Positions 1-64,000 of a DNA stretch of 64,000 bases are shown in pieces. Each line of letters opens with the position of its first letter. The first letter of the stretch is position 1. This stretch comes from Hyphomicrobiales bacterium (GTDB taxonomy: Bacteria; Pseudomonadota; Alphaproteobacteria; Rhizobiales; Beijerinckiaceae), in NCBI GenBank assembly GCA_930633495.1, contig CAKNFJ010000001.1, positions 3,185,001 through 3,249,000 of the forward strand, given 5' to 3'. The position numbers and the translations under genes were made by a program. The notes below the pieces were generated by a model. That model made no database searches, was not told the origin of the DNA, and worked only from the letters and a program-made list of their open reading frames with translations.

Positions 1-1
1 C

Positions 2-832
2 AAATGCGTGGCCTTCATGGCCGGGCAGAGCCGACCGGTCTGGGATTTCGAGGATGTCGGCGACTGGTGGACGCGTGCCTCGATCGAAGGCATCGCGCCG
101 ATCGTCGCGGTGCCGACCACGGCCGGCACGGGCTCCGAGGTCGGCCGCGCCTCGGTCATCACCAACTCGCAGACCCACACCAAGAAGATCATCTTCCACC
201 CGAAATTCCTGCCGGGCGTGACGATCTGCGATCCCGAGCTCACCGTGGGCATGCCCAAGGCGATCACCGCCGGCACAGGCATGGACGCCTTCGCGCATTG
301 CCTTGAGGCCTATTCCTCGCCCTTCTTCCATCCGATGAGCCAGGGCATCGCGCTGGAAGGCATGCGGCTGGTGAAGACCTATCTGCCGCGCGCCTATGCC
401 GATGGCAGCGATATCGAGGCGCGCACGCAGATGATGGCCGCCGCCGCGATGGGCGCTGTCGCCTTCCAGAAGGGGTTGGGCGCGATCCATTCGCTGTCCC
501 ACCCGGTCGGCGCGGTCTACCACACCCATCACGGCACCACGAATGCGGTCGTCATGCCGCCGGTGCTGCGCTTCAACCGCCCGGCGATCGAGGAGAAGAT
601 CGCGGCGGCAGCCGCCTATCTCGGCATCGCCGGCGGTTTCGACGGCTTCTATGATTTCGTCTTGAAGCTGCGCGCGGAGCTCGGTATCCCCGACAAGCTC
701 GCGGCGCTCGGTGTGGGCACCGATCGCATCGACGAGTTGGCGGAGGCGGCGGTCGCCGATCCCTCCACCGGCGGCAACCCCGTCGAGCTGACGGTCGCAG
801 CCGCGAGGAAGCTTCTGGTCGAAGCGATCTGA
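2..832 (+). CDS. Iron-containing alcohol dehydrogenase, 3' part (truncated by window edge)
   Basis: This is the C-terminal 276 residues of a group III (iron-dependent) alcohol dehydrogenase, which oxidises alcohols or reduces aldehydes with NAD(P) in the cytoplasm. Family members are about 380 residues, so roughly 100 N-terminal residues lie outside the window. The frame is open from base 2. Visible hallmarks are the nucleotide-site motif PTTAGTGSE, the metal-site segment GTGMDAFAHCLEAY, and the downstream histidine cluster HSLSHPVG...YHTHHG. The STGGNPVELT tail is also typical. A hairpin follows the stop and an MFS gene starts 67 bases later on the same strand. The substrate cannot be told from sequence. 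Maleylacetate reductase is a related alternative, but the motifs favour a true alcohol dehydrogenase. Confidence 0.93.
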   Translation, partial: KCVAFMAGQSRPVWDFEDVGDWWTRASIEGIAPIVAVPTTAGTGSEVGRASVITNSQTHTKKIIFHPKFLPGVTICDPELTVGMPKAITAGTGMDAFAHCLEAYSSPFFHPMSQGIALEGMRLVKTYLPRAYADGSDIEARTQMMAAAAMGAVAFQKGLGAIHSLSHPVGAVYHTHHGTTNAVVMPPVLRFNRPAIEEKIAAAAAYLGIAGGFDGFYDFVLKLRAELGIPDKLAALGVGTDRIDELAEAAVADPSTGGNPVELTVAAARKLLVEAI

Positions 833-850
833 CGGAGCCCGTCGCCCGGT

Positions 851-870
851 CCGCCCGCTCCTTCGGGCGG
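851..870 (+). terminator. Hairpin after the alcohol dehydrogenase gene
   Basis: CCGCCCG and CGGGCGG form a 7-bp perfect stem around a 6-base loop, 18 bases after the stop codon. There is no T-run, so it may be a weak terminator or an mRNA-stability hairpin between two genes on the same strand. Confidence 0.4.
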
Positions 871-899
871 TCGGGCCAGGGCGGGGCGAAACTGAATCT

Positions 900-2084
900 A
901 TGCGGCAAGACGATCTTTCACCGATGCAGCAGGGGCTGCTCCTCGCCGTCGTCGCCATGGTGGCGTTCAACCTGCGCCCCTTCATTACGGGGGTCGGCCC
1001 GCTTGCCAGCAATGTGGGCGAGGATCTCGGTCTCGACCTGCGCGGCATCGCCCTCCTCACGCTTGTGCCGATGCTGCTCATGGGACTCTGCGCCTTTGCC
1101 GGCCCGGCGCTGCAGGCGGGGTTGGGCGCACGCCGGTCCATCGTGGCCGCGCTCGTGGTTCTGAGCCTTGGCTCCTTCTTCCGGCTGTTCGTGTCGACAG
1201 GTTGGGCGATGGTCGCCACGGCGGCGTTCCTCGGCCTTGGCGCGGCGGTCGTGCAGGCGGTATTCCCGGGCGTGATCAAGCGGCATTTCCCGCATCATAT
1301 CGGCATGGTCATGGGGCTGTACTCCGCCATGCTGATGGGCGGCGGTGCGCTGGGGGCGCAGGTCTCACCCCTGATCGCGGGGCTGGCCGGCGGATGGCGG
1401 CTCGGGCTGGCCTGGCTCGCCCTGCCCGCCCTGCTGGCCGCGATCATGGCCGCCTGCCTGCTGCCGCGCGACGGAGCGAGGTCGTCGGCGGTCAGGCTGG
1501 GCGGGGATCTTTTGAGGCGCCCGCGTGTCTGGCTGCTGATGATCTGCTTCGGGCTGATCAATGGCGGCTATGCGACGGTCGTGGCCTGGCTTGCCGAATC
1601 CTATCGCGAACTGGGCTGGAGCAGTGCGGCCAGCGGCGGCTTGCTGGCGATGCTCACCGCCTGCCAGGCCTGTTTCGCACTGCTGATTCCGTCGCTGGCC
1701 CATCGCTGGCGCGACCGCCGGCCTTGGATATGGCTCACGCTGGCGCTGCAGGCGGCCGGCTTCGCGGGCCTCGCGTTCCATCCTGCGATCGCGCCGATCG
1801 GTTGGGCGTTGCTGCTGGGGGCAGGGCTCGGCGGCAGCTTCGCGCTGTCGATGGTCGTGGCGCTCGACGATCTTCCGGATCCGGCCGAGGCGGGCGCCGT
1901 ATCCGCCCTGATGCAGGGCGGGGGCTTTCTGCTTTCGGCCCTGCCGCCATGGATCGTCGCATTTCTGCATGATCTGAGCGGTGGCTTCCGGGCCGGCTGG
2001 CTCCTGCACCTCGCCTGTGTCGCGATCGTCGCCGTGCTGGCGGTTTGGCTCGCGCCCGGTGCCTATCGGCGACGTGCGTCCTAG
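900..2084 (+). CDS. MFS transporter, CynX/NimT type
   Basis: A 394-residue inner-membrane major facilitator with about 12 hydrophobic segments. The opening helix motif FNLRPFITGVGPL is characteristic of the CynX/NimT subfamily, whose members are linked to cyanate, nitroimidazole or other small organic anion transport. An internal LGAAVVQAVFPGVIKRHF stretch also fits the subfamily. The ATG start has no strong Shine-Dalgarno sequence. The gene may be cotranscribed with the alcohol dehydrogenase. Its stop overlaps the stop of the convergent isomerase gene within the four bases CTAG. The transported compound is unknown. Confidence 0.9.
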   Translation: MRQDDLSPMQQGLLLAVVAMVAFNLRPFITGVGPLASNVGEDLGLDLRGIALLTLVPMLLMGLCAFAGPALQAGLGARRSIVAALVVLSLGSFFRLFVSTGWAMVATAAFLGLGAAVVQAVFPGVIKRHFPHHIGMVMGLYSAMLMGGGALGAQVSPLIAGLAGGWRLGLAWLALPALLAAIMAACLLPRDGARSSAVRLGGDLLRRPRVWLLMICFGLINGGYATVVAWLAESYRELGWSSAASGGLLAMLTACQACFALLIPSLAHRWRDRRPWIWLTLALQAAGFAGLAFHPAIAPIGWALLLGAGLGGSFALSMVVALDDLPDPAEAGAVSALMQGGGFLLSALPPWIVAFLHDLSGGFRAGWLLHLACVAIVAVLAVWLAPGAYRRRAS

Positions 2085-3136
2085 CCGATACCCAGCAGCC
2101 GCCGGTTGGTCGCTTCGTCGACGCCGCTGGCGGCGAAATCGTCGAAGGCGCGCTCCACCGCCTTGATCAGGTGGCTGGCGATGAAGGGCGCGCCCTCCGC
2201 GGCGCCCTGCTCGGAATCCTCGATGCAGCATTCCCATTCGAGCACGGCCCAGCCGTCGAAGCCGTATTGGGTGAGCCGGGAGAAGATCGCGCCGAAATCG
2301 ATCTGGCCGTCGCCCGGCGAGCGGAAGCGCCCGGCGCGCTCCGCCCAGGGCTGGAAGCCGGAATAGACGCCTTGCCGGCCGCTCGGGTTGAATTCCGCGT
2401 CCTTCACATGAAAGGCGCGGATGCGGTCGCGGTAGATGTCGATGAAGGCGAGATAGTCGAGCTGCTGCAGCAGGAAGTGGCTGGGATCGTAGAGGATGTT
2501 GCAGCGCGGATGGTTGCCGACGCGCTCGAGGAACATCTCGAAGGTGACCCCGTCATGCAAATCCTCGCCGGGATGGATCTCGTAGCAGAGATCGACGCCG
2601 GCCTTGTCGAAGGCGTCCAGGATCGGGCGCCAGCGCTTCGCCAGTTCTTCGAACGCGGTCTCGACCAGCCCTGCCGGGCGCTGCGGCCAAGGATAGAGAT
2701 AGGGCCAGGCCAGCGCGCCCGAGAAGGTGGCATGCGCAGTGAGGCCGAGATTGTGCGAGGCTCGCGCGGCCAGCAGCAACTGCTCGACCGCCCATTCCTG
2801 CCGGGCCTTCGGGCTGCCGCGCACCTCCGGCGCCGCAAAGCCGTCGAAGGCGAGGTCGTAGGCAGGGTGAACGGCGACGAGCTGGCCTTGCAGATGGGTC
2901 GAAAGCTCGGTCAGCGCGAGCCCGGCCTCGGCGAGAGTGCCCTTGATCTCGTCGCAGTAGGTCTTGCTTTCGGCCGCCTTGCGCAGATCGAAGAGTCTGG
3001 CGTCCCAGCTCGGAATCTGCACGCCCTTGTAGCCGTATCCCGCCGCCCAGCGGGCGATATTCTTCAGGCTGTCGAACGGAGCGGCGTCGCCCGCGAACTG
3101 GGCGAGGAAGATCGCCGGTCCCTTGATCGTCTTCAT
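2081..3136 (-). CDS. Sugar phosphate isomerase/epimerase family protein (AP-endonuclease-2-like TIM barrel)
   Basis: A 351-residue TIM-barrel protein of the xylose-isomerase-like superfamily, which includes many divalent-metal sugar isomerases and epimerases. Recognisable pieces are GYKGVQIPSWD near the start, LCYEIHPGEDLHDG, CNILYDPSHFLLQQLDY, FHVKDAEF and GWAVLEWECCIED. The Glu, Asp and His residues in these segments form the usual metal site. I chose the ATG at 3136 because AGAGGAUCAGGG precedes it and the protein begins at the first beta strand; a longer frame upstream has no family similarity. It is the last gene of a same-strand block with gntR, the TctC receptor and the aconitase-like gene, 275 bases after gntR, so it may have its own promoter. 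Confidence 0.9.
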   Translation of the reverse strand: MKTIKGPAIFLAQFAGDAAPFDSLKNIARWAAGYGYKGVQIPSWDARLFDLRKAAESKTYCDEIKGTLAEAGLALTELSTHLQGQLVAVHPAYDLAFDGFAAPEVRGSPKARQEWAVEQLLLAARASHNLGLTAHATFSGALAWPYLYPWPQRPAGLVETAFEELAKRWRPILDAFDKAGVDLCYEIHPGEDLHDGVTFEMFLERVGNHPRCNILYDPSHFLLQQLDYLAFIDIYRDRIRAFHVKDAEFNPSGRQGVYSGFQPWAERAGRFRSPGDGQIDFGAIFSRLTQYGFDGWAVLEWECCIEDSEQGAAEGAPFIASHLIKAVERAFDDFAASGVDEATNRRLLGIG

Positions 3137-3411
3137 CCCTGATCCTCTGAACGACGTCGGGGCGCACGAAGCGCGCCTCGCGTGGGCTTCTCCTTGGTCG
3201 ACCATGCCTGATTTATCGCGAGCGCGGCGGATTGTCTGCGAGACCGAGCGGGCTTTTTCGCGCGGCGGTCTCAGGGAGGGCGGATCTACTCGGAGCCGCT
3301 CCCTCTTCCGGGGCGAGGTTTCTTCCTCCTCGCGATGAAACGGTTTCCGCGGGGGGAGGACCGACGCCGTGCCGATGGAGACTGTGGAACAACCGGACGC
3401 CGGACCGTTGC
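3137..3411. other. Intergenic region between the isomerase gene and gntR
   Basis: No convincing gene. It contains a G-rich stretch (3344-3361) that resembles the C/G-rich motif near the LuxR cluster. Isolated similarity in GC-rich DNA is weak evidence, so I do not call it a site. A promoter for the isomerase gene may lie here. Confidence 0.5.
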
Positions 3412-4365
3412 TCACTCTCTCCCGCCGGAACTGCGCGGTCGGTCCTTCGGGCTGCTGTTCCCTGCGTCCGCAAGCAGGGGGCGAATGCGCGCGAGGTTCT
3501 CGATGGTATGGAGCAGATGCGCCCGCAGGCGTTCTGCCGCCTCGGCCTGGTCGCGGCGGGCGAGGCTGTCGAGGATGGCGAGATGTTCCTCGCATTGCGT
3601 CCGGTAGCGCTTCCGATCCAGCATCGAGCGATAGGAGAGCAGCCGCCTGATGCGGTTCAGCCGTCTGATCGTATCGAGGAAGAACGGGTTGCCGCTGGCG
3701 CCGACGATGGTCTCGTGGAAACGCACGCCGCGCTCGTGCAGTTCGTCGGCACTGTCGGTCTCGATGGCGCCTGCGAGCAAGCGTTCTTCGGCCTGGCGGC
3801 AGCTCGCGATCAGCTCCGGCGAGAGGTCGTATCCGGGCTCCAGCAGGGCGGCGGGCTCCAATGCCAGGCGCAGGCGATAGGTCTGCTCCAGGCTTTCGGG
3901 CGTGGTCAGGACATGGACGAAGCTCCAGCCATAGCCTGGCCGGCGCTCGGCCCAGCCTTCGTTGCCGATCCGAGCAAGCACGCCGGCAAGTTCCGCCTTC
4001 GTGAGCCCATAGCGCCCGCGCAGTTCCGACTCAGTGATCTGGTCAGGCAGGAGACCGCGCAAATGCTCGTCGGCGATGCGGAAATAGGCGGTGGCGATGC
4101 GGTCTTCATGCGCGAGCCCGAGCGCTTCAGGCGGCGGTGGCGCGGATTGCGCGACGAAGTAGCCGCGATTGCGCTCGTGGCGCAGCACGCCCTTTTCGGC
4201 GAGCAGGCTCAGCGCGAGGCCGACGGGAAAGCGTGATACGCCGAGACGGGTCGCGATGTCCTGCGAACGCAGATGAGCGTCGACGGGAAGGCGCAGTTCG
4301 CGGATCTCGTTTAGCAGCCGTGCCGCCAGCACTTCACCGAGATCGGGCTTTTCGGTCTTCGCCAC
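3412..4365 (-). CDS. GntR-family regulator with two winged-helix domains and an FCD domain
   Basis: A 317-residue DNA-binding regulator. Residues about 8-72 are a GntR winged helix (LRSQDIATRLGVSRFPVGLALSLL). A second winged-helix-like segment follows at about 85-150 (TESELRGRYGLTKAELAGVL). The C-terminal two thirds is an all-helical FCD ligand-binding domain with RLALEPAAL, ERGVRFHETIVGASGN and CEEHLAILDSL, whose Asp/His residues usually bind a metal and a carboxylate ligand. Ordinary FCD regulators are about 220-250 residues, so the second helix-turn-helix is extra. The start is GTG with GGGAAGAAAG upstream. It sits in the operon with the TctC receptor and the aconitase-like enzyme and probably responds to a di- or tricarboxylate. 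Confidence 0.9.
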   Translation of the reverse strand: MAKTEKPDLGEVLAARLLNEIRELRLPVDAHLRSQDIATRLGVSRFPVGLALSLLAEKGVLRHERNRGYFVAQSAPPPPEALGLAHEDRIATAYFRIADEHLRGLLPDQITESELRGRYGLTKAELAGVLARIGNEGWAERRPGYGWSFVHVLTTPESLEQTYRLRLALEPAALLEPGYDLSPELIASCRQAEERLLAGAIETDSADELHERGVRFHETIVGASGNPFFLDTIRRLNRIRRLLSYRSMLDRKRYRTQCEEHLAILDSLARRDQAEAAERLRAHLLHTIENLARIRPLLADAGNSSPKDRPRSSGGRE

Positions 4366-4432
4366 GGCTTTCTTCCCGCCGGCGCACGATGCGCCGACGG
4401 GAGGTGTAGTCGGCGGACAGCCGCGCGCAAGC

Positions 4433-5392
4433 CTATTTGACGAGGCCGATCGAGCGCAGGACCTCGCCGACGCGCGCCTGCTCTTCCTTGATGAAGGCGG
4501 CGAAGGGCTCTCCTGCGAGATAATAGTCGTCCCAGCCGCGCGCCTTGAGCACCTCGCCCCATTCCTTCGATTTCACCATCTTCTCGAAGACGGCCGTCAG
4601 CTCCTTCTTCTGCTCCGTGGTGATGCCGGGCGCGGCCATCACGGCACGCCAGTTGACGACCTCGACGTCGTAGCCAAGCTCCTTGAGGGTTGGGACATCG
4701 ACCCCTTCCAGCCGCTTTCCGGACGATAGGGCAAGCGCGCGCAGCTTGCCGGCCTTGATCTGGCTTTCGAACTCGCCATAGCCGGACACGCCGGCCGTGA
4801 CACGCCCGCCGAGCATGGCGGCAAGGGCCTCGCCGCCGCCGGAAAAGGCGACGTAGTTCACCTTGCCGGGGTCGCTGCCGGCGGCCTTGGCCATCAGCGC
4901 CGCGAGGATGTGGTCGGCGCCCCCGGCCGAGCCGCCGGCCCAGATCATTCGCGCCGGATCTGCCTTGATCGCCACGGCAAGGTCCTTGATCGTCTTGTGC
5001 GGCGAGTTCTCCGGGACGACGATAACCAGCGGGTCGCCGGTCAGCCGCGCCAGCGGCGTTACCTGATCGAGGGTGACCGGCGCCTTGTTGGTCAGGATGG
5101 CGCCGAGCATGGTGATGCCATTGACCATCAGCTGGTTGGGATCGCCCTTCGAGCCGGTGATGAACTGGGCGAGGCCGATGGTGCCGCCGGCGCCGGTGAC
5201 GTTCTGCACTTGAACGCTCTTGGCGTGTCCGGTCGCGGTCAGCACCTGCTGGATCGAGCGAGCGGCGGTATCCCAGCCGCCGCCCGGGCCGGCCGGCGCG
5301 ATGATTCTGAGTTCGGCGGGCGCCTGGGCGAGCGTCGGCCCCGCGAACGACATGGCGGCCAGACAGGCGATGACGGTTCTGCGTGCGATCAT
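4433..5392 (-). CDS. TctC/Bug-family periplasmic tricarboxylate receptor
   Basis: A 319-residue secreted solute receptor with a signal peptide ending near PTLAQA (about residue 23). The body has Bug-family signatures: IIAPAGPGGGWDTAAR, the NVTGAGGTIGL loop that contacts a carboxylate, and WAGGSAGGADHILAALMAK. Such receptors normally feed a TctAB membrane transporter. No tctA or tctB is present here, so it is an orphan receptor that may use a distant transporter or act as a sensor. It lies 47 bases after the aconitase-like gene and 67 bases before gntR. The neighbourhood points to a tricarboxylate-type ligand, but the exact one is not visible. Confidence 0.92.
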   Translation of the reverse strand: MIARRTVIACLAAMSFAGPTLAQAPAELRIIAPAGPGGGWDTAARSIQQVLTATGHAKSVQVQNVTGAGGTIGLAQFITGSKGDPNQLMVNGITMLGAILTNKAPVTLDQVTPLARLTGDPLVIVVPENSPHKTIKDLAVAIKADPARMIWAGGSAGGADHILAALMAKAAGSDPGKVNYVAFSGGGEALAAMLGGRVTAGVSGYGEFESQIKAGKLRALALSSGKRLEGVDVPTLKELGYDVEVVNWRAVMAAPGITTEQKKELTAVFEKMVKSKEWGEVLKARGWDDYYLAGEPFAAFIKEEQARVGEVLRSIGLVK

Positions 5393-5439
5393 GGTTCTTC
5401 CTCCACTGGGTTGTTCGTTCCGGGACCGGCCTGCCGCCC

Positions 5440-8097
5440 TCAGACGCGGCGTTTCCGCGGGGCTCCCGCTTCACTTTCCGGGTGAATTCCGTGTCGCGGC
5501 ATGAAGCGCCGCAGGATCAGCGGCAGCATCCCGCCGGCCCGCAGGGTCTCGCATTCGAGCTGCGTCTCGACCGCGACATGCAGCGGAATGGCGATGCGGG
5601 TTCCATTTGTCCGCATCAGCGTGGCATACGTCGGAAGGCGTGGCGCCAGCGCCTCGGCGGGCACTGCAATCTCGATGCGGTCGCCCGGCGCCAGCGCCAG
5701 ACCCTTGCCCTGCTCGGCATCGTCGAAGACGAGTGGCAGGATGCCCATGCCGATCAGGTTGGAGCGGTGGATGCGCTCGAAGCTCGCGGCGAGCACGGCG
5801 CGCACGCCGAGCAGGCCGAGGCCCTTCGCGGCCCAGTCACGCGAGGAGCCGGTGCCGTAGCGTTCGCCGGCGACGATGATGATGGATTGCCCTTCGCTGC
5901 GATAGCGCTCGGTGGCGCGCCAGAGCGGCAGGACCTCGCCGCTTGGCGCATGCACGGTGGAGCCGGCAGGCAGATCGGGGGCGAGCCGGTTCACCACGGT
6001 GCGGTTGGTGAACAGCCCGCGCAGCATCACCTCCCAGTTGCCGCGGCGGGAGGCGTAGACGTTGAGGTCGCGCGGGTTCTCGCCGCGCTCGACCAGCCAG
6101 TGCCCGGCCTCGCTCGCGGAGGGTGTCTGGCCCGCTGGCGAGATGTGGTCGGTCGTGATGTCGTCCCCCAGCACGAGCAGGGGATGGGCCGCATAGGTGC
6201 CGAGCGTGACCGGCGTATCGGCTCGCGCGAAGGGCGGACGGCGCAGATAGGTCGAGCCGGGATCCCATGGAAAACACGCCGTTGCGGGCGCATCGAGGCG
6301 TGCCCAGCTTTCATCCGCACCGGCTTCGACGAAGGCGGCGCGAAAGTCATGGGCGTCGAGGCTGTCGCCGAGTGCGGCGTCGATCTCCGCTCCGCTCGGC
6401 CAAAGGTCGGAGAGGCAAATATTCCGGCCGTTCCCCGTTGCGATGGCCTCGTGCGTCAGGTCGCGTGCGGCGTCGCCCGCCAGCGCATAGGCGACGACGA
6501 GAGGCGGCGAGGCGAGGAAGCCCGCTTCGACCTGTGCATGGACGCGGCCGGGAAAGTTGCGATTACCCGAGAGAATGGCGACGGGCAGGACTTCACCTGC
6601 CGTGACCGCCTGTTCCATCACCGGCAGCAGCGGCCCGGAATTGCCGATGCAGGTCGTGCAGCCATAACCGACGATGGCGAAGCCGACCGCTTCGAGATCG
6701 GCCAGCAGGCCGGACCGCCGCAGGAAGCGCTCGGCCGCCGGCGAGCCGGGCGCGAGGGAGGTCTTGACCCAGGGCGGCGGCTGGAGCCCGAGCGCGCGGG
6801 CTTTGCGGGCGACCAGCCCGGCCGCCACGAGCAGGCGCGGATCGCTGGTGTTGGTGCAGCTGGTGATCGCAGCGATGGCGATCGGCTGTTGCGGCAGCTC
6901 TGCCGCCGCCCGCGCAGGCCGGGGGAGGCGGGCAAGCGTCGCCGGCACCGCCGCGAGCGCCACCCTGTCCTGCGGCCGGAAGGGGCCGGCGAGGCTGGTT
7001 TCGACATCATCGAGAGCGATCGTCACCACATCGGTGAAGCGGGGCTCGGCGGTGGGGTCGAACCAGAGGCCTTGCGCCCGGGCATAGGCCTCGACGAGCG
7101 CAATGGCTTGAGGCTGACGGCCGGTCTGGGCGAGATAGGCGAGCGTCGCCGCGTCGATCGGGAAATAGGCGGTCGAGGCGCCGAATTCCGGCGTCATATT
7201 GGCGACGACGGCGCGTTCGCCTGCCGATAGCGTCGCCACGCCGGGCCCGAAGAATTCGACGAAAGCGCCTGTCACGCCGCGTTCGCGCAGGCGTTGCGTG
7301 ACGGTGAGGGCAAGATCGGTGGCCAGAACACCGTCGCGCAGGCGCCCGGTCAGCCTGACGCCGATCACCTCCGGAAGACGCATCATCACCGGCATGCCGA
7401 ACATCACGCTTTCGGCTTCGAGGCCGCCGACACCCCAGGCGAGGACGCCGATCCCGTTGATCATCGGGGTATGGCTGTCGGTGCCGATCAGCGTGTCCGG
7501 CACGGCGAGCCACTGTCCATCGAGCGGGGCCGAGGTCACCACTGTCGCCAATTGCTCGAGATTGATCGTGTGCATGATGCCGGTGCCCGGCGGGTGCACG
7601 CGCACGCCCTCCAGCGCCCGCGTCGCCCATTTCAGGAAGCGGTAGCGCTCGCCGTTGCGGCGATATTCGCGCTCCTTGTTGAGTTCTGCGGCGGAGGGCG
7701 AGCCCGAGACGTCGACGCCGAGCGAATGATCGACCGAGACGTCGACGGGCAGGGCGGGGCTCAATTGCGCGGGATCGCAGCCGGCTTCGGCCAGCGCATC
7801 GCGCATGCCGGCCACGTCGACCAGCGCCGGCGTGCAGGTCGTGTCATGCATCAGCACCCGGCCGGGCTGGAAGGCGATCTCCGCCGTGCTGGTGCCGTGA
7901 ACGAGCCATGTGCGCATGGCCGCCATGGCCTGTTCGCGCTCGGCCGGCGAGGGGGCGTTTCTCAGCAGGTTCTCGACGAGGATGCGAAAGACATGCGGCA
8001 GGCGCGCGAAGTCCGGGCCGAATGTCTCGGCCGCCGCCACGCGCAGGAACGGGCGGGATGCCGCATGGAAGGAGGCGATGGGTCGATCGGTGCTCAC
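5440..8097 (-). CDS. Aconitase-superfamily hydratase, AcnD-like
   Basis: An 885-residue [4Fe-4S] hydro-lyase of the AcnA/AcnD/IRP branch with the usual domain order: three N-terminal domains, a linker and a swivel domain. The cluster cysteines are in SCTNTS (about 414) and GYGCTTCIGN (about 480 and 483), with the same spacing as in E. coli aconitase A. The swivel-domain substrate loop YGTGSSRDWAAKG is intact. Stretches such as MRLPEVIGV, VEFFGPG and ANMTPEFGA resemble AcnD (2-methylcitrate dehydratase) more than housekeeping aconitase, so the substrate may be a citrate analogue. The GTG start lacks a Shine-Dalgarno sequence and the transcript may be nearly leaderless. First gene of a block with the TctC receptor and gntR. 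Confidence 0.9.
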   Translation of the reverse strand: MSTDRPIASFHAASRPFLRVAAAETFGPDFARLPHVFRILVENLLRNAPSPAEREQAMAAMRTWLVHGTSTAEIAFQPGRVLMHDTTCTPALVDVAGMRDALAEAGCDPAQLSPALPVDVSVDHSLGVDVSGSPSAAELNKEREYRRNGERYRFLKWATRALEGVRVHPPGTGIMHTINLEQLATVVTSAPLDGQWLAVPDTLIGTDSHTPMINGIGVLAWGVGGLEAESVMFGMPVMMRLPEVIGVRLTGRLRDGVLATDLALTVTQRLRERGVTGAFVEFFGPGVATLSAGERAVVANMTPEFGASTAYFPIDAATLAYLAQTGRQPQAIALVEAYARAQGLWFDPTAEPRFTDVVTIALDDVETSLAGPFRPQDRVALAAVPATLARLPRPARAAAELPQQPIAIAAITSCTNTSDPRLLVAAGLVARKARALGLQPPPWVKTSLAPGSPAAERFLRRSGLLADLEAVGFAIVGYGCTTCIGNSGPLLPVMEQAVTAGEVLPVAILSGNRNFPGRVHAQVEAGFLASPPLVVAYALAGDAARDLTHEAIATGNGRNICLSDLWPSGAEIDAALGDSLDAHDFRAAFVEAGADESWARLDAPATACFPWDPGSTYLRRPPFARADTPVTLGTYAAHPLLVLGDDITTDHISPAGQTPSASEAGHWLVERGENPRDLNVYASRRGNWEVMLRGLFTNRTVVNRLAPDLPAGSTVHAPSGEVLPLWRATERYRSEGQSIIIVAGERYGTGSSRDWAAKGLGLLGVRAVLAASFERIHRSNLIGMGILPLVFDDAEQGKGLALAPGDRIEIAVPAEALAPRLPTYATLMRTNGTRIAIPLHVAVETQLECETLRAGGMLPLILRRFMPRHGIHPESEAGAPRKRRV

Positions 8098-8105
8098 ATT
8101 GATTA

Positions 8106-8135
8106 AATTGCATATATGAATTTATAAATGCAATT
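8106..8135. promoter_or_regulatory. 30-bp near-perfect palindrome, candidate operator of the aconitase-like operon
   Basis: The two 15-base halves match at 13 of 15 positions. The outer arms AATTGCAT and ATGCAATT are perfect, and the centre is A/T-only apart from one G. It ends 9 bases from the GTG start, overlaps the likely -10 region, and stands out in a roughly 66% GC background. The GntR regulator encoded in the same operon is the obvious candidate to bind it. Confidence 0.7.
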
Positions 8136-8221
8136 CATTTTTTGAGCTTGCGATCTCTCGGCGGACCCGGCGCGGGCTTGAGGTGACACTTGGTCGGTGC
8201 CGGGTCAGCTTGGCTCAAGCA

Positions 8222-8253
8222 AAAGAGGGCGCCCGGTGACGGGCGCCCTCTTT
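8222..8253 (-). terminator. Intrinsic terminator of the DUF993/acyl-CoA dehydrogenase operon
   Basis: A 14-bp perfect stem (AAAGAGGGCGCCCG and its complement) encloses a 4-base loop and is followed on the minus strand by TTTTGC. It lies 25 bases after the acyl-CoA dehydrogenase stop. Confidence 0.85.
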
Positions 8254-8277
8254 AAGCAGATGCAGGGCGTTGGCCGT

Positions 8278-9426
8278 TCAGGCCCCGGTCTTGATCAATT
8301 CCCGCGCGATGATGGTGCGCTGGATCTGGTTGGTGCCTTCGTAGATCTGGGTGATCTTGGCGTCGCGATAGAGCCGCTCGACCTCGAAGCCGCGGATATA
8401 GCCGGAGCCGCCGAAGATCTGCACGGCATTGGCCGTCTGCGTCACGGCCATGTCGCTGGCGAAACATTTCGCCATGGAGGAGGCGGAGGTCGCGGGCTTC
8501 TCGTGGTCGATCAGCAGCGCGGCGCGCTCGACGAGGGCGCGGGCGGCGGCGATGTCCTTGGCCATGTCGGCCAGCATCCATTGCAGGCCCTGATTGTCGA
8601 GGATCGGCTTGCCGAACTGGCGCCGGTCGCGGGCATAGGCCAGCGCCGCCTCCAGCCCTGCCTGCGCGATGCCCACCGCCAGCGAGGCGATGCCGACGCG
8701 GCCCTTTTCCAGCACGCTCATCATGATGTGGAAGCCGCGCCCCTTCGGACCGAGCAGCGCCTCGCGCGGCACAGTTACGCCGTCGAAGATCAGCGCGCCG
8801 ACCTGGCTCGCGCGCTGGCCCATCTTGTGCTCCTTCGGCCCGCGCGAGACGCCGGGCGCATGCAAATCGACCAGGAAGATGCTCATGCCGCGATGGCCGG
8901 CAGCGGGATCGGTCGAGGCGAGAACGAAGCCGAGATCGGCGACCGGGGCGTTGTGGATCCAGAGCTTGCCGCCATCGATGACATAGCCGTCGCCCGTCTC
9001 GCGGGCGGTGGTGCGGACATTGGAGAGATCGGAGCCGGCCTCGGCTTCCGTCAGGCAATAGGCGACGCGGGTCTTGCCCGAGAGGATGTCGGGCAGGCGC
9101 TTGAGCTGTTCGGGCGTGCCATAACGGGTGAGCAGCGTCCCAATCAGTTCGACCAGGCCGCACTGATCGGCGACCGAGGCATAGCCGCGCGACAATTCCT
9201 CCATCACGATCGCATAGGCGAAGCTGTCGAGCCCGGCGCCGCCATGCTCCTCCGGCACCGTGATGCCGAATAGCCCGAGCTCGCCCATCTGCCTGTAGAT
9301 CTCGGCGGGAAACGTCTCGTCGCGGTCGAGGTCGCCGGCGACGGGCCTGACCACGTCTTCGGCGAAGCGCCGGGCGGTGTCGCGGATCTGGCCGTAGATC
9401 TCGGCATCGAGCAGGGGCGGGTGCAT
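8278..9426 (-). CDS. Acyl-CoA dehydrogenase
   Basis: A 382-residue FAD-dependent acyl-CoA dehydrogenase of normal length, catalysing alpha,beta-dehydrogenation of an acyl-CoA. Signature segments are YCLTEAEAGSD (FAD and substrate contacts, about residue 135), DRRQFGKPI and the C-terminal FGGSGYIRGFEVERLYRDAKITQIYEGTNQIQ (given here in family-typical pieces), whose EGTNQ carries the catalytic-region Glu. It follows the DUF993 gene by 13 bases, and a strong terminator comes after it. With the CoA-transferase, hydratase and SDR across the divergent promoter it completes a beta-oxidation-like set. Chain length and branching of the substrate cannot be deduced. Confidence 0.95.
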   Translation of the reverse strand: MHPPLLDAEIYGQIRDTARRFAEDVVRPVAGDLDRDETFPAEIYRQMGELGLFGITVPEEHGGAGLDSFAYAIVMEELSRGYASVADQCGLVELIGTLLTRYGTPEQLKRLPDILSGKTRVAYCLTEAEAGSDLSNVRTTARETGDGYVIDGGKLWIHNAPVADLGFVLASTDPAAGHRGMSIFLVDLHAPGVSRGPKEHKMGQRASQVGALIFDGVTVPREALLGPKGRGFHIMMSVLEKGRVGIASLAVGIAQAGLEAALAYARDRRQFGKPILDNQGLQWMLADMAKDIAAARALVERAALLIDHEKPATSASSMAKCFASDMAVTQTANAVQIFGGSGYIRGFEVERLYRDAKITQIYEGTNQIQRTIIARELIKTGA

Positions 9427-9439
9427 CTCCGATCCTCCC

Positions 9440-10603
9440 TTACGCGATGCCGTTGAGGGCGCAGAAATGCGTCATCCGACGCGCTGCCAGCTCGGGATCG
9501 GCGAAAAGCCCGGACTGGTCGGCGAGGCGGAAGAGATCGGCGTAATGGAGGATGCCGCGTGCTGATTCAGCGCCGCCGACCATGCGGAAATGGGTCTGGA
9601 AACCGTTGAGCCAGGCGAGGAACACCACACCGCATTTGTAATGCTGCGTCGGCGCCTCGAAGAGCCGGCGCGACAGCGCGACGGTCGGATCGAGAATGGC
9701 GTGGAAGCCGGTGCGGTCGCCCGCTTCCAGCCTGGCGAAGGCGGCTGCGGCGGCTGGCGCGATCGGGTCGAAGATGCCGAGCAGCCCGTGCGAGAAGCCC
9801 TGCGCGTCGCCGCCGATCAGCTCCGCATAGTTGAAGTCGTCGCCGGTATACATGACGACGCCCTCCGGCAGGAGGCGGCGCATCTCGATCTCCTTGCCGG
9901 CATCGAGCAGCGAGATCTTGATGCCGTCGATCTTGGCCGCATGCTCGCGGATCAAGGTCAGAACGGTCTCCATGGCGGGCTTGAACTCGCGGCTGCCCCA
10001 GTAGCCGGCGAGCGCCGGGTCGAACATCTCGCCCAGCCAGTGCAGGATCACCTTGCCGCGACACTGGCGGATCAGGCGGCCATAGACGGCGAGGTAGTCG
10101 TCCGGCCCCTTGGCGACGCGGCAGAGCGCGCGGCTCGCCATCAGGATGATCTTGCCGCCGTGCTTCTCGACATGGCCGATCTGCTCCTCATAGGCGCGGA
10201 TCACGTCGTCGAGGCTGCGCGCGGCGTTGGGATCGAGCTGGTCGGTGCCGGCGCCGCAGGCGAGATCGGCGCCGGGCGTCGCCTTGGCTTCGGCGAGGAC
10301 GCGGGCGATCAGCTCGGCCGCGTTCGGCCAGTCCAGCCCCATGCCGCGCTGCGAGGTGTCCATCGCCTCGGCGATCTTGAAGCCGAGGCCCCAGAGATGG
10401 TGCCGGAAGGCGAGCGTCGCGTCCCAGTCGACGGCCTGCACGCGCCAGGGCTCCTGCAGCTTCAGCGGGTCAGCGACGACATGCGCCGCGGCATAGACGG
10501 TGCGGACGCCATTGGCGGGTGCCGTGCGGGGATAGGGCGATGGTGGCGACAGCTGGTAGCGCTCGCTGCTGCCGTCCATGCGGGGCAGGGTGATTTCGGC
10601 CAT
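9440..10603 (-). CDS. DUF993 family protein (DHDPS-like TIM barrel)
   Basis: A 387-residue protein matching the DUF993 family, a distant relative of dihydrodipicolinate synthase-type class I aldolases. Recognisable features are AAHVVADPL early on, GMGLDWPNAAELI, GADLACGAGTDQLD, the LMASRALCRVAKGPDDY strand-helix, KGVILHW-like KVILHWLGEMFDP, and KISLLDAGKEIEMRRLLP followed by VMYTGDDFNY. The Lys in KISLLD is where a Schiff-base Lys would sit in the superfamily, but that is inference. No reaction is established that I can name with confidence. The gene is divergent from lacI, has a LacI-type operator 19 bases upstream of its start, and precedes the acyl-CoA dehydrogenase gene. Confidence 0.85.
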   Translation of the reverse strand: MAEITLPRMDGSSERYQLSPPSPYPRTAPANGVRTVYAAAHVVADPLKLQEPWRVQAVDWDATLAFRHHLWGLGFKIAEAMDTSQRGMGLDWPNAAELIARVLAEAKATPGADLACGAGTDQLDPNAARSLDDVIRAYEEQIGHVEKHGGKIILMASRALCRVAKGPDDYLAVYGRLIRQCRGKVILHWLGEMFDPALAGYWGSREFKPAMETVLTLIREHAAKIDGIKISLLDAGKEIEMRRLLPEGVVMYTGDDFNYAELIGGDAQGFSHGLLGIFDPIAPAAAAAFARLEAGDRTGFHAILDPTVALSRRLFEAPTQHYKCGVVFLAWLNGFQTHFRMVGGAESARGILHYADLFRLADQSGLFADPELAARRMTHFCALNGIA

Positions 10604-10621
10604 CGCTTCCTCCGATCATGA

Positions 10622-10641
10622 TTATTGGAACGTTCCAATAA
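10622..10641. promoter_or_regulatory. LacI-family operator O1
   Basis: TTATTGGAACGTTCCAATAA is a 20-bp perfect palindrome with the central CG typical of LacI/GalR operators. It lies 19 bases upstream of the DUF993 start codon, in the divergent promoter region. Confidence 0.88.
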
Positions 10642-10721
10642 AGAAACGCGCTTTCAGCCTTATACATGGCGATAAAATCGTTTGAAAGAGAGATATTGCG
10701 CAGCGATCGAAAGCCTGATAA

Positions 10722-10733
10722 TGGAACGTTCCA
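10722..10733. promoter_or_regulatory. LacI-family operator O2
   Basis: TGGAACGTTCCA repeats the 12-base core of O1. Its centre is 96 bp from O1 and its edge is about 37 bases before the lacI ATG. Two spaced copies fit repression by DNA looping and autoregulation. Confidence 0.88.
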
Positions 10734-10770
10734 AGACAAGAACGGCGCATGCCGCTTCAGGGATGAAACG

Positions 10771-11823
10771 ATGTCGCAGCCGAAAGGCAGCAAGGGGAAG
10801 GTGACGATCATCGAGATCGCGGATGCCGCCGGCGTCTCGAAATCGACGGTCTCGCTCGTCCTCACCGGCCGCGGCGCGGTGAAGCCCGAGACCCGCCAGC
10901 ATGTCCTGCAGACCATGGACCGGCTCGGCTATGTCTATAATCGCGGCGCCGCCAATCTGCGGAACGCGCAGTCCCGCATCGTCGGCCTCGTCCTCAACGA
11001 CCTCTCCAACCCGTTCTTCGCCGAATTCGCCATCGGCGTGGAGAAGGTGCTGCAGATGGCCGGCTATGTCGCCTTCATGGCCAACACCGCCGAGAGCGTG
11101 GTGCGGCAGGAGCAGGTGATGCGGATGATGCGCGAGCATGGCGCCGGCGGCATCATCCTCTGTCCGGCGCTGGATACGCGGCCGGAGCATCTCGACTGGA
11201 TCAAGGCGGCCGGCACCGCGCTGCTGGTGGCGATCCGCCGCCTGCCGGGCGGGGAGGCGAGCGTCGTCGTGCCGGAGAACCTCGCGGGTGCCAGCCGGAT
11301 CACGCGACATCTCATCAATCTCGGCCATGAGCGCATCGCCTTTCTCGGCGGCATGCATTCCATGGTCGTCCGGCAGGAGAGGCATGGCGGCTTCCTCGCG
11401 GCGATGGAGGGGGCGGGGCGCAGCATCGATCCGGCGCTCAACCTCGAAAGCATGCCGACGCGCGATGGCGGCTTCAGCGCGATGAGTGCCGCGCTCTCGC
11501 TTGCCGACCGACCGACGGCCGTCGTCTGCTACAACGATGTCGTCGCCATTGGCGCCATGCTGGCTGCGGCGCGGCATGGCCTCGTCGTCGGGCGCGACAT
11601 CGCGATCGCCGGCTTCGACGACACCAGCGAGGCGCGCCATGTCTCGCCGGCACTGACCACCGTCGCGGTCGATCCCGTGGGCCTTGGCGAGCGCGCCGCT
11701 GCGCTGCTGCTGAAGCAGATCGCCGATCCCGCCGCAGAGCCCGAGAGCTTCATCGGCCCCGCCCATCTCGTCATCCGCGAATCCTGCGGCGCCTATCAGC
11801 GCGCGCTCGCTGCTGCCGGCTGA
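10771..11823 (+). CDS. LacI-family transcriptional regulator
   Basis: A 350-residue repressor-type regulator. The N-terminal helix-turn-helix and hinge region reads VTIIEIADAAGVSKSTVSLVL then RVRLGYVYNRGA-like RLGYVYNRGAANLR (residues about 10-62). The rest is a periplasmic-binding-like sensor domain with VGLVLNDLSNPFFAE, HERIAFLGG, CYNDVVAIGAM and IAGFDDTSEARHVSPALTTV. I chose ATG 10771 because AGGGA precedes it and the protein then begins at the DNA-binding domain; the frame upstream holds operator DNA. The two TGGAACGTTCCA sites next to it are the likely targets. The ligand is unknown. The 24-base gap to the CoA-transferase gene suggests one transcript. Confidence 0.95.
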   Translation: MSQPKGSKGKVTIIEIADAAGVSKSTVSLVLTGRGAVKPETRQHVLQTMDRLGYVYNRGAANLRNAQSRIVGLVLNDLSNPFFAEFAIGVEKVLQMAGYVAFMANTAESVVRQEQVMRMMREHGAGGIILCPALDTRPEHLDWIKAAGTALLVAIRRLPGGEASVVVPENLAGASRITRHLINLGHERIAFLGGMHSMVVRQERHGGFLAAMEGAGRSIDPALNLESMPTRDGGFSAMSAALSLADRPTAVVCYNDVVAIGAMLAAARHGLVVGRDIAIAGFDDTSEARHVSPALTTVAVDPVGLGERAAALLLKQIADPAAEPESFIGPAHLVIRESCGAYQRALAAAG

Positions 11824-11847
11824 ACCTTTTCGAAGAGACAAGAACCC

Positions 11848-13440
11848 ATGGCCTTCCCCCGCATCCTCTCCGCCGACGAAGCCGCCGCCCTGATCCCGGA
11901 CGAGGCGATCGTCACGGTGTCCTCCTCTTCCGGCCTCGGCTGCCCCGATGCCGTTCTGGCGGCGATCGGCCGGCGCTTCGACGCTTCCGGCCATCCGCGC
12001 AACCTGACGACGCTGCATCCGATCGCGGCCGGCGACATGTGGGGCGTCAAGGGCATCGACCATATCGCCAAACCCGGCCTGCTCGCGCGGATCATGGGCG
12101 GTTCCTACCCGTCCGGCCCGTCCTCGGCCGAGCCGCCTGCGATCTGGAAGATGGTCACGGGAGACGAGATCCCGGCCTACAATATCCCCAGCGGCATCCT
12201 GTTCGACATGCATCGCGAGGCCGCCGCCAAGCGGCCCGGCGTGCTGACCAAGATCGGCATGGATACCTTCGTCGATCCTAGGCACCAAGGCTGCGCGATG
12301 AACGCCCGCGCCATGGCCGAGCCGATCGTCAGCCGCGTTGAATTCGACGGCGAGGACTGGCTCTATTTCCGCAGCATCGTGCCGAAGGTCGCGATTATCC
12401 GCGCCACTACCGCCGATGAGCGCGGCAATCTCTCCTATGAGCATGAGGGCGGCCTGCTCGGCCCGCTCGATCAGGCGCTGGCCGTCCGCAACAATGGCGG
12501 CATCGTCATCGCGCAGGTGAAGCGCGTGGTCGAGGCCGGCAGCCTCAACACGCAGGCCGTCTTCGTGCCGGGCATCCTCGTCGATGCGATCGTGGTCGCG
12601 CCCGAGCAGATGCAGACCACGCAGACCGTCTACGATCCGGCGATCTCCGGCGAGGTCCGCCGGCCGCTGTCGAGCTTCGAGACGCCGGCCTTCGACGTTG
12701 CCAAGGTGATCGCGCGCCGCGTCGCGCAGGAATTGCGCCATGGCGACGCCGTCAATATCGGCTTCGGCATCTCGGCCAATGTCCCGCGCATCCTGATCGA
12801 GGAAGGCCAGCACGGCTCGGTGACCTGGGTGATCGAGCAGGGGGCCGTCGGCGGCGTGCCGCTGCTCGAATTCCAGTTCGGCTGTGCCTCCAATGCCGAG
12901 GCGATCGTGCCCTCGCCCTATCAGTTCACCTATTTCCAGGGGGCGGGCTTCGACCTATCGCTGCTCTCCTTCCTGCAGATCGACAAGCTGGGTTGCGTCA
13001 ACGTCTCCAAGCTCGGTGTGCGCCCGCACGTCACGGCGGGTGCCGGCGGCTTCATCGACATCACCGCGCGGGCCAAGCGCATCGTCTTCTCCGGCTATTT
13101 CAGCGCTGCCGCCAAGCTCGCGATCGCGGATGGCAAGCTCGTCATCGAGAAGGAAGGCAAGGTGAGGAAGCTGGTGGAAGCCGTCGAGCACATCTCCTTC
13201 TCCGGCCCGCGCGCCGTAGCGCAGGGACAGGACGTGACCTATGTCACCGAGCGCTGCGTCATGAAGCTGACGGCGGACGGCATCATCGTCACCGAGATCG
13301 CGCCCGGCGTCGATCTGGAGCGCGACATCCTCGCCCAAAGCGAGTTCCCGCTGCTGGTGCCCAAGCCGCCGAAGCTGATGGACGCGGCGCTGTTCGACGA
13401 GGCGCTGATCGGCCTCGAAGTTCCGGCGAGGGCGGCATGA
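11848..13440 (+). CDS. Acyl-CoA:acetate/3-ketoacid CoA-transferase, fused alpha-beta (YdiF/Pct type)
   Basis: A 530-residue single-chain family I CoA-transferase that moves CoA from acetyl- or acyl-CoA to a carboxylic acid. The N-terminal half is the alpha domain and the C-terminal half the beta domain. The catalytic Glu is in VIEQGAVGGVP (about residue 331), followed by the typical FGCASNAEAI and GCVNVSKLG...TAGAGGFIDIT. Length and order match the propionate CoA-transferase/YdiF group. Its TGA overlaps the next gene as ATGA, which indicates translational coupling with the enoyl-CoA hydratase. In context it probably activates the acid that the downstream beta-oxidation-like enzymes degrade. 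Confidence 0.94.
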   Translation: MAFPRILSADEAAALIPDEAIVTVSSSSGLGCPDAVLAAIGRRFDASGHPRNLTTLHPIAAGDMWGVKGIDHIAKPGLLARIMGGSYPSGPSSAEPPAIWKMVTGDEIPAYNIPSGILFDMHREAAAKRPGVLTKIGMDTFVDPRHQGCAMNARAMAEPIVSRVEFDGEDWLYFRSIVPKVAIIRATTADERGNLSYEHEGGLLGPLDQALAVRNNGGIVIAQVKRVVEAGSLNTQAVFVPGILVDAIVVAPEQMQTTQTVYDPAISGEVRRPLSSFETPAFDVAKVIARRVAQELRHGDAVNIGFGISANVPRILIEEGQHGSVTWVIEQGAVGGVPLLEFQFGCASNAEAIVPSPYQFTYFQGAGFDLSLLSFLQIDKLGCVNVSKLGVRPHVTAGAGGFIDITARAKRIVFSGYFSAAAKLAIADGKLVIEKEGKVRKLVEAVEHISFSGPRAVAQGQDVTYVTERCVMKLTADGIIVTEIAPGVDLERDILAQSEFPLLVPKPPKLMDAALFDEALIGLEVPARAA

Positions 13441-14210
13441 GCGATCCCGTCCGCCTCGATATCGCTGCCGGCATCGCGACGATCACGCTTGCCCGCCCGG
13501 AAAAACTCAACGCGCTCGACGACGTCATGGTCGGTCTGCTCGGCCGCTTTGCCGATGCGATCGATGCCGACCGCTCGGTGCGTGCTGTCATCCTCACGGC
13601 TGAGGGCAAGGCCTTCTGCGCCGGCGGTGACATCGTCGCCTGGGGCGGGCTCTCAGCCCTGGAGATGGGGCAGGGCTGGGTGCGCTCCGGCCATCGCGTC
13701 TTCGACAAGCTCGCGCGGATGAAGCCGCCTGTCATCGCGGCGATGAACGGCCACGCGCTCGGCGGCGGGCTCGAACTCGCCGTCACCGCCGATATCCGCA
13801 TCTGCGAGGTCCAGGCCAAGATCGGCCTGCCCGAGACCGGGCTCGGCATGATCCCCGGATGGTCGGGCACGCAGCGTCTGGTGAAGCGGCTCGGCGGGCA
13901 GGTCGCGCGCCGCCTTGCGCTCACCGGCGAGATCGTCACCGCCGAGCAGGCGCTGACGCTCGGTATCGTCGATCAGGTCGTCGAGAAAGGCGGCGCGCTT
14001 GCCGCCGCCCAGGCCATGGCCGAGCGCATCTGCCAGCGCGGCCCGGTCGCCAATATCGTCGTCAAGCAGCTCATCAATGCCGCCGAGGACGAGGATAGCG
14101 GTGCGGTCATGGAGGCGCTGGCGAGCTCGCTCGTCTCCTATACCGACGACGTCAAGGAAGGGGTCTCCGCCTTCCAGGAAAAGCGCACGCCGCTGTACCG
14201 GGGAGAGTGA
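13437..14210 (+). CDS. Enoyl-CoA hydratase/isomerase
   Basis: A 257-residue crotonase-fold protein. The first oxyanion-hole segment is AFCAGGDIVAWG, the second is MNGHALGGGLELA, and the catalytic-region LPETGLGMIPGWSGTQRL carries the Glu normally used by hydratases (Glu after LP). A GSGTQRL-like loop and C-terminal helix support trimer formation. It starts at the ATGA overlap with the CoA-transferase and ends one base before the SDR start, so all three are coupled. The likely role is hydration of the enoyl-CoA made by the acyl-CoA dehydrogenase encoded across the divergent promoter. Confidence 0.94.
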   Translation: MSDPVRLDIAAGIATITLARPEKLNALDDVMVGLLGRFADAIDADRSVRAVILTAEGKAFCAGGDIVAWGGLSALEMGQGWVRSGHRVFDKLARMKPPVIAAMNGHALGGGLELAVTADIRICEVQAKIGLPETGLGMIPGWSGTQRLVKRLGGQVARRLALTGEIVTAEQALTLGIVDQVVEKGGALAAAQAMAERICQRGPVANIVVKQLINAAEDEDSGAVMEALASSLVSYTDDVKEGVSAFQEKRTPLYRGE

Positions 14211-14211
14211 G

Positions 14212-14973
14212 ATGACGCGCCCCGTTGCTCTCGTCACCGGCGCAAGGCGCGGCATCGGCCGCGCCATCGGCATCGCCCTCGCGAAGGCTGGCTACGACAT
14301 CGCCTTCACCGACATCGCCGAGGACGAGGCCGTGGCCGAAGCGTTGAGGCTGTTCGAGGCAGCCGGCGCGAAGGCACGGTTCTTCAAGCACGATGTCGCC
14401 GCGGTCCCGAGCCATGCCGGCCTCGTCGCCGATGTGAAGGCCGGTTTCGGCCGGCTCGACCTCTTCGTCTCGAATGCCGGCATCGGCGCCCCGGTGCGCG
14501 GCGACATGCTGGAGATCACCGAGGAGAGCTTCGACCTGGTGATGGACGTCAACCTGCGTGGCGCGGCCTTCCTGAGCCAGGAGGTCGCCAAGGCGATGCT
14601 GGCGGACAGGCCAGGGCGCCCGGCCGTCGTCTTCATCACCTCGGCTTCGACTGAACTCGTTTCGATCGACCGGGCGCAATATTGCGTCTCCAAGCTCGGC
14701 CTCTCGATGTGGGCGAAGGCGCTCGCGGTTCGGCTCGCGCCCGAGGGCATTCCGGTCTTCGAGGTCCGGCCGGGCGTGATCCGCACCGATATGACGGCGA
14801 AGGTCGCCGCCAAATACGATGCGCGCATCGCCGACGGGCTGATCCCCGCCGGCCGCTGGGGCGAGGGCGAGGATGTCGCGGCCGCGGTCGCCGCCCTGAC
14901 CAGCGGGCAATTCGCCTATGCGACGGGAACAGTGATCAACGTAGATGGCGGCTTGCTGATCCCGCGATTGTAG
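14212..14973 (+). CDS. Short-chain dehydrogenase/reductase (FabG-like)
   Basis: A 253-residue classical SDR: cofactor motif TGARRGIGRAIG at residues 9-20, NAG motif SNAGIG, catalytic Ser in ITSASTE and the YxxxK pair in YCVSKLGLS. The Asp after beta-2 (FTDIAEDE) favours NAD over NADP. The C-terminus GTVINVDGGLLIPR is typical. As the third coupled gene after CoA-transferase and hydratase it fits a 3-hydroxyacyl-CoA or polyol dehydrogenase; the sequence alone does not decide. Confidence 0.94.
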   Translation: MTRPVALVTGARRGIGRAIGIALAKAGYDIAFTDIAEDEAVAEALRLFEAAGAKARFFKHDVAAVPSHAGLVADVKAGFGRLDLFVSNAGIGAPVRGDMLEITEESFDLVMDVNLRGAAFLSQEVAKAMLADRPGRPAVVFITSASTELVSIDRAQYCVSKLGLSMWAKALAVRLAPEGIPVFEVRPGVIRTDMTAKVAAKYDARIADGLIPAGRWGEGEDVAAAVAALTSGQFAYATGTVINVDGGLLIPRL

Positions 14974-15041
14974 CAAGACTGGACCGACAACACCGAGAAG
15001 CCGGCGCCAAGCCGGCCGGATACTCACGGAGGACAGGATCG

Positions 15042-15089
15042 ATGCAGGCTGTTGAGCAGCGGAAGCCCCGGAGGGGCTCGCCCGCATGA
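15042..15089 (+). CDS. 15-codon upstream reading frame coupled to the ABC permease
   Basis: A short ATG frame with a good Shine-Dalgarno (CACGGAGGACAGG) ends in TGA overlapping the permease ATG as ATGA. The peptide is basic and hydrophilic and starts MQAVEQRKPRR. It contains an AGCCCC/GGGGCT hairpin. The permease has no good ribosome-binding site of its own, so this frame could exist to couple translation. It may equally be a chance frame. Confidence 0.3.
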   Translation: MQAVEQRKPRRGSPA

Positions 15090-15754
15090 GCTATGAGTTC
15101 GATTTCGTCGACGTCTTCGCGGCCTGGCCCGAGCTGCTGCAGGGGCTGGTCAATTCGCTCGTGCTCTCGGCGCTGGCGATGGCGATCGGCATGGTGGTCT
15201 CGGTCGCCGGCGCGCTCGGCAAGACGTCCGGGCCGAAATGGCTGGTCCGGATCATCGACGAATATATCGAGCTGATCCGCAACACGCCGTTCCTGATCCA
15301 GATCTTCATGATCTATTTCGGCCTGCCGTCGATGGGGCTGAAGCTGTCCTCGAACACGGCGGCGCTGCTGGCGCTGGTGGTGAATGTCGGCGCCTACGGC
15401 ATCGAGATCATCCGCGCCGGCATCGAGAGCATCCAGAAGGGGCAGGTCGAGGCGGGCAAATCGCTCGGCATGCGCCCGCTCCAGATCTTCCGCTACATCA
15501 TCCTCAAACCCGCGATCCAGGCGATCTATCCCTCGCTGACCAGCCAGTTCATCCTGCTGATGCTGAACACCAGCGTCTGCTCGGCGATCGCGGCGAGCGA
15601 GCTGACGGCGGTGGCCGGCGACATCCAGTCGCGCACCTTCCGCAGCTTCGAGGTCTATTTCATCGTCACATGCATGTATCTCGGCCTGTCCGTCTTCTTC
15701 TGGACGGTCTTTGCCGGGATCGAGCGCGCCTTCCTGCGCAAGCCAACCCGGTGA
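15086..15754 (+). CDS. Polar amino-acid ABC transporter permease
   Basis: A 222-residue inner-membrane permease of the His/Glu/Gln/Arg (HisMQ) type with about five transmembrane helices. It has the early IRNTPFLIQIFMIYFGLP segment and the EAA loop EAGKSLGMRPLQIFRYIILKPA, which contacts the ATPase. It forms a heterodimer with the next gene, 10 bases downstream. A 112-base gap separates it from the SDR gene, and a small upstream frame overlaps its start codon. Confidence 0.93.
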   Translation: MSYEFDFVDVFAAWPELLQGLVNSLVLSALAMAIGMVVSVAGALGKTSGPKWLVRIIDEYIELIRNTPFLIQIFMIYFGLPSMGLKLSSNTAALLALVVNVGAYGIEIIRAGIESIQKGQVEAGKSLGMRPLQIFRYIILKPAIQAIYPSLTSQFILLMLNTSVCSAIAASELTAVAGDIQSRTFRSFEVYFIVTCMYLGLSVFFWTVFAGIERAFLRKPTR

Positions 15755-15764
15755 GGTGACGACG

Positions 15765-16415
15765 ATGCGCACGCTCGGATCAGCCGACATCATCTACATC
15801 ATCATGGCGGTGCGCTGGACGCTGCTGCTCTCGCTCGTCGCCTTCCTCGGCGGGGCGCTGGGCGGCGCGCTCGTGGCACTCGCCCGGACCGGTGAGTTCA
15901 AATGGCTCAGGGTCGCCTCGGCCGGCTACATCAAGGTCTTCCAGGGCACGCCGCTGCTGATGCAGCTCTTCCTCGCCTTCTTCGTGCCGGGGCTGTTCGG
16001 CTGGTCGGTCGACCCCTGGACGGCGGCGGCGCTCGGCCTGTCGCTCCATGCCAGCGCCTTCCTCGGCGAAATCTGGCGCGGCGCGATCGAGGTGGTGCCG
16101 CGCGGGCAATGGGAGGCGGCGACCTCGCTCGGCCTGCGCTATGCGCCGAAGATGGCGCTGGTCATCGCCCCGCAGGCGATCCGCATCGCGATCCCTCCGA
16201 CGATCGGCTTCCTCGTGCAGTTGATCAAGGGCACGTCGCTGGCCTCGATCATCGGCTTCGTCGAGCTGACGCGGGCGGCGCAGATCATCAACAACGCCAC
16301 CTTCCGCCCCTTCACCATCTTCGCGCTCGTTGCGCTGATCTACTACGTCATCTGCCGGCCGCTCTCGGCCTACAGCAAGAGAATGGAGCAAAAGCTCCTC
16401 GTCGCCGCGCGATAA
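15765..16415 (+). CDS. Polar amino-acid ABC transporter permease (partner)
   Basis: A 216-residue HisMQ-type permease, second half of the heterodimer. The features are IKVFQGTPLLMQLFLAFF, LGEIWRGAIEVVPRGQWEAATSLGL (EAA loop with Gly) and a C-terminal hydrophobic helix. I chose ATG 15765, which follows GGTGA and matches family starts. The binding protein gene follows after 45 bases. Confidence 0.93.
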   Translation: MRTLGSADIIYIIMAVRWTLLLSLVAFLGGALGGALVALARTGEFKWLRVASAGYIKVFQGTPLLMQLFLAFFVPGLFGWSVDPWTAAALGLSLHASAFLGEIWRGAIEVVPRGQWEAATSLGLRYAPKMALVIAPQAIRIAIPPTIGFLVQLIKGTSLASIIGFVELTRAAQIINNATFRPFTIFALVALIYYVICRPLSAYSKRMEQKLLVAAR

Positions 16416-16460
16416 ATGCGTGGATGCAACACCAAGCCTACCCTCAGAGGAGAACGACCC

Positions 16461-17282
16461 ATGTCCCTGTTTAAATCGATTTGCCGCCGCGGCCTCGGCG
16501 CACTGGTCTTTGCCGGCCTCGCGGCCGCCTCGCTTGGCGCGGCTCCTGCCCAGGCCGCCACGCCCGACGAGATCAAGGCGCGCGGCAAGCTGATGGTTGG
16601 CGTGCTGACCGACTATCCGCCATTCGGCGGCACCGATGCGAACCAGCAGCCCGCCGGTTATGACGCCGACGTCGCCGCGCTGCTCGCCAAGGCGCTCGGC
16701 GTGAAGCTGGAGCTCGTCCCGGTCACTGGCCCGAACCGCATTCCGTATCTGCTGACGAACAAGGTCGATGTGCTGATCGCCACCTTCGGCATCACCGCCG
16801 AGCGCCAGAAGCAGGTGCTGTTCTCCAACCCCTACAGCACGTTGACGATCTACGTCCTCGCTCCCAAGAGCGTGAACATCAAGACGCCGGAAGACCTGAA
16901 GAACGTCACCATCAGCGTCGCGCGCGCCTCGACGCAGGACACGGCGATCAGCGCGGTTGCTCCGCAGGGAACCCCGCTGAAGCGTTTCGACGATGACGCG
17001 ACCGCGCTGCAGGCCCTGATCTCGGGTCAGGTGCAGGCGATGGGCGCGAGCAACACCATCCTGGCCCAGCTCCTCAAGGACTATCCGCAGCTCAACATCG
17101 AGCCGAAGATCACGCTGCGCGAGCAGGCCAACGGCATGGCCTTCCGCAAGGCCGATACGGCGCTGGCCGAGTTCGCCAACAAGTTCATCGCCGAGATCGA
17201 GGCGAACGGCGAATTGTCGAAGATCAACCAGCGCTGGTTCGGCATTCCCCTGCCGAAGCTGCCGCCGATGCCGCAATTCTGA
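16461..17282 (+). CDS. Amino-acid ABC transporter periplasmic binding protein
   Basis: A 273-residue SBP_bac_3 family receptor with a signal peptide (positive start, hydrophobic core, cleavage near AQAATP at about 33). Typical segments: GKLMVGVLTDYPPFG, GYDADVAALLAKALG, LIATFGITAERQKQVLFSNPY and FGIPLPKLP at the end. AGAGGAGAAC precedes the ATG. It is the ligand-determining subunit for the permeases upstream and the ATPase downstream. The ligand is probably a polar amino acid or derivative. A strong stem-loop follows the stop. Confidence 0.94.
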   Translation: MSLFKSICRRGLGALVFAGLAAASLGAAPAQAATPDEIKARGKLMVGVLTDYPPFGGTDANQQPAGYDADVAALLAKALGVKLELVPVTGPNRIPYLLTNKVDVLIATFGITAERQKQVLFSNPYSTLTIYVLAPKSVNIKTPEDLKNVTISVARASTQDTAISAVAPQGTPLKRFDDDATALQALISGQVQAMGASNTILAQLLKDYPQLNIEPKITLREQANGMAFRKADTALAEFANKFIAEIEANGELSKINQRWFGIPLPKLPPMPQF

Positions 17283-17292
17283 TCCTGAAGAG

Positions 17293-17320
17293 GGGAGCCC
17301 GGCTTCCCGGCCGGGCTCCC
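17293..17320 (+). terminator. Intra-operon stem-loop after the binding-protein gene
   Basis: GGGAGCCCGGC and its exact complement form an 11-bp stem with a 6-base loop, 10 bases after the stop, with no T-run. The ATPase gene continues downstream, so it probably stabilises the upstream mRNA or attenuates transcription and lets binding protein be made in excess. Confidence 0.65.
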
Positions 17321-17351
17321 GTTCCACCTGTCACAGAACGGTTCTTTGCAG

Positions 17352-18143
17352 ATGTCCGCGACCGCCCCCTCTGCCGCCGACCATGAGATCGGCGACGTGA
17401 TCATCGAGATGCGCAAGGTCGACAAGTTCTATGGCGACTTCCACGTCCTGCGCGATATCGACCTCACCGTCTCGCGCGGCGAGCGCATCGTCATCTGCGG
17501 GCCATCGGGGTCGGGCAAATCCACCCTGATCCGCTGCCTGAACCAGCTCGAAGAGCATCAGAAGGGCGAGATCGTCATCGATGGCACGACCGTCGATGCC
17601 AGGCTCAAGGGCATTGAGGACATCCGCCGCGAGATCGGCATGGTGTTCCAGAGCTTCAACCTGTTCCCGCATCTGACGGCGCTGGAGAACTGCACGCTCG
17701 CGCCGATGAAGGTGCGCGGCATTCCGCGGCCCGAGGCCGAGGCCAACGCCCGCAGGATCCTGGAGAGGGTCCATATCCCCGAGCAGGCGCATAAATATCC
17801 GGTCCAGCTCTCGGGCGGTCAGCAGCAGCGCGTCGCGATCGCGCGCTCGCTGTGCATGAACCCGAAGATCATGCTGTTCGACGAGCCGACCTCGGCGCTC
17901 GACCCCGAAATGGTCAGCGAGGTGCTCGACGTCATGGTCGAACTCGCCGAGAGCGGCATGACCATGCTCTGCGTCACCCATGAGATGGGCTTCGCCCGCA
18001 AGGTCGCGGACCGGGTGATCTTCATGGACGCCGGCGAGATCGTCGAGGTGGCGCCGCCGGACCGGTTCTTCACGGCCCCGCAGAACGAGCGCACTCGCAA
18101 ATTCCTCGGCCAGATCCTGCACGCGCAGACGCAGGCGCATTGA
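17352..18143 (+). CDS. Amino-acid ABC transporter ATPase (HisP/GlnQ type)
   Basis: A 263-residue ATPase with all motifs: Walker [10 protein letters not shown]-loop [11 protein letters not shown], signature [15 protein letters not shown], Walker [15 protein letters not shown] and the switch His in CVTHEMGF. It energises the two permeases encoded upstream. ATG 17352 is preferred; an in-frame TTG six bases earlier is possible. Its stop is followed 7 bases later by the AGE epimerase gene, implying cotranscription. Confidence 0.94.
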
Positions 18144-18150
18144 GCCGGCC

Positions 18151-19332
18151 ATGCTCGACCTGTCGCCGGCCGGCCTACAGCGCTGGACTTATGAGACCCT
18201 GATCCCGGCCTGGATCGAGCGTGGCGTCGATCGCAGGGCCGGCGGCTTCGTCGAGGAATTCACGCCGGACGGCCAGCCCGTCGCAGCGCCGGACCGTAGT
18301 GCGCTGACGACGGCGCGCCTCACCTATACCTTCAGCCATGCCGCGCGGCTGAGCGGGAGCGCTGCGGCGCTGGCAGCCGCGCAGCACGGGTTTTCGCTGC
18401 TCCTGAAGGCGCAGGAAGCCAACGGCTATGTGCCGAAGCGCTTCCTGTCCGACGGGGCGGCGAGCGTTCCGCGCCGCGACCTCTACGATCTCGCCTTCGT
18501 GCTGTTCGGCTGCGCGCATTATCACCGGGCGACCGGCGATATGGACGCCATCCGCCTCGCCGAGGCGACGATGGACCTGGTCGAGACCGAGCTTGCGGCG
18601 CCGTTCGGCGGCTATGCGGAAGACGATCTCGGCGCGCTGCCGCGCCGCCAGAACCCGCATATGCATCTGCTCGAAGCCTTCCACGCGCTTGCGGAAGCCA
18701 CGGGCAACCAGCGCTGGCTCGACGCAGCCGGTCGCATCGTGCGATTGGCGGCGGAGCGCTTCATCGATGCGAAGGGTACGCTCGGCGAGTTCTTCGACGC
18801 GGGGTGGCAGCCGGTCGCGGGCGATGCCGGCCGGTTGCGTGAGCCCGGCCACCAATTCGAGTGGGTCTGGCTGCTGCATCACCATCACCGCCTGACCGGC
18901 TGGGAGACGGCGCGCGGGCTTGCCGACGGGCTCTATCGTTTCGGCCTCTCGCAAGGGCTGGACCATGAGCCGGGCCATCCGCCGCTGGTGCTCGACGGGG
19001 TGGATCCCGAGGGTGCGGTCGTTGCCGCGACCAAGCTGCTCTGGCCGCAGACCGAGTTCATCAAGGCGCTCGGGGCGCGCGCCGAGTTCGCGGGCGATGA
19101 AGATGCCGGCGCGCGGCTGCCGCGCCATCTCGACCTGATGTTCCGCCATTTCGTCGACGTGCGGACCGGGCTCTGGCACAACCAGCTCGACCGTGCCGGA
19201 GCGCCTCTGCCGGTATCACTGCCCTCCCGCGTGCTCTATCATCTCTTCCTGTGTCTGGCCGAGACGCTGCGGATCATGCCGCCGCTTCCGACCCCGATTC
19301 CGGAAGAGAGCGATGGAGCAGGAGCGCACTGA
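18151..19332 (+). CDS. AGE-family epimerase/isomerase (N-acylglucosamine 2-epimerase like)
   Basis: A 393-residue (alpha/alpha)6-barrel protein of the AGE/YihS group, which epimerises or isomerises free hexoses or hexosamines. Active-site type segments are RQNPHMHLLEAFHAL (His pair), GHQFEWVWLLHHHH and WPQTEFIKAL. Length is normal for bacterial mannose isomerase or cellobiose epimerase relatives. It follows the ABC ATPase by 7 bases and overlaps the start of the next small gene by 20 bases. An AGE enzyme next to a polar amino-acid type transporter suggests an amino sugar or glycosylated amine, which is inference. Confidence 0.9.
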   Translation: MLDLSPAGLQRWTYETLIPAWIERGVDRRAGGFVEEFTPDGQPVAAPDRSALTTARLTYTFSHAARLSGSAAALAAAQHGFSLLLKAQEANGYVPKRFLSDGAASVPRRDLYDLAFVLFGCAHYHRATGDMDAIRLAEATMDLVETELAAPFGGYAEDDLGALPRRQNPHMHLLEAFHALAEATGNQRWLDAAGRIVRLAAERFIDAKGTLGEFFDAGWQPVAGDAGRLREPGHQFEWVWLLHHHHRLTGWETARGLADGLYRFGLSQGLDHEPGHPPLVLDGVDPEGAVVAATKLLWPQTEFIKALGARAEFAGDEDAGARLPRHLDLMFRHFVDVRTGLWHNQLDRAGAPLPVSLPSRVLYHLFLCLAETLRIMPPLPTPIPEESDGAGAH

Positions 19333-19615
19333 CCCGACCGGATTCCCGATTCTGCGTGATGCGAGCGGCGCCTTCGTGCTGGATGCCCGGCGCATCGCGG
19401 CGCGTTTCGGCTGGTCGGAAGAAGAATGGCACGGCATGCAGCGCCGCGGTCTTGTGACGAGCCGGGTCGAGCGTGGCGAAGACGAGGATCAGGGGCGCTG
19501 GCGGCTCTCCGTGCATTGCGGCAACCGGCGCTGGTTCGCGATCGTCACCGAGGAAGGTGCAGTGATCGAGGAGAAACTCGATTTCCTGCCATCGCCGCCG
19601 CGTCGCGACCGGTAA
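19313..19615 (+). CDS. DUF6522-like small protein
   Basis: A 100-residue soluble protein that I match by pattern to the DUF6522 family seen in Rhizobiales: a short helix region (RRIAARFGWSEEEWHGM), then VTSRVERGEDEDQGRWRLS and GNRRWFAIVTEEG. These are a conserved Arg/Gly/Glu-Asp-Glu and a beta-strand pair. No catalytic motif is visible. It overlaps the end of the AGE gene, which implies coupling. Function unknown; assignment from recall of the family pattern only. Confidence 0.65.
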   Translation: MEQERTDPTGFPILRDASGAFVLDARRIAARFGWSEEEWHGMQRRGLVTSRVERGEDEDQGRWRLSVHCGNRRWFAIVTEEGAVIEEKLDFLPSPPRRDR

Positions 19616-19692
19616 TCGGGACTGCGTGTTTCCTCGCGAACTCGACTCGTTCTAAACTCGTGGCGCCGCATGCAGATCAATGGAGGCGGGCG

Positions 19693-20220
19693 ATGAGCGA
19701 AACAGAGAAGCCCGAAGGGCAGAGCGGCAATCCGGTCTTCGACGGCGAGATCGGCATCCTCGCCCGCAGGCGGATCGAGGCCGGCATCATCGCGCCGATC
19801 TACGAGGAGATGCGCGAGCGTCTCGGCGAGGAACTGGCGCAATCGATCCTCGACCAGGCGATCTGCAAGGCCGCGATCGCGGCGGGGCAATCCTTCGCGG
19901 CGAAGACGCCGGGCGGCACCAGCCTGCGCAGCTTCCAGGAGTTGCAGGCGCTGTGGACGCAGGACGACGCACTCGTCATCGAGGTCGTGAAGGCGACCGA
20001 CACCGAGTTCGACTACAACGTCCATCGTTGCCGCTATGCCGAGACCTATCGCGAAATGGGGCTCGGCAAGATCGGCCATCTGCTCTCCTGCAACCGCGAC
20101 GGCGTGTTCTGCACGGGCTACGACCCGCGCATCACGCTCGAACGCACGCAGACGATCATGGGCGGCGCGACCCACTGCAACTTCCGCTACACGCTGCAGG
20201 ACGAGCCCAAGGCCGGCTGA
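19693..20220 (+). CDS. L-2-amino-thiazoline-4-carboxylic acid hydrolase family protein
   Basis: A 175-residue protein of the ATC hydrolase family. Visible conserved residues: the helix IICPIYEEM-like IAPIYEEMRERLG, HRCRYAETYREMGLGKIGHLLSCNRD, and the C-terminal YDPRITLERTQTIM with GATHCNFRY. The Cys, His and Arg residues in these segments are family-wide. The founding enzyme opens a thiazoline ring on the way to cysteine. Many homologues have unknown substrates and lie beside amino-acid transporters, as here. Start ATG 19693 follows GGAGGCGGGCG. It is the last gene before the convergent trifunctional enzyme, with a hairpin between them. Confidence 0.78.
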   Translation: MSETEKPEGQSGNPVFDGEIGILARRRIEAGIIAPIYEEMRERLGEELAQSILDQAICKAAIAAGQSFAAKTPGGTSLRSFQELQALWTQDDALVIEVVKATDTEFDYNVHRCRYAETYREMGLGKIGHLLSCNRDGVFCTGYDPRITLERTQTIMGGATHCNFRYTLQDEPKAG

Positions 20221-20237
20221 GCGTTACGCAGCCGGCC
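20211..20237. terminator. Bidirectional hairpin between convergent genes
   Basis: GGCCGGC and GCCGGCC pair around an inner GCGT/ACGC stem, overlapping the ATC-hydrolase stop codon. TGTTTG follows on the plus strand. The minus-strand gene ends at 20252, so the hairpin could serve both. Confidence 0.6.
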
Positions 20238-20251
20238 GGCCTGTTTGTCGC

Positions 20252-23200
20252 TCAGCGCGCGGCTTCGACCTCGCGCAGGCAGATCCTGAGCCGGTCGAGG
20301 ATCATCTCGACATCATCCGCGCCGACCGTCAGCGGCGGGCGGATCTTGAGGATGTTGTCGGCCGGCCCCTCGCGCCCGACCAGGATGCGCATGTCGCGCA
20401 GGCGGTTCATGACATGGGCCGCCGCGTCGGTCGCGGGCTCCAATGTCTCACGATTCGTGACCAGTTCGAGGCCGAGGAAGAGGCCGATGCCGCGGACGTC
20501 GCCGACGCAAGGATAGTCCTTCGCCAGCTCGCGCATGCCGGCGAGCAGCTTGTCGCCCATCGCCTTGGCATTGGCGGAAAGCCCCTCGTCCTCGACGATG
20601 TCGAGCACCTCGGAGGCGATGCGGCAGGACAGGTTCGAGCCGCCGAAGGTCGAGAAATATTCGGGGCCTTCCGCGAAGCGCTCGGCGATGGCGCGGGTGG
20701 TGATCACCGCGCCGATGGGGTGTCCGTTGCCGAGCGGCTTGCCGAGCACGACGATGTCGGGGCGGACGCCCTGCTGTTCGAAGCCGAAATAATAGTCGCC
20801 GAGGCGCCCGAGCCCGGTCTGGACCTCGTCGGCGATGCAGATGCCGCCGGCGGCACGAATGCGCTCATAGACCGCGGCGAGATAGCCCGGCGGCGGGATG
20901 ATCTGGCCGCCGACGCTCGGGAAGGTCTCGGCGATGAAGCCGGCGACCTTGCCGCCGCGTGCGGCGATGGCCGCCAGCGCGCCGTCGACCTGCCCGGCGT
21001 AGTGCAGCGCCCGGTCGGGATCGTCGCGGCGGAAACGGCCGCGATAATCGTCGGCGACGTCGACGAGCTGCACCCAGGGCTTGCGGCCGCCCATGTTCGG
21101 CTTGTTGAACTTGTAGGCGGATATGTCGATCGCGCCGGTGGTGTTGCCGTGATAGCCGTGATCGGGCGTGACGATGTCGTAGCCGCCGCTCGCTGCACGG
21201 GCGAGGCGCAGCGCCAGCTCGTTCGCTTCCGAGCCGGAATTCACGAAGAAGCAGACTTCCAGCTCCTGCGGCAGCTTGGCGGTGAGGCGCTCGGCCAGTG
21301 CCATCGGCGCGGGATGCAGATAGCGCGTGTTGGAGTTCATCCGCGCGAGCTGGTCCATCGCGACGGCGCGGATGCGCGGATGGGCGTGGCCGACATGGGG
21401 CACGTTGTTGTAGGCGTCGAGATAGGGCCGCCCCATCGTGTCGAAGAGGTGATGGCGCCAGCCGCGGAGGAAGGTGACAGGGCGCTTGTAGCTGAGCTTC
21501 AGATTGGCGCCGAAGCGGGCCTTGCGCTCGGCCAGCAGCGCGTCCTCGTCGACAGGCCGGTAGGCGACGACGTCGTCGGGCAGGTTGAGCAGGGCGGCGG
21601 GGTTCGGGCAGATCGCCTGCCAGAGTGCCCAGTCGTCGGGGTCGGCAACGCCCGGCCAGTCATGGCCCATGCCGTCGAGGGTGAGCGCGAGCTGGAAATG
21701 CAGATGCGGCTCCCAGCCGCCATTCTCCTCGGCAGGGCCGAGTTTGGCAAAGGTTTCGCCCGCCGCGATCTCCTGGCCTTGCTTCAGCTTCGCCGCGCCA
21801 TCGGCGGCAAGGTGGCCGTAGAGCGTGTGGAAGACGTCGCCTTCCGGCGTGCGGTGCTCGAGGATGACGACGCCGCCATAGTCGAGATGGCCCTTGCGGT
21901 TCTCGGCCAGCGCGACCCGGCCGGCCAATGGGGCGCGGACCGGCTCGCCGGCAGGCGCGAAGATGTCGACCGCCATGTGGATGGTGCGGCGGCTCGAGGC
22001 GAGCCAGGGACCCTTGCGGAAGGCCTTGTCGGTGTAGACCAGCCGCGGCTCGCCATATTGGCCAAGCCACCATTGCGAGTCGATGCCGATCGCGGCGCCG
22101 AGATTGCGGGCCTCGTCGGCGCGCATGCTGAAGGGGTTTTGCGGGACCGTGGCCTCGGCGACGGCGAGCGAGCCGATAGGGAGCCCGTCGAGCGCGCGGC
22201 CGAGCACCGGGGCGAAGTTTCCGCGCCGCGCGGCGATCCAGCTCGCGATGCGGCCTGCGGCATCGGTGACCGGCAGGCCGCAGGCGCTGCGCAGGCGCGC
22301 GCCCATCAGTTCGCCGTCGATGGCCGGGTTTTCCAGCAGCCGCCAAGCCGGGGCCTGCGAGATGGTGACATATGGGTCGTCGGGGCGGCCCTTGGCTTGA
22401 ATCGTCGAGTTCACGACGCTGACGGCGAGCCGCATGCGCAGGAGCGGCCAGATCAGGCCGATCTCCTCGGCGCTCAAGGGCGAGACGACATGATAGCCGG
22501 CGACGAAGGCGGCGAGCGCTGCTTCCGGCGTCTCGTGATCGAGGATGGCATAGGCGGCTGCGATGGCGATCTCGCAGACGCGCGGACCCATCGTCATGTC
22601 GCCGAAGTCGATCAGCCCGCTGATGCGAGCGGGCTCGCCGAGGCGCGGCTGGACGAGGATGTTGAAGTCGTTGAGGTCGTTATGGATCGTCTGGCGCGGC
22701 AGACGGTCGAGCACGGGCTGCAAGACCTCGTAGGCGGCGACGATCTCCGCGACGAGGTCGCGCCGAGAACCGTCGAGTACGTCGAGATGCAGCTTGATCC
22801 AGCCGGCCTTGGCCAGATCCCATTTCTCCGCGTCGGGGGAAGCGGCGACTTTGAAATCGCGCAAGGCGAGATCGAGCCGGGCAGCCAGCCCACCGAGTTC
22901 GGACAGGACGACGGGCGGCTGCGGCCCGGCTTCGCCCATCGGAAGACCTTCGAAGGCGTGCTGGACCCAGACCATCCGCTGGCGGCCCTGCGCATCCGTT
23001 ACATTCTGCCAGAAGCGCGTCCCTTGCGCCGGCAGCAGGCGCGGCAGCGGCAGGGCCGGGTCGGCTGCGAGCGCGTGGGTGATCGCGGCGCATTGCTGGT
23101 CGATCAGGGCCGGCTCGCCCTGCGGGCGCATCGCCTTGACGATGACGTCGCCCTGCGGCGTCGTTCCACGGAAGTTGAGGTCGTGCTCGCCGCCGAGCTG

Positions 23201-23260
23201 CCGCAGCGCGCCCACGATACCGAACTGCTCGGCAACCCCACGCAACCAGCTATCGGTCAT
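20252..23260 (-). CDS. Trifunctional APH kinase / M23 peptidase-like / class III aminotransferase protein
   Basis: A 1002-residue fusion. Residues about 15-310 are an aminoglycoside-phosphotransferase-like kinase with catalytic loop TIHNDLNDFNILV and metal motif LIDFGD. About 390-545 is an M23/LytM metallopeptidase-like domain with intact zinc motifs HMAVD (about 427) and HLHF (about 519), but no signal peptide. About 570-1000 is a class III PLP enzyme with NSGSEANELALRLAR, IADEVQTGLGR and the Schiff-base Lys in VLGKPLGNGHP (about 840). Its relatives include phosphoethanolamine and phosphohydroxylysine phospho-lyases. ATG 23260 is chosen because GGAGG lies 6 bases upstream; the TTG at 23266 is too close. 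It follows an ABC transporter and phosphatase on the same strand. Predicted role: phosphorylate an amino alcohol or hydroxy amino acid, then eliminate phosphate. Confidence 0.92.
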   Translation of the reverse strand: MTDSWLRGVAEQFGIVGALRQLGGEHDLNFRGTTPQGDVIVKAMRPQGEPALIDQQCAAITHALAADPALPLPRLLPAQGTRFWQNVTDAQGRQRMVWVQHAFEGLPMGEAGPQPPVVLSELGGLAARLDLALRDFKVAASPDAEKWDLAKAGWIKLHLDVLDGSRRDLVAEIVAAYEVLQPVLDRLPRQTIHNDLNDFNILVQPRLGEPARISGLIDFGDMTMGPRVCEIAIAAAYAILDHETPEAALAAFVAGYHVVSPLSAEEIGLIWPLLRMRLAVSVVNSTIQAKGRPDDPYVTISQAPAWRLLENPAIDGELMGARLRSACGLPVTDAAGRIASWIAARRGNFAPVLGRALDGLPIGSLAVAEATVPQNPFSMRADEARNLGAAIGIDSQWWLGQYGEPRLVYTDKAFRKGPWLASSRRTIHMAVDIFAPAGEPVRAPLAGRVALAENRKGHLDYGGVVILEHRTPEGDVFHTLYGHLAADGAAKLKQGQEIAAGETFAKLGPAEENGGWEPHLHFQLALTLDGMGHDWPGVADPDDWALWQAICPNPAALLNLPDDVVAYRPVDEDALLAERKARFGANLKLSYKRPVTFLRGWRHHLFDTMGRPYLDAYNNVPHVGHAHPRIRAVAMDQLARMNSNTRYLHPAPMALAERLTAKLPQELEVCFFVNSGSEANELALRLARAASGGYDIVTPDHGYHGNTTGAIDISAYKFNKPNMGGRKPWVQLVDVADDYRGRFRRDDPDRALHYAGQVDGALAAIAARGGKVAGFIAETFPSVGGQIIPPPGYLAAVYERIRAAGGICIADEVQTGLGRLGDYYFGFEQQGVRPDIVVLGKPLGNGHPIGAVITTRAIAERFAEGPEYFSTFGGSNLSCRIASEVLDIVEDEGLSANAKAMGDKLLAGMRELAKDYPCVGDVRGIGLFLGLELVTNRETLEPATDAAAHVMNRLRDMRILVGREGPADNILKIRPPLTVGADDVEMILDRLRICLREVEAAR

Positions 23261-23369
23261 GCTCAACCTCCAAGGCCACAGGCCGGCGCGAACCGTCGGC
23301 CGAACGCCCCGGTGCCGGCCGCCCGCGAATCAGATCGGCGGGCGAATATCGTCGTCAGGTGAAAGGCGT

Positions 23370-24164
23370 TCAGCCGGCGGATGCAAGCTTCGCCAGTGCA
23401 TGGCCGTGCAGCCTGCGGTCGCCCGCCGCCGCGATCTGGCCCTTCCAGCCCAGGTCGATCGGCTTTCCGCCCCAGTCGCTGACGATTCCGCCCGCGCCCT
23501 CGATGATCGCCGCCGTGGCGAAGACGTCGAAGGGATCGAGGCCGCCGTCGACGGCGAGGTCCGTGTTGCCGCGCGCCAGACAGCCATAGGAGTAGCAGCT
23601 TCCGCCGTATTGGGTGAAGGCGACCTCTCGGTCGAGCCGGCCCAGGGCCTCCCGCTCAGCCTCGGTGAGGAAGCGCGGATTCGAGCTGGTCAGGAAGGCG
23701 CCCGCCAGCGCGTCGCAAGGCTTGCAGCGAACGGGCACGCCGTTGTGCTGTGCGGATATGCCGGAAATCCCGGACATGCGCTCGCGCGTTGCCGGCAGGT
23801 CCATCACGCCGAGCCAGGGGCGGCCCGCCCGGGCGATGCCGATCAGGATGCCATAGACAGGGATGCCGGCGATGAACGGGGCCGTGCCGTCGATCGGGTC
23901 GATGACCCAAACGAATTCACGGTCGAGGCCGTAGGAGCCGAATTCCTCGCCGAGGATGCCGTGGCCGGGATAGGCGGCTTCGATGCGCTCGCGCAGGCGC
24001 TTCTCGATGGCGCGGTCGGTCGCGGTGACGAAGCTCTGATCGGCCTTGAGGTCGATCTTGTGAGCCGTCTGCACCGCCTCGCCGACGATGGCGCGGCCTT
24101 CATCGGCAAGGCGGCCGGCGAAGGCCAGAAGTTCGGTGGCGATGGCGTCGCTCATGTCGGTCAC
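23370..24164 (-). CDS. Inositol monophosphatase family protein (HisN-like)
   Basis: A 264-residue Mg-dependent phosphatase. Metal-site motifs: GEEFG (Glu), WVIDPIDGT (Asp, Asp) and, near the C-terminus, DPFDVFATAAIIEGAGG in the place of the usual WDxAA. The family covers inositol-phosphate, histidinol-phosphate and related phosphatases. The GTG start directly abuts the ATPase stop codon; an ATG nine bases further in is equally possible. As the fifth gene of an ABC operon and followed by the trifunctional kinase/PLP enzyme, it may act on a phosphorylated import product. About 100 bases separate it from the next gene. Confidence 0.9.
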   Translation of the reverse strand: MTDMSDAIATELLAFAGRLADEGRAIVGEAVQTAHKIDLKADQSFVTATDRAIEKRLRERIEAAYPGHGILGEEFGSYGLDREFVWVIDPIDGTAPFIAGIPVYGILIGIARAGRPWLGVMDLPATRERMSGISGISAQHNGVPVRCKPCDALAGAFLTSSNPRFLTEAEREALGRLDREVAFTQYGGSCYSYGCLARGNTDLAVDGGLDPFDVFATAAIIEGAGGIVSDWGGKPIDLGWKGQIAAAGDRRLHGHALAKLASAG

Positions 24165-24905
24165 TCAGTGGGAAAGGATCTGGCCCAGGAACTGGCGGGC
24201 GCGCTCGCTGCGCGGTTTCGAGAAGAAGTCGTGCGGCGTGGCGGTCTCGACGATCTCGCCGGCATCCATGAAGACGATCCGGTCGGCCACGGAGCGGGCG
24301 AAGCCCATCTCATGGGTGACGCAGACCATGGTCATGCCGTCGCGGGCGAGGTCGGTCATCACGTCCAGAACCTCGGAGATCATCTCGGGGTCGAGGGCCG
24401 AGGTCGGCTCGTCGAACAGCATGATCTGGGGGTTCATGCAGAGCGCGCGGGCGATGGCGACGCGTTGCTGCTGGCCGCCCGAGAGCTGGATCGGGTACTT
24501 GTCGGCCTGATCGGCGATGCGGACCCGCTTGAGATAGCCCATCGCGGTCTCGCGCGCTGCGTCCTTGTCCTTCCGGCGGACGAGGCGCTGCGCCAGCATC
24601 AGGTTCTTCAGCACCGTCAGATGCGGGAACAGGTTGAAGCTCTGGAACACCATGCCGACCTCGCGGCGCACCGCCATGGCGCTGCGCTCATCGGCCAGAA
24701 CGGTGCCGTTGACGGTGATGCGGCCGCTGTCATGGCTTTCGAGCCCGTTAATGCAGCGAATCATCGTCGACTTGCCCGAGCCGGACGGCCCGCAGACGAC
24801 GAGTTTCTCGCCTTTTCCGACGGTGAGGCTGACCTCCTTCAGGGCCTGGAAGGAGCCGAAGCGCTTGGAAACCTTGTCCAGCGTGATCTGTGCGGGCGAC
24901 GTCAT
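24165..24905 (-). CDS. Amino-acid ABC transporter ATPase
   Basis: A 246-residue HisP/GlnQ-type ATPase: Walker [10 protein letters not shown]-loop [10 protein letters not shown], signature [16 protein letters not shown], Walker [14 protein letters not shown], switch VTHEMGF. The ATG overlaps the stop of the upstream permease gene by four bases (ATGA), so translation is coupled. It is one of three close relatives of this ATPase in the window. Confidence 0.95.
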
Positions 24906-25603
24906 GCCGAGGCATCCCTCTTCACATAGCGGCTGGCATAGGCTTCGAGATGGCCGAAGCAGAACTGGAAGAACCAGGCCATGGCCAGGTAGATCAGCGC
25001 CGCGGCGATGAAGATCTCGAAGGGCGCGAAGGTCTTGGAGACGATGGTGCGGGCGACGCCGGTGATTTCCATCAGCGTCACGGTGCTGGCGAGCGCGGTC
25101 GCCTTCATCATCGAGATGAACTCGTTGCTGTAGGCCGGGAGCGCGAGACGCACGGCGATCGGCGCCGTGATGTAGACGAAGCGCTGGCGCGGCGAGAGGC
25201 CGAGCGCCCGGGCGGCCTCGTTGACGCCCTTGTCGACACCGAGAACGCCGCCGCGCAGGATCTCCGAGATATAGGCCGAGCTGTTGAGCGTTAGCGCGAC
25301 GACGCAGCAACCGAAGGGCTGGCGCAGGATCGGCCAGAAGATGCTTTCGCGGACCGCCTCGAACTGCGGCAGGCCGTGGTAGATGATGAAGATCTGCACC
25401 AGGATCGGCGTGCCGCGCAGGAAGTAGATATAGGCCATCGCCGGCCAGACGAGATAACGCCGTCCGCTGATCCGCAGGAGCAGGATGACGATGGCGAGCA
25501 TCAGCCCCAAGGTCATCGACAGGAAGAGCAGCTTCAGCGTCAGCCCGATGCCGGCGGCGATCTGCGGCAGGCTGGTCAGGATCAGGTCGATGTCGAAGCT
25601 CAT
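24902..25603 (-). CDS. Amino-acid ABC transporter permease
   Basis: A 233-residue HisMQ-type permease with about five transmembrane helices, [20 protein letters not shown] and the EAA loop [26 protein letters not shown] 25603 was chosen because it overlaps the preceding permease stop by four bases and matches family length. Partner of the permease encoded just upstream. Confidence 0.94.
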
Positions 25604-26298
25604 CGCGCCGCCTCCATGTGGCGGTTCGCATAGCGCTCCAGCGCCCAGACCAGCAGGGTGATGGCCGTGGTGATGGCGAGGTAGATCACGGCGACCGTCA
25701 TGTACATCAGGAAGGGCTGATGCGTGACGGAGGTCGCGAGCTCGCCGACGAAGACGATCTCCTCGAGGCCTATGACGGAGATCAGCGCCGTGTCCTTCAT
25801 GACCGAGAGCATGTGGTTTCCGAAATTCGGCAAGGCGAGGCGCCACATCTGGGGCATGCGCACATAGAAGAAGGTGTGGCCCTTGGTCAGGCCGAGCGCA
25901 TAGGCAGCCTCGACCTGCCCGTGCGGAACGCCGAGGAAGGCGCCGCGGAAAGTCTCGGTCATGTAGGAGCCGACGATCAGCCCGATCGCCAGCGCGCCGG
26001 CCCAGAAGGGCGGCATGTCGACGAATTTGATCTGCGGATCGTAGAGATGCACGATCCTGGTCAGGACGATGGCGGTGCCGAAGTAGAACAGCAACAGCAC
26101 GACGAGCTCGGGCGTGCCCCTGAAGATCACCGTATAGGCCTTGGCCAGTGTCTGCGCCGCGCGGCTGCGCGAGAGCTTGGCGCTCGCACCCAGCAGGCCG
26201 AAGATGACCGCCAGGACGAGGGCGGCCACGAATACCCTCAGAACCATCAGGGTTCCGAAGAAGAAATCATCCCACCAGCCGGAAAGCGCGGCCATCAT
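25600..26298 (-). CDS. Amino-acid ABC transporter permease (partner)
   Basis: A 232-residue HisMQ-type permease with [41 protein letters not shown] (EAA loop) and a C-terminal membrane helix. It starts at ATG-ATG with AGGAATG context after a stem-loop and overlaps the next permease by four bases. Confidence 0.94.
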
Positions 26299-26317
26299 TC
26301 CTCCCCTTCATCCGGAG

Positions 26318-26340
26318 GCGGGCCGGGTGTCCCGGCCCGC
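26318..26340 (-). terminator. Intra-operon stem-loop after the binding-protein gene
   Basis: GCGGGCCGGG and CCCGGCCCGC form a 10-bp perfect stem with a 3-base loop between the binding-protein stop (26359) and the permease start (26298). The placement is the same as the hairpin at 17293-17320, which suggests partial termination or 3'-end protection. Confidence 0.65.
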
Positions 26341-26358
26341 GAAGCGCGGTGGCGGCTG

Positions 26359-27177
26359 CTACTGGCCGACGCCCTTCCAGTTTTCCGGGCTGATGGAGAA
26401 GGGGAAATATTTGCGGCTGTATTTGTCGAGCGAGCCGTTTTCGATCAGCGTCTTGAGGGCGGCGTCGATCCGGCCCCTGAGCTCATCCTGGCCCTTGCGG
26501 ATGCCGATGCCGACACCGATGCCGAAGAATTCGCGCTCGTCGATCGCCGGCGAGACGAATTCGAACTTGGTGCCCTGCTCGGTGGCGAGGAAGTCGAGAT
26601 AGGCCTTCATCGGGTTGGTGATGGCGATGTCGACGCGGCCGTTGCGCAGGTCGAGCAGCATCGCCTGGGCGCCGTCATAGAGCTGGATGGTGGTGCCCGG
26701 CAGCTTGGCCTCGATCCATTTCGCATAGGTCGAGGCGCGCTCGACGCCGATGGTCAGGCCCTTGAAGGCGGCCGGGATCGGCTTGCCGGCATCGTCGAAC
26801 AGCTTGAGGTTCTTACCTTTCGGGCCGAGGAAGCGGCCGATCGAGACGCGGTAGGGGATGGAGAAATCCATCTTCTGCAGACGTTCGTCGGTGATCGACA
26901 TCGAGGCGACGATGATATCGAACTTGTTGGCGAGGAGCGCCGGGATCATGCCGTCCCATTGCTGGCAGACATACTGCAGGTCGGCCTTGATGAGCTCCGC
27001 GACGCCCTTGGCCACGTCGACGTCGTAGCCCGCCATCTCGCCGCCGGGCGTGCGGTAGTTGAACGGTGCATATGTGCATTCCATGCCGACCCGGAGCGTT
27101 TCCGCCTGGGCCGTCGCCGCCGTGAGAGCTCCAACGGCTGCGAATGCCGCCGACAGAATCCAGTTCCTGATCGCCAT
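26359..27177 (-). CDS. Amino-acid ABC transporter periplasmic binding protein
   Basis: A 272-residue SBP_bac_3 receptor. The signal peptide ends near ATAQAET (about residue 24). Typical segments: LRVGMECTYAPFNY, GYDVDVAKGVAEL, DIIVASMSITDERLQKMDFSIPY and a C-terminal KYSRKYFPFSIS. ATG 27177 is chosen over longer frames because it begins the signal peptide. First gene of a minus-strand operon: receptor, two permeases, ATPase, phosphatase, trifunctional enzyme. A divergent aminotransferase gene shares the upstream region. Confidence 0.93.
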   Translation of the reverse strand: MAIRNWILSAAFAAVGALTAATAQAETLRVGMECTYAPFNYRTPGGEMAGYDVDVAKGVAELIKADLQYVCQQWDGMIPALLANKFDIIVASMSITDERLQKMDFSIPYRVSIGRFLGPKGKNLKLFDDAGKPIPAAFKGLTIGVERASTYAKWIEAKLPGTTIQLYDGAQAMLLDLRNGRVDIAITNPMKAYLDFLATEQGTKFEFVSPAIDEREFFGIGVGIGIRKGQDELRGRIDAALKTLIENGSLDKYSRKYFPFSISPENWKGVGQ

Positions 27178-27288
27178 GCCGGTTCCCCTTCTCCGATTTG
27201 TCGTTCCAGATCGATGATCGGACGGAGCCCGTCTCCTGCGGGCTCTCATCCAGCCGGCTCAGTTTCGACCGATCGCGAAGGCGATGTT

Positions 27289-27306
27289 ATCCCCCTGAGG
27301 GAGGAT
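27289..27306. promoter_or_regulatory. C5/G-rich 18-bp motif, candidate LuxR site (copy 1)
   Basis: ATCCCCCTGAGGGAGGAT is an imperfect inverted repeat in the divergent region between the binding-protein gene and an aminotransferase gene. A second copy (30829-30846) with 15 of 18 identical bases precedes the class V PLP enzyme/LuxR operon. Confidence 0.55.
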
Positions 27307-27371
27307 GGTGCGGGCCGCTCGAGGCTGCGTAGTTTCCCGGCAACGCGATCCGTTGCCTGGGGAGGCCGATC

Positions 27372-28481
27372 TTGAAATTCGTGCGCATGCCGATCGAAAT
27401 CGAGGCACCGGAGCAGCTCGGCTACGAGACGATCCGACGCAACCTGTCGGAAAGCTCGGTCGCGGATCGGCGCCTGGGCGATCTCAACGTCAATCTGAAC
27501 GACGTCCTCCTCTGCTATGGCGACCACAAGGGCAGCGTCGACCTGCGCGACACGGTGGCGGGCCTCGGAAAGGGCCTGGGCGCGGAGGACGTGCTGATCA
27601 CCGCCGGCGCCTCGGCCGCGCTGTTCATCGTCGCGACGTCGCTGCTCGACGCCGACCAGCACCTCGTCGTGGTGCGCCCCAACTACGCCACCAACATCGA
27701 GACGCCGCGTGCGATCGGCTGCGGCATCACCTTCATCGACCTCGATTTCGAATCGGGCTTCCGGCTCGACCTCGCCAAGGTCGAAGCCGCGATCCGGCCG
27801 AACACGAAATATGTCTCGGTCACCTATCCGCACAATCCCAGCGGCGTGATGATCAGCGAGGCGGAGCTGCGCGAGCTCGTTGCCCTGGTCGAGCGCAAGG
27901 GCTGCCTGCTGCTCTTCGACGAGACCTATCGCGAGATGACGTTCGGGTCGGTGCTGCCGGTCGCCGCGTCGCTCAGCCCGCGCGTGATCAGCGTGTCGTC
28001 GCTGTCGAAGACCTACGGCATCCCCGGCATCCGGATCGGCTGGCTGATCTGCAAGGATCCGGCCCTGATGCAGACCTTTCTCGCCGCCAAGGAGCAGATC
28101 GGCATCTCGGGCAGCATGATCGACGAATATGTCGGCTATGTCGCCCTTTCGCAGCGCCAGGACTGGCTCGGACCGAACAACGCGCTGATCCGGCAGGGCT
28201 TCGAGATCGTGCGGGACTGGATCGCGCGCGACGAATTCATGGAATGGGTCGCGCCCGAAGGCGGCTGCGTCTGCCTGCCGCGCATCCGGCCCGATGTGAA
28301 GATCGACCTTCCCGCCTTCTACCAGCGCCTCTACGGCGTCCACGGCACCTATGTCGGGGCCGGGCACTGGTTCGAGATGCCTGATAATTATTTCCGCATC
28401 GGCTTCGGCTGGCCGACGCTGACCCAGCTCTCGGAAGGGCTGGACGGCATCTCGGCATCCATCCGTGAAACGCTGCGCTGA
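27372..28481 (+). CDS. Class I/II PLP-dependent aminotransferase (paralogue C)
   Basis: A 369-residue fold-type I PLP enzyme. The PLP Lys is in SSLSKTYGIPGIRIGW (about residue 212), with YPHNPSGVMIS and LLFDETYREM (PLP-N1 Asp) before it. The start is a TTG with GGGGAGG seven bases upstream; the resulting MKF... opening matches the MKI/MKF openings of two relatives at 36640 and 40610. The group resembles capreomycidine-synthase-type enzymes that act on Arg-derived amino acids, so transamination is not certain. It stands alone on the plus strand, divergent from the ABC/trifunctional operon, with the C5/G-rich motif 66 bases upstream. Confidence 0.9.
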   Translation: MKFVRMPIEIEAPEQLGYETIRRNLSESSVADRRLGDLNVNLNDVLLCYGDHKGSVDLRDTVAGLGKGLGAEDVLITAGASAALFIVATSLLDADQHLVVVRPNYATNIETPRAIGCGITFIDLDFESGFRLDLAKVEAAIRPNTKYVSVTYPHNPSGVMISEAELRELVALVERKGCLLLFDETYREMTFGSVLPVAASLSPRVISVSSLSKTYGIPGIRIGWLICKDPALMQTFLAAKEQIGISGSMIDEYVGYVALSQRQDWLGPNNALIRQGFEIVRDWIARDEFMEWVAPEGGCVCLPRIRPDVKIDLPAFYQRLYGVHGTYVGAGHWFEMPDNYFRIGFGWPTLTQLSEGLDGISASIRETLR

Positions 28482-28538
28482 CCGCGGGGCAGGGCGGGCA
28501 CAATCCCGCCCCGGCCACGCCGGCGACGGGATGCCCGA

Positions 28539-29453
28539 TCAGCCCGCGCTGGCCTCGCGCCTGGCCCCGGTGGGCTCGGCGCCCGTCTGCTTCTGCAGGG
28601 ACATCAGGAACAGCGAGAAGAGTTCCTGCTGCGTCGAGAGGCCGAGCTTGGCGTAGAGATTCTGGCGGTGCGTCTTCACCGTCGTGACGGAAATCCCGAG
28701 ATTGCGGCTGATCGACTCGCTCGAATGACCCTTGAGGATCATGTGGGCGACGTCGCATTCGCGCGGGCTGAGCTGCCCCTTGCCGAAATCGCCGAGCAGG
28801 GCATCGAAGGAGGTCCAGCGCGCCTCGGGTTTGCTGTCCTTGCCGCAATGCTGCCAGATGCGCCGGAAGATCGCGCCGATCAACGGCTCGATCACGCTCA
28901 GGAGCTCGCAATCGGCATCCGAGAAGCCGCCGAGGCTGACGCGCCGGTAGAAGCTGATTTCCGCCAGTTCGTTCTTCGGCAGCTCGACGGCGACGACCAG
29001 CTCCTCCATCCCTGCCGGCCAGCCATAGGTGCGATAGCCGAGCTCCTCGTCGGTCTGCTGCTGGACCTTGAACTGCCGGTAGTGGTCGGAGGTGAAATAG
29101 GCGTCGGGCGCGAGGTCCCGCAGGCGATGGACGCCGGCCTTCAAGCCGGCGAGATAGGCGTTGTAGACCGGATTCAGGAGGTAGGTGCCCTCGATATAGA
29201 GTTCGAGCGCCCGCTTTCCGGTCCGGTCGGGAAAGGTATCCGCGACATAGACCGGCGTCGCATGGCGCCGGTAGACGACCGACATCGCGAATTTGAACGG
29301 CACCACGCGATTGATGGCGTCGAGCAGGAGATAGGGGGCGTCGGAGCGATCGAAGCGATCGATCGCCTTCGCGGCATCCTGGCTGAATGCCGCGATCCTG
29401 CTCGCGAGATTGTCCGCATTCAACGCGAGAGATCCCCTTATCCGGCTCGCCAC
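28539..29453 (-). CDS. LuxR-family transcriptional regulator
   Basis: A 304-residue regulator with a C-terminal LuxR helix-turn-helix: LSPRECDVAHMILKGHSSESIS, then VKTHRQNLYAKLGL (about 225-290). The N-terminal 200 residues are a sensor-like domain (PYLLLDAINRVVPFKF, YLLNPVYNAYLAG) of no specific family that I can name; it lacks the autoinducer-domain signature. The annotated start is GTG 29453, but a TTG at 29423 with AGGGGA upstream is a good alternative. The gene starts 8 bases after the class V PLP gene, so the two form an operon. It is the best candidate to bind the C5/G-rich motif found upstream of that operon and of the divergent ABC/aminotransferase pair. Confidence 0.9.
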   Translation of the reverse strand: MASRIRGSLALNADNLASRIAAFSQDAAKAIDRFDRSDAPYLLLDAINRVVPFKFAMSVVYRRHATPVYVADTFPDRTGKRALELYIEGTYLLNPVYNAYLAGLKAGVHRLRDLAPDAYFTSDHYRQFKVQQQTDEELGYRTYGWPAGMEELVVAVELPKNELAEISFYRRVSLGGFSDADCELLSVIEPLIGAIFRRIWQHCGKDSKPEARWTSFDALLGDFGKGQLSPRECDVAHMILKGHSSESISRNLGISVTTVKTHRQNLYAKLGLSTQQELFSLFLMSLQKQTGAEPTGARREASAG

Positions 29454-29461
29454 ATGGGCGC

Positions 29462-30742
29462 TCAGGCTACCACGGCGGTGTTGGCCCCAACAATCTCGGT
29501 GATCGCGGCAAGCGTCCGCTCGACCTCCTCCATGGTGTTGTAGTGGGCGATGCCGAGCCGCACGACGCCTTCGTCCTCGCCAAGGCCGAGCAGGTGTGCG
29601 GGCTCCAGTGCGAAATTATGGCCCGACCAGGCGTAGATCTCGCGCTGTGCGAGGGCTTCGGCGAAGACATGCGTCGAGATCCGGCGATGGGTGAAGGAGA
29701 TCGTCGGCACGCGATGCACGAATTGGGCCGGATCGGAGATGCCCTGGATCGAGATCTCCGGCAACTGGCGGAGACCTTCGATCAGGCGCAGCATCAGCCG
29801 GTTCTCATAGGCCTCGAAGCTGCGATAGGCGCCGAGCAGCTTGTCGCGGCGCGTTCCGCCATGGCCGGTGATCTCGCCCAGCCAGGCGAGATAATCGACC
29901 GTTGCGGCGAGGCCGGCCAGGAGTTCGGTCTGCGGCGTGCCGGTCTCGAAACGCTCCGGCAAGGCATCGCTGGCGCAGCGCACCTTGTAGGGTTCCAGCC
30001 CGGCGAGCAGGGCCTCGCGGCCCCAGACCATCCCGAGATGCGGCCCGAAGAACTTGTAGGAGGAGCAGGCGAGCAGGTCGCAGCCGAGGGTTCCGACATC
30101 GGGCAGGCGATGCGGGACCAGCTGCACGGCGTCGACATAGACGAGGGCGCCCGCCTGCTTCGCCATGGCGCTCAGCGCCGCGACGTCGTTCACCGATCCG
30201 GTCATGTTGCTGGCGAAGTTGAGGGCGAGCAGGCGCGTCCGCTCGCCCAGCAGCGGGGCGAGATCCTCCGGCTCGATGCGCCAGCTCTCCCGGCGGAACG
30301 GCAGCCATTTGACCGTCAGGCCGAGATCGCGGGCGAGCAGCAGCCAGGGCGAGACATTGCCCTCATGCTCCATGCGGGTCAGGACGATCTCGTCGCCGGG
30401 CTTGAACAGGCGCCCGATCGAGCGCGACAGGTGCAGCGTCAGCGTCGTCATGTTCTGGCCGATGACGATTTCCCGCTCGGAGGCCGCGCCGAGCAGGTCG
30501 GCGACCGCCCGGTGCGCGTCGAGCCAGATCGCGTCGGCCCGCTTCGAGCCGGCGAAGAAGCCGCCGAGATTGCTGCTGGCCGTCGCCATGGCCCCGGCCA
30601 CGGCGTCGATCACCGGCTGCGGAACCAGCGTTCCGGCCGGATTGTCGAGGTAGATCGGTGGACGGGAGACCTGCGACAGCGCGGGAAAGCGCGCGCGGAC
30701 GCTCTCGACGGGAAAGCTCTGGGGCAGCGCCTGGGAGTTCAT
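29462..30742 (-). CDS. Class V PLP enzyme, cysteine desulfurase-like
   Basis: A 426-residue fold-type I enzyme of the SufS-like, non-suf subfamily. PLP-site pieces: IYLDNPAGTLVPQPV, NMTTLTLHLSRSIG, RMEHEGNVSPWL, VYVDAVQLVPH (Asp) and the Schiff-base Lys in CSSYKFFGPHLG (about 230). No suf or isc genes are nearby, so a role in Fe-S assembly is unlikely; a lyase or transaminase acting on an imported amino compound is more plausible. ATG 30742 begins at the family N-terminus with GAGG upstream. Followed immediately by luxR. Confidence 0.9.
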   Translation of the reverse strand: MNSQALPQSFPVESVRARFPALSQVSRPPIYLDNPAGTLVPQPVIDAVAGAMATASSNLGGFFAGSKRADAIWLDAHRAVADLLGAASEREIVIGQNMTTLTLHLSRSIGRLFKPGDEIVLTRMEHEGNVSPWLLLARDLGLTVKWLPFRRESWRIEPEDLAPLLGERTRLLALNFASNMTGSVNDVAALSAMAKQAGALVYVDAVQLVPHRLPDVGTLGCDLLACSSYKFFGPHLGMVWGREALLAGLEPYKVRCASDALPERFETGTPQTELLAGLAATVDYLAWLGEITGHGGTRRDKLLGAYRSFEAYENRLMLRLIEGLRQLPEISIQGISDPAQFVHRVPTISFTHRRISTHVFAEALAQREIYAWSGHNFALEPAHLLGLGEDEGVVRLGIAHYNTMEEVERTLAAITEIVGANTAVVA

Positions 30743-30828
30743 TCGATGGCCTCGGACGAGATGTTGCGGTCGCATCGGCTGTCGCCGTGCTTCGTCCAAC
30801 TATCCAGATCGCAGGACGGCTCGCCATC

Positions 30829-30846
30829 ATCCCCCGGGGGGAGGAC
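30829..30846. promoter_or_regulatory. C5/G-rich 18-bp motif, candidate LuxR site (copy 2)
   Basis: ATCCCCCGGGGGGAGGAC lies 87 bases upstream of the class V PLP gene, in the gap after gntR. It shares 15 of 18 bases with the copy at 27289. Confidence 0.55.
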
Positions 30847-30863
30847 CGGAGCCAGGAAGCGCT

Positions 30864-31544
30864 CTAGCCGCTGGCCGCGACGAATCCCTTGAGCGATGCC
30901 GCGACATTGAGGACATGCATGCGCAGCAGCTCGACGGCCTCCTCGAAGCGCTGCTCCTCGCACAGCCGCAACAGGTCGCGATGTTCATCTTCGGCCCGCT
31001 CCATGGCGCCGGAGAGCGAGAGCTGGATCCGGGTGTGCCGGTCGCATTCCTGCAGGAAATTCTCGACCAGCAGCATGGCGCGGGGGCGCTCGGCGTGGCG
31101 ATAGAGCAGGCGGTGGAATTCGGCGTTCAGCTCGCCCCAACGCCGGACGTTCTCGCGGCGCAGCTCCAGTGTGTACTCCTCCAGCAACGCGTGGAGCCGG
31201 GCAAAGTCCTGCGCGGTGAGGCGAGGGGCGGAGCGGAGCAGCAGGATGGGCTCGATCGCGGCGCGCAGCTCGAACAGCTCGTCGATCTCCTCCAGCGTGA
31301 GTTCCGAGACGATGGCGCCCCTATGGGCGTTGATCTTGACCAGGCCTTCCGCCTCGAGCTGGAGGAAGGCCTCGCGCAGGGGAATCCGGCTGATGCCGAG
31401 CTCTTCCGCGAGCGCGCCCTGGCGCAGCTGCGTGCCCGCGGCGAGCTCGCCGGCGAGGATGCGCCGGCGCAACTCGGCGGTCGCGGCGCTGGCGATGGTC
31501 TTGTGCTGGAGGCCCTTGCCGAGGGGCAGCGCCGTTTCGTTCAT
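30864..31544 (-). CDS. GntR-family regulator, FCD type
   Basis: A 226-residue regulator of standard FCD length: winged helix LRQGALAEELGISRIPLREAFLQLEAEGLV-type segment (residues about 38-70) and helical FCD domain with ELRAAIEPILL, NAEFHRLLYRHAERP and DEHRDLLRLCEE (the Asp/His positions). ATG 31544 starts the protein just before the first helix. It lies downstream of, and on the same strand as, the Fe3+/sugar-phosphate-type ABC operon. A TGTATAT...TAC element overlaps its own promoter and a similar one precedes the operon, so it probably controls both. Confidence 0.92.
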   Translation of the reverse strand: MNETALPLGKGLQHKTIASAATAELRRRILAGELAAGTQLRQGALAEELGISRIPLREAFLQLEAEGLVKINAHRGAIVSELTLEEIDELFELRAAIEPILLLRSAPRLTAQDFARLHALLEEYTLELRRENVRRWGELNAEFHRLLYRHAERPRAMLLVENFLQECDRHTRIQLSLSGAMERAEDEHRDLLRLCEEQRFEEAVELLRMHVLNVAASLKGFVAASG

Positions 31545-31599
31545 CGGAGGCAGGCCCTTGCCGCGTTTCGAAAGCTGGCGCACCGCGCCGCTCCTAACG

Positions 31600-31613
31600 T
31601 GTATATTGTGTAC
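31600..31613 (-). promoter_or_regulatory. Promoter with GTA-N7-TAC element upstream of gntR
   Basis: TGTATATTGTGTAC on the plus strand. On the minus strand TTGCCT and ATATAC, 17 bases apart, look like a sigma-70 promoter, and the element overlaps the -10. It matches 11 of 14 bases of the element at 36412-36425. Confidence 0.55.
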
Positions 31614-31701
31614 GCTCGAGCGGAGGCAAGGAAGGGCTGGAGCGAAAACATGCGGGGGTAGCGGCCTTGTCGCGCCGGGACGCATGGGGCCGCGAACGCA
31701 T

Positions 31702-31729
31702 CCCCGGACCGGCTGGTGCCGATCCGGGG
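31702..31729 (-). terminator. Hairpin after the Fe3+/sugar-phosphate-type binding-protein gene
   Basis: CCCCGGACCGG pairs with CCGATCCGGGG (one mismatch in 11) around CTGGTG, 13 bases past the stop at 31742 on the minus strand. No clear T-run. Confidence 0.55.
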
Positions 31730-31741
31730 CGGTGCAGGCGA

Positions 31742-32740
31742 TTACTTCGTCGCGGTGCCGTAGGATTGAAAGCGCTTGAGGAACTCGTCGCGCTTGGCGG
31801 CGGCTTCGTCCTCGTCGATAGCGAAGACCTTGACGCTGTCCATGGCCGGCAGCTCGACATGCTTGGAGACGTCGATGTCGCTGCGGCTCGGGCGGCGGAA
31901 GGCGTTTTCCAGAAGAGCGATCTGCGCTTCCTTCGACAGCATCAGGTCATAGGCCGCCTTGGCGGCGGCGCCGGCCGGCGCGCCCTTGACCAGGACCTGG
32001 AACTCCGGCGTCGAGAAGGTGCCTTCGGCCGGATAGAGCAGCGAGATCTCGCGCTGGCCGCCGGCGACATAGGCATAGGCGTTCGACTCGAAGGTCAGGC
32101 CCATGGCATATTCGCCCTGGCCGACGGCGCGCAGCACGGTCGAGGCGGCGCTGGAGACGGTCAGGTTCGCGGCGAGCGCTTTCAGGCCCTCCGGTCCCAT
32201 CAGCTTGTCGACGCCCCAGAGGATCGTGAAGGCGGTCGAGCTGTTGGTGGGATCGGCGATGATGATCTTGCCCTTGAAGGCGGGATCGATCAGGTCCTTC
32301 CAGGTCTTGGGCGCCGGCTTCCCGCCGAGCTGGTTCTTGTTGATCATCGCGACGACGAGATGGACGTTCGAGGCGGTCCAGAGGTTTTCCGGATGGCGCA
32401 GGGCGGCCGGAATGGCGGACGCGGCCGGGGAGGCATAGGGCTCGAAGAGCTGCTTGAAGGCGCCGAGCGTGTTGGCGCTGGAGCTCCAGAAGATGTCGGC
32501 CTGGGGCTTGGCGGCCTCGGCCTCGATGCGGCGCAGCAGCTGGCCCGAGCCGCCGGTGATGGTGCTGATCTTGAGGTTGGGCTGCTTCTCCTTGGCGACG
32601 CCGAGCACGGCATCGACGGACTGCGCGTTGTTGGAGGTATAGAGCACGACGGTGCCCGAGGCGCTTTGCGCCCATGCTGGCGCGGTGGCCATGCCGGCGA
32701 GGCCGGCGAGGACGGTGCGGCGGTCGATGAGGTGAGTCAT
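31742..32740 (-). CDS. ABC transporter binding protein, Fe3+/hexose-phosphate (FbpA/AfuA) type
   Basis: A 332-residue periplasmic receptor of the SBP_bac_6/8 class. The leader has DRRTVLAGLAGMATAPAWAQ, with a twin Arg and cleavage after AWA (about residue 26). The body: VVLYTSNNAQSVDAVLG, ADIFWSSSANTLGAF, KIIIADPTNSSTAF. The tyrosine ladder that holds iron in FbpA is not evident, which favours an organic phosphate or phosphonate ligand as in AfuA. ATG 32740 is preferred because AAAGGAAC precedes it; an upstream ATG at 32755 overlaps that site. Last gene of the transporter operon. Confidence 0.9.
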   Translation of the reverse strand: MTHLIDRRTVLAGLAGMATAPAWAQSASGTVVLYTSNNAQSVDAVLGVAKEKQPNLKISTITGGSGQLLRRIEAEAAKPQADIFWSSSANTLGAFKQLFEPYASPAASAIPAALRHPENLWTASNVHLVVAMINKNQLGGKPAPKTWKDLIDPAFKGKIIIADPTNSSTAFTILWGVDKLMGPEGLKALAANLTVSSAASTVLRAVGQGEYAMGLTFESNAYAYVAGGQREISLLYPAEGTFSTPEFQVLVKGAPAGAAAKAAYDLMLSKEAQIALLENAFRRPSRSDIDVSKHVELPAMDSVKVFAIDEDEAAAKRDEFLKRFQSYGTATK

Positions 32741-32818
32741 GGTGGTTCCTTTCATTCCGCCTTCCCCTTTTGCACCGGGCGGCAGGCGGCGCCGGCCCGG
32801 CCTTGTCGTTGGGTCGGT

Positions 32819-34459
32819 TCAGCTCTTCGACGAGAACAGGTCGATCTTGAAGACGCGGGTGGCGACGATGATCGGGATCAGGATGACCGCGACCAGGACG
32901 AGGCCATAGGCCGAGGCCGGGGCCATCAGGTTGGAGTCGATCAGCTTGTAGATCTGGATCGGCATGGTTTCGCGTCCGCCGGAATAGACGATGATCGAGG
33001 CCGAGAGCTCGGCGACGGTGGTCGTCCAGGTCAGCACCGCGGCCGCGGCGACGGCCGGCAGCATCAGCGGCAGCACGACCTTGAAGAAGGTCGAGACCGG
33101 CGGCACGCCGAGGCTGATCGAGGCCTCCTCGATCGAGTTGGGGATGTTGTAGAGCGTCGAGGAGGAGTTGCGGATGCCGAAGGGCAGGCGGCGCACGATA
33201 TAGGCCAGCACGATGATGCTTGCCGTCCCGGTCAGCGGCAGGAAGCCGGTGTTGAAGGACATCACCAGGCCGATGCCGATGATCGTGCCCGAAAGCGCCA
33301 GCGGCAGGGCCGTCAGATAGTCGAGCGCGGGGGTGAGAATGTTCCGCTTCTTGACGATCAGATAGCTGACGATGGCGCTGAAGGTGATGCCGATCGCGGT
33401 CGCGGCGGCCGAATAGAGCAGGGTGTTGATCACCGGGTCGGGCGCGATCTTCACGAGGCGCTCGACATGGGCGGTCGTCCACTCGCCCCAACGCATCACC
33501 GGGCCGCGCGAGACCGTGAAGGCGCCGACGACGATCGAGCCGAGCGGCAGGAGCGAGACGATGACCAGGATCGCGGCGCTGACGCCGATGACGAGGCCGG
33601 GCAGGCCGCGCAGCTTCTCGGCGCGGGCGCCGCGGCCTTGCGTAACCTCGTGGCGGCCGCGCGCCACGATCCAGCGCTGGACGAACAGCACGATCATGAC
33701 GAGCGCGATCGAGACGGTCGCCAGCGTCGACTGCATCACCGGGTCGGAGCCGCCCTCGGCGACAGCGGCCTGGTAGGTCAGGACCGAGAGCAGCGGCACG
33801 CGGCTGCCGAGGATGGTGGCGGTGGCGAAGTTGCCGACGACGAGCGTGAAGACGAGCAGCGCGCTCGCCAGCACGGAGGGCAGCACCACCGGCAGCATCA
33901 CCTTGAGCCGCGATTGCGCGGGCGAGGTGCCGAGGCTCTGGGCCGCCTCTTCGAGCTGGACGTCGAAGCCGCGGATGGCGGCGAGCGTGCCGATATAGGT
34001 GTAGGTGTAGTAGGTGAAGGTCATCACCGTGATCAGGCCGGGCCAGCCGTAGAAGCTCGGCATGTCGATGCCGTGGCTGCCGAGCCAGCGGGTGATGAAG
34101 CCGTTATTGCCGAGCATCATCAGCCAGGTCTGAGCGGCGATGACCTCGGGAATGACCAGCGTGATCAGCGGCAGCACGGCGACGATCGACTTGCCGGGAA
34201 AATCGAAGCGCGCCGTGAAATAGGCGAGCGGTACGCCGATCAGCGTCGTGGTCAGCGTCACCGCGATGCCGAGCACGATGGTGTTGACGATGGCGGCGAA
34301 GTATTTGGGATCGCCGGCGAGCGTCACCCAGCCATTGCGGCCGCCGCTGCCGATGGAGCCGGTCAGCACGTTGAGCAGGGGATAGAGCAGGAAGACGGCC
34401 AGGATCGCCAGCGCCAGCGCGGAGAACCAGAACCAGATCGAGCTGAACTGGCGGCTCAT
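32819..34459 (-). CDS. ABC transporter permease, fused two-domain (FbpB/AfuB type)
   Basis: A 546-residue membrane protein with two homologous permease halves, each with about six transmembrane helices and an EAA-type loop (EEAAQSLGTSPAQSRLKVMLP in the first half, EEASISLGVPPVSTFFKVVLP in the second). A single chain replacing a heterodimer is usual for the Fe3+, thiamine and sugar-phosphate importers. Its ATG overlaps the end of the ATPase gene by four bases. The binding protein gene follows after 78 bases. Confidence 0.93.
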   Translation of the reverse strand: MSRQFSSIWFWFSALALAILAVFLLYPLLNVLTGSIGSGGRNGWVTLAGDPKYFAAIVNTIVLGIAVTLTTTLIGVPLAYFTARFDFPGKSIVAVLPLITLVIPEVIAAQTWLMMLGNNGFITRWLGSHGIDMPSFYGWPGLITVMTFTYYTYTYIGTLAAIRGFDVQLEEAAQSLGTSPAQSRLKVMLPVVLPSVLASALLVFTLVVGNFATATILGSRVPLLSVLTYQAAVAEGGSDPVMQSTLATVSIALVMIVLFVQRWIVARGRHEVTQGRGARAEKLRGLPGLVIGVSAAILVIVSLLPLGSIVVGAFTVSRGPVMRWGEWTTAHVERLVKIAPDPVINTLLYSAAATAIGITFSAIVSYLIVKKRNILTPALDYLTALPLALSGTIIGIGLVMSFNTGFLPLTGTASIIVLAYIVRRLPFGIRNSSSTLYNIPNSIEEASISLGVPPVSTFFKVVLPLMLPAVAAAAVLTWTTTVAELSASIIVYSGGRETMPIQIYKLIDSNLMAPASAYGLVLVAVILIPIIVATRVFKIDLFSSKS

Positions 34460-35514
34460 GACGCGAGCACCAGCGTGCGGGCGGGATCGAAGCCGAGGCC
34501 CACGGTGGCGCCGGGCTCGAAGCGGTCATGCGCGCCGCTCTGCAGGTCGACGGCGAGCGTCCGCCCGCTGTCGAGCGTGACCTTGTAGCTGGTCTTGCCG
34601 CCGAGATATTGCCGGTGGGCGATCCGGGCCGGCAATGTGCCGGCGCTGCCGGGCTCGGCGAGCAGGATATCTTCCGGCCGTGCCACCAGCGTGGCCTTGC
34701 CGGCGCCGATCGCGGCCGGTGCGTAAGCCGTGATCGAGGCGCCGTCGAGGCCGACGGGGCCGGTCTCGCCGGCCTGGCGGGCGGCGGTCTCGATGGCGAC
34801 GATGTTGGCGCCGCCGACGAAATCCGCGACATAGCCGGTGCGCGGCTCGCGATAGATCTGGGCGGGCGTGCCGACTTGTTCGAGCCGGCCCTGGTTCATC
34901 ACGCCGATCCGGTCCGACATGGCGAGCGCCTCCTCGCGATCATGGGTGACGAAGACCGTGGTGATCTTCGCCTCGCGCTGGAGCTCGACGATGGTCTCGC
35001 GCACCTGCAGGCGCAGCTTGGCGTCGAGATTGGAGAGCGGCTCGTCCATCAGCAGCACCTTCGGCTGGATGACGAGGGCACGCGCCAAGGCGACGCGCTG
35101 GCGCTGGCCGCCCGACAGGGCAGCCGGATGTCGACCGCCGAGATGGCCGAGGCCGACGCGCTCCAGCGCCGCCTGGACCTTGGGCTTGATCGCGCTCTCC
35201 GCCTGCTTGCGGGCGCGCAGGCCGTAGGCGACGTTGTCGAACACGGTCTTGTCGGGGAAGAGCGCGTAGTCCTGGAAGCACATGCCGATATCGCGCTTGT
35301 GCGGCGGCAGATGCGTCACCTCCGTGCCGCCGAAGCGCATATGGCCGCGCTCGGCCGGGACGAAGCCGGCAATGGTCCGCAGCAGCGTGGTCTTGCCGCA
35401 GCCCGAGGGGCCGAGCAGCGTGAAGAAGCTCCCAGGCTCGATCGTCAGCGCAAGCCCGTCGATCACACGCTGCCCGCCATAGGCGACGGCAAGATCCTCA
35501 ATCGTGATGCCCAT
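34456..35514 (-). CDS. ABC transporter ATPase with TOBE domain (FbpC/PotA type)
   Basis: A 352-residue ATPase: Walker A GPSGCGKTT, signature LSGGQRQRVALARAL, Walker B VLLMDEPLSNLDAKLR, switch VTHDREEAL, then a C-terminal TOBE-like extension from about residue 240 (LVARPEDILL). The length and the CGKTT Walker A place it with Fe3+, polyamine or sugar-phosphate importers rather than with the HisP type ATPases elsewhere in the window. Confidence 0.94.
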   Translation of the reverse strand: MGITIEDLAVAYGGQRVIDGLALTIEPGSFFTLLGPSGCGKTTLLRTIAGFVPAERGHMRFGGTEVTHLPPHKRDIGMCFQDYALFPDKTVFDNVAYGLRARKQAESAIKPKVQAALERVGLGHLGGRHPAALSGGQRQRVALARALVIQPKVLLMDEPLSNLDAKLRLQVRETIVELQREAKITTVFVTHDREEALAMSDRIGVMNQGRLEQVGTPAQIYREPRTGYVADFVGGANIVAIETAARQAGETGPVGLDGASITAYAPAAIGAGKATLVARPEDILLAEPGSAGTLPARIAHRQYLGGKTSYKVTLDSGRTLAVDLQSGAHDRFEPGATVGLGFDPARTLVLAS

Positions 35515-35585
35515 CCTGTCGTCCCCTTTTGCTTGAAAGCTCCGGCGGATCGGCGCCGTCTCGGAGCGGGTGTCACATGGTCGGT

Positions 35586-36383
35586 TCAGCGCTTCATGGT
35601 TTCCTCGACGAGCCGCAGCATCTCACGGTGGCGGGCCGGGTCGCCGGCTGCCATAATGCGCTTGCCCGTCTTGTGCGTGATCGGCTGGCCTTCCCAGTCG
35701 GTGATGACGCCGCCGGCGCCTTCGACGATCGGCCGGAAGGGCGCGAAGTCCCAGAGCTTGAGGCGGGTGTCGAAGGCGGCGTCGGTGCGTCCGCTCGCCA
35801 GCAGGCCGAAGCTCATGCAGGCTCCGCCCCAGATGCGCCACGCCGTGGCGGCGCGCATCGCGTCGAGGGCCGGGGTCTCTTCTTCGTCGAAGAAATCGGG
35901 GTTGCTGGCGGACAGGATCGCCTCGCCGAGCGCGGCGCAGGAGCGGGTCCGGCAGGGGCGGCTGTTATGCGTCGTCGGCTTGCCCTTGATGCCGATCCAG
36001 CGGTCGCCGGTGATCGGGTGGTCGATGATGCCGAGGATGGGCTCGCCCTCGCGCATCAGGGCGATCAGCGTGCCGTAGACCGGCAGCCCGGCGATGAAGG
36101 CGGCGGTGCCGTCAATCGGATCGAGCACCCAGACCAGATCGGCATCGCCATCGGAAGGGGCTTCCTCCTCGCCGATGATGCCATGGTTGGGAAAGCGGTC
36201 GGCGAGCATCTCGCGCATGCGCCGCTCGATGCGGGCATCGAGCGCGGTGACGAAGCTGCGGTCGGGCTTGACCTCGACATCGGGGCGGGCCGTGGCCGCT
36301 TCACGCAGGATGCTGCCGCTCTGCTCGGTCATCTGCAGGGCAAAAGCCAGCCATTCGGCCTCGTTGTCGGCGTGGTCCGTCAT
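35586..36383 (-). CDS. Inositol monophosphatase family protein, second copy
   Basis: A 265-residue Mg-dependent phosphatase with GEEEAP, WVLDPIDGTAAFI and LKLWDFAPFRPIVEGAGG, so all metal ligands are present. It shares the NPDFF/NPRFL and GGACMSFG/GGSCYSYG patterns with the copy at 23370, so they are paralogues. It is the first gene of the FbpC/FbpB/FbpA-type operon, 71 bases before the ATPase. A phosphatase leading such an operon suggests import and dephosphorylation of an organic phosphate. ATG 36383 is preferred; an upstream start would run through the candidate operator. Confidence 0.92.
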   Translation of the reverse strand: MTDHADNEAEWLAFALQMTEQSGSILREAATARPDVEVKPDRSFVTALDARIERRMREMLADRFPNHGIIGEEEAPSDGDADLVWVLDPIDGTAAFIAGLPVYGTLIALMREGEPILGIIDHPITGDRWIGIKGKPTTHNSRPCRTRSCAALGEAILSASNPDFFDEEETPALDAMRAATAWRIWGGACMSFGLLASGRTDAAFDTRLKLWDFAPFRPIVEGAGGVITDWEGQPITHKTGKRIMAAGDPARHREMLRLVEETMKR

Positions 36384-36409
36384 GGTAGGGGTCCCCTCTC
36401 GCTGCTGCT

Positions 36410-36426
36410 TTGTAGATGATATACAA
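36410..36426 (-). promoter_or_regulatory. TTGTA-N7-TACAA palindrome upstream of the phosphatase/ABC operon
   Basis: A 17-bp inverted repeat 27 bases before the phosphatase ATG. On the minus strand the core reads TGTATATCATCTAC, sharing 11 of 14 bases with the element overlapping the gntR promoter at 31600. TTGATT lies 17 bases before TACAAA in the same strand, a weak promoter match. Confidence 0.55.
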
Positions 36427-36542
36427 TCTTCAATCAAGCGGGGTAATCAAATTTTTTGCCGACTTATTTTCAGGCCGAGGTTGGCGCCCCTGGGCCGGCA
36501 TTCTGAGCGGGACTGGGTGGGTGGCGATAAGATAGCAATTCT

Positions 36543-36563
36543 GATTTGGACTTCAAATTCCAA
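36543..36563. promoter_or_regulatory. TTTGGAC/TCCAA inverted element, candidate DauR-like operator (copy 1)
   Basis: GATTTGGAC, three bases, then AAATTCCAA, located 77 bases before the aminotransferase ATG at 36640, with a further GTCCAATTTG at 36577. The same arrangement occurs at 40701 before the oppositely oriented aminotransferase gene. Confidence 0.55.
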
Positions 36564-36639
36564 AATCGACCTTGACGTCCAATTTGCGCCCATCATACTC
36601 GCGCGAGACGCGGCGGATCGGCCGCCACGGATGGGCAGC

Positions 36640-37755
36640 ATGAAGATCGAAGAATTCAGCCTCGAGCGCATCCAGTCGCTCTACGAGAACACCGTCGAGT
36701 TCAATCTCTCGGACAGCGGCGTCCATCCCTATTCGCTGAACGAGTTGCTGAGCGCCGATCAGCGCGCCAAGCTGATGGAGGTCGAGCTCGGCTATGGCTG
36801 GACCAACGGCGCGGTCGAGCTGCGCGAGGACATCGCTAGGCTCTACCGCAACCGGACCTCGGACGAGGTGATCGTCACCAACGGCTCGGCCGAAGCCAAT
36901 TTCCTGATGGTGATGTCGCTGATCGAGCCGGGCGACGAGATCGTCGTCTTCGTGCCGAATTACCTGCAGATCTGGGGCTGGGCGCGGGCGATCGGCGCCA
37001 ATGTCAAGGAAGTGAAGCTGCGCGAGGAGCTGGGCTGGACGCCCGATCTCGACGAGGTCCGCCGTGCGATCACGCCGCGCACCAAGCTGATGACGATCTG
37101 CAACCCGAACAATCCGACCGGCAGCCTGCTCTCGCGCGAGACGATGGACGCGCTGGTCGCGATCGCCCGGGAACAGGGCTGCTATCTTCACGCCGACGAG
37201 GTCTACAAGGGGGCTGAGCTCGAAACCGACGAGCCTCCAAGCTTCGCCGATCTCTACGAGAAGGCGATCATCACCAGCGGGCTCTCGAAGGCGATGGCGC
37301 TGCCCGGCCTGCGCATCGGCTGGCTGGTCGGCCCTGCCGCCGAGATCTACACTGCTTGGCAGAACAAGGACTACACCTCGATCACGACGAGCGCGCTGAG
37401 CGAGCAGATCGCCCGGATCGTCGTCCAGCCGGCTAAGCGTGCCGAGATCCTGCAGCGCAGCAAGACCATCCTGCGGGAGAACCTCGCCCTCCTCACGAAC
37501 TGGGTGAAGGCGAACGACGAGTTCTTCTCCTTCGTACCGCCGAAGGCCGGCGGCATGGCCTTCATCAAGTACAGCCACTCGATGAATTCGACCGATCTCG
37601 TCCATCGTCTGCGCGAGGAGCGCGGCATCATGCTGCTGCCCGGCGACGTCTACGGTCTCGACGGCTATATCCGCATCGGCATCGGCGCGCCGGGCGAGCA
37701 TCTCTCGGCGGGTCTCGAACGGCTGAGCGACTATCTCAAGTCGCAGCCGCGCTGA
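36640..37755 (+). CDS. Class I/II PLP-dependent aminotransferase (paralogue A)
   Basis: A 371-residue fold-type I PLP enzyme. It opens MKIEEFSLERIQSLYEN, then SDSGVHPYSLNELL, an N-terminal pattern shared with paralogue B. Active-site segments: NPNNPTGSLLS, YLHADEVYKG (Asp) and SGLSKAMALPGLRIGW with Schiff-base Lys at about 217. ATG 36640 is chosen for this conserved opening; an in-frame ATG nine bases earlier cannot be excluded. The substrate may be an Arg- or ornithine-type amino acid, because a DauR-like regulator and an ornithine cyclodeaminase-like enzyme follow on the same strand. Confidence 0.92.
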   Translation: MKIEEFSLERIQSLYENTVEFNLSDSGVHPYSLNELLSADQRAKLMEVELGYGWTNGAVELREDIARLYRNRTSDEVIVTNGSAEANFLMVMSLIEPGDEIVVFVPNYLQIWGWARAIGANVKEVKLREELGWTPDLDEVRRAITPRTKLMTICNPNNPTGSLLSRETMDALVAIAREQGCYLHADEVYKGAELETDEPPSFADLYEKAIITSGLSKAMALPGLRIGWLVGPAAEIYTAWQNKDYTSITTSALSEQIARIVVQPAKRAEILQRSKTILRENLALLTNWVKANDEFFSFVPPKAGGMAFIKYSHSMNSTDLVHRLREERGIMLLPGDVYGLDGYIRIGIGAPGEHLSAGLERLSDYLKSQPR

Positions 37756-37773
37756 CGCCGGCCCGAGGGACGC

Positions 37774-38391
37774 ATGACGCCGGAACTGGCTCCGTACCTG
37801 GCCGTCTGCGATGCGGTGGCGCTGCTGTTCCGGCCGCATGCCGAGGTCGTGCTGCACGATCTCGGCTCGCAGAGCGTCGTGCATATCGCCGGCAATTTCT
37901 CGCAGCGCGTGCTGGGCGAGCCGTCGTTGCTCGACGAGATCGGCTTCGACCCTGACGAGACGATCATCGGCCCCTATGAGAAGGTGAACTGGGACGGGCG
38001 GCGGCTGAAGTCGATCAGCATCGTGCTCTCGGCCGGGGCCAAGGCGATCGGTGTGCTCTGCATCAATGTCGATGTCTCGCAGTTCCACGCGTTGATGCAG
38101 ACGCTTTCGGCCTTCGCGACCGTGCCGGCCGGGGCGGAGAAGCCGCAGGCGCTGTTCAAGGAGGATTGGCACGAGCGCATCAACGAGTTTGTGCAGCAAT
38201 GGACGCAGAGTCGCGGCCTTGCCGTGACCAATCTCAGCCGTGCCGAGAAGCGTGAGCTCGTGGCCGACCTCGCCGCCAACGGCGCCTTCGGCGGGCGCAA
38301 TGCGGCGGCCTATATCTCGCGCATCCTCGGGCTCGCCCGTGCGACCGTCTACAACTACCTCAACCAGGCCAACGAGACTCCGGATGCTTGA
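37774..38391 (+). CDS. YheO/DauR-type transcriptional regulator (PAS plus HTH)
   Basis: A 205-residue regulator with the YheO-like PAS domain at the N-terminus (FRPHAEVVLHDLGSQSVVHIAGN; IIGPYEKVNWDGRRLKSISIV) and a DauR-type helix-turn-helix at the end (EKRELVADLAANGAFGGRNAAAYISRILGLARATVYNYL given in parts). DauR in Pseudomonas controls D-arginine catabolism; a related ligand is plausible but unproven. It starts 18 bases after paralogue A and overlaps the ornithine cyclodeaminase-like gene by eight bases, so the three are probably one operon. The TTTGGAC/TCCAA elements flanking the cluster are candidate binding sites. Confidence 0.92.
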   Translation: MTPELAPYLAVCDAVALLFRPHAEVVLHDLGSQSVVHIAGNFSQRVLGEPSLLDEIGFDPDETIIGPYEKVNWDGRRLKSISIVLSAGAKAIGVLCINVDVSQFHALMQTLSAFATVPAGAEKPQALFKEDWHERINEFVQQWTQSRGLAVTNLSRAEKRELVADLAANGAFGGRNAAAYISRILGLARATVYNYLNQANETPDA

Positions 38392-39340
38392 TCTGACGCG
38401 GGCACAGATCGAGGCGGCCGTCGACCTCGACCGGGCCTTTGTGGCTCTGGAGGATGGGTTCAAGGCCGCCGCGGCCGGCCAGGTGCAGATGCCGCCGGTC
38501 GGCTATCTCGGCTTCCCCGCCCATAATGGCGATTGCCACGTCAAGTTCGGCCATATCGCCGGGGATGCCATCTTCGTCGTGAAGATCGCGACCGGGTTTT
38601 ACGACAATCCGGCGAAGGGCCTGCCGACGACGAGCGGGATGATGATCGCGCTCTCGGCCGAGACCGGCGCGGTCGTCGCCATATTGCGCGATGAGGGCTG
38701 GCTCACCGATCTCAGGACCGGGCTCGCCGGCGCCATCGCGACGCGCGCCGGGATGCGGGCCGATGCGCGCCGGATCGGGATCGTGGGCGCCGGCACGCAG
38801 GCGCGTTTCCAGATCCGTGCCGCCGCGCATCTGTTGCGCGAGCGCGAACCGCGCTTTGCCGCCTGGGGGCGCTCGCCGGAGAAGCTGGAGGCACTGCGGA
38901 GCAATCTCGAACGGGAAGGGATTGCTATCGAGCCGGTGGCGGAGCTGGAAGCGCTGTGCGCGCAATCGGACGCGCTGATCACCGTGACACCGGCCGCCGC
39001 GCCGATCATCCGCGACGACTGGATCAGGCCGGGCACGCATATCACCGCGCTCGGCGCCGATGCGCCGGGCAAGCAGGAGTTGGACAGCGCGCTGGTCGCG
39101 TTGGCCGATGTCCGGATTGCGGATTCGCTGGAGCAGAGCCTCGACCATGGCGAGTTCGCGGCTGCCGCGGCGGTTGGGCTGATCGATGCGGGCGATTGCG
39201 TCGAGCTGGGAGCCGTGCTGGCCGGAGATGTACCGGCGCGCCGCTCCGACGACGACATCACCATCGCCGACCTGACCGGGATCGCGGTGCAGGATATCGC
39301 GATCGCGCGGGTGGTCCTGGACGGGATCGGGCGCCGATAG
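38384..39340 (+). CDS. Ornithine cyclodeaminase / mu-crystallin family protein
   Basis: A 318-residue NAD(P)-dependent enzyme. The dinucleotide motif GIVGAGTQARFQIRA is at about 125-140, preceded by LRDEGWLTDLRTGLAGAIA with the substrate-binding Lys/Arg region, and IRPGTHITALGADAPGKQELD follows. Family members convert ornithine to proline or act as imine reductases or amino acid dehydrogenases. Its start overlaps the DauR-like gene. With the flanking PLP enzymes it suggests catabolism or racemisation of a basic or hydroxylated amino acid. Confidence 0.93.
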   Translation: MLDLTRAQIEAAVDLDRAFVALEDGFKAAAAGQVQMPPVGYLGFPAHNGDCHVKFGHIAGDAIFVVKIATGFYDNPAKGLPTTSGMMIALSAETGAVVAILRDEGWLTDLRTGLAGAIATRAGMRADARRIGIVGAGTQARFQIRAAAHLLREREPRFAAWGRSPEKLEALRSNLEREGIAIEPVAELEALCAQSDALITVTPAAAPIIRDDWIRPGTHITALGADAPGKQELDSALVALADVRIADSLEQSLDHGEFAAAAAVGLIDAGDCVELGAVLAGDVPARRSDDDITIADLTGIAVQDIAIARVVLDGIGRR

Positions 39341-39377
39341 CATCGGCTGTCTTCGGGCTTTTCGCTGGAACCTCGCC

Positions 39378-39482
39378 GTCATCCCGGACAAGCCGCGTCA
39401 GCGGCGCCGATCCGGGATCCATCGAAGGGCAATGTGCCTTACGATGGATTCCGGGTCTCCGTTTCGCTGCGCCCGGAATGAC
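39378..39482. repeat. Intergenic palindromic repeat (GTCATCCCGG ... CCGGAATGAC)
   Basis: A 105-base imperfect inverted repeat. The outer arms are GTCATCCCGG/CCGGAATGAC, and the inner arms GATCCGGGATCCATCG and its near complement (14 of 16) lie around a 17-base loop. It fills the gap between two convergent genes and resembles intergenic palindromes dispersed in alphaproteobacterial genomes. It could also terminate transcription both ways. Confidence 0.7.
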
Positions 39483-39500
39483 GGGCGGGTTGGCTCACGG

Positions 39501-40610
39501 TTAACCCTTCTGCCGCGCGAGAAAACGATCCATCCGCGCCAGCCCTTCCCGCAGTGTCTCGGTCGGTACGCCGATGCCGATGCGGATGTGGTTCTCGATG
39601 CCGAACCAGCTGCCGGCCACGACGAAGACGCTCTCCTCCTCGCGCAGCTTCTGCGAGAAGACCTCGGAGGGCATGTCGAGCGGATAGCGCAGGAAGGCCA
39701 TGCCGCCGGCCTGAGGGCGCCGCCAGGACCAGTCGTTATGCTGCGCCATCCATTGCGCAACGAGATCGGCATTGCTGCGCAGCAAATCGCGGCCGCGTGC
39801 GAGCAATCGCCCGCGAGTCTCGGGCCGCATCACCTCTTCCGCGAGGATCTGGCTGAGGATGCCGCTGCCGATGGTGGTGTAGTCCTGCCGCTCGGCCGCG
39901 GACGCCACGACCTCTGCGGGCGCGACGATCCAGCCGAGGCGCAGGCCTGGGCAGGCAAAGGATTTCGACAGGCTCGAGGTGACGACGACCTTGGGATAGC
40001 TGCCCCAGAGCGTTTCGGTCTCGGTGCCGTCGATCTCGCCGCCGCGATAGATCTCGTCGACCATGAGCCAGGCGTCGTTGCGCTTCGCGGCCTCGATGAG
40101 GGCGGCGCGGCTTTCAGCCGAGAGCACGCTGCCGGTGGGGTTGGCCGGGTTGGTCACGGCGATAGCCTTGGCGCCGGCCGCAACGCGGGCGAGATGGTCC
40201 GGGTCGATCTGCCAGTCGCTGTCGCCGGAGAGTTCGAGCCGGCGGATGTCGAAGCCGAGCGCCCGGCCGAGGCCGTCGATCTGCATGAAGTTCGGCAAGG
40301 CGAAGACCAGCGCGTCGCCGGGCTCGAACAGAGCCATCAGCGCGATCATCGTCGCCTCGGAGGAGCCGTTGGTCACCAGCACATTGGCGGCGGTGGCGCC
40401 CGGATACCAGGAGGCGATGTTGGCGCGTAAGCTCGGCCGGCCATCGGTCCAGCCATAGCCGAGCGGCTGCTTGAGCAGATCGCGCGCCGCCTGTTCGCCC
40501 AGAATGTCCTCGATCGTCCAGGGATGGACGCCGCTCTCGGTCAGATTGATCTCGACGTCGTTCTCGAAGAGCGTCTGGTTCCGCTCCATCTGGAAAATGT
40601 CGAACTTCAC
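39501..40610 (-). CDS. Class I/II PLP-dependent aminotransferase (paralogue B)
   Basis: A 369-residue PLP enzyme. It opens MKFDIFQMERNQTLFEND, then TESGVHPWTIEDIL, clearly related to paralogue A. Active-site pieces: NPANPTGSVLS, LMVDEIYRGG (Asp) and SSLSKSFACPGLRLGW (Lys at about 215). It is transcribed toward the DauR/cyclodeaminase genes from its own promoter region, which carries the second TTTGGAC/TCCAA element. Two related enzymes bracketing one regulator could handle two steps or two stereoisomers. Confidence 0.93.
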   Translation of the reverse strand: MKFDIFQMERNQTLFENDVEINLTESGVHPWTIEDILGEQAARDLLKQPLGYGWTDGRPSLRANIASWYPGATAANVLVTNGSSEATMIALMALFEPGDALVFALPNFMQIDGLGRALGFDIRRLELSGDSDWQIDPDHLARVAAGAKAIAVTNPANPTGSVLSAESRAALIEAAKRNDAWLMVDEIYRGGEIDGTETETLWGSYPKVVVTSSLSKSFACPGLRLGWIVAPAEVVASAAERQDYTTIGSGILSQILAEEVMRPETRGRLLARGRDLLRSNADLVAQWMAQHNDWSWRRPQAGGMAFLRYPLDMPSEVFSQKLREEESVFVVAGSWFGIENHIRIGIGVPTETLREGLARMDRFLARQKG

Positions 40611-40700
40611 GAAAGCCTCCGGCCAAACGGCGCCTAGGCCCGCCGTGCGAGACAGGGCCGTTCCCGATCTGTGAGGCAGGGCGGCATAGGCGTCAAGTCA

Positions 40701-40729
40701 GATTTGGACAATAAATCCAATTTGGATTT
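40701..40729. promoter_or_regulatory. TTTGGAC/TCCAA inverted element, candidate DauR-like operator (copy 2)
   Basis: GATTTGGACAATAAATCCAA matches the copy at 36543 except for three spacer bases and one missing T. It runs into a perfect palindrome AAATCCAATTTGGATTT (40713-40729). It lies 91 bases upstream of paralogue B. Confidence 0.6.
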
Positions 40730-40829
40730 TTCTGTTTGGTGTCGGTGTATCTGACGGACGCCGGAGGCATGGCCATCATTCCGCCTGGCTTGCCGGGAAC
40801 CTCCGCGCCCCTGTATCCGTTGCGCCGCC

Positions 40830-41123
40830 ATGTTCGAATCGATGATGCCTACCCAGAATTTCCGCTTTCCCGGTGTCCTGAATTCCCAGGAGCTTCTCGT
40901 CGCAGAGGCCGCGCAGGCAAGAGCCTGGGCGGCGCTGGACTATGACGCGCGGACGGATGTCGAGCTCGAAGCGGAAGCGCGGGATCGCCTGGGGCGCATC
41001 ATCCTGCAGGCGATGTCGCGGGGATCGGATTCGATTTCCGATCTCGCGGCGGCGGCCGTCGCCGAGTTCAAGGCGACCAAGCCGGCGATGAGCGTCGAGA
41101 TCGCCGGCCCGCAGCCGGGCTGA
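40830..41123 (+). CDS. Small hypothetical protein
   Basis: A 97-residue protein I do not recognise. It is soluble and helix-rich: LLVAEAAQARAWAALDYDARTDVELEAEARDRLGR is followed by a Ser/Asp stretch and an Ala-rich helix. It has no cysteines, signal peptide or membrane segment. Codon use is like that of its neighbours. There is no clear Shine-Dalgarno; starts at 40842 or 40845 are possible. It is isolated, with a dispersed repeat after it. Confidence 0.55.
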   Translation: MFESMMPTQNFRFPGVLNSQELLVAEAAQARAWAALDYDARTDVELEAEARDRLGRIILQAMSRGSDSISDLAAAAVAEFKATKPAMSVEIAGPQPG

Positions 41124-41124
41124 G

Positions 41125-41267
41125 CCTTTAGAGCCTCTAAGTCGCGAAACCTGCGCGACCGTCGCCTGGAGCGGTCTCGCAATTCTCCGAATCGCGGGAC
41201 TGCTCCAAGCATCTGTTCCGCCGCATTTTCGTCACGCGAACCGGTGTCCACTTCGCTCGAAAATGCT
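41125..41267. repeat. Dispersed intergenic hairpin repeat
   Basis: Two consecutive hairpins: GGAGCGGTC...GACTGCTCC-like arms at 41169-41208 and GCATTTTCG/CGAAAATGC (9 bp, with an inner GCGAA/TTCGC) at 41223-41266. The latter core, with CGAACCGGTGTCCACTTCG, is familiar from intergenic repeats in many Rhizobiales. It separates a small hypothetical gene from the converging ABC operon end. Confidence 0.7.
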
Positions 41268-41294
41268 CCGGACGATCGCGCAGGACGGGGTGCG

Positions 41295-42143
41295 TCAGCG
41301 CACCGTGACGTCGAAACCGAAGAACTTCTCGCTCAGCGCCTTGATCGTGCCGTCGGCATTGGCCTCGGCGATCGCCTTGTCGAACTTGGCCTTCAGCTCG
41401 GTGTCGCTCTTGCGCAGGCCGATGGCGCTGCCCTTGCCGACGATGCCGCCCTGGAAGCGCGGGCCGACGACGACCATGTCCTCGTTGCCGGCCTTCTTGG
41501 CGGCCGTGGAGAGATAGGCCATCGAGGCCATGATCAGGTCGACGCGGCCGGCGGCGAGGTCGAGGTCATGCTGCTCGGTGGTCTTGTATTCGCGGACCTC
41601 GACGATGCCCTTCAGGTACTTCTCGAGGAAGGCGCCGTTGATGGTCGAGGTCTGGACGCCGACGATCTTGCCCTTGAGCAGCGGCTTCAGCTTCTCGATT
41701 TCCGCCAGCGCGCCGGCCTCGTCGGTGGTCAGGTGGAAGATCTTGCCGGTGTCCGGCAGGTTGGCGAGTGGGCTGCCCTTGATGACGGCGAAGGTCTGGC
41801 CGGTCGAACCGTAGGGGTTCGAGAACAGGATCGCCTCCTCGCGCTTCGGGGTGACCGACATGCCGGCCATGATCGCGTCGAACTTGCCGGCGTTGAGGGC
41901 CGGGATCATGCCGTCGAAGGCCTGGGCCTCGATCGAGCAGTCGAGATTGGCACGCTTGCACAGGTCCTTGTAGAGGTCGATCTCGAAGCCGGCCAGCGTG
42001 CCGTTGGCCTCGGTCCAGTTCCACGGGCGGAAGGCGCCTTCGGTGGCGATGCGCACCTTTTGCGGCGCCAGGGCGAGAACGGGGGCCGCGAAAGCGGCGG
42101 CGCCGAGCGCGGCGAGCGCGAACAGCCTGGCGATGGTCTTCAT
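41295..42143 (-). CDS. Amino-acid ABC transporter periplasmic binding protein
   Basis: A 282-residue SBP_bac_3 receptor. The signal peptide is RLFALAALGAAAFAAPVLA. Body: VRIATEGAFRPWNWTEANG, GFEIDLYKDLCKRANLDC, DAIMAGMSVTPKREEAILFSNPYG. The TEGAFRPWN/ASMAYL style resembles Lys/Arg/Orn or opine receptors. ATG 42143 starts the signal peptide. It is the last gene of the operon that begins with the M20 amidohydrolase, 68 bases after the ATPase. Confidence 0.93.
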   Translation of the reverse strand: MKTIARLFALAALGAAAFAAPVLALAPQKVRIATEGAFRPWNWTEANGTLAGFEIDLYKDLCKRANLDCSIEAQAFDGMIPALNAGKFDAIMAGMSVTPKREEAILFSNPYGSTGQTFAVIKGSPLANLPDTGKIFHLTTDEAGALAEIEKLKPLLKGKIVGVQTSTINGAFLEKYLKGIVEVREYKTTEQHDLDLAAGRVDLIMASMAYLSTAAKKAGNEDMVVVGPRFQGGIVGKGSAIGLRKSDTELKAKFDKAIAEANADGTIKALSEKFFGFDVTVR

Positions 42144-42211
42144 GGTGTCTTCCCTCATGGTGCGGCCCGTCCGGGCGCGCGGTTGAAGCTGTGGGCGTTA
42201 TGGTCCGATGC

Positions 42212-42985
42212 TCAGCCGGCAAGAAACTGGCGGAAGCGTTCGGAACGGCTGGCGGTGAAGACCTGCGCGGGCGGGCCCTCCTCTTCGACGACGCCCTTGT
42301 GCAGGAACACGACCTTGCTGGAGACGTCGCGGGCGAAGCCCATCTCATGCGTCACGACCAGCATGGTGCGGCCTTCCTCGGCGAGCGAGCGCATCACGCG
42401 CAGCACCTCGCCGACGAGTTCGGGGTCGAGCGCCGAGGTCGGCTCGTCGAAGAGCATGACCTTGGGGCGCTGGGCGAGCGCGCGGGCGATCGCCGCGCGC
42501 TGCTGCTGGCCGCCGGAGAGATGCGCCGGATAATGGTTGCGCTTGTCGGCGATGCCGACGCGGGCGAGCAGCGCCTCGGCCTCGGCGATGCATTCGGCGC
42601 GCGGGCGGCCCTGCACATGGATCGGCGCCTCGATGACGTTTTCGAGCACGGTCATGTGCGACCAGAGATTGAAGCTCTGGAAGACCATGCCGAGTTCGGT
42701 GCGAATGCGGTCGACCTGACGCGGATCGGCGGGCTTGGTGCCGTTCGCCGTCTTTTGCAGGCGGATGGTCTCACCGGCGACGGTGATGTCGCCGGAGTCC
42801 GGCACCTCCAGCATGTTGATGCAGCGGAGCATGGTCGACTTGCCGGAGCCCGAGGAGCCGAGGATCGAGACGACGTCGCCCTCGCGGGCTTCGAGCGAGA
42901 TGCCCTTCAGGACTTCGAGCGAACCGAAGGTCTTGCGCAGATTGGTCAGCGAGACCGCGACCGGGCGTTCGATGGCGGCGCTCAT
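42212..42985 (-). CDS. Amino-acid ABC transporter ATPase (HisP/OccP type)
   Basis: A 257-residue ATPase: Walker [10 protein letters not shown]-loop [12 protein letters not shown], signature [15 protein letters not shown], Walker [15 protein letters not shown], switch [11 protein letters not shown]. The insertion before the Q-loop (about residues 75-92) and the WSH sequence resemble the histidine/opine ATPases. The ATG overlaps the upstream permease stop by four bases. Confidence 0.95.
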
Positions 42986-43707
42986 GCGGAAGCTCCGGAT
43001 GTCTGGGTCGCGGGCGCGCCGGGGGCGGGGCGCAGATGCGGCGTCAGCCGATATTCGGCGTATTGGACGAGCCGCGTCACGACGAAATTGATGACGAGAT
43101 AGATCACGCCGGCGACGAGGAAGACCTCGATGGCGCGATAGGTTTCCGAGATCAGCTTGGCGGCAAGCCCGGTGATCTCCATCAGCGTGATGATCGAGGC
43201 GAGCGAGGTCGCCTTGATCATCAGGATCAGCTCGTTGCCGTAGCCGGGCAGGGCCTGGCGGATCGCGAGCGGCAGCACGATGCGGCGGAACATCAGGAAG
43301 CGCGTCATGCCGGCGGCGCGGGCCGCCTCGATCTGGCCGACCGGTACCGCCTGGAGCCCGCCGCGGAATATCTCGCTGGCATAGGCTGCGGTGTTGAGCG
43401 AGAGCGCCAGCAGCGCGCACCAGTAGGGATCGCGCAGGAAGGGCCAGGCGAAGCTCATGCGGACCTCGCGGAACTGGCTGAGGCCGTAATAGATGATGAA
43501 GATCTGCACGAGCAGCGGCGTCGAGCGGAAGACGAAGACGTAGAAGCGCGCGAACCATTCCAGCGGCGCGATACCCGACATGCGCAGCATGGCGAAGATC
43601 AGGGCGAGCACCGAGCCGCAGGCGACCGAGGAGAGTGCGAGCTTCAGCGTCAGCGGGATGCCGCCGATCAGCGTCAGCAGCGTCTCGTACATGAAGGCGA
43701 AATCCAT
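42982..43707 (-). CDS. Amino-acid ABC transporter permease (HisM type)
   Basis: A 241-residue permease with [43 protein letters not shown] (EAA loop) and about five transmembrane helices. ATG 43707 is chosen because AGGAGG sits five bases upstream and the start overlaps the previous stop (TGATG); the GTG one codon earlier is too close to the ribosome-binding site. Confidence 0.94.
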
Positions 43708-44426
43708 CACGCCCTCCTGAGGCCGCGCGTGAAGCGCGTTTCCGCGATCCGCAAGCTCCAGCCCGACACCGAGGAGATGACGAGATAGAGGATCGCGGCG
43801 ATGAAGAAGAAGGTGAAGGGTTGGCGGGTCGAGCCCGCGCCGATCTGGGCCTGGCGCAGGATCTCGACCAGGCCGGTGACCGAGATCAGAGCCGTCTCCT
43901 TCAGCACGAGTTGCCAGACGTTGCCGAGACCGGGCAGGGCGTAGCGCAGCACCAGCGGCGCGATGATCCGCCGAAGCCGCAGGAAGGGTCTCATGCCGCA
44001 GGCGACCGCCGCCTCGATCTCGCCGCGCGAGACGGCGCGATAGGCGCCGCGGAAGACCTCGGTGTGATAGGCGCCGGAGACGACGCCGATGGCGAGCGCG
44101 CCAGCGAGGAAGCCGGGCAAACTGATGAAGCCGGTCGCGCCGAAAAGCCGGCCGAGCGGGGTCAGCACCGCGCTCGACCCGAAATAGAAGAGGTAGATGA
44201 CCAGTAGGTCGGGGATGCCGCGCAGGATGGTCGTATAGCCATCGGCCAGCCGGCGCGTGACCGGGCCGCCGGAGAGCTTGGCCCAGGCGCCGAGCGCGCC
44301 GATGACGGCGCCGAGCAGGAAGCCGCAGATCGCGACGGCGATCGTCATGCCCGTGGCCGCCAGCAGGGCGGGACCCCAGCCATTGGCGCCGAAGCCGATG
44401 ATCTCGAAGAAGCCAGGCTGGTTCAT
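43707..44426 (-). CDS. Amino-acid ABC transporter permease (HisQ type)
   Basis: A 239-residue permease with [43 protein letters not shown] (EAA loop) and a final hydrophobic helix. It heterodimerises with the coupled downstream permease. The M20 amidohydrolase gene lies 162 bases upstream on the same strand. Confidence 0.94.
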
Positions 44427-44588
44427 CGGCCCCCTGCTTTCGACAAAAGAAATCCGCCGGTCAGGCGAGGCGCGAAGCCCACCTGCCCCGGCGGGGTGGT
44501 CACGCTATGCTTGATTCCCGCAGCGGAGCGAATGCGCAAGCCGCCGCGCGATCTTTCTCGCAGGAATCGCGCGTTTTCGCCGAAGCGA

Positions 44589-46010
44589 TCAATGCGCCGC
44601 CATGTCGAGCGGAGGCTCGACATCGTCGGTGATCGGGTTGGCGAAGGAGTTCCTGGCGCGGAAGGCCGCGAATTCGTCCTTGGCCGCCTTGAGCAGGGCG
44701 GGATCGTTCAGCACGTCGGCGGCGACGCCGGCCATCGCCTTGGCGGCGAGCGCCAGGCCTTTGTGCGCGGCGGGCGCGAGGCCCTGCGCCACCAGCTGCC
44801 AGGAATGGCCGGGCGTGCCAACCGCGTAGCAGGCGGTGCGGCACTGCACGGTCGGGACGACCCAGCTCACCGTGCCGACATCGGTCGAGCCGACGGAGGT
44901 GTCGCTGCCGGCGCCCAGAGGATAGATGATCTCGCTCAGCGCCTCGCCGTCCTTCGGTTCGAGGCCGAAGCGGGCATAGGACGAGGAGATATCCTCGGCG
45001 CTGAGCGTCTTCTGGAATTTGGCGGCGAAGGCGTGGTCCGCGGCATCGAAGCCGGGGCCGCCGAGCGCCTCGAGATTGGCCTGCATCGCTTCCTCGAGCG
45101 GGCGGTTGCCGATCAGGTTGGCGTCGCCCGAGAGCTGCCGGACCGAGACCGTGGTCTCGCTCATTAAAGCCGCGCCCTCTGCGATCTTCTTCACGCGGGC
45201 GACGAGATCCCACATCTCACTGAGGGTGGCGGCGCGGATCAGCTGGCGCGTCGTCGCCGTCGCCTGCACGACGTTGGGCGCGATGCCGCCAGCGTTGATG
45301 ATGGCGTAGTGGACGCGGGCCGTCGAAGGCATGTGCTCGCGCATGTAGTTGACGCCGATATGCATCAGCTCGACGGCGTCGAGTGCGGAGCGGCCGAGAT
45401 GCGGCGCGGCGGCGGCATGCGAGGCGCGGCCGTGGAAGGTGAACTCGATCTCGACGCAGGCGAGCGAGAAGGGCCGGTTGACGCCGTTGAACGAGGCCGG
45501 GTGCCAGCACAGCGCGATGTCGACGTCGTCGAAGGCGCCGGCCCGGACCATGAAGCCCTTGGCCGAGCCGCCTTCCTCAGCCGGACAGCCATAATAGCGC
45601 ACGCGGCCCTTGATGCCGTTGGCGGCGAGGTAGTCCTTCACCGCGGCGGCGGCGAGCAGCGAGGCGGAGCCCAGCATGTTGTGGCCGCAGCCATGGCCGT
45701 TGCCGCCCTTCTCGACCGGGGTTTCGGTTGCGACGCCGGCCTCCTGGCTCAGGCCCGGCAGCGCGTCGTATTCGCCCATGATCGCGATGACCGGGCCGTC
45801 CTCGCCCGCCTCGCCGACAACGGCGGTGGGCAGGCCGGCGATGCCGGTCACGACGCGGAAGCCCTCGCGCTCCAGCATGGCGCCGTGCTCGGCGGCCGAG
45901 CGTACCTCCTGATAGTTCAGCTCGGGCATGTGCCAGACGCGGTCGGAGAGCTCGAAATAGGCCGGGGCCTTGTCGTCGACCAGACGCCAGACGTCCTTGC
46001 TGTTGCTCAT
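44589..46010 (-). CDS. M20 family amidohydrolase (AbgB-like)
   Basis: A 473-residue metal-dependent amidohydrolase of the M20D/AbgB group, which cleaves N-acyl or p-aminobenzoyl amino acids in the cytoplasm. Metal and active-site motifs: IMGEYDALPG (Asp region), GGNGHGCGHNMLG (His-Cys-His typical of M20D), PAEEGGSAKG (catalytic Glu pair) and a dimerisation insert with FHGRASHAAAAPH. The ATG is well placed after GAGGAGC. First gene of an operon with an amino-acid importer, which suggests uptake and hydrolysis of an N-conjugated amino acid. Confidence 0.93.
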   Translation of the reverse strand: MSNSKDVWRLVDDKAPAYFELSDRVWHMPELNYQEVRSAAEHGAMLEREGFRVVTGIAGLPTAVVGEAGEDGPVIAIMGEYDALPGLSQEAGVATETPVEKGGNGHGCGHNMLGSASLLAAAAVKDYLAANGIKGRVRYYGCPAEEGGSAKGFMVRAGAFDDVDIALCWHPASFNGVNRPFSLACVEIEFTFHGRASHAAAAPHLGRSALDAVELMHIGVNYMREHMPSTARVHYAIINAGGIAPNVVQATATTRQLIRAATLSEMWDLVARVKKIAEGAALMSETTVSVRQLSGDANLIGNRPLEEAMQANLEALGGPGFDAADHAFAAKFQKTLSAEDISSSYARFGLEPKDGEALSEIIYPLGAGSDTSVGSTDVGTVSWVVPTVQCRTACYAVGTPGHSWQLVAQGLAPAAHKGLALAAKAMAGVAADVLNDPALLKAAKDEFAAFRARNSFANPITDDVEPPLDMAAH

Positions 46011-46325
46011 CGGAAAGCTCCTCCTGCACAGGGCCTGTTGCCCAAATTCGCGCCAGCTTCTGGCATGGCATGCGGGCTGCTCACAAGCGATCCGGCGAGG
46101 GGGTTTCCCTGCGTTTTCGGCAGGGCGGCCGGCTTCCCGCAAGCTGCTGGTCCCAAGTTTGGGCGACCGGAAAATTCCTATAAAATCTTTATATCCGCGC
46201 GCCTCGCCTCGTCTCGAACGGCTATGGCCCCGGCGCGATATTCGCCCCGAACGGCCGGTTGCATCCAAATGCGACCGGTGCTCGCTGCCGGGCAGACCCG
46301 GCGGCTTCGACCATCGGGGTTTTCG
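46011..46325. promoter_or_regulatory. Divergent region upstream of the kdp operon
   Basis: A 315-base region between the M20 gene and kdp with no gene. At 46179-46193 an A/T-only island carries TATAAA-ATC-TTTATA, a perfect 6-bp inverted repeat that resembles the AT-rich KdpE targets of other bacteria. A CCCAAGTTTGGG palindrome lies at 46153-46164. Confidence 0.5.
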
Positions 46326-46409
46326 ATGATGGACACCATCGTACTCGCCATCGGGCTCGTCTTCTTCGGGCTTTCCTTCGCCTATGTCGCTGCCTGCGAC
46401 GCGCTCTAG
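46326..46409 (+). CDS. Small membrane protein preceding kdpF
   Basis: A 27-residue single-helix peptide: MMDTIVLAIGLVFF followed by GLSFAYVAACDAL. The AYVAAC(D/E)xL ending recurs in short, usually unannotated reading frames just before kdpF in other proteobacteria and actinobacteria, by my recollection. Two ATGs are adjacent. It precedes kdpF by 11 bases, and the GGGGAGGGG ribosome-binding site of kdpF follows its stop. Confidence 0.65.
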   Translation: MMDTIVLAIGLVFFGLSFAYVAACDAL

Positions 46410-46420
46410 GGGAGGGGAAG

Positions 46421-46510
46421 ATGCTCCTGGATTTCGTCCTCGGCGGAGCGGTGACGCTGTTCCTGCTCGCCTACCTCACCTACGCGCTGATCCGCCCCGA
46501 GCGGTTCTGA
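46421..46510 (+). CDS. kdpF: KdpF, potassium-transporting ATPase accessory subunit
   Basis: A 29-residue single-span peptide ending YALIRPERF, the diagnostic KdpF C-terminus. KdpF stabilises the KdpFABC complex in the inner membrane. A strong GGGGAGGGGAAG ribosome-binding site precedes the ATG. kdpA starts 34 bases downstream. Its small size makes it easy to overlook. Confidence 0.92.
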   Translation: MLLDFVLGGAVTLFLLAYLTYALIRPERF

Positions 46511-46544
46511 CGGCGGCGGCCCCTAAAGCTTCGGAACCCCATTC

Positions 46545-48248
46545 ATGACCCTCAACGGATGGCTCCAGATCCTGCTCTTCTGCGGGATCGTCGTTGCCCT
46601 GGCCCGGCCGCTCGGCGGCTACATGACGCGTGTCTTCGCGGGCGAGCGGACTTTATTGTCGCCAGTGCTGTACCCGGTCGAGCGCCTGCTCTACGGCGCC
46701 GCCGGCACGCATGAGAAGGAGGAGCAGCACTGGACGGCCTATGTCGCCGCGATGCTGCTGTTCAACCTCGCCGGCTTCCTCCTGCTCTATGCGATGCAGC
46801 GGCTGCAGGGCGTCCTGCCCTTCAACCCGGCGGAAATGGGCGCGGTGCCGGCCGATCTCGCCTTCAACACGGCGGCCAGCTTCGTCACCAACACCAACTG
46901 GCAGAACTATGCCGGCGAAAGCACCATGTCCTACCTCACCCAGATGGCGGGGCTGGCGGTGCAGAACTTCGTCTCGGCGGCGACGGGCATCGCCATCGCG
47001 GTCGCGGTGATCCGCGCCTTCGCGCGGCGCTCGGCCCATACCATCGGCAATTTCTGGGCCGATCTCGTCCGCGCGACGCTCTATGTCCTGCTGCCGATCT
47101 GCGTGATCGGGACGCTCGTTCTCGTCTGGCAGGGCGTGCCGCAGAACCTCAGTTCCTATACCGTCGCGACGACGCTCGAAGGCGCGCAGCAGACGATCGC
47201 GCAGGGGCCTGTCGCCTCGCAGATGATGATCAAGCATCTCGGCACCAATGGCGGCGGCTTCTTCAATGCCAACGCGGCGCATCCCTTCGAGAACCCGACG
47301 GCCTTCACCAACCTGATCCACATGGTCGCGATCTTCGCGATCGGCGCGGCGCTGACGAACGTCTTCGGTCGCATGGTCGGCAACGAGAAGCAGGGCTGGG
47401 CGATCCTGACGGTGATGGGCATCCTGTTCATCGCCGGCGTCGCCGTCTGCTATTGGGCGGAAGCCTCGGGCAATCCGCTGGTCCAGGCGCTCGGCCTCGA
47501 TGGCGGCAACATGGAAGGCAAGGAGACGCGCTTCGGCATTGCGGTCTCGGCGCTGTTCGCGGTCATCACCACGGCGGCGTCCTGCGGCGCGGTCATCGCG
47601 ATGCATGACAGCCTGATGCCGCTCGGCGGGCTGATCCCGCTGATCAACATGATGCTCGGCGAGATCATCGTCGGCGGCGTCGGCGCCGGTTTCTACGGCA
47701 TCATCCTGTTCGTCGTCATCGCGGTCTTCGTCGCCGGGCTGATGGTCGGACGCACGCCGGAATATCTCGGCAAGAAGATCGAGGCGAAGGAGGTCAAGAT
47801 GGCGATGCTGGCTGTGCTTTGCCTGCCGCTTGCCATGCTCGGCTTCACGGCGGTTGCCGTGGTGCTGCCGGATGCCGTCGCCTCGATCGCCAATGCCGGC
47901 CCGCATGGCTTCTCCGAGGTGCTCTATGCCTACACCTCGGCGGCGGCCAATAACGGCTCGGCTTTCGCGGGCCTCTCCGGCAACACGGTCTGGTTCAACC
48001 TGACCATCGGCGTCGCGATGCTGATGGGGCGCTTCCTCGTCATCATCCCGGCGCTGGCGCTGGCGGGCTCGGTTGCGGCCAAGAAGACCGTGCCGGAATC
48101 GGCCGGCACCTTCCCGACCCATGGGCCGCTCTTCATCGGCCTGCTGACCGGCGTGATCCTGATCGTCGGCGGCCTGACCTTCTTCCCGGCGCTCGCGCTC
48201 GGCCCGATCGTCGAGCATCTCGCGATGCTGGCCGGACAGAGTTTCTAA
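46545..48248 (+). CDS. kdpA: KdpA, K+-translocating subunit of the Kdp ATPase
   Basis: A 567-residue channel-like subunit with about ten transmembrane helices and four selectivity-filter repeats: [32 protein letters not shown], a third in the [10 protein letters not shown] region, and [17 protein letters not shown]. All four loops are present and the length is normal. It takes up K+ from the periplasm at low external potassium, in complex with KdpB, KdpC and KdpF. Confidence 0.97.
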
Positions 48249-48259
48249 GGATGGGCGCC

Positions 48260-48373
48260 ATGCACGGCGAAACCGGACCCCGGCCTTCCACTCTCATCTG
48301 CGGAGCGACGATCGCGGTCCTGCTGATCGCCATCGTTTTCCAGATCCTTTCTTTCCTGCTTGCGGCGGTCTGA
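48260..48373 (+). CDS. Small membrane protein between kdpA and kdpB
   Basis: A 37-residue peptide with a polar N-terminus ([15 protein letters not shown]) and one long hydrophobic helix ([19 protein letters not shown]). ATG 48260 has AAGGA eight bases upstream; an in-frame ATG at 48251 would add three residues but lacks space for a ribosome-binding site. It starts 12 bases after kdpA and ends 43 bases before kdpB, on the same strand. KdpABC operons normally have nothing here. It may be an extra KdpF-like stabiliser. I do not know a named family. Confidence 0.6.
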
Positions 48374-48416
48374 CCCGGAAGGGGTCCCGCCCGCAGGCCA
48401 CGACGGAGCCTTCGTC

Positions 48417-50468
48417 ATGAGTCACTCCAGATCCGGCAGCATCCTCGATGCCCGCATCCTCGTCCCGGCGCTCAGTGGCGCCTTCCGCAAGCTCGATCCG
48501 CGCAGCCTCGCCAGGAACCCGGTGATGTTCGTCGTCGCCGTCGTCTCGGCGCTGACCACGATCCTGCTGCTGCGCGACTGGTTCGCCGGGGCCGCCCATC
48601 TCGGATTCTCCTTCCAGATCGTGCTGTGGCTCTGGTTCACGGTGCTGTTCGCCAACTTCGCCGAAGCGGTCGCCGAAGGCCGCGGCAAGGCGCAGGCGGA
48701 TTCGCTGCGCAAGACGCGCTCGGAGACACAGGCCAAGCTGTTGAGCGGGGCCGATCGCAGCAAATACACGCTGGTGCCCGGCCCGAGCCTGAAGCTCAAC
48801 GATGTCGTGCTGGTCGAGGCCGGCGACATCATCCCCTCCGACGGCGAGGTTGTCGAAGGCATCGCCTCGGTCAACGAAGCCGCGATCACGGGTGAATCGG
48901 CACCGGTGATCCGCGAATCCGGCGGCGACCGCTCGGCCGTCACCGGCGGCACGCAGGTATTGTCGGACTGGATCCGGGTGCGCATCACGGCCACCGCCGG
49001 CTCGACCTTCATCGACCGCATGATTGCGCTGGTCGAGGGCGCCGAGCGCCAGAAGACGCCGAACGAGATCGCGCTCAACATCCTGCTTGCCGGCATGACG
49101 CTGATCTTCGTGCTGGCGACGGCGACGATCCCGAGCTTCGCCAGCTATGCCGGCGGCGCCATTCCCGTCATCGTCCTCGTCGCGCTGTTCGTGACGCTGA
49201 TCCCGACCACCATCGGCGCGCTGCTTTCGGCGATCGGCATCGCCGGCATGGACCGGCTGGTGCGCTTCAACGTGCTCGCCATGTCCGGCCGCGCCGTTGA
49301 GGCGGCCGGCGACGTCGACACGCTCTTGCTCGACAAGACCGGCACGATCACGCTCGGCAACCGCCAGGCGACGGCCTTCAAGCCGGTCCGGGGTGTCGGC
49401 GAGCTTGAGCTTGCGGACGCAGCCCAGCTCGCCTCGCTCGCCGACGAGACGCCGGAAGGCCGCTCCATCGTCGTGCTCGCCAAGGAGCAGCACGGCATCC
49501 GCGGGCGCGACCTCGTCGGGCTCAACGCCCATTTCGTGCCCTTCACCGCGCAGAGCCGGATGAGCGGCGTCGACCATGACGGCTCCAGCATCCGCAAGGG
49601 GGCGGTTGACGCCGTGCTCGCTCATGTCCGGGCCACTGGCGGCGACACGGAGGCTACCCGCGAGGTCCAGGCCATCGCCGAGGAGATCGCCAAGGCCGGT
49701 GGCACGCCGCTCGCCGTGGCGCGCGACGGCAGGCTGCTCGGCGTCATCCAGCTCAAGGACATCGTCAAGGGCGGCATCCGCGAGCGCTTCGCGGAGCTGC
49801 GCCGGATGGGCATCCGCACCGTGATGATCACCGGCGACAACCCGATGACCGCCGCGGCCATCGCGGCCGAGGCCGGCGTCGACGATTTCCTCGCCCAGGC
49901 GACCCCTGAGAACAAGCTCGCGCTGATCCGCGAGGAACAGGGCAAGGGCAAGCTCGTCGCCATGTGCGGCGACGGCACCAACGATGCGCCGGCGCTCGCC
50001 CAGGCCGATGTCGGCGTGGCGATGAACACCGGCACGGTGGCGGCGCGCGAGGCCGGCAACATGGTCGATCTCGACTCGGACCCGACCAAGCTGATCGAGA
50101 TCGTCGAGATCGGCAAGCAGCTCCTGATGACGCGCGGCGCGCTGACGACCTTCTCGATCGCCAACGACATCGCGAAGTATTTCGCGATCATCCCGGCGAT
50201 GTTTATCGCCTTCTATCCGCAGCTCGGCGGGCTGAACTTCATGCAGCTCGCTACGCCGCAGAGCGCGATCCTCTCCGCCATCATCTTCAACGCGCTGATC
50301 ATCGTCGCGCTGATCCCGCTCGCGCTGCGCGGCGTGAAGTACCGGCCGGTCGGCGCCGGCGCACTGCTCTCGCGCAACCTGCTGGTCTACGGCCTCGGCG
50401 GCATCGTCGTTCCGTTCATCGGCATCAAGGCGATCGACATGGCCGTCACGGCTGTCGGCCTGATCTGA
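48417..50468 (+). CDS. kdpB: KdpB, ATP-hydrolysing P-type subunit
   Basis: A 683-residue P-type ATPase. The phosphorylated Asp is in [10 protein letters not shown] (about residue 306). The actuator motif TGES is in [10 protein letters not shown], and the hinge [16 protein letters not shown] is complete. The start ATG is the only one giving the usual KdpB N-terminus with its [18 protein letters not shown] segment. It powers K+ uptake through KdpA and is followed by kdpC after 13 bases. Confidence 0.97.
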
Positions 50469-50481
50469 AGGATTTCCAGCC

Positions 50482-51051
50482 ATGCTGAAGCATATTCGCC
50501 CCGCGATCGTGATGATCGTCGCGCTCACCGCCATCACCGGCCTCGCCTATCCGCTGGCGATGACCGGGGTCGCCCAGGCACTGTTCCCGCGCCAGGCGGC
50601 CGGCAGCCTGATCGAGAAGGACGGCAAGGTGATCGGCTCCGAGCTGATCGGCCAGTCCTTCACCGGCGAGCGTTATTTCCATGGCAGGCCCTCGGCAGCA
50701 GGCGACGGCTACAACGCCACCAGCTCCGGCGGCTCCAATCTCGGTCCGACCAATCCGAAGCTGATCGAGCGCATCAAGGGCGACGTCGCCGCGCTGAAGC
50801 AGGAGAACCGGCAGGCGGCCGTGCCGATGGACCTCGTCACGACCTCGGCCAGCGGGCTCGACCCGCATGTCTCGCCGGAGGCGGCCTCTTTCCAGGTGCC
50901 GCGCGTCGCCAAGGCGCGCGGACTGAGCGAGGCCGATCTGCGCAGCCTGGTCGCCGGCCATGTCGAGGGGCGGCAGTTCGGCATCCTTGGCGAGCCCGTG
51001 GTCAACGTGCTGAAGCTCAACCTCGCTCTCGATGCGGCCGCCGCGAAATGA
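50482..51051 (+). CDS. kdpC: KdpC, Kdp ATPase accessory subunit
   Basis: A 189-residue single-span protein with an N-terminal membrane helix and the conserved [44 protein letters not shown] and [18 protein letters not shown] segments. It completes the KdpFABC complex. kdpD begins 66 bases downstream. Confidence 0.97.
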
Positions 51052-51117
51052 CGCTAAGAAGGCTGTGGCGGTCGGGACCACCCTGCCGCCGTGCCGTTTG
51101 AGGACCGAATTCCCGCC

Positions 51118-53820
51118 ATGCCTGACGAGCTTCGCACCGAGCCGCCAAGGCCGTCGCCCGACGCGCTGCTGGAGCGGGCCCGCAGCGAGACGCGCGGCCG
51201 GCTGAAGATCTTCCTCGGCGCAGCGCCCGGCGTCGGCAAGACCTACGAGATGCTGCTCGCGGGCCGGGCGCGCCGGGCCGAGGGCGTCGATGTTATCATC
51301 GGCGTGGTCGAGACCCATGGCAGGCGCGAGACGCAGGCGCTGATCGAAGGCTATGAGGTGGTGCCGCGGGCGCAGGTGGCCTATCGCGGCCAGAGCGTCG
51401 AGGAGATGGATCTCGACGCGGTGCTGGCGCGGCGGCCGCAACTCGTTCTGGTCGACGAGCTCGCCCATACCAACGCGCCGGGCAGCCGCCATCCCAAGCG
51501 CTATCTCGACGTGCTCGAGCTGATCGACCGGGGCATCGACGTCTACACCACGCTCAACATCCAGCATGTCGAGAGCCTGAACGACGTCGTCGCGCAGATC
51601 ACCCGCATCCGCGTCCGCGAGACGGTGCCGGATTCGGTCATCGACCGCGCCGATGCGATCGAGATCATCGACCTCACGCCCGAGGACCTGATCAAGCGGC
51701 TGAACGAAGGCAAGGTCTATCTGCCCGAGACGGCGAAGCGCGCCGTTTCCAACTATTTCTCGCCCGGCAACCTGACGGCGCTGCGCGAGCTGGCGCTGCG
51801 GCGGACGGCCCAGCGCGTCGACGAGCAATTGCTCAGCCATATGCAGGCGCACGCGATTCCGGGGCCGTGGTCGACGAGCGACCGGCTGATCGTCTGCATC
51901 GACGGCAGCCCACGCGCCGCTTCGTTGGTGCGCCATGCCCGGCGCCTGGCCGAAAAGCTGAAGGCGTCCTGGACGGCGCTGCATATCGAGGCGCCGGGCC
52001 GAGCGCGCGCCTCGGAGGCGGAGAAGGACCGGCTTTCGGCTGCGATGCGGCTTGCCGAGCAACTCGGCGGCGAGGCGGTGATCCTGCCGGGCGAGACCGT
52101 GCCCGACGAGGTGCTGCGCTATGCCGCCTCGAAGAATGTCAGCCATATCGTCATCGGCTCGTCGAGCGCTCCGCGCTGGCGCGAGCTTTTGTCGGGTTCG
52201 GTCGCGCAGGCGCTGATCCGGGATGCGGGCGACATCAGCATCCATGTGATTCCGAGCCAGGATGCCGGCGCCGACGAGGCAGGCCGGGCCGGTCCGGCGC
52301 GCGGGCGCCGGCTCGAACCGGAGCCCTATCTGACGGGCCTGGTCTTCGTCGCCGCGGCGGTCGGCGTTGGGATGCTGCTCAACCTGTTCCTCGACGTGCG
52401 CAACATCGCGCTCGTCTTCCTGATGGCCGTGCTGACCTCGGCCGTGACGGCGGGCCTGTGGCCGGCGCTGTTTACCTCGGTCGCCGGGGCGCTGGCCTTC
52501 AACTTCTTCTTCCTGCCGCCGCTCTACACGCTCAACATCGGCGATCCCGAGAGCGTGCTCGCCTTCGTCTTCTTCCTCGTGGTCGCGCTGATCGCGAGCA
52601 ACCTGACCGCCCGCGTCCAGCGTCAGGCCGCGTCGGCGCGCCAGCGGGCGCGCACCACGGAGGATCTCTACCTGTTCTCGCGCAAGCTCGCGGGGACCGG
52701 AACGCTCGACGACGTGCTCTGGGCGAGCGCCTATCAGATCGCGGCGATGCTGCGTGTACGCGTCGTGATCCTGCTGCCGGAGGAGGCGAGCATCGCGGTC
52801 AGAGCGGGCTATCCGCCCGACGATACGCTCGACGATGCGGATATCGCCGCCGCGCACTGGGCCTGGGAGCATGACCGCCCGGCCGGGCGCGGCGCCGACA
52901 CGCTGCCGGGAGCGAAGCGGCTCTATCTGCCGCTGCGGACCGGACGTGGCGCCATCGGCGTGATCGGCCTCGATTCCGACCGGCCGGGCGCGCTGCTGAC
53001 ACCGGAGCAGCAACGCCTGTTCGACGCCCTGGCCGATCAGGCCGCGATCGCGATCGAGCGGGTGCAGCTCGCGGCCGATGTCGACAAGGCGAAGCTCGCG
53101 GCCGAGGCCGACCGGCTGCGCTCGGCGCTGCTGACCTCGATCTCGCACGACCTCAAGACGCCGCTCGCCGGCATCATGGGCGCGGCCGGCACGCTGCGCG
53201 ACTATGGCAAGGCGATCCCCGAGGCCGATCGCTCCGAACTGCTGGGGACGGTGGTGGAGGAGTCCGAACGGCTCAACCGCTTCATCGCCAATCTGCTCGA
53301 CATGACGCGGATCGAGGCCGGGGCGATGGAGCCGAACTACGCCCTGCTCGATGTCGGCGACGTCGTCGGGGCGGCGCTGCGGCGCGCGGAGAGCATCACG
53401 CGTGGGCACGCGATCGAGCTGTCGCTTGCGCCCCATCTGCCGATGCTGCGGCTCGACCCCGTGCTGTTCGACCAGGTGCTGTTCAACCTCGTCGACAATG
53501 CCGCGAAATATGCACCGGCGGGCAGCACGATCGGGGTCCGCGCCCGCATCGACGCCGATGCGGTCGCCCTCGACATCCTCGACGAGGGGCCGGGCCTGCC
53601 GCCGGACGATCTCGAACGGATCTTCGACAGCTTCTACCGGGTCGGGAAGGGCGATCAGGTCCGTGCCGGCACCGGACTCGGGCTCGCGATCTGCCGTGGC
53701 TTCGTCGAAGCGATGGGCGGCACGATCGCCGCCGCCAACCGTCGCGACCGGCAGGGCGCGGTGTTCACCATCCGCATGCCGATCCCGCCCGAGGCCCACC
53801 AGATGAAGGTATTGCCATGA
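51118..53820 (+). CDS. kdpD: KdpD, K+-sensing histidine kinase
   Basis: A 900-residue sensor kinase in classic order: N-terminal KdpD domain with Walker-type GAAPGVGKTYEML (residues about 34-46), a universal-stress-like domain (about 255-385), four short membrane helices (about 405-505), a GAF-like domain, HisKA with the phosphorylated His in SISHDLKTPLAG (about 677), and an HATPase domain with NLVDNAAKY and GTGLGLAI. ATG 51118 is preferred over GTG 51091 because it matches family starts. It overlaps kdpE as ATGA. It senses low K+ and may be modulated by the EIIA protein encoded downstream. Confidence 0.96.
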   Translation: MPDELRTEPPRPSPDALLERARSETRGRLKIFLGAAPGVGKTYEMLLAGRARRAEGVDVIIGVVETHGRRETQALIEGYEVVPRAQVAYRGQSVEEMDLDAVLARRPQLVLVDELAHTNAPGSRHPKRYLDVLELIDRGIDVYTTLNIQHVESLNDVVAQITRIRVRETVPDSVIDRADAIEIIDLTPEDLIKRLNEGKVYLPETAKRAVSNYFSPGNLTALRELALRRTAQRVDEQLLSHMQAHAIPGPWSTSDRLIVCIDGSPRAASLVRHARRLAEKLKASWTALHIEAPGRARASEAEKDRLSAAMRLAEQLGGEAVILPGETVPDEVLRYAASKNVSHIVIGSSSAPRWRELLSGSVAQALIRDAGDISIHVIPSQDAGADEAGRAGPARGRRLEPEPYLTGLVFVAAAVGVGMLLNLFLDVRNIALVFLMAVLTSAVTAGLWPALFTSVAGALAFNFFFLPPLYTLNIGDPESVLAFVFFLVVALIASNLTARVQRQAASARQRARTTEDLYLFSRKLAGTGTLDDVLWASAYQIAAMLRVRVVILLPEEASIAVRAGYPPDDTLDDADIAAAHWAWEHDRPAGRGADTLPGAKRLYLPLRTGRGAIGVIGLDSDRPGALLTPEQQRLFDALADQAAIAIERVQLAADVDKAKLAAEADRLRSALLTSISHDLKTPLAGIMGAAGTLRDYGKAIPEADRSELLGTVVEESERLNRFIANLLDMTRIEAGAMEPNYALLDVGDVVGAALRRAESITRGHAIELSLAPHLPMLRLDPVLFDQVLFNLVDNAAKYAPAGSTIGVRARIDADAVALDILDEGPGLPPDDLERIFDSFYRVGKGDQVRAGTGLGLAICRGFVEAMGGTIAAANRRDRQGAVFTIRMPIPPEAHQMKVLP

Positions 53821-54509
53821 CCACGATGGCCGTCCGGGTGCTCGTCGTCGACGACGAGCCGCCGATCCGCAAGCTGCTGCGCGTCGGGCTCGGCACCGAG
53901 GGCTATGCGATCAGCGAGGCGGTCAACGCCAGGGACGCGATCGCGCAGATCGAGGCGGAGGAGCCCGATCTCGTGCTGCTCGATCTCGGCCTGCCCGACA
54001 TGACCGGGCAGGAGCTGCTGCGCCTCTGGCGCAGCGAGGGCCGCACGCTGCCCATCGTCATCCTGTCGAGCCGGACGGATGAGGCGGGCATCGTCCAGGC
54101 GCTGGAGGCGGGGGCGGACGACTACGTCACCAAGCCGTTCGGCATGCGCGAACTCGCGGCGCGACTGCGCGTCGCGCTGCGTCACAAGCTGCATCAGCAA
54201 GGCGAGAAGCCGGTCTTCCGCACCGGCGAGCTCTCGGTCGATCTCGTGCGCCGCATCGTGCAGGTCGGTGGTGCCGAGGTGAAGCTGTCGCCGAAGGAAT
54301 ACGACATCCTCCGGGCGCTGGTGCAGCACGCCGGCAAGGTGCTGACGCATCGCCATCTGCTGAAGGAGGTCTGGGGCGGCAACGAGGATGTGCAGTATCT
54401 GCGCGTCTATATCCGACAGCTGCGCCAGAAGATCGAGCCCGTGCCCGAGCAGCCCTTCTACATCACCACCGAGCCCGGCGTCGGCTACAGGCTGCGCGAA
54501 AGCGATTGA
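53817..54509 (+). CDS. kdpE: KdpE, response regulator of kdp
   Basis: A 230-residue OmpR-type regulator. The receiver domain has the acidic pair VVDDEPP, the phosphoacceptor Asp in LVLLDLGLPD (about 56) and Lys in YVTKPFG (about 105). The C-terminal winged helix has LSPKEYDILRALVQHAGKVLTH and VYIRQLRQKIE. It activates kdpFABC, probably from the AT-rich palindrome at 46179. Coupled to kdpD by a 4-base overlap and followed 2 bases later by the EIIA gene. Confidence 0.97.
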   Translation: MTTMAVRVLVVDDEPPIRKLLRVGLGTEGYAISEAVNARDAIAQIEAEEPDLVLLDLGLPDMTGQELLRLWRSEGRTLPIVILSSRTDEAGIVQALEAGADDYVTKPFGMRELAARLRVALRHKLHQQGEKPVFRTGELSVDLVRRIVQVGGAEVKLSPKEYDILRALVQHAGKVLTHRHLLKEVWGGNEDVQYLRVYIRQLRQKIEPVPEQPFYITTEPGVGYRLRESD

Positions 54510-54511
54510 GC

Positions 54512-54961
54512 ATGACGGATATTTCCCAGTTGATCGCGCCTGACGCCGTGCTGGCAGGGCTCAAGGCGATGTCGAAGGAGCAATGCCTCGACCTGCTCGC
54601 CCGGCACGCGGCTGCGGCAACGGGCGTGGCGAGCGACGTCATCGCCACGGCGCTGAAGCGGCGGGAGGCGTTGGGCTCGACCGGAATCGGCAACGGCATC
54701 GCGATGCCGCATGCGCCGATCGACGGCCTCATCGCACCCTTCGGCCTGCTCGCCTGCCTGGCGAAGCCGCTCCCGTTCGACGCGGTCGATGGCGAGCCGG
54801 TCGATATCCTCTGCCTGATCCTGACGCCGGAGGCAGGGCAGGGGCAGCATCTCAATGCGCTCGCCTGCGTCGCCCGACGCCTGCAGCGTCCCGAGATTCG
54901 CGAGGCGATCCGCCGCGCGCGGCACCCGCAGGATGTCCATGCGGCGCTGTGCGAGAGCTGA
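54512..54961 (+). CDS. PTS EIIA-Ntr (PtsN)-like protein
   Basis: A 149-residue EIIA type 2 domain. The phosphorylatable His is His67 in GNGIAMPHAPIDG, within the conserved GxGxAxPH signature, preceded by ALKRREALGSTGI. The C-terminal LNALACVARRLQRPEIREAIRRA matches PtsN. EIIA-Ntr proteins regulate K+ homeostasis: in E. coli the dephosphorylated form binds KdpD. The gene starts two bases after the kdpE stop, so it is almost certainly part of the kdp operon. It may be a second, dedicated copy; the housekeeping ptsN would normally sit near rpoN. Confidence 0.93.
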   Translation: MTDISQLIAPDAVLAGLKAMSKEQCLDLLARHAAAATGVASDVIATALKRREALGSTGIGNGIAMPHAPIDGLIAPFGLLACLAKPLPFDAVDGEPVDILCLILTPEAGQGQHLNALACVARRLQRPEIREAIRRARHPQDVHAALCES

Positions 54962-55133
54962 GATTCGCGGCCGCGGGCATAATCCCGTCAGATTGAATTT
55001 GTTCTATTCTAAATCTTTGACAGAAAAGATGAAATCGATCCGATGTTATCGGCGGTGTGATGTGATTCCGCCCTTTCTCTTGCGGAGGCTTTCTGCAATA
55101 GCTCGGGCGATACCTTCACAAGATTGCAGCGCT

Positions 55134-55772
55134 ATGTCCCGTCATCATCTCCGCAACATCTCCTTCGCCGCCCTTGCCTTTGCGATCGGCTCCTTAACTG
55201 CCGCACCCTCTGTCATGGCGCAGGGAGCCCCCGCAGCCCGCCCGGCGCCGAAGCCGGCCCCGCCGGCGGCGCAGAACCAGGCCGCTCCTGGCGTGAGTCA
55301 GCCGGCAGCGCAGGCTGCGACGCTGCCGAACGGCGCCAGCGCGATCAACGAGACCTTCGGCGATTGGACGGTCGATTGCCGGATCAATGCCGGTCAGCGG
55401 CTCTGCGTCCTGCTCCAGTCGCAGGGCAACAGCCAGACCGGCCAGCGCGTCTTCGCCGTCGAACTGCGCACGCCCAAGGACGGGCGCGCCGAGGGCACGA
55501 TCCTGTTTCCGTTCGGCATGAAGCTGGAGAACGGCGCGGTCCTGCGGCTCGACGACAAGGATCTGGGGCAGGGGTTGCGCTTCTCGACCTGCCTGGCGCA
55601 GGGCTGCCTGCTGCCGATCTCCTTCCCGACGGTCGCGACCGATGCGATGAAGGCGGGGAAGGCGCTGACGGTGGCGGCGCTCAACCTGACGAACAACGAG
55701 CCGGTTTCCTTCAATGTCTCGCTGGCCGGCTTCGGCGCCGCTTTCGACCGTATCGCCCAGATCGACAAATAG
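55134..55772 (+). CDS. Invasion-associated locus B (IalB)-like secreted protein
   Basis: A 212-residue periplasmic or secreted protein. The signal peptide ends near SVMAQG (about residue 28), and a Pro/Ala/Gln-rich linker runs to about 70. The IalB domain has FGDWTVDCRINAGQRLCVLLQSQ, with Cys pairs later in STCLAQGCLLPISFP, and ALNLTNNEPVSFNVSLAGF near the end. The four cysteines probably form two disulfides. The family is common in Hyphomicrobiales and not limited to pathogens. It stands alone after a 172-base gap that looks like its promoter region. Confidence 0.92.
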   Translation: MSRHHLRNISFAALAFAIGSLTAAPSVMAQGAPAARPAPKPAPPAAQNQAAPGVSQPAAQAATLPNGASAINETFGDWTVDCRINAGQRLCVLLQSQGNSQTGQRVFAVELRTPKDGRAEGTILFPFGMKLENGAVLRLDDKDLGQGLRFSTCLAQGCLLPISFPTVATDAMKAGKALTVAALNLTNNEPVSFNVSLAGFGAAFDRIAQIDK

Positions 55773-55787
55773 CCGGCAACCGGCTTT
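55771..55787 (+). terminator. Short hairpin after the IalB-like gene
   Basis: AGCCGG-CAA-CCGGCT then TTTC begins at the stop codon. A 6-bp stem with a 3-base T-run: a plausible but weak terminator. Confidence 0.4.
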
Positions 55788-55943
55788 CGCGGCGCCCATC
55801 GATGATTTGGTGATTTCCGGCTGCGTTCATTGCCGGATTGGCGGAAGTCGCCAAAGCGAATGGGTCGGACACAGAAATTTGGCTCGTTCTGCCAGCGCTT
55901 CCGTGCATGATCGGGAGCACTGGGGAGTTCGGGCCAAAGAACG

Positions 55944-58343
55944 ATGACACAAGATCCGCGCCTGCCGTTTCTGGCCGAGCTGGAAAAGAAGATCCTCTGG
56001 CTCGCCTCGTGGACGATCCATAACGCCAACCATATCCGGTCGAGCGAGGACGGCATGAAGGTGGGCGGGCATCAGGCCTCCTCGGCCTCGCTCGCCACGA
56101 TCATGACCGCGCTCTACATGGCGGCGCTGAAGCCGCAGGATCGCGTCGCGGTGAAGCCGCATGCCTCGCCGATCTTCCACGCCATCAACTATCTGATGGG
56201 CCTGCAGACGCGCGAGAAGCTCGAGAATTTCCGCGGCTACAAGGGCGCGCAGAGCTATCCCTCCCGCACCAAGGATATCGACGATGTCGATTTCTCGACC
56301 GGCTCGGTCGGGCTCGGCGTTGCGCAGACTTTGTTCTCCTCGCTGACGCAGGACTATGTGAAGGCGCATGGCTGGGCGCAGGACCGCCCGGAAGGCCGCA
56401 TGGTTTCGTTGATCGGCGATGCCGAACTCGACGAAGGCAATATCTTCGAGGCCCTGATGGAGGGCTGGAAGCACGGTGTCCGCAACACCTGGTGGATCAT
56501 CGACTATAACCGCCAGTCGCTTGATGCCGTCATTCGCGAGGGGCTCTACGACCGTTTCGAGACGATGTTCCGCAATTTCGGCTGGGACGTCGTGACGCTG
56601 AAATACGGCTCGCTGCAGCAGGCCGCCTTCAAGGAGAAGGGCGGCGAGCGGCTGAAAGCCTGGATCGATTCCTGCCCGAACCAGCTCTATTCGGCGCTGA
56701 CCTTCCAGGGCGGCGCGGCCTGGCGCAAGCGGTTGATGGACGATCTCGGCGACCAGGGCCCGGTGACCAAGCTGATCGAGAAGCGTTCCGACGCCGAGCT
56801 CTCGAAGCTGATGTGCAATCTCGGCGGCCACGACCTGCCGTCGATCCTCGAAGCCTTCGAGGGCATCGATCATGACCGTCCCGTCTGCTTCCTCGCCTAT
56901 ACCGTGAAGGGGTTCGGGCTGCCGATCGCCGGGCACAAGGATAACCATGCCGGGCTGATGACCAAGGAGCAGCTCGACGGCTTCCGCAAGGCGAACAATG
57001 TTCGTCCGGGCCATGAATGGGACCTGTTCGAGGGGCTCGGCCTTCCCGAGGCCGAGATCAGGGGCTTCCTCGACAAGGTGCCCTTCTTCTCGCAGGGGCG
57101 CCGGCGCTTCTCCGCCGCCAAGCTGCCGGTTCCCGCCAAGCTGGAAGCGGGCATCCAGCCCTCGATGTCGACGCAGATGGGCTTCGGCAAGGTGCTGGAC
57201 GATCTGGCCAAGACGGGCGGGCCGCTGGCCGATCGCATCGTGACGACGGCGCCGGACGTCACCGTCTCGACCAATCTCGGCCCCTGGGTGAACCGGCGCG
57301 GCCTGTTCGCGCGGGCTTCGATGGCCGACACCTTCAAGGACGAGCGCATTCCCTCGATGCAGAAATGGGAATTCTCACCGAAGGGCCAGCATATCGAGCT
57401 CGGCATCGCCGAGATGAACCTGTTCATCAACCTCTCGGCGCTCGGCCTGTCGCATTCGATCTTCGGCGAGCGGCTGATCCCGATCGGCACGCTCTACGAT
57501 CCTTTCATCTCGCGCGGCCTCGATGCGCTGAACTATGCTTGCTACCAGGATGCGCGCTTCATGCTGGTGGCGACGCCGTCGGGCGTGACGCTGGCACCGG
57601 AAGGCGGGGCGCATCAGTCGATCGCGACGCCGCTGATCGGCATGAGCCAGGACGGGCTCTGCGCCTTCGAACCGGGTTTCGTCGACGAGCTTGCGGTGAT
57701 GATGCGCTGGTCCTTCGACTACATGCAGCGGGACGGCGAGGGCGACCCCGACGAGCGCACCTGGCTGCGCGACGAGACCGGTGGTTCGGTCTATCTGCGG
57801 CTCTCGACGCGGCAGGTCGAGCAGCCGAGCCGCGCGATGACGCCGGAGCTGGAGCGCGACATCATCGACGGCGCCTATTGGCTGCGGAAGCCGGGCCCGA
57901 ACGCATCGGTCGTCATCGCCTATACGGGAGCGGTCGCGCCCGAGGCGATCGAGGCTGTCGGGCTTCTGGGCGAGGACCGGCGCGATGTCGGCCTGCTCGC
58001 GATCACCTCGGCCGACCGGCTCAATGCCGGCTGGCAGGCGGCGGAACGGGCGCGCCAGCGCGGCAACGCGCAAGCGACGAGCCATATCGAGCGGCTGCTC
58101 GGCGAACTCTCACGCGATTGCGGCATCGTCTCGGTTCTGGACGGGCATCCGGCGACGTTGGCCTGGCTCGGCAGCGTGCATGGCCACAGGCAGAAGGCCC
58201 TGGGCGTCGAGCATTTCGGCCAGACCGGCACGGTCGCCGATCTCTATCGGCATTTCGGCATCGACGCGAACGCGATCGTGCATGCGGCGCAGGCGGCTGC
58301 GCCCGGGCGGCCGGTGCGCTATCTCAAGGTGTTGCCGGAGTAA
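55944..58343 (+). CDS. Homodimeric 2-oxoacid dehydrogenase E1 / transketolase-like protein (AceE/MdeB type)
   Basis: A 799-residue thiamine-diphosphate enzyme. The ThDP motif GDAELDEGN (about 158-166) is followed by NTWWIIDYNRQSLD (about 190-203). The second transketolase domain has HIELGIAEMNLF with the activating Glu, and the third covers the last 200 residues. It aligns in style with AceE, the single-chain E1 of gammaproteobacteria, but is about 90 residues shorter and has no adjacent E2 or E3 genes. Most alphaproteobacteria use two-chain PDH E1, so this is probably a specialised enzyme, for example for 2-ketobutyrate as in MdeB. The exact substrate is unknown. Confidence 0.88.
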   Translation: MTQDPRLPFLAELEKKILWLASWTIHNANHIRSSEDGMKVGGHQASSASLATIMTALYMAALKPQDRVAVKPHASPIFHAINYLMGLQTREKLENFRGYKGAQSYPSRTKDIDDVDFSTGSVGLGVAQTLFSSLTQDYVKAHGWAQDRPEGRMVSLIGDAELDEGNIFEALMEGWKHGVRNTWWIIDYNRQSLDAVIREGLYDRFETMFRNFGWDVVTLKYGSLQQAAFKEKGGERLKAWIDSCPNQLYSALTFQGGAAWRKRLMDDLGDQGPVTKLIEKRSDAELSKLMCNLGGHDLPSILEAFEGIDHDRPVCFLAYTVKGFGLPIAGHKDNHAGLMTKEQLDGFRKANNVRPGHEWDLFEGLGLPEAEIRGFLDKVPFFSQGRRRFSAAKLPVPAKLEAGIQPSMSTQMGFGKVLDDLAKTGGPLADRIVTTAPDVTVSTNLGPWVNRRGLFARASMADTFKDERIPSMQKWEFSPKGQHIELGIAEMNLFINLSALGLSHSIFGERLIPIGTLYDPFISRGLDALNYACYQDARFMLVATPSGVTLAPEGGAHQSIATPLIGMSQDGLCAFEPGFVDELAVMMRWSFDYMQRDGEGDPDERTWLRDETGGSVYLRLSTRQVEQPSRAMTPELERDIIDGAYWLRKPGPNASVVIAYTGAVAPEAIEAVGLLGEDRRDVGLLAITSADRLNAGWQAAERARQRGNAQATSHIERLLGELSRDCGIVSVLDGHPATLAWLGSVHGHRQKALGVEHFGQTGTVADLYRHFGIDANAIVHAAQAAAPGRPVRYLKVLPE

Positions 58344-58367
58344 GGGAGGCGCGCTTCAATGAAGCGT

Positions 58368-58500
58368 GTCATCCCGTGCGCGCTGCGGCATGTGAATGCC
58401 GCTGCGCAGACACGGGACCGCGCGACGAGAAGGCGCCTTTTCTGAAGACGGTCCCGTGTCTGCGCAGCAGCGTTTCACGCTGCGGCGCGCACGGGATGAC
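58368..58500. repeat. Large inverted repeat (GTCATCCCGTGCGCGC ... GCGCGCACGGGATGAC)
   Basis: A 133-base structure with nearly complementary halves. Outer arms GTCATCCCGTGCGCGC/GCGCGCACGGGATGAC are perfect, and inner arms include CTGCGCAGACACGGGACCG and its near complement. Smaller GGCGC-rich repeats continue to about 58550. It lies between convergent genes and resembles the 39378 element in its ends. Confidence 0.75.
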
Positions 58501-58539
58501 AGGCGCTCTTCAAAAGGGCGCCTTTCGAGAAAGCGCTTC

Positions 58540-58845
58540 TCAGAAGCGCGGCGTTGCGATCGTATTCGCGAAGGGATTGACGCCGGCGCCGATGCGGCTG
58601 GGCAGGGTCCCTTCGCCGTAGAACTCGCCCGTGCTGGCATAGACCGGGCTCGCCGACATGTGCTGGCCGGCGTAGCGGTTCATCGAGCCGACCGGAACGA
58701 CGTTGCCGGGGTCGAGATAGCTGCGCTTCTGCACCGTGACGCGCAGCGGTCCGCGCCGGCTCTGGGCTTCGGCGATGGTCGCCAGGACGGTCGAGGCCGC
58801 CAGGGCGATGGTGAGGACGGTGGCAACACGCTTGAACGGCATCAT
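58540..58845 (-). CDS. Small secreted hypothetical protein
   Basis: A 101-residue protein with a signal peptide (MMPFKRVATVLTIALAAS, cleavage near AEA at about 27). The mature part is rich in Pro, Gly, Asn and Ser: RSYLDPGNVVPVGSMNRYA, then GTLPSRIGAGVNPFANTI. The GEGTLPSRIG...NPFANT stretch recurs in hypothetical proteins of Rhizobiales as far as I recall. GGAG precedes the ATG-ATG start. Convergent with the AceE-like gene; its 3' end touches the repeat cluster. Function unknown. Confidence 0.75.
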   Translation of the reverse strand: MMPFKRVATVLTIALAASTVLATIAEAQSRRGPLRVTVQKRSYLDPGNVVPVGSMNRYAGQHMSASPVYASTGEFYGEGTLPSRIGAGVNPFANTIATPRF

Positions 58846-58937
58846 GGCGGCAAACTCCGGGAGTGGACGCACCCACTCGATGTAGGCATCGGAAAACCGG
58901 CGGGAAGAGTACCCGCCCGTCGTTAACAACTTTGTTA

Positions 58938-59068
58938 GAGCAAGATCCGGTTTGGACGGATCGTCAACGCCAGAGTGTTTCCGGCGAACGCATGTTCGCC
59001 GGAAACACTCTATCTCTTTTTTGCGCAATTCCGGACGCAAAACCGCGATGCACTTTTGCTGGAATTGC
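58938..59068. repeat. Dispersed hairpin repeat with an 18-bp perfect stem
   Basis: At 58972-59011 an 18-bp perfect stem (AGAGTGTTTCCGGCGAAC and its complement) closes on a GCAT loop and is followed by ATCTCTTTTTT, which would act as a plus-strand terminator. At 59025-59068 a second hairpin has GCAATTCC/GGAATTGC plus GCAAAA/TTTTGC. Both cores are familiar from Rhizobiales intergenic repeats. Confidence 0.75.
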
Positions 59069-59069
59069 T

Positions 59070-60230
59070 CTAGCGCCGAACCGGCTTGCTGCGAGGCTTG
59101 CGTGGCTCGGCCGCGATGCGTGCGGGCTCGGCGCTGGCCGTCTTCATGCGAAGGGCCGGCAAATTGCCGTCGGCATCGAGCCAGGATGCCTTGCGCCCGG
59201 ACGCCGAGAGGCGAGGCGGCGTACAGTCGGGCTGCCGCTTGAGCTCGCTGCGCGCGAAGATGTTGCGCAGTTCCGGTTCGGCGCCGGTGCCGACGAGGTC
59301 CAGCCGCTCAACGAGGCAGACCAACTGGCGGCGGTCGCTCGGCTTCGGAGCGGCGCACCACCAGCCGCTCAAGGCGAAGTGGGCCTCGCCGGGCTGCGTG
59401 CGGAAGGCGATGCAGCCACGGCTCTCCTTGCCGTCGCCGAGCACGACGTCGGCGGTTTCGAGTGGGCCGAAGCGGGTCTCGATCGGAGCGGGCGTGCTGC
59501 CGCGCTCGACGGCGAGGCCGCGCCGGGCGGCTTCGTGTACCAGGGCGACCATGAAGGAGCGGGTGCCGGTCGCGGCGCCTTCGCCGGTTGCCAGGCGCAG
59601 GAGGAGGTGCGGCCTGGACTCGGCCAGGCTGCCGAAGCTCAGAACATCCTCGCGGCGGCTGTCATCCGGGCTGCGGCGGGCTTCGAGCAACGGGGGCTCG
59701 CGGCGGAAATCGGGTGCCTCCAGGCTGAAGATCGCCATCGGCTGCGCAATCGCGACCCACTCCTCCGTGGTTGCCGGAGGCCGTGAGCGCCGTGGCGCGG
59801 TTATGTCCTGCGCTGGGAGATTCGCCGCCGCGGCAGCGAGACTTGCCAGCGCAAGCCGATCCTCGTCCTTGGCCGACAGGCCGGTGATGAAGATTGCAGT
59901 CAGGCCGATACCGCTTATCGCGGCGGCGCCGCGCCAGGCAAGCGCGCCCGTCAGGCCGAGACCTTTGCGGGGCCAGAGATGACGCGCGCTTCGCAGGACC
60001 CGGCGAGAACCGGCCTCGATGCCGTCGGCCGCGGCGATGAGACCGGGAACGATGTCGATCCGGGCGAGACGCCCGGTCAGGCGCGTGGCGCCACGGCGAC
60101 AGAGGGAGACGCCGCGCTGGAGCCTTGGTTCGAGCCGCAGCAAACCTGCCCGTATCCCCGAAACGACATCGACCGAACGCAACCGCAACCCGTTACTCCT
60201 GCGCCGCGCATGGCGGCGTCCGTCCTTCAC
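59070..60230 (-). CDS. Hypothetical protein with one membrane segment
   Basis: A 386-residue protein. It has an Arg-rich N-terminus, one hydrophobic segment at about residues 95-120 (GLTGALAWRGAAAISGIGLTAIFITG in pieces), then a polar domain with Pro/Arg linkers. Its C-terminal half has Cys residues in SRGCIAF, SGWWCAAP, LVCLVERLDL and QPDCTPP and strands typical of a compact extracytoplasmic domain. It ends in a basic tail (KPRSKPVRR). I do not recognise a named family. The GTG start has no clear ribosome-binding site, and the true start could be further in, just before the membrane segment. Confidence 0.65.
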   Translation of the reverse strand: MKDGRRHARRRSNGLRLRSVDVVSGIRAGLLRLEPRLQRGVSLCRRGATRLTGRLARIDIVPGLIAAADGIEAGSRRVLRSARHLWPRKGLGLTGALAWRGAAAISGIGLTAIFITGLSAKDEDRLALASLAAAAANLPAQDITAPRRSRPPATTEEWVAIAQPMAIFSLEAPDFRREPPLLEARRSPDDSRREDVLSFGSLAESRPHLLLRLATGEGAATGTRSFMVALVHEAARRGLAVERGSTPAPIETRFGPLETADVVLGDGKESRGCIAFRTQPGEAHFALSGWWCAAPKPSDRRQLVCLVERLDLVGTGAEPELRNIFARSELKRQPDCTPPRLSASGRKASWLDADGNLPALRMKTASAEPARIAAEPRKPRSKPVRR

Positions 60231-60441
60231 CCGGAACAGGCTGGCCGCGAAGAGTCGCCGGCGCGTTACCGGCGGTGCGCGATCGGTGGGCAGCGTGAAC
60301 AGTCGGTCAACGAGCAGGGTTAATGGTGCAGGCCAACGGATCTTCGGGGGAATTGACTTTTTCGCGCGACGGGTGTTCTGACATTGCGCGGTGCAGCGAT
60401 GCGCCGCTTGCGAAGTTTTTCAGCCCTTCGGGATTGGCTCT

Positions 60442-60513
60442 GTGACTGTCCGTCTGACGACGACGAAACTCACGACCAAAACGACGACCGGGAAAGCCGG
60501 TACGTCGCGCTGA
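60442..60513 (+). CDS. Putative Thr/Lys-rich leader peptide of asd
   Basis: A 23-residue frame starting at GTG with GGGA eight bases upstream and ending in TGA. It has 10 Thr and 3 Lys residues, including TTTK, TTK and TTTGK runs, much like the E. coli thr leader in character. It lies 123 bases before asd, an enzyme common to Thr, Lys and Met synthesis, and is followed by a stable hairpin. Ribosome stalling at Thr codons when charged tRNA-Thr is scarce could switch RNA structure. No experimental support; the assignment rests on composition and position. Confidence 0.6.
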   Translation: MTVRLTTTKLTTKTTTGKAGTSR

Positions 60514-60536
60514 CGCTTCGCCTCGGTTCCGGGTCC

Positions 60537-60559
60537 ATCTCCCCCCGGCGGGGGTAGAT
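60537..60559 (+). terminator. Candidate attenuator hairpin before asd
   Basis: ATCTCCCCCC-GG-CGGGGGTAGAT folds into a stem with one mismatch and a 3-base loop, 23 bases after the leader stop codon. No T-run follows, so it may be Rho-assisted or act on translation instead. Confidence 0.5.
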
Positions 60560-60635
60560 CGCCGAACCCGCCCGAACCGGTGCGGGGCGGCCCCAAAGGG
60601 AGACCCGAACCGCCTTATCCGCAAAGGATCATATC

Positions 60636-61670
60636 ATGAGCTTCAAGGTCGCAGTGGTCGGTGCAACCGGCAATGTAGGCCGCGAGATGCTGGACATTCT
60701 CGCCGAGCGCGCCTTCCCCGTCGGCGAGGTCGTGGCGCTTGCCTCGTCCCGCTCGGTCGGCACCGAGGTTTCCTTCGGCGACAGGACGCTGAAGGTGAAG
60801 GCGCTCGAGCACTACGACTTCTCCGACACCGATATCTGCCTGATGTCGGCGGGTGGCGAGATCTCGAAGGTCTGGTCGCCGAAGATCGGCGCGCAGGGCG
60901 CCGTCGTGATCGACAACTCCTCGGCCTGGCGCACGCATCCCGACGTGCCGCTGATCGTGCCGGAGGTGAACGCCGCCGCTGCCGCCGGCTTCTCCAAGAT
61001 GAACATCATCGCCAACCCGAACTGCTCGACCGCGCAGCTCGTCGTAGCGCTGAAGCCGCTGCATGACCGCTTCGGCGTCAAGCGCGTCGTCGTCTCGACC
61101 TATCAGTCGGTCTCCGGCGCCGGCAAGGAAGGCATGGACGAGCTGTTCAACCAGACCCGCGCCGTGTTCTCGGCCGGCGACGTCGAGACCAAGAAGTTCC
61201 CGAAGCGCATCTCCTTCAACCTCATCCCGCAGATCGACGTCTTCATGGAAGACGGCTTCACCAAGGAAGAGTGGAAGATGATGGTCGAGACCAAGAAGAT
61301 CCTCGACCCGAAGATCAAGCTGACCGCGACCTGCGTGCGCGTGCCGGTCTTCATCGGCCATTCGGAAGCGGTCAACATCGAGTGCGAGAAGCCGGTCACC
61401 GCCGACGAGGCGCGCGAGGTGCTGCGTACGGCGCCCGGCATCCTCGTCATCGACAAGCACGAGCCCGGCGGCTACATCACCCCGCATGAGGCGGCCGGCG
61501 AGGACGCGACCTATATCTCGCGCATCCGCGAGGATGCGACCGTCGAGAACGGCCTCGCCTTCTGGTGCGTCTCCGACAATCTGCGGAAGGGCGCGGCGCT
61601 GAACGCGATCCAGATCGCCGAGGTCCTGGTCAACCGCAAGCTGATCCAGCCGCGCAAGCAGGCCGCCTGA
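60636..61670 (+). CDS. asd: Aspartate-semialdehyde dehydrogenase
   Basis: A 344-residue NADP-dependent enzyme converting aspartyl phosphate to aspartate semialdehyde, the branch point to Lys/diaminopimelate, Thr and Met. Motifs: VVGATGNVGREML (cofactor), the catalytic Cys in IIANPNCSTAQLV (about 131), SGAGKEGMDEL, and the catalytic His in RVPVFIGHSEAV. Length is typical. AAAGGATC precedes the ATG. A Thr-rich leader frame lies upstream and a hairpin downstream, so it appears monocistronic. Confidence 0.97.
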   Translation: MSFKVAVVGATGNVGREMLDILAERAFPVGEVVALASSRSVGTEVSFGDRTLKVKALEHYDFSDTDICLMSAGGEISKVWSPKIGAQGAVVIDNSSAWRTHPDVPLIVPEVNAAAAAGFSKMNIIANPNCSTAQLVVALKPLHDRFGVKRVVVSTYQSVSGAGKEGMDELFNQTRAVFSAGDVETKKFPKRISFNLIPQIDVFMEDGFTKEEWKMMVETKKILDPKIKLTATCVRVPVFIGHSEAVNIECEKPVTADEAREVLRTAPGILVIDKHEPGGYITPHEAAGEDATYISRIREDATVENGLAFWCVSDNLRKGAALNAIQIAEVLVNRKLIQPRKQAA

Positions 61671-61689
61671 GGCAAACTGCGCTGTCCGG

Positions 61690-61713
61690 CCCTGCCCGCA
61701 AAACCGGGCAGGG
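61690..61713 (+). terminator. Hairpin after asd
   Basis: CCCTGCCCG and CGGGCAGGG form a 9-bp perfect stem with a CAAAAC loop, 20 bases after the stop. Only a short T content follows. Confidence 0.6.
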
Positions 61714-61787
61714 TCACCGCCGATTTCCACGCGCATGGGCGGGTGACCGTCTTTGCGTGTGGCTATGCAGGGTAAACGGGCTAAGGC

Positions 61788-62750
61788 TTGCGCATTCCCT
61801 GCGCGCGAACCGAGCCCTTGCCGAACGCCCCCTTCCCCGAACCGCCAGCCATCCCTCCACAGGAGGGCAGGCCGCTTCGCATCGACAATTCCGCGCGCGG
61901 TATCGCGCTTGTGCTGCTCTCCTCAGTTTTCATGAGCAGCGGCGACATCGCCTCCAAATATCTCGCGACGACCTTGCCCGCGCTCCAGATCACCTGGATG
62001 CGCTACGGCACCTTTGCCGTGATCATGCTCGTCACCATCTGCTTCACCGGCAATTTTCGCAGGATGAGCACGCGCCGGCCCGGCCTGCAGGTGCTGCGGG
62101 CCTTGGGCGTGACGATCTCCTCGATCCTGTTCGTGGCGGGGTTGCACGACCTGCCGATGGCGGACGCGACCGCCACCTCCTTCGTCTCGCCGCTCTTCGT
62201 GACGGCGCTCTCCATCCCCATCCTGGGCGAAATCGTCGGCTGGCGGCGCTGGCTCGCCACGATGGTCGGGCTGATTGGCGTGCTGGTCGTGGTGCGCCCT
62301 GGCGGCAACGGCTTTCATGGCGCGTCGTTCTTCGTGCTCGGGTCGGCGTTTTTCTGGGCGTTTTCGCTGATCGTCACCCGGATGATGAGCCGCACCGAGA
62401 TCCCGGTGGTGACGCTGGCCTATTCAGCCACGATCGGCTTCCTCCTGCTGTCGCTGGCCGTGCCGTTCAGCTGGCAGGCGCTCGATCTCAAGGCGGTCCT
62501 GATCGGCGTCTTCATCGGCGGCATCTCGACGATCGGGCACATCTTCCTGATTCAGGCCTTCCGCTATGCGGATGCCTCGCTGCTCGCACCCTTCTCCTAT
62601 TCCCAACTGCTCTGGGCCTCGATCTTCGGCTATCTGGTTTTCGCCGCGATCCCGGATATCTGGACCTATGTCGGTGCCGGCATCATTGCCGGCTCCGGGC
62701 TCTACACGGCCCATCGCGAGCGCATTCGCGCGAGGCAGGTTGCCGGCTGA
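61788..62750 (+). CDS. EamA/DMT-family transporter
   Basis: A 320-residue inner-membrane protein with ten predicted helices and two EamA repeats: VFMSSGDIASKYLATTLPALQITWMRYG in the first half, given in part, and VTLAYSATIGFLLLSLAVPF with PFSYSQLLWASIFGYL in the second. Family members export metabolites or amino acids. The start is uncertain: TTG 61788 is the first possible codon, but the first 30 residues are Pro-rich and unlike the family, so the real start may be nearer residue 31. It follows asd by 117 bases with a hairpin between. Confidence 0.88.
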   Translation: MRIPCARTEPLPNAPFPEPPAIPPQEGRPLRIDNSARGIALVLLSSVFMSSGDIASKYLATTLPALQITWMRYGTFAVIMLVTICFTGNFRRMSTRRPGLQVLRALGVTISSILFVAGLHDLPMADATATSFVSPLFVTALSIPILGEIVGWRRWLATMVGLIGVLVVVRPGGNGFHGASFFVLGSAFFWAFSLIVTRMMSRTEIPVVTLAYSATIGFLLLSLAVPFSWQALDLKAVLIGVFIGGISTIGHIFLIQAFRYADASLLAPFSYSQLLWASIFGYLVFAAIPDIWTYVGAGIIAGSGLYTAHRERIRARQVAG

Positions 62751-62762
62751 AGCCGTGGAGAC

Positions 62763-63431
62763 TTAGCCGCGCGGCTTGACGCCGTAGCGCGCCATGAACA
62801 TCGCGATCGCCTCGCCGACGACGCGCCGGATTTCCTCGTCGCTGGGCTGCGTGCGCACGGCGTTGAACAGGCGCGGGCGCGTCAGGGTCGATTGACAGAG
62901 GTCGAGAAACTGCACCGCTGCCAGATAGGTGTCGTCGATGGCCAGCTTGCCCTCGGCCACCATGCGGTCGAGATAGCGCGCGATCAGCCGTGAGCCGAGC
63001 ATCGGGCCGTTTTCATAGAACTCGCGGCCGAGGTCGGGCATGCGCTCGGCCACGCCGATGACGACGCGATGCGCGCTGACCGCCAGCTCGCCATTGATCA
63101 TCCGCACGATGCAGCGGCCGAAATTGGTCAGGGCGCGCACCGGATCGGGATCCTCGTTCAACGCCTCGATGGCGCCGCGCTTCTGCGTCTCGCGCTCACG
63201 TTGGATCAGCGCGACGAACAGATGCTCCTTGTCTTCGAAATAGACATAGAGCGTGCCTTTCGAGACATTGGCGGCGGCTGCGATATCGTTCATGCTCGCG
63301 GCGTCGAAGCCTCGCGAGGTGAAGACCTGCAATGCGCCGTCGAGAATCTGGCGGCGCTTGTCCGGGTCCGCGCCGGCGATCCGGCGATTTCGCGGACCCT
63401 TCTTTACCGAGACTTCAGAGATTTCCGACAT
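62763..63431 (-). CDS. TetR-family transcriptional regulator
   Basis: A 222-residue repressor. The helix-turn-helix is at about residues 24-70 (RRQILDGALQVFTSRGFDAASMNDIAAAANVSKGTLYVYFEDKEHLF in parts), and the C-terminal helical ligand domain resembles the AcrR type. ATG 63431 is preferred over the GTG one codon upstream. It is divergent from a membrane-fusion-protein gene, with two TCGAACC-N4-GGTTCGA operators between them, so it probably represses an efflux pump and itself. Confidence 0.94.
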   Translation of the reverse strand: MSEISEVSVKKGPRNRRIAGADPDKRRQILDGALQVFTSRGFDAASMNDIAAAANVSKGTLYVYFEDKEHLFVALIQRERETQKRGAIEALNEDPDPVRALTNFGRCIVRMINGELAVSAHRVVIGVAERMPDLGREFYENGPMLGSRLIARYLDRMVAEGKLAIDDTYLAAVQFLDLCQSTLTRPRLFNAVRTQPSDEEIRRVVGEAIAMFMARYGVKPRG

Positions 63432-63479
63432 CACATTTCGGCCCGATCTGCGAGCCCTGCATAACGGCTTCGAAAAAAG

Positions 63480-63501
63480 AATCGAACCAATCGGTTCGAT
63501 T
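63480..63501. promoter_or_regulatory. TetR-type operator, copy 1
   Basis: AATCGAACC and GGTTCGATT are perfect 9-bp arms around AATC, about 50 bases upstream of the tetR start. Confidence 0.85.
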
Positions 63502-63540
63502 TGACTTGATATGCATCATCCCTCGCGCTATTTCAAGCGC

Positions 63541-63562
63541 AATCGAACCGTGTGGTTCGAAT
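63541..63562. promoter_or_regulatory. TetR-type operator, copy 2
   Basis: AATCGAACC-GTGT-GGTTCGAAT repeats the 7-bp core arms TCGAACC/GGTTCGA, 61 bases centre-to-centre from copy 1 and 18 bases before the membrane-fusion-protein ATG. Confidence 0.85.
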
Positions 63563-63580
63563 TGATATGCAGGACACACA

Positions 63581-64000
63581 ATGTCTGCTGATGGCGCATC
63601 CGAAATACGGCGCGACCGGCTGAAGCTCGTGGACGCGAGGGCCGAAACCGCCCAGCCGGCAGAGCCGGCCACGGCGCGCGAGGCCCCTGTCCGGGACGCC
63701 CCGGCCGCAGCCGCCCCCGACAAGCCCAAGACTGACAGGACTTTACTGAAGCGCGGCCTGCTGATGGCCGCGGCGACCGTCGTCGTCGGTGCCGGGCTGT
63801 GGTACGGCATCGACTGGTGGCGCAATGGCCGCTTCATCGTCTCGACCGACGATGCCTATGTCGGTGCCGAAATGGCGACGATCTCGGCCAAGCTCGCGGC
63901 GAATATCGCGACCGTGTCGGTGGCGCAGAACCAGCAGGTCAAGGCCGGGCAGCCGCTCGTCGCGCTCGACGACGGCGACTGGCGGATCGCGCTCGAGAGC
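63581..64000 (+). CDS. HlyD/EmrA-type membrane fusion protein, 5' part (truncated by window edge)
   Basis: The first 140 codons of a periplasmic adaptor for an efflux pump. A Pro/Ala-rich cytoplasmic tail (about 1-58) is followed by one membrane helix (LLMAAATVVVGAGLWYGI). The EmrA-like STDDAYVGAEMATISAKLAANI (in parts) then leads into the start of the lipoyl/coiled-coil region (VKAGQPLVALDDGDW). AGGA lies six bases before the ATG. An EmrB-type MFS or RND pump gene is expected beyond the window. Control by the divergent TetR is likely. Confidence 0.92.
   Translation, partial: MSADGASEIRRDRLKLVDARAETAQPAEPATAREAPVRDAPAAAAPDKPKTDRTLLKRGLLMAAATVVVGAGLWYGIDWWRNGRFIVSTDDAYVGAEMATISAKLAANIATVSVAQNQQVKAGQPLVALDDGDWRIALES

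Follow-up and report, generated by a model that had tools for sequence, protein, structure and literature searches.

A Thr/Lys-rich leader peptide frame ahead of asd in Bosea and across its order, a candidate for ribosome-mediated attenuation

In enterobacteria, genes of the threonine pathway are preceded by a Thr-rich leader peptide, in which isoleucine is the second amino acid. Leader-type control can also work through Rho-dependent termination, as in tnaC, or, in the erm-type translational attenuators, through a paused ribosome that sets the downstream stems and the opening of the downstream start. The gene asd occupies the branch point leading to lysine, threonine, methionine, and the diaminopimelate of the cell wall. 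Eight ACC codons are counted in the description of the enterobacterial thr leader (PMC1183508).

Two systems of Sinorhizobium meliloti are closer to the locus described here. One is rnTrpL/peTrpL, a leader-peptide attenuator of the same order (PMC10117765), which differs from our candidate in that its amino acid is Trp rather than Thr/Lys, and in that its sORF is leaderless on an attenuator sRNA. The other is SEP5, a Thr/Lys-rich sORF with six Thr and three Lys codons near its 3′ end, located in the 5′-UTR of the “aspartate dehydrogenase” gene; its translation was seen with a SEP5-SPA fusion on a Western blot, and a role as leader peptide was suggested for it in 2023 (PMC10117765). In its passages on SEP5, that paper gives the sORF as conserved in Sinorhizobium only and describes no RNA switch (PMC10117765). 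The initial annotation of the DNA studied here was not aware of any described leader of this type for asd in alphaproteobacteria, which has to be amended in view of SEP5; apart from SEP5, no other description of an asd leader was found in the searched open-access literature.

In the S. meliloti record that we used, asd is preceded by an annotated 56-aa hypothetical protein, LZK74_33660, which ends in KTTAKTTTKTV and has its stop 113 nt upstream of asd. Its six Thr, its three Lys, and its place in the 5′-UTR fit the description of SEP5, for which we take it. The record itself (CP090106.1, 3.7 Mb) is labelled pSymB; judging by this size, the label is probably mistaken and the replicon the chromosome.

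Leader frame and its conservation in Bosea

The window, by which we mean the whole stretch of 64,000 nt that was analyzed, stems from a Bosea-type alphaproteobacterium whose nearest named relatives are Bosea. The features around the start of asd are as follows:

60353..60377, + strand: putative promoter TTGACTTTT ... GTGTT, present in 28/28 Bosea representatives
60442..60513, + strand: leader peptide frame VTVRLTTTKLTTKTTTGKAGTSR, 23 codons, 10 Thr and 3 Lys
60623..60628, + strand: Shine-Dalgarno-like AAAGGA of asd, assigned by eye; AAGGA-like letters stand there in the Bosea alignment
60636..61670, + strand: asd, aspartate-semialdehyde dehydrogenase, 344 aa (Pfam PF01118 and PF02774)

The Thr-rich, GTG-started frame of 23 codons reported in the initial annotation was confirmed in the sequence. 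It runs from GTG at 60442-60444 to TGA at 60511-60513, and its sense codons include 10 for Thr (positions 2, 6, 7, 8, 11, 12, 14, 15, 16, and 21) and 3 for Lys (positions 9, 13, and 18). The frame does precede asd, at a distance of 122 nt between its stop and the asd ATG at 60636, where 123 bases had been given. Its ribosome-binding site, GGGATTGG, is likewise present, and was judged weak by eye. The reading frame is open further 5′, where another GTG would give 40 codons. The leader region folds with a z-score of −2.2, a value equalled by 3 of 200 shuffles, and a genome-wide search for the codon pattern TTKxTTKT hit a single place, the asd leader itself, with none for the backwards control. 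No comparable leader precedes hom or lysC of the same genome, where the maximum was 3 Thr/Lys per 12 codons with start codons picked by hand.

The locus resembles that of SEP5 in several respects. In both, a short Thr/Lys-rich frame ends some 100-130 nt before asd (113 nt in S. meliloti, 122 nt in the window, and 118-127 nt in the 59 Bosea genomes discussed below), with the Thr/Lys cluster at the frame end; pyrimidines predominate just behind the stop, and the sequence before asd is rich in purines. The peptides themselves differ, sharing little beyond the Thr/Lys run.

Conservation was assessed in a genus set of 67 genomes, all of which contained asd and yielded an upstream region. In 59 of these, asd was at least 91% identical, and these genomes were counted; the 8 with an asd of 78-80% identity were set apart, of which 3 had at least 5 Thr per 12 codons, 3 had 4, and 2 were cut by contig ends. 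Among the 59, the start at the position of 60442 was always kept (GTG in 58, TTG in 1), as was the TGA stop (59/59), and every leader had at least 7 Thr/Lys per 12 codons, in agreement with the conservation in relatives that the initial annotation proposed to look for. In an alignment of 28 representatives, the region from codon 3 to the stop contained 52 gap runs at two sites, all of 3 nt. After the stop, 243 gap runs were found, with lengths of 1 (176), 2 (35), 3 (23), 4 (7), and 5 nt (2). The kept start and stop, together with the 3-nt gaps (even if two sites are few), are the signature of a translated frame that is followed by sequence acting as RNA.

The transcript of asd probably includes the leader, since the promoter-like pair TTGACTTTT ... 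GTGTT is kept upstream of it in all 28 representatives, its TTGAC lying 271-294 nt 5′ of the asd start codon; this argues against an asd transcription start downstream of 60513, which the initial annotation had named as a refutation. A generic sigma-70 scan called no promoter at 60353..60377. A GCAGGGTTAA-like motif at 60314-60323, upstream of the putative promoter, was seen by eye in most of the 28 representatives; it could be part of the divergent gene or serve as a binding site for a regulator. Downstream of asd, after a further 117 nt, begins a gene for an EamA-family transporter (PF00892, 61788-62750, + strand). Since amino acids are exported by some members of the EamA family, a link with asd is possible.

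Spread over the order and class

A survey of the order covered 160 genomes, of which 156 contained asd at an E-value of 1e-60. A total of 109 upstream regions was counted, consisting of 29 returned loci, 79 of 80 fetched regions (L239 was dropped as too short), and the window. A frame counted as a leader if it had 7 or more Thr/Lys per 12 codons and ended 60-250 nt before asd. Such frames were found at 57 of the 109 loci, in 27 of the 48 families examined in the order; in 9 of these 27 families some loci lacked one, and the other 21 families had none in the regions read. When the first locus of each family was taken, 24 of 48 carried a leader, versus none in 19 of 20 dinucleotide-shuffled sets and one in the remaining set. 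The reverse strand, read at one locus per family, contained no leaders. Thr and Lys were the best of 190 amino-acid pairs, with Ala and Thr next at 22, which indicates that Thr carries most of the signal.

Slippage can lengthen runs of ACG or ACC triplets, so that a chance low-complexity frame in GC-rich DNA may be considered as an explanation. The unique TTKxTTKT match, the conservation of start and stop in Bosea, and the excess of 24/48 families over the 0-1 in shuffles make this hardly credible. We are highly confident that an unannotated Thr/Lys leader peptide frame precedes asd, and it very likely lets the ribosome sense Thr/Lys and adjust asd expression. As in known attenuators, this is a short coding frame rich in codons for end products of the pathway; translation has been reported in print for SEP5.

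Outside Thr/Lys content, the leader peptides of different families are unalike, as illustrated by MSIVITTKTKSTTTTATTTVAG in Pinisolibacter and MSLVITTKTTTKTTTATKVAA in Siculibacillus. This bears on a further explanation, in which the peptide itself has a function as a small protein, or in which translation of the frame merely aids that of asd, with no sensing of amino acids. The SEP5-SPA fusion seen on the Western blot (PMC10117765) speaks for it and the dissimilarity of the peptides against it, and we regard this explanation as very improbable.

In the 80 named loci, leaders were present in Bosea, Rhabdaerophilum, Phreatobacter, Pinisolibacter, Siculibacillus, and Chelatococcus, in two Methylobacterium records, and in some unclassified MAGs, and were absent from the records of Bradyrhizobium, Rhodopseudomonas, Methylocystis, and Ancylobacter. 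They were also present in records of Sinorhizobium sp. C101, Shinella, and Rhizobium, and absent from the records examined of Methylobacterium bullatum, Ruegeria, and Sphingomonas. Within Methylobacterium, the leader thus occurs in two loci (L078 and L079) and not in the M. bullatum record (L310), and seems to have been gained or lost within the genus.

Beyond the order, a survey of the class covered 86 genomes, 77 of which contained asd. Among the 28 newly returned loci that were read, each from a different family, 3 had a leader-type frame (L274, L294, and L298). In five loci outside the order (L278, L281, L286, L288, and L292), the region before asd appears to encode the C-terminus of LeuB, and asd may be transcribed behind leuB there.

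The codon pattern KTTTKT was also searched for in 101 genomes of the order. It gave 31 matches in 26 genomes, versus 69 for the backwards control by our own count, so that the pattern is not enriched as such. Of the 30 matches that were read, 7 lay in short frames that end soon after the run, with asd next. Two other places were recurrent, each in two genomes of one genus, and in these the run was not near a stop; no gene other than asd recurred among the next ORFs found after the matches.

Codon use in the leader is distinctive. In the 59 Bosea genomes, 156 of 157 leader Lys codons were AAA, versus 0 of 721 in 30 Bosea asd genes, and AAA was nearly absent from the Bosea genes examined. Thr was encoded by ACG in 347 of 550 leader codons, versus 100 of 552 in the same 30 genes. 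In three genes of the window (the transketolase-like gene, asd, and the EamA gene), AAA made up 4 of 58 Lys codons and ACG 32 of 75 Thr codons, which shows that ACG is not rare in general. With one leader taken per family, the counts were 56/76 for AAA and 85/204 for ACG, and 3/141 and 24/110, respectively, in six asd genes of those loci. Over the 27 leaders, which were chosen for their Thr/Lys content, Lys made up 14.1% of the last 20 codons. The AAA codons may serve sensitivity or may keep the RNA unstructured, and codon rarity alone has been called too simple an explanation (PMC1183508).

RNA between the leader and asd

Four elements were distinguished between the 3′ end of the leader and the start of asd:

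60483..60506, + strand: P1, a hairpin in the 3′ end of the leader (60483-60486 with 60503-60506, 60487-60491 with 60497-60501)
60514..60546, + strand: pyrimidine tract behind the leader stop, containing the 5′ strand used by both P2 and P3, based on the composition over 27 families
60542..60554, + strand: P2, local hairpin CCCCC-GGC-GGGGG; its arms 60537-60540/60556-60559 are not generally kept
60538..60603, + strand: P3, long-range pairing of TCTCCC (60538-60543) with GGGAGA (60598-60603), mutually exclusive with P2

For P1, 86.1% of cells were paired in the 28 Bosea sequences, versus 20-37% for slid versions. One of the nine pairs covaries, being GC in 15 and AU in 13 of the 28 sequences; two others are often disrupted, one in 19 sequences and the other in 10. 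A fold at the frame end, the region of P1, had a z-score below −1 in 14 of 27 families. On the alignment of mixed taxa, P1 failed, with 36.1% of cells paired, which from inspection by eye may or may not reflect a register shift, and P1 is therefore proposed on the basis of Bosea.

The stretch after the leader stop has a marked composition. Averaged over the 27 families, pyrimidines make up 0.80, 0.69, and 0.78 of the first three 10-nt bins, with C at 0.49-0.55 and G at 0.15-0.23 over these 30 nt, and a G-rich stretch follows. Complementary tracts were found in 23 of the 27 families with a leader and in 0 of the 21 without, in a comparison for which the motif lists were chosen after seeing the data and the control windows were set at −110.

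The GC-rich palindrome noted at 60537-60559 in the initial annotation does exist (CCCCC at 60542-60546 and GGGGG at 60550-60554, with arms ATCT/AGAT). Its C5/G5 core, our P2, has its pairs kept in 20-28 of 28 Bosea sequences; the arms are kept in 5-21 of 28 and thus broken in many. P2 is almost without covariation and is therefore better described as conserved sequence than as proven structure.

The competing pairing of 60523-60534 with 60602-60612, noted at the same time, can be drawn in the window (CGGTTC at 60524-60529 with GAACCG at 60607-60612, and GGG at 60531-60533 with CCC at 60604-60606), but it drew no support from covariation. In Bosea, 72.9% of its cells were paired with no position changed on both sides, and the covariation of the whole long-range pairing lay below that of its shuffles. 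Conservation of both stems, the other expectation for relatives, thus holds for the palindrome core and fails for its arms and for this outer pairing.

The pairing extends inward into P3. In Bosea, 92.0% of the cells of the P3 helix were paired, with no double changes. In 17 sequences of other taxa the value was 89.5%, with 3 pairs changed on both sides; among 500 shuffles, 1 attained this paired percentage and 24 attained this many double-changed pairs, and a slid version of P3 likewise gave three double-changed pairs in this alignment. The duplex energy was −30.1 kcal/mol for strands of the same family versus −27.2 kcal/mol across families (p ~1e-4). P2 and P3 were on average only about 1 standard deviation more stable than shuffles. 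In 25 of 27 families, the two have an overlap of 4 nt or more on the strand that they share, which is in part due to how they were constructed.

In several families, the 18 nt that follow the stop looked by eye like good partners for the Shine-Dalgarno sequence of asd; this pairing was discarded, as it was no better within families than across them (p 0.28). By eye, the Shine-Dalgarno sequence of the leader could pair with the segment after the stop, a pairing that we do not put forward as an element of the locus. Among 4227 Rfam families, none matched above its curated cut-off in the window or in 20 loci of other families. A full-length match to the aspS RNA at 60537-60600 scored 19.2 bits against a cut-off of 42.5 (E 0.39-0.62); it rests on two GC-rich hairpins, is absent from the matches in the 20 other loci, and was ruled out.

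Possible modes of control

These elements could be combined in a ribosome-mediated attenuator of asd, with charged tRNA-Thr and tRNA-Lys as the signals sensed. Transcription would begin before the leader, and the peptide, which is mostly Thr and Lys, would be translated by a ribosome. When Thr or Lys is scarce, this ribosome would stall within the Thr/Lys run, where it covers P1 and sits near the pyrimidine tract, favouring P2 and leaving the region of the asd start open. When both are plentiful, the ribosome would finish and leave, so that the pyrimidine tract could pair with the G-rich tract as P3 and hinder initiation at asd. The pausing, the direction of the switch, and the action on initiation rather than through Rho are steps that we infer. 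Taken together, leader and translational output form our preferred, if tentative, reading, to which we give slightly less than even weight.

A folding model in which the ribosome edge was moved stepwise did not clearly reproduce the opening of the asd start by a paused ribosome. Over 27 families, the mean cost of opening the asd Shine-Dalgarno sequence fell from 3.1 to about 2.4 kcal/mol with no clear step, and in some families it moved in the wrong direction. In Rhizobium a drop from about 4.4 to 0.6 required the edge to stand 16 nt beyond the stop. Shinella showed a decrease from 2.5 to 0.5 as the edge moved from 0 to 20 nt beyond it, and in S. meliloti the cost hardly changed. In the window, the cost dropped by about 1.5 kcal/mol with the edge 12 nt past the stop when AAAGGA was taken as the Shine-Dalgarno sequence, and stayed the same with AAGGAT; the former would correspond to a ribosome at the stop codon and not on the Thr codons. 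Where the model did give an opening, the ribosome had to stand on the stop codon or beyond it; pausing on the Thr/Lys codons was thus not seen to open the asd start in this simple model.

This weakness makes Rho-dependent termination in the C-rich tract a live rival for the output step. Leader and sensing would be the same, and a ribosome paused near the frame end would mask a Rho site in the pyrimidine-rich stretch after the stop; once it leaves, Rho would stop transcription before asd. The predominance of C over G in the 30 nt after the stop across 27 families suits such a site, as does the lack of a U-run terminator in the window. A Rho site would not need the conserved complementarity between this tract and the G-rich tract before asd, however, and we consider Rho the less likely output, albeit one to be taken seriously.

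A peptide followed by competing strands is also the layout of the enterobacterial thr operon, the classical case in which an intrinsic terminator attenuates transcription. In the window, however, no U-run follows P2 or P3 and a terminator scan was empty on this strand, which speaks against a terminator-type stop near 60560, as first suggested, and makes translational or Rho-dependent control likelier. T-rich octamers occur between the leader stop and asd in 7 of 27 families; in four of these (f51, f41, f12, and f15) the octamer falls no more than 18 nt behind the stop and so precedes the stems, and in three (f24, f28, and f29) it comes later. One f29 locus (L197) has a GC-rich stem with T-rich sequence behind it, which could be an intrinsic terminator and differs from what is found in the other families. 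An intrinsic terminator as the general mechanism is therefore improbable in our view.

The asd leader is thus different from classical attenuators, with no terminator in the window and with Thr paired with Lys. It shares with thrL a Thr-rich peptide before genes of the threonine pathway, and differs in having Lys in place of Ile, in the gene that follows, in its mostly ACG-encoded Thr in Bosea, and in its lack of a U-run terminator and of an Rfam match. Compared with the erm type, the trigger would be a shortage of amino acids instead of a drug, and the masking and unmasking of the start is not reproduced by the folding model. The broadest form of the proposal, on which we stand evenly divided, is an order-wide and mostly terminator-less attenuator, in which one leader reads Thr and Lys, the latter through AAA, to set asd by a pyrimidine/purine strand switch that acts on initiation or through Rho, and which is old in the order with a drifting peptide.

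If this is true, two end products of the pathway through asd are sensed directly at the gene itself, in a large order whose members are plant-associated and environmental bacteria, and the lone note on SEP5 in S. meliloti becomes part of a broad and testable regulatory class. It also raises the question of how attenuators function in GC-rich genomes without a U-run terminator, and it points to an ability of leader-peptide attenuators to monitor two amino acids together where a pathway branches.
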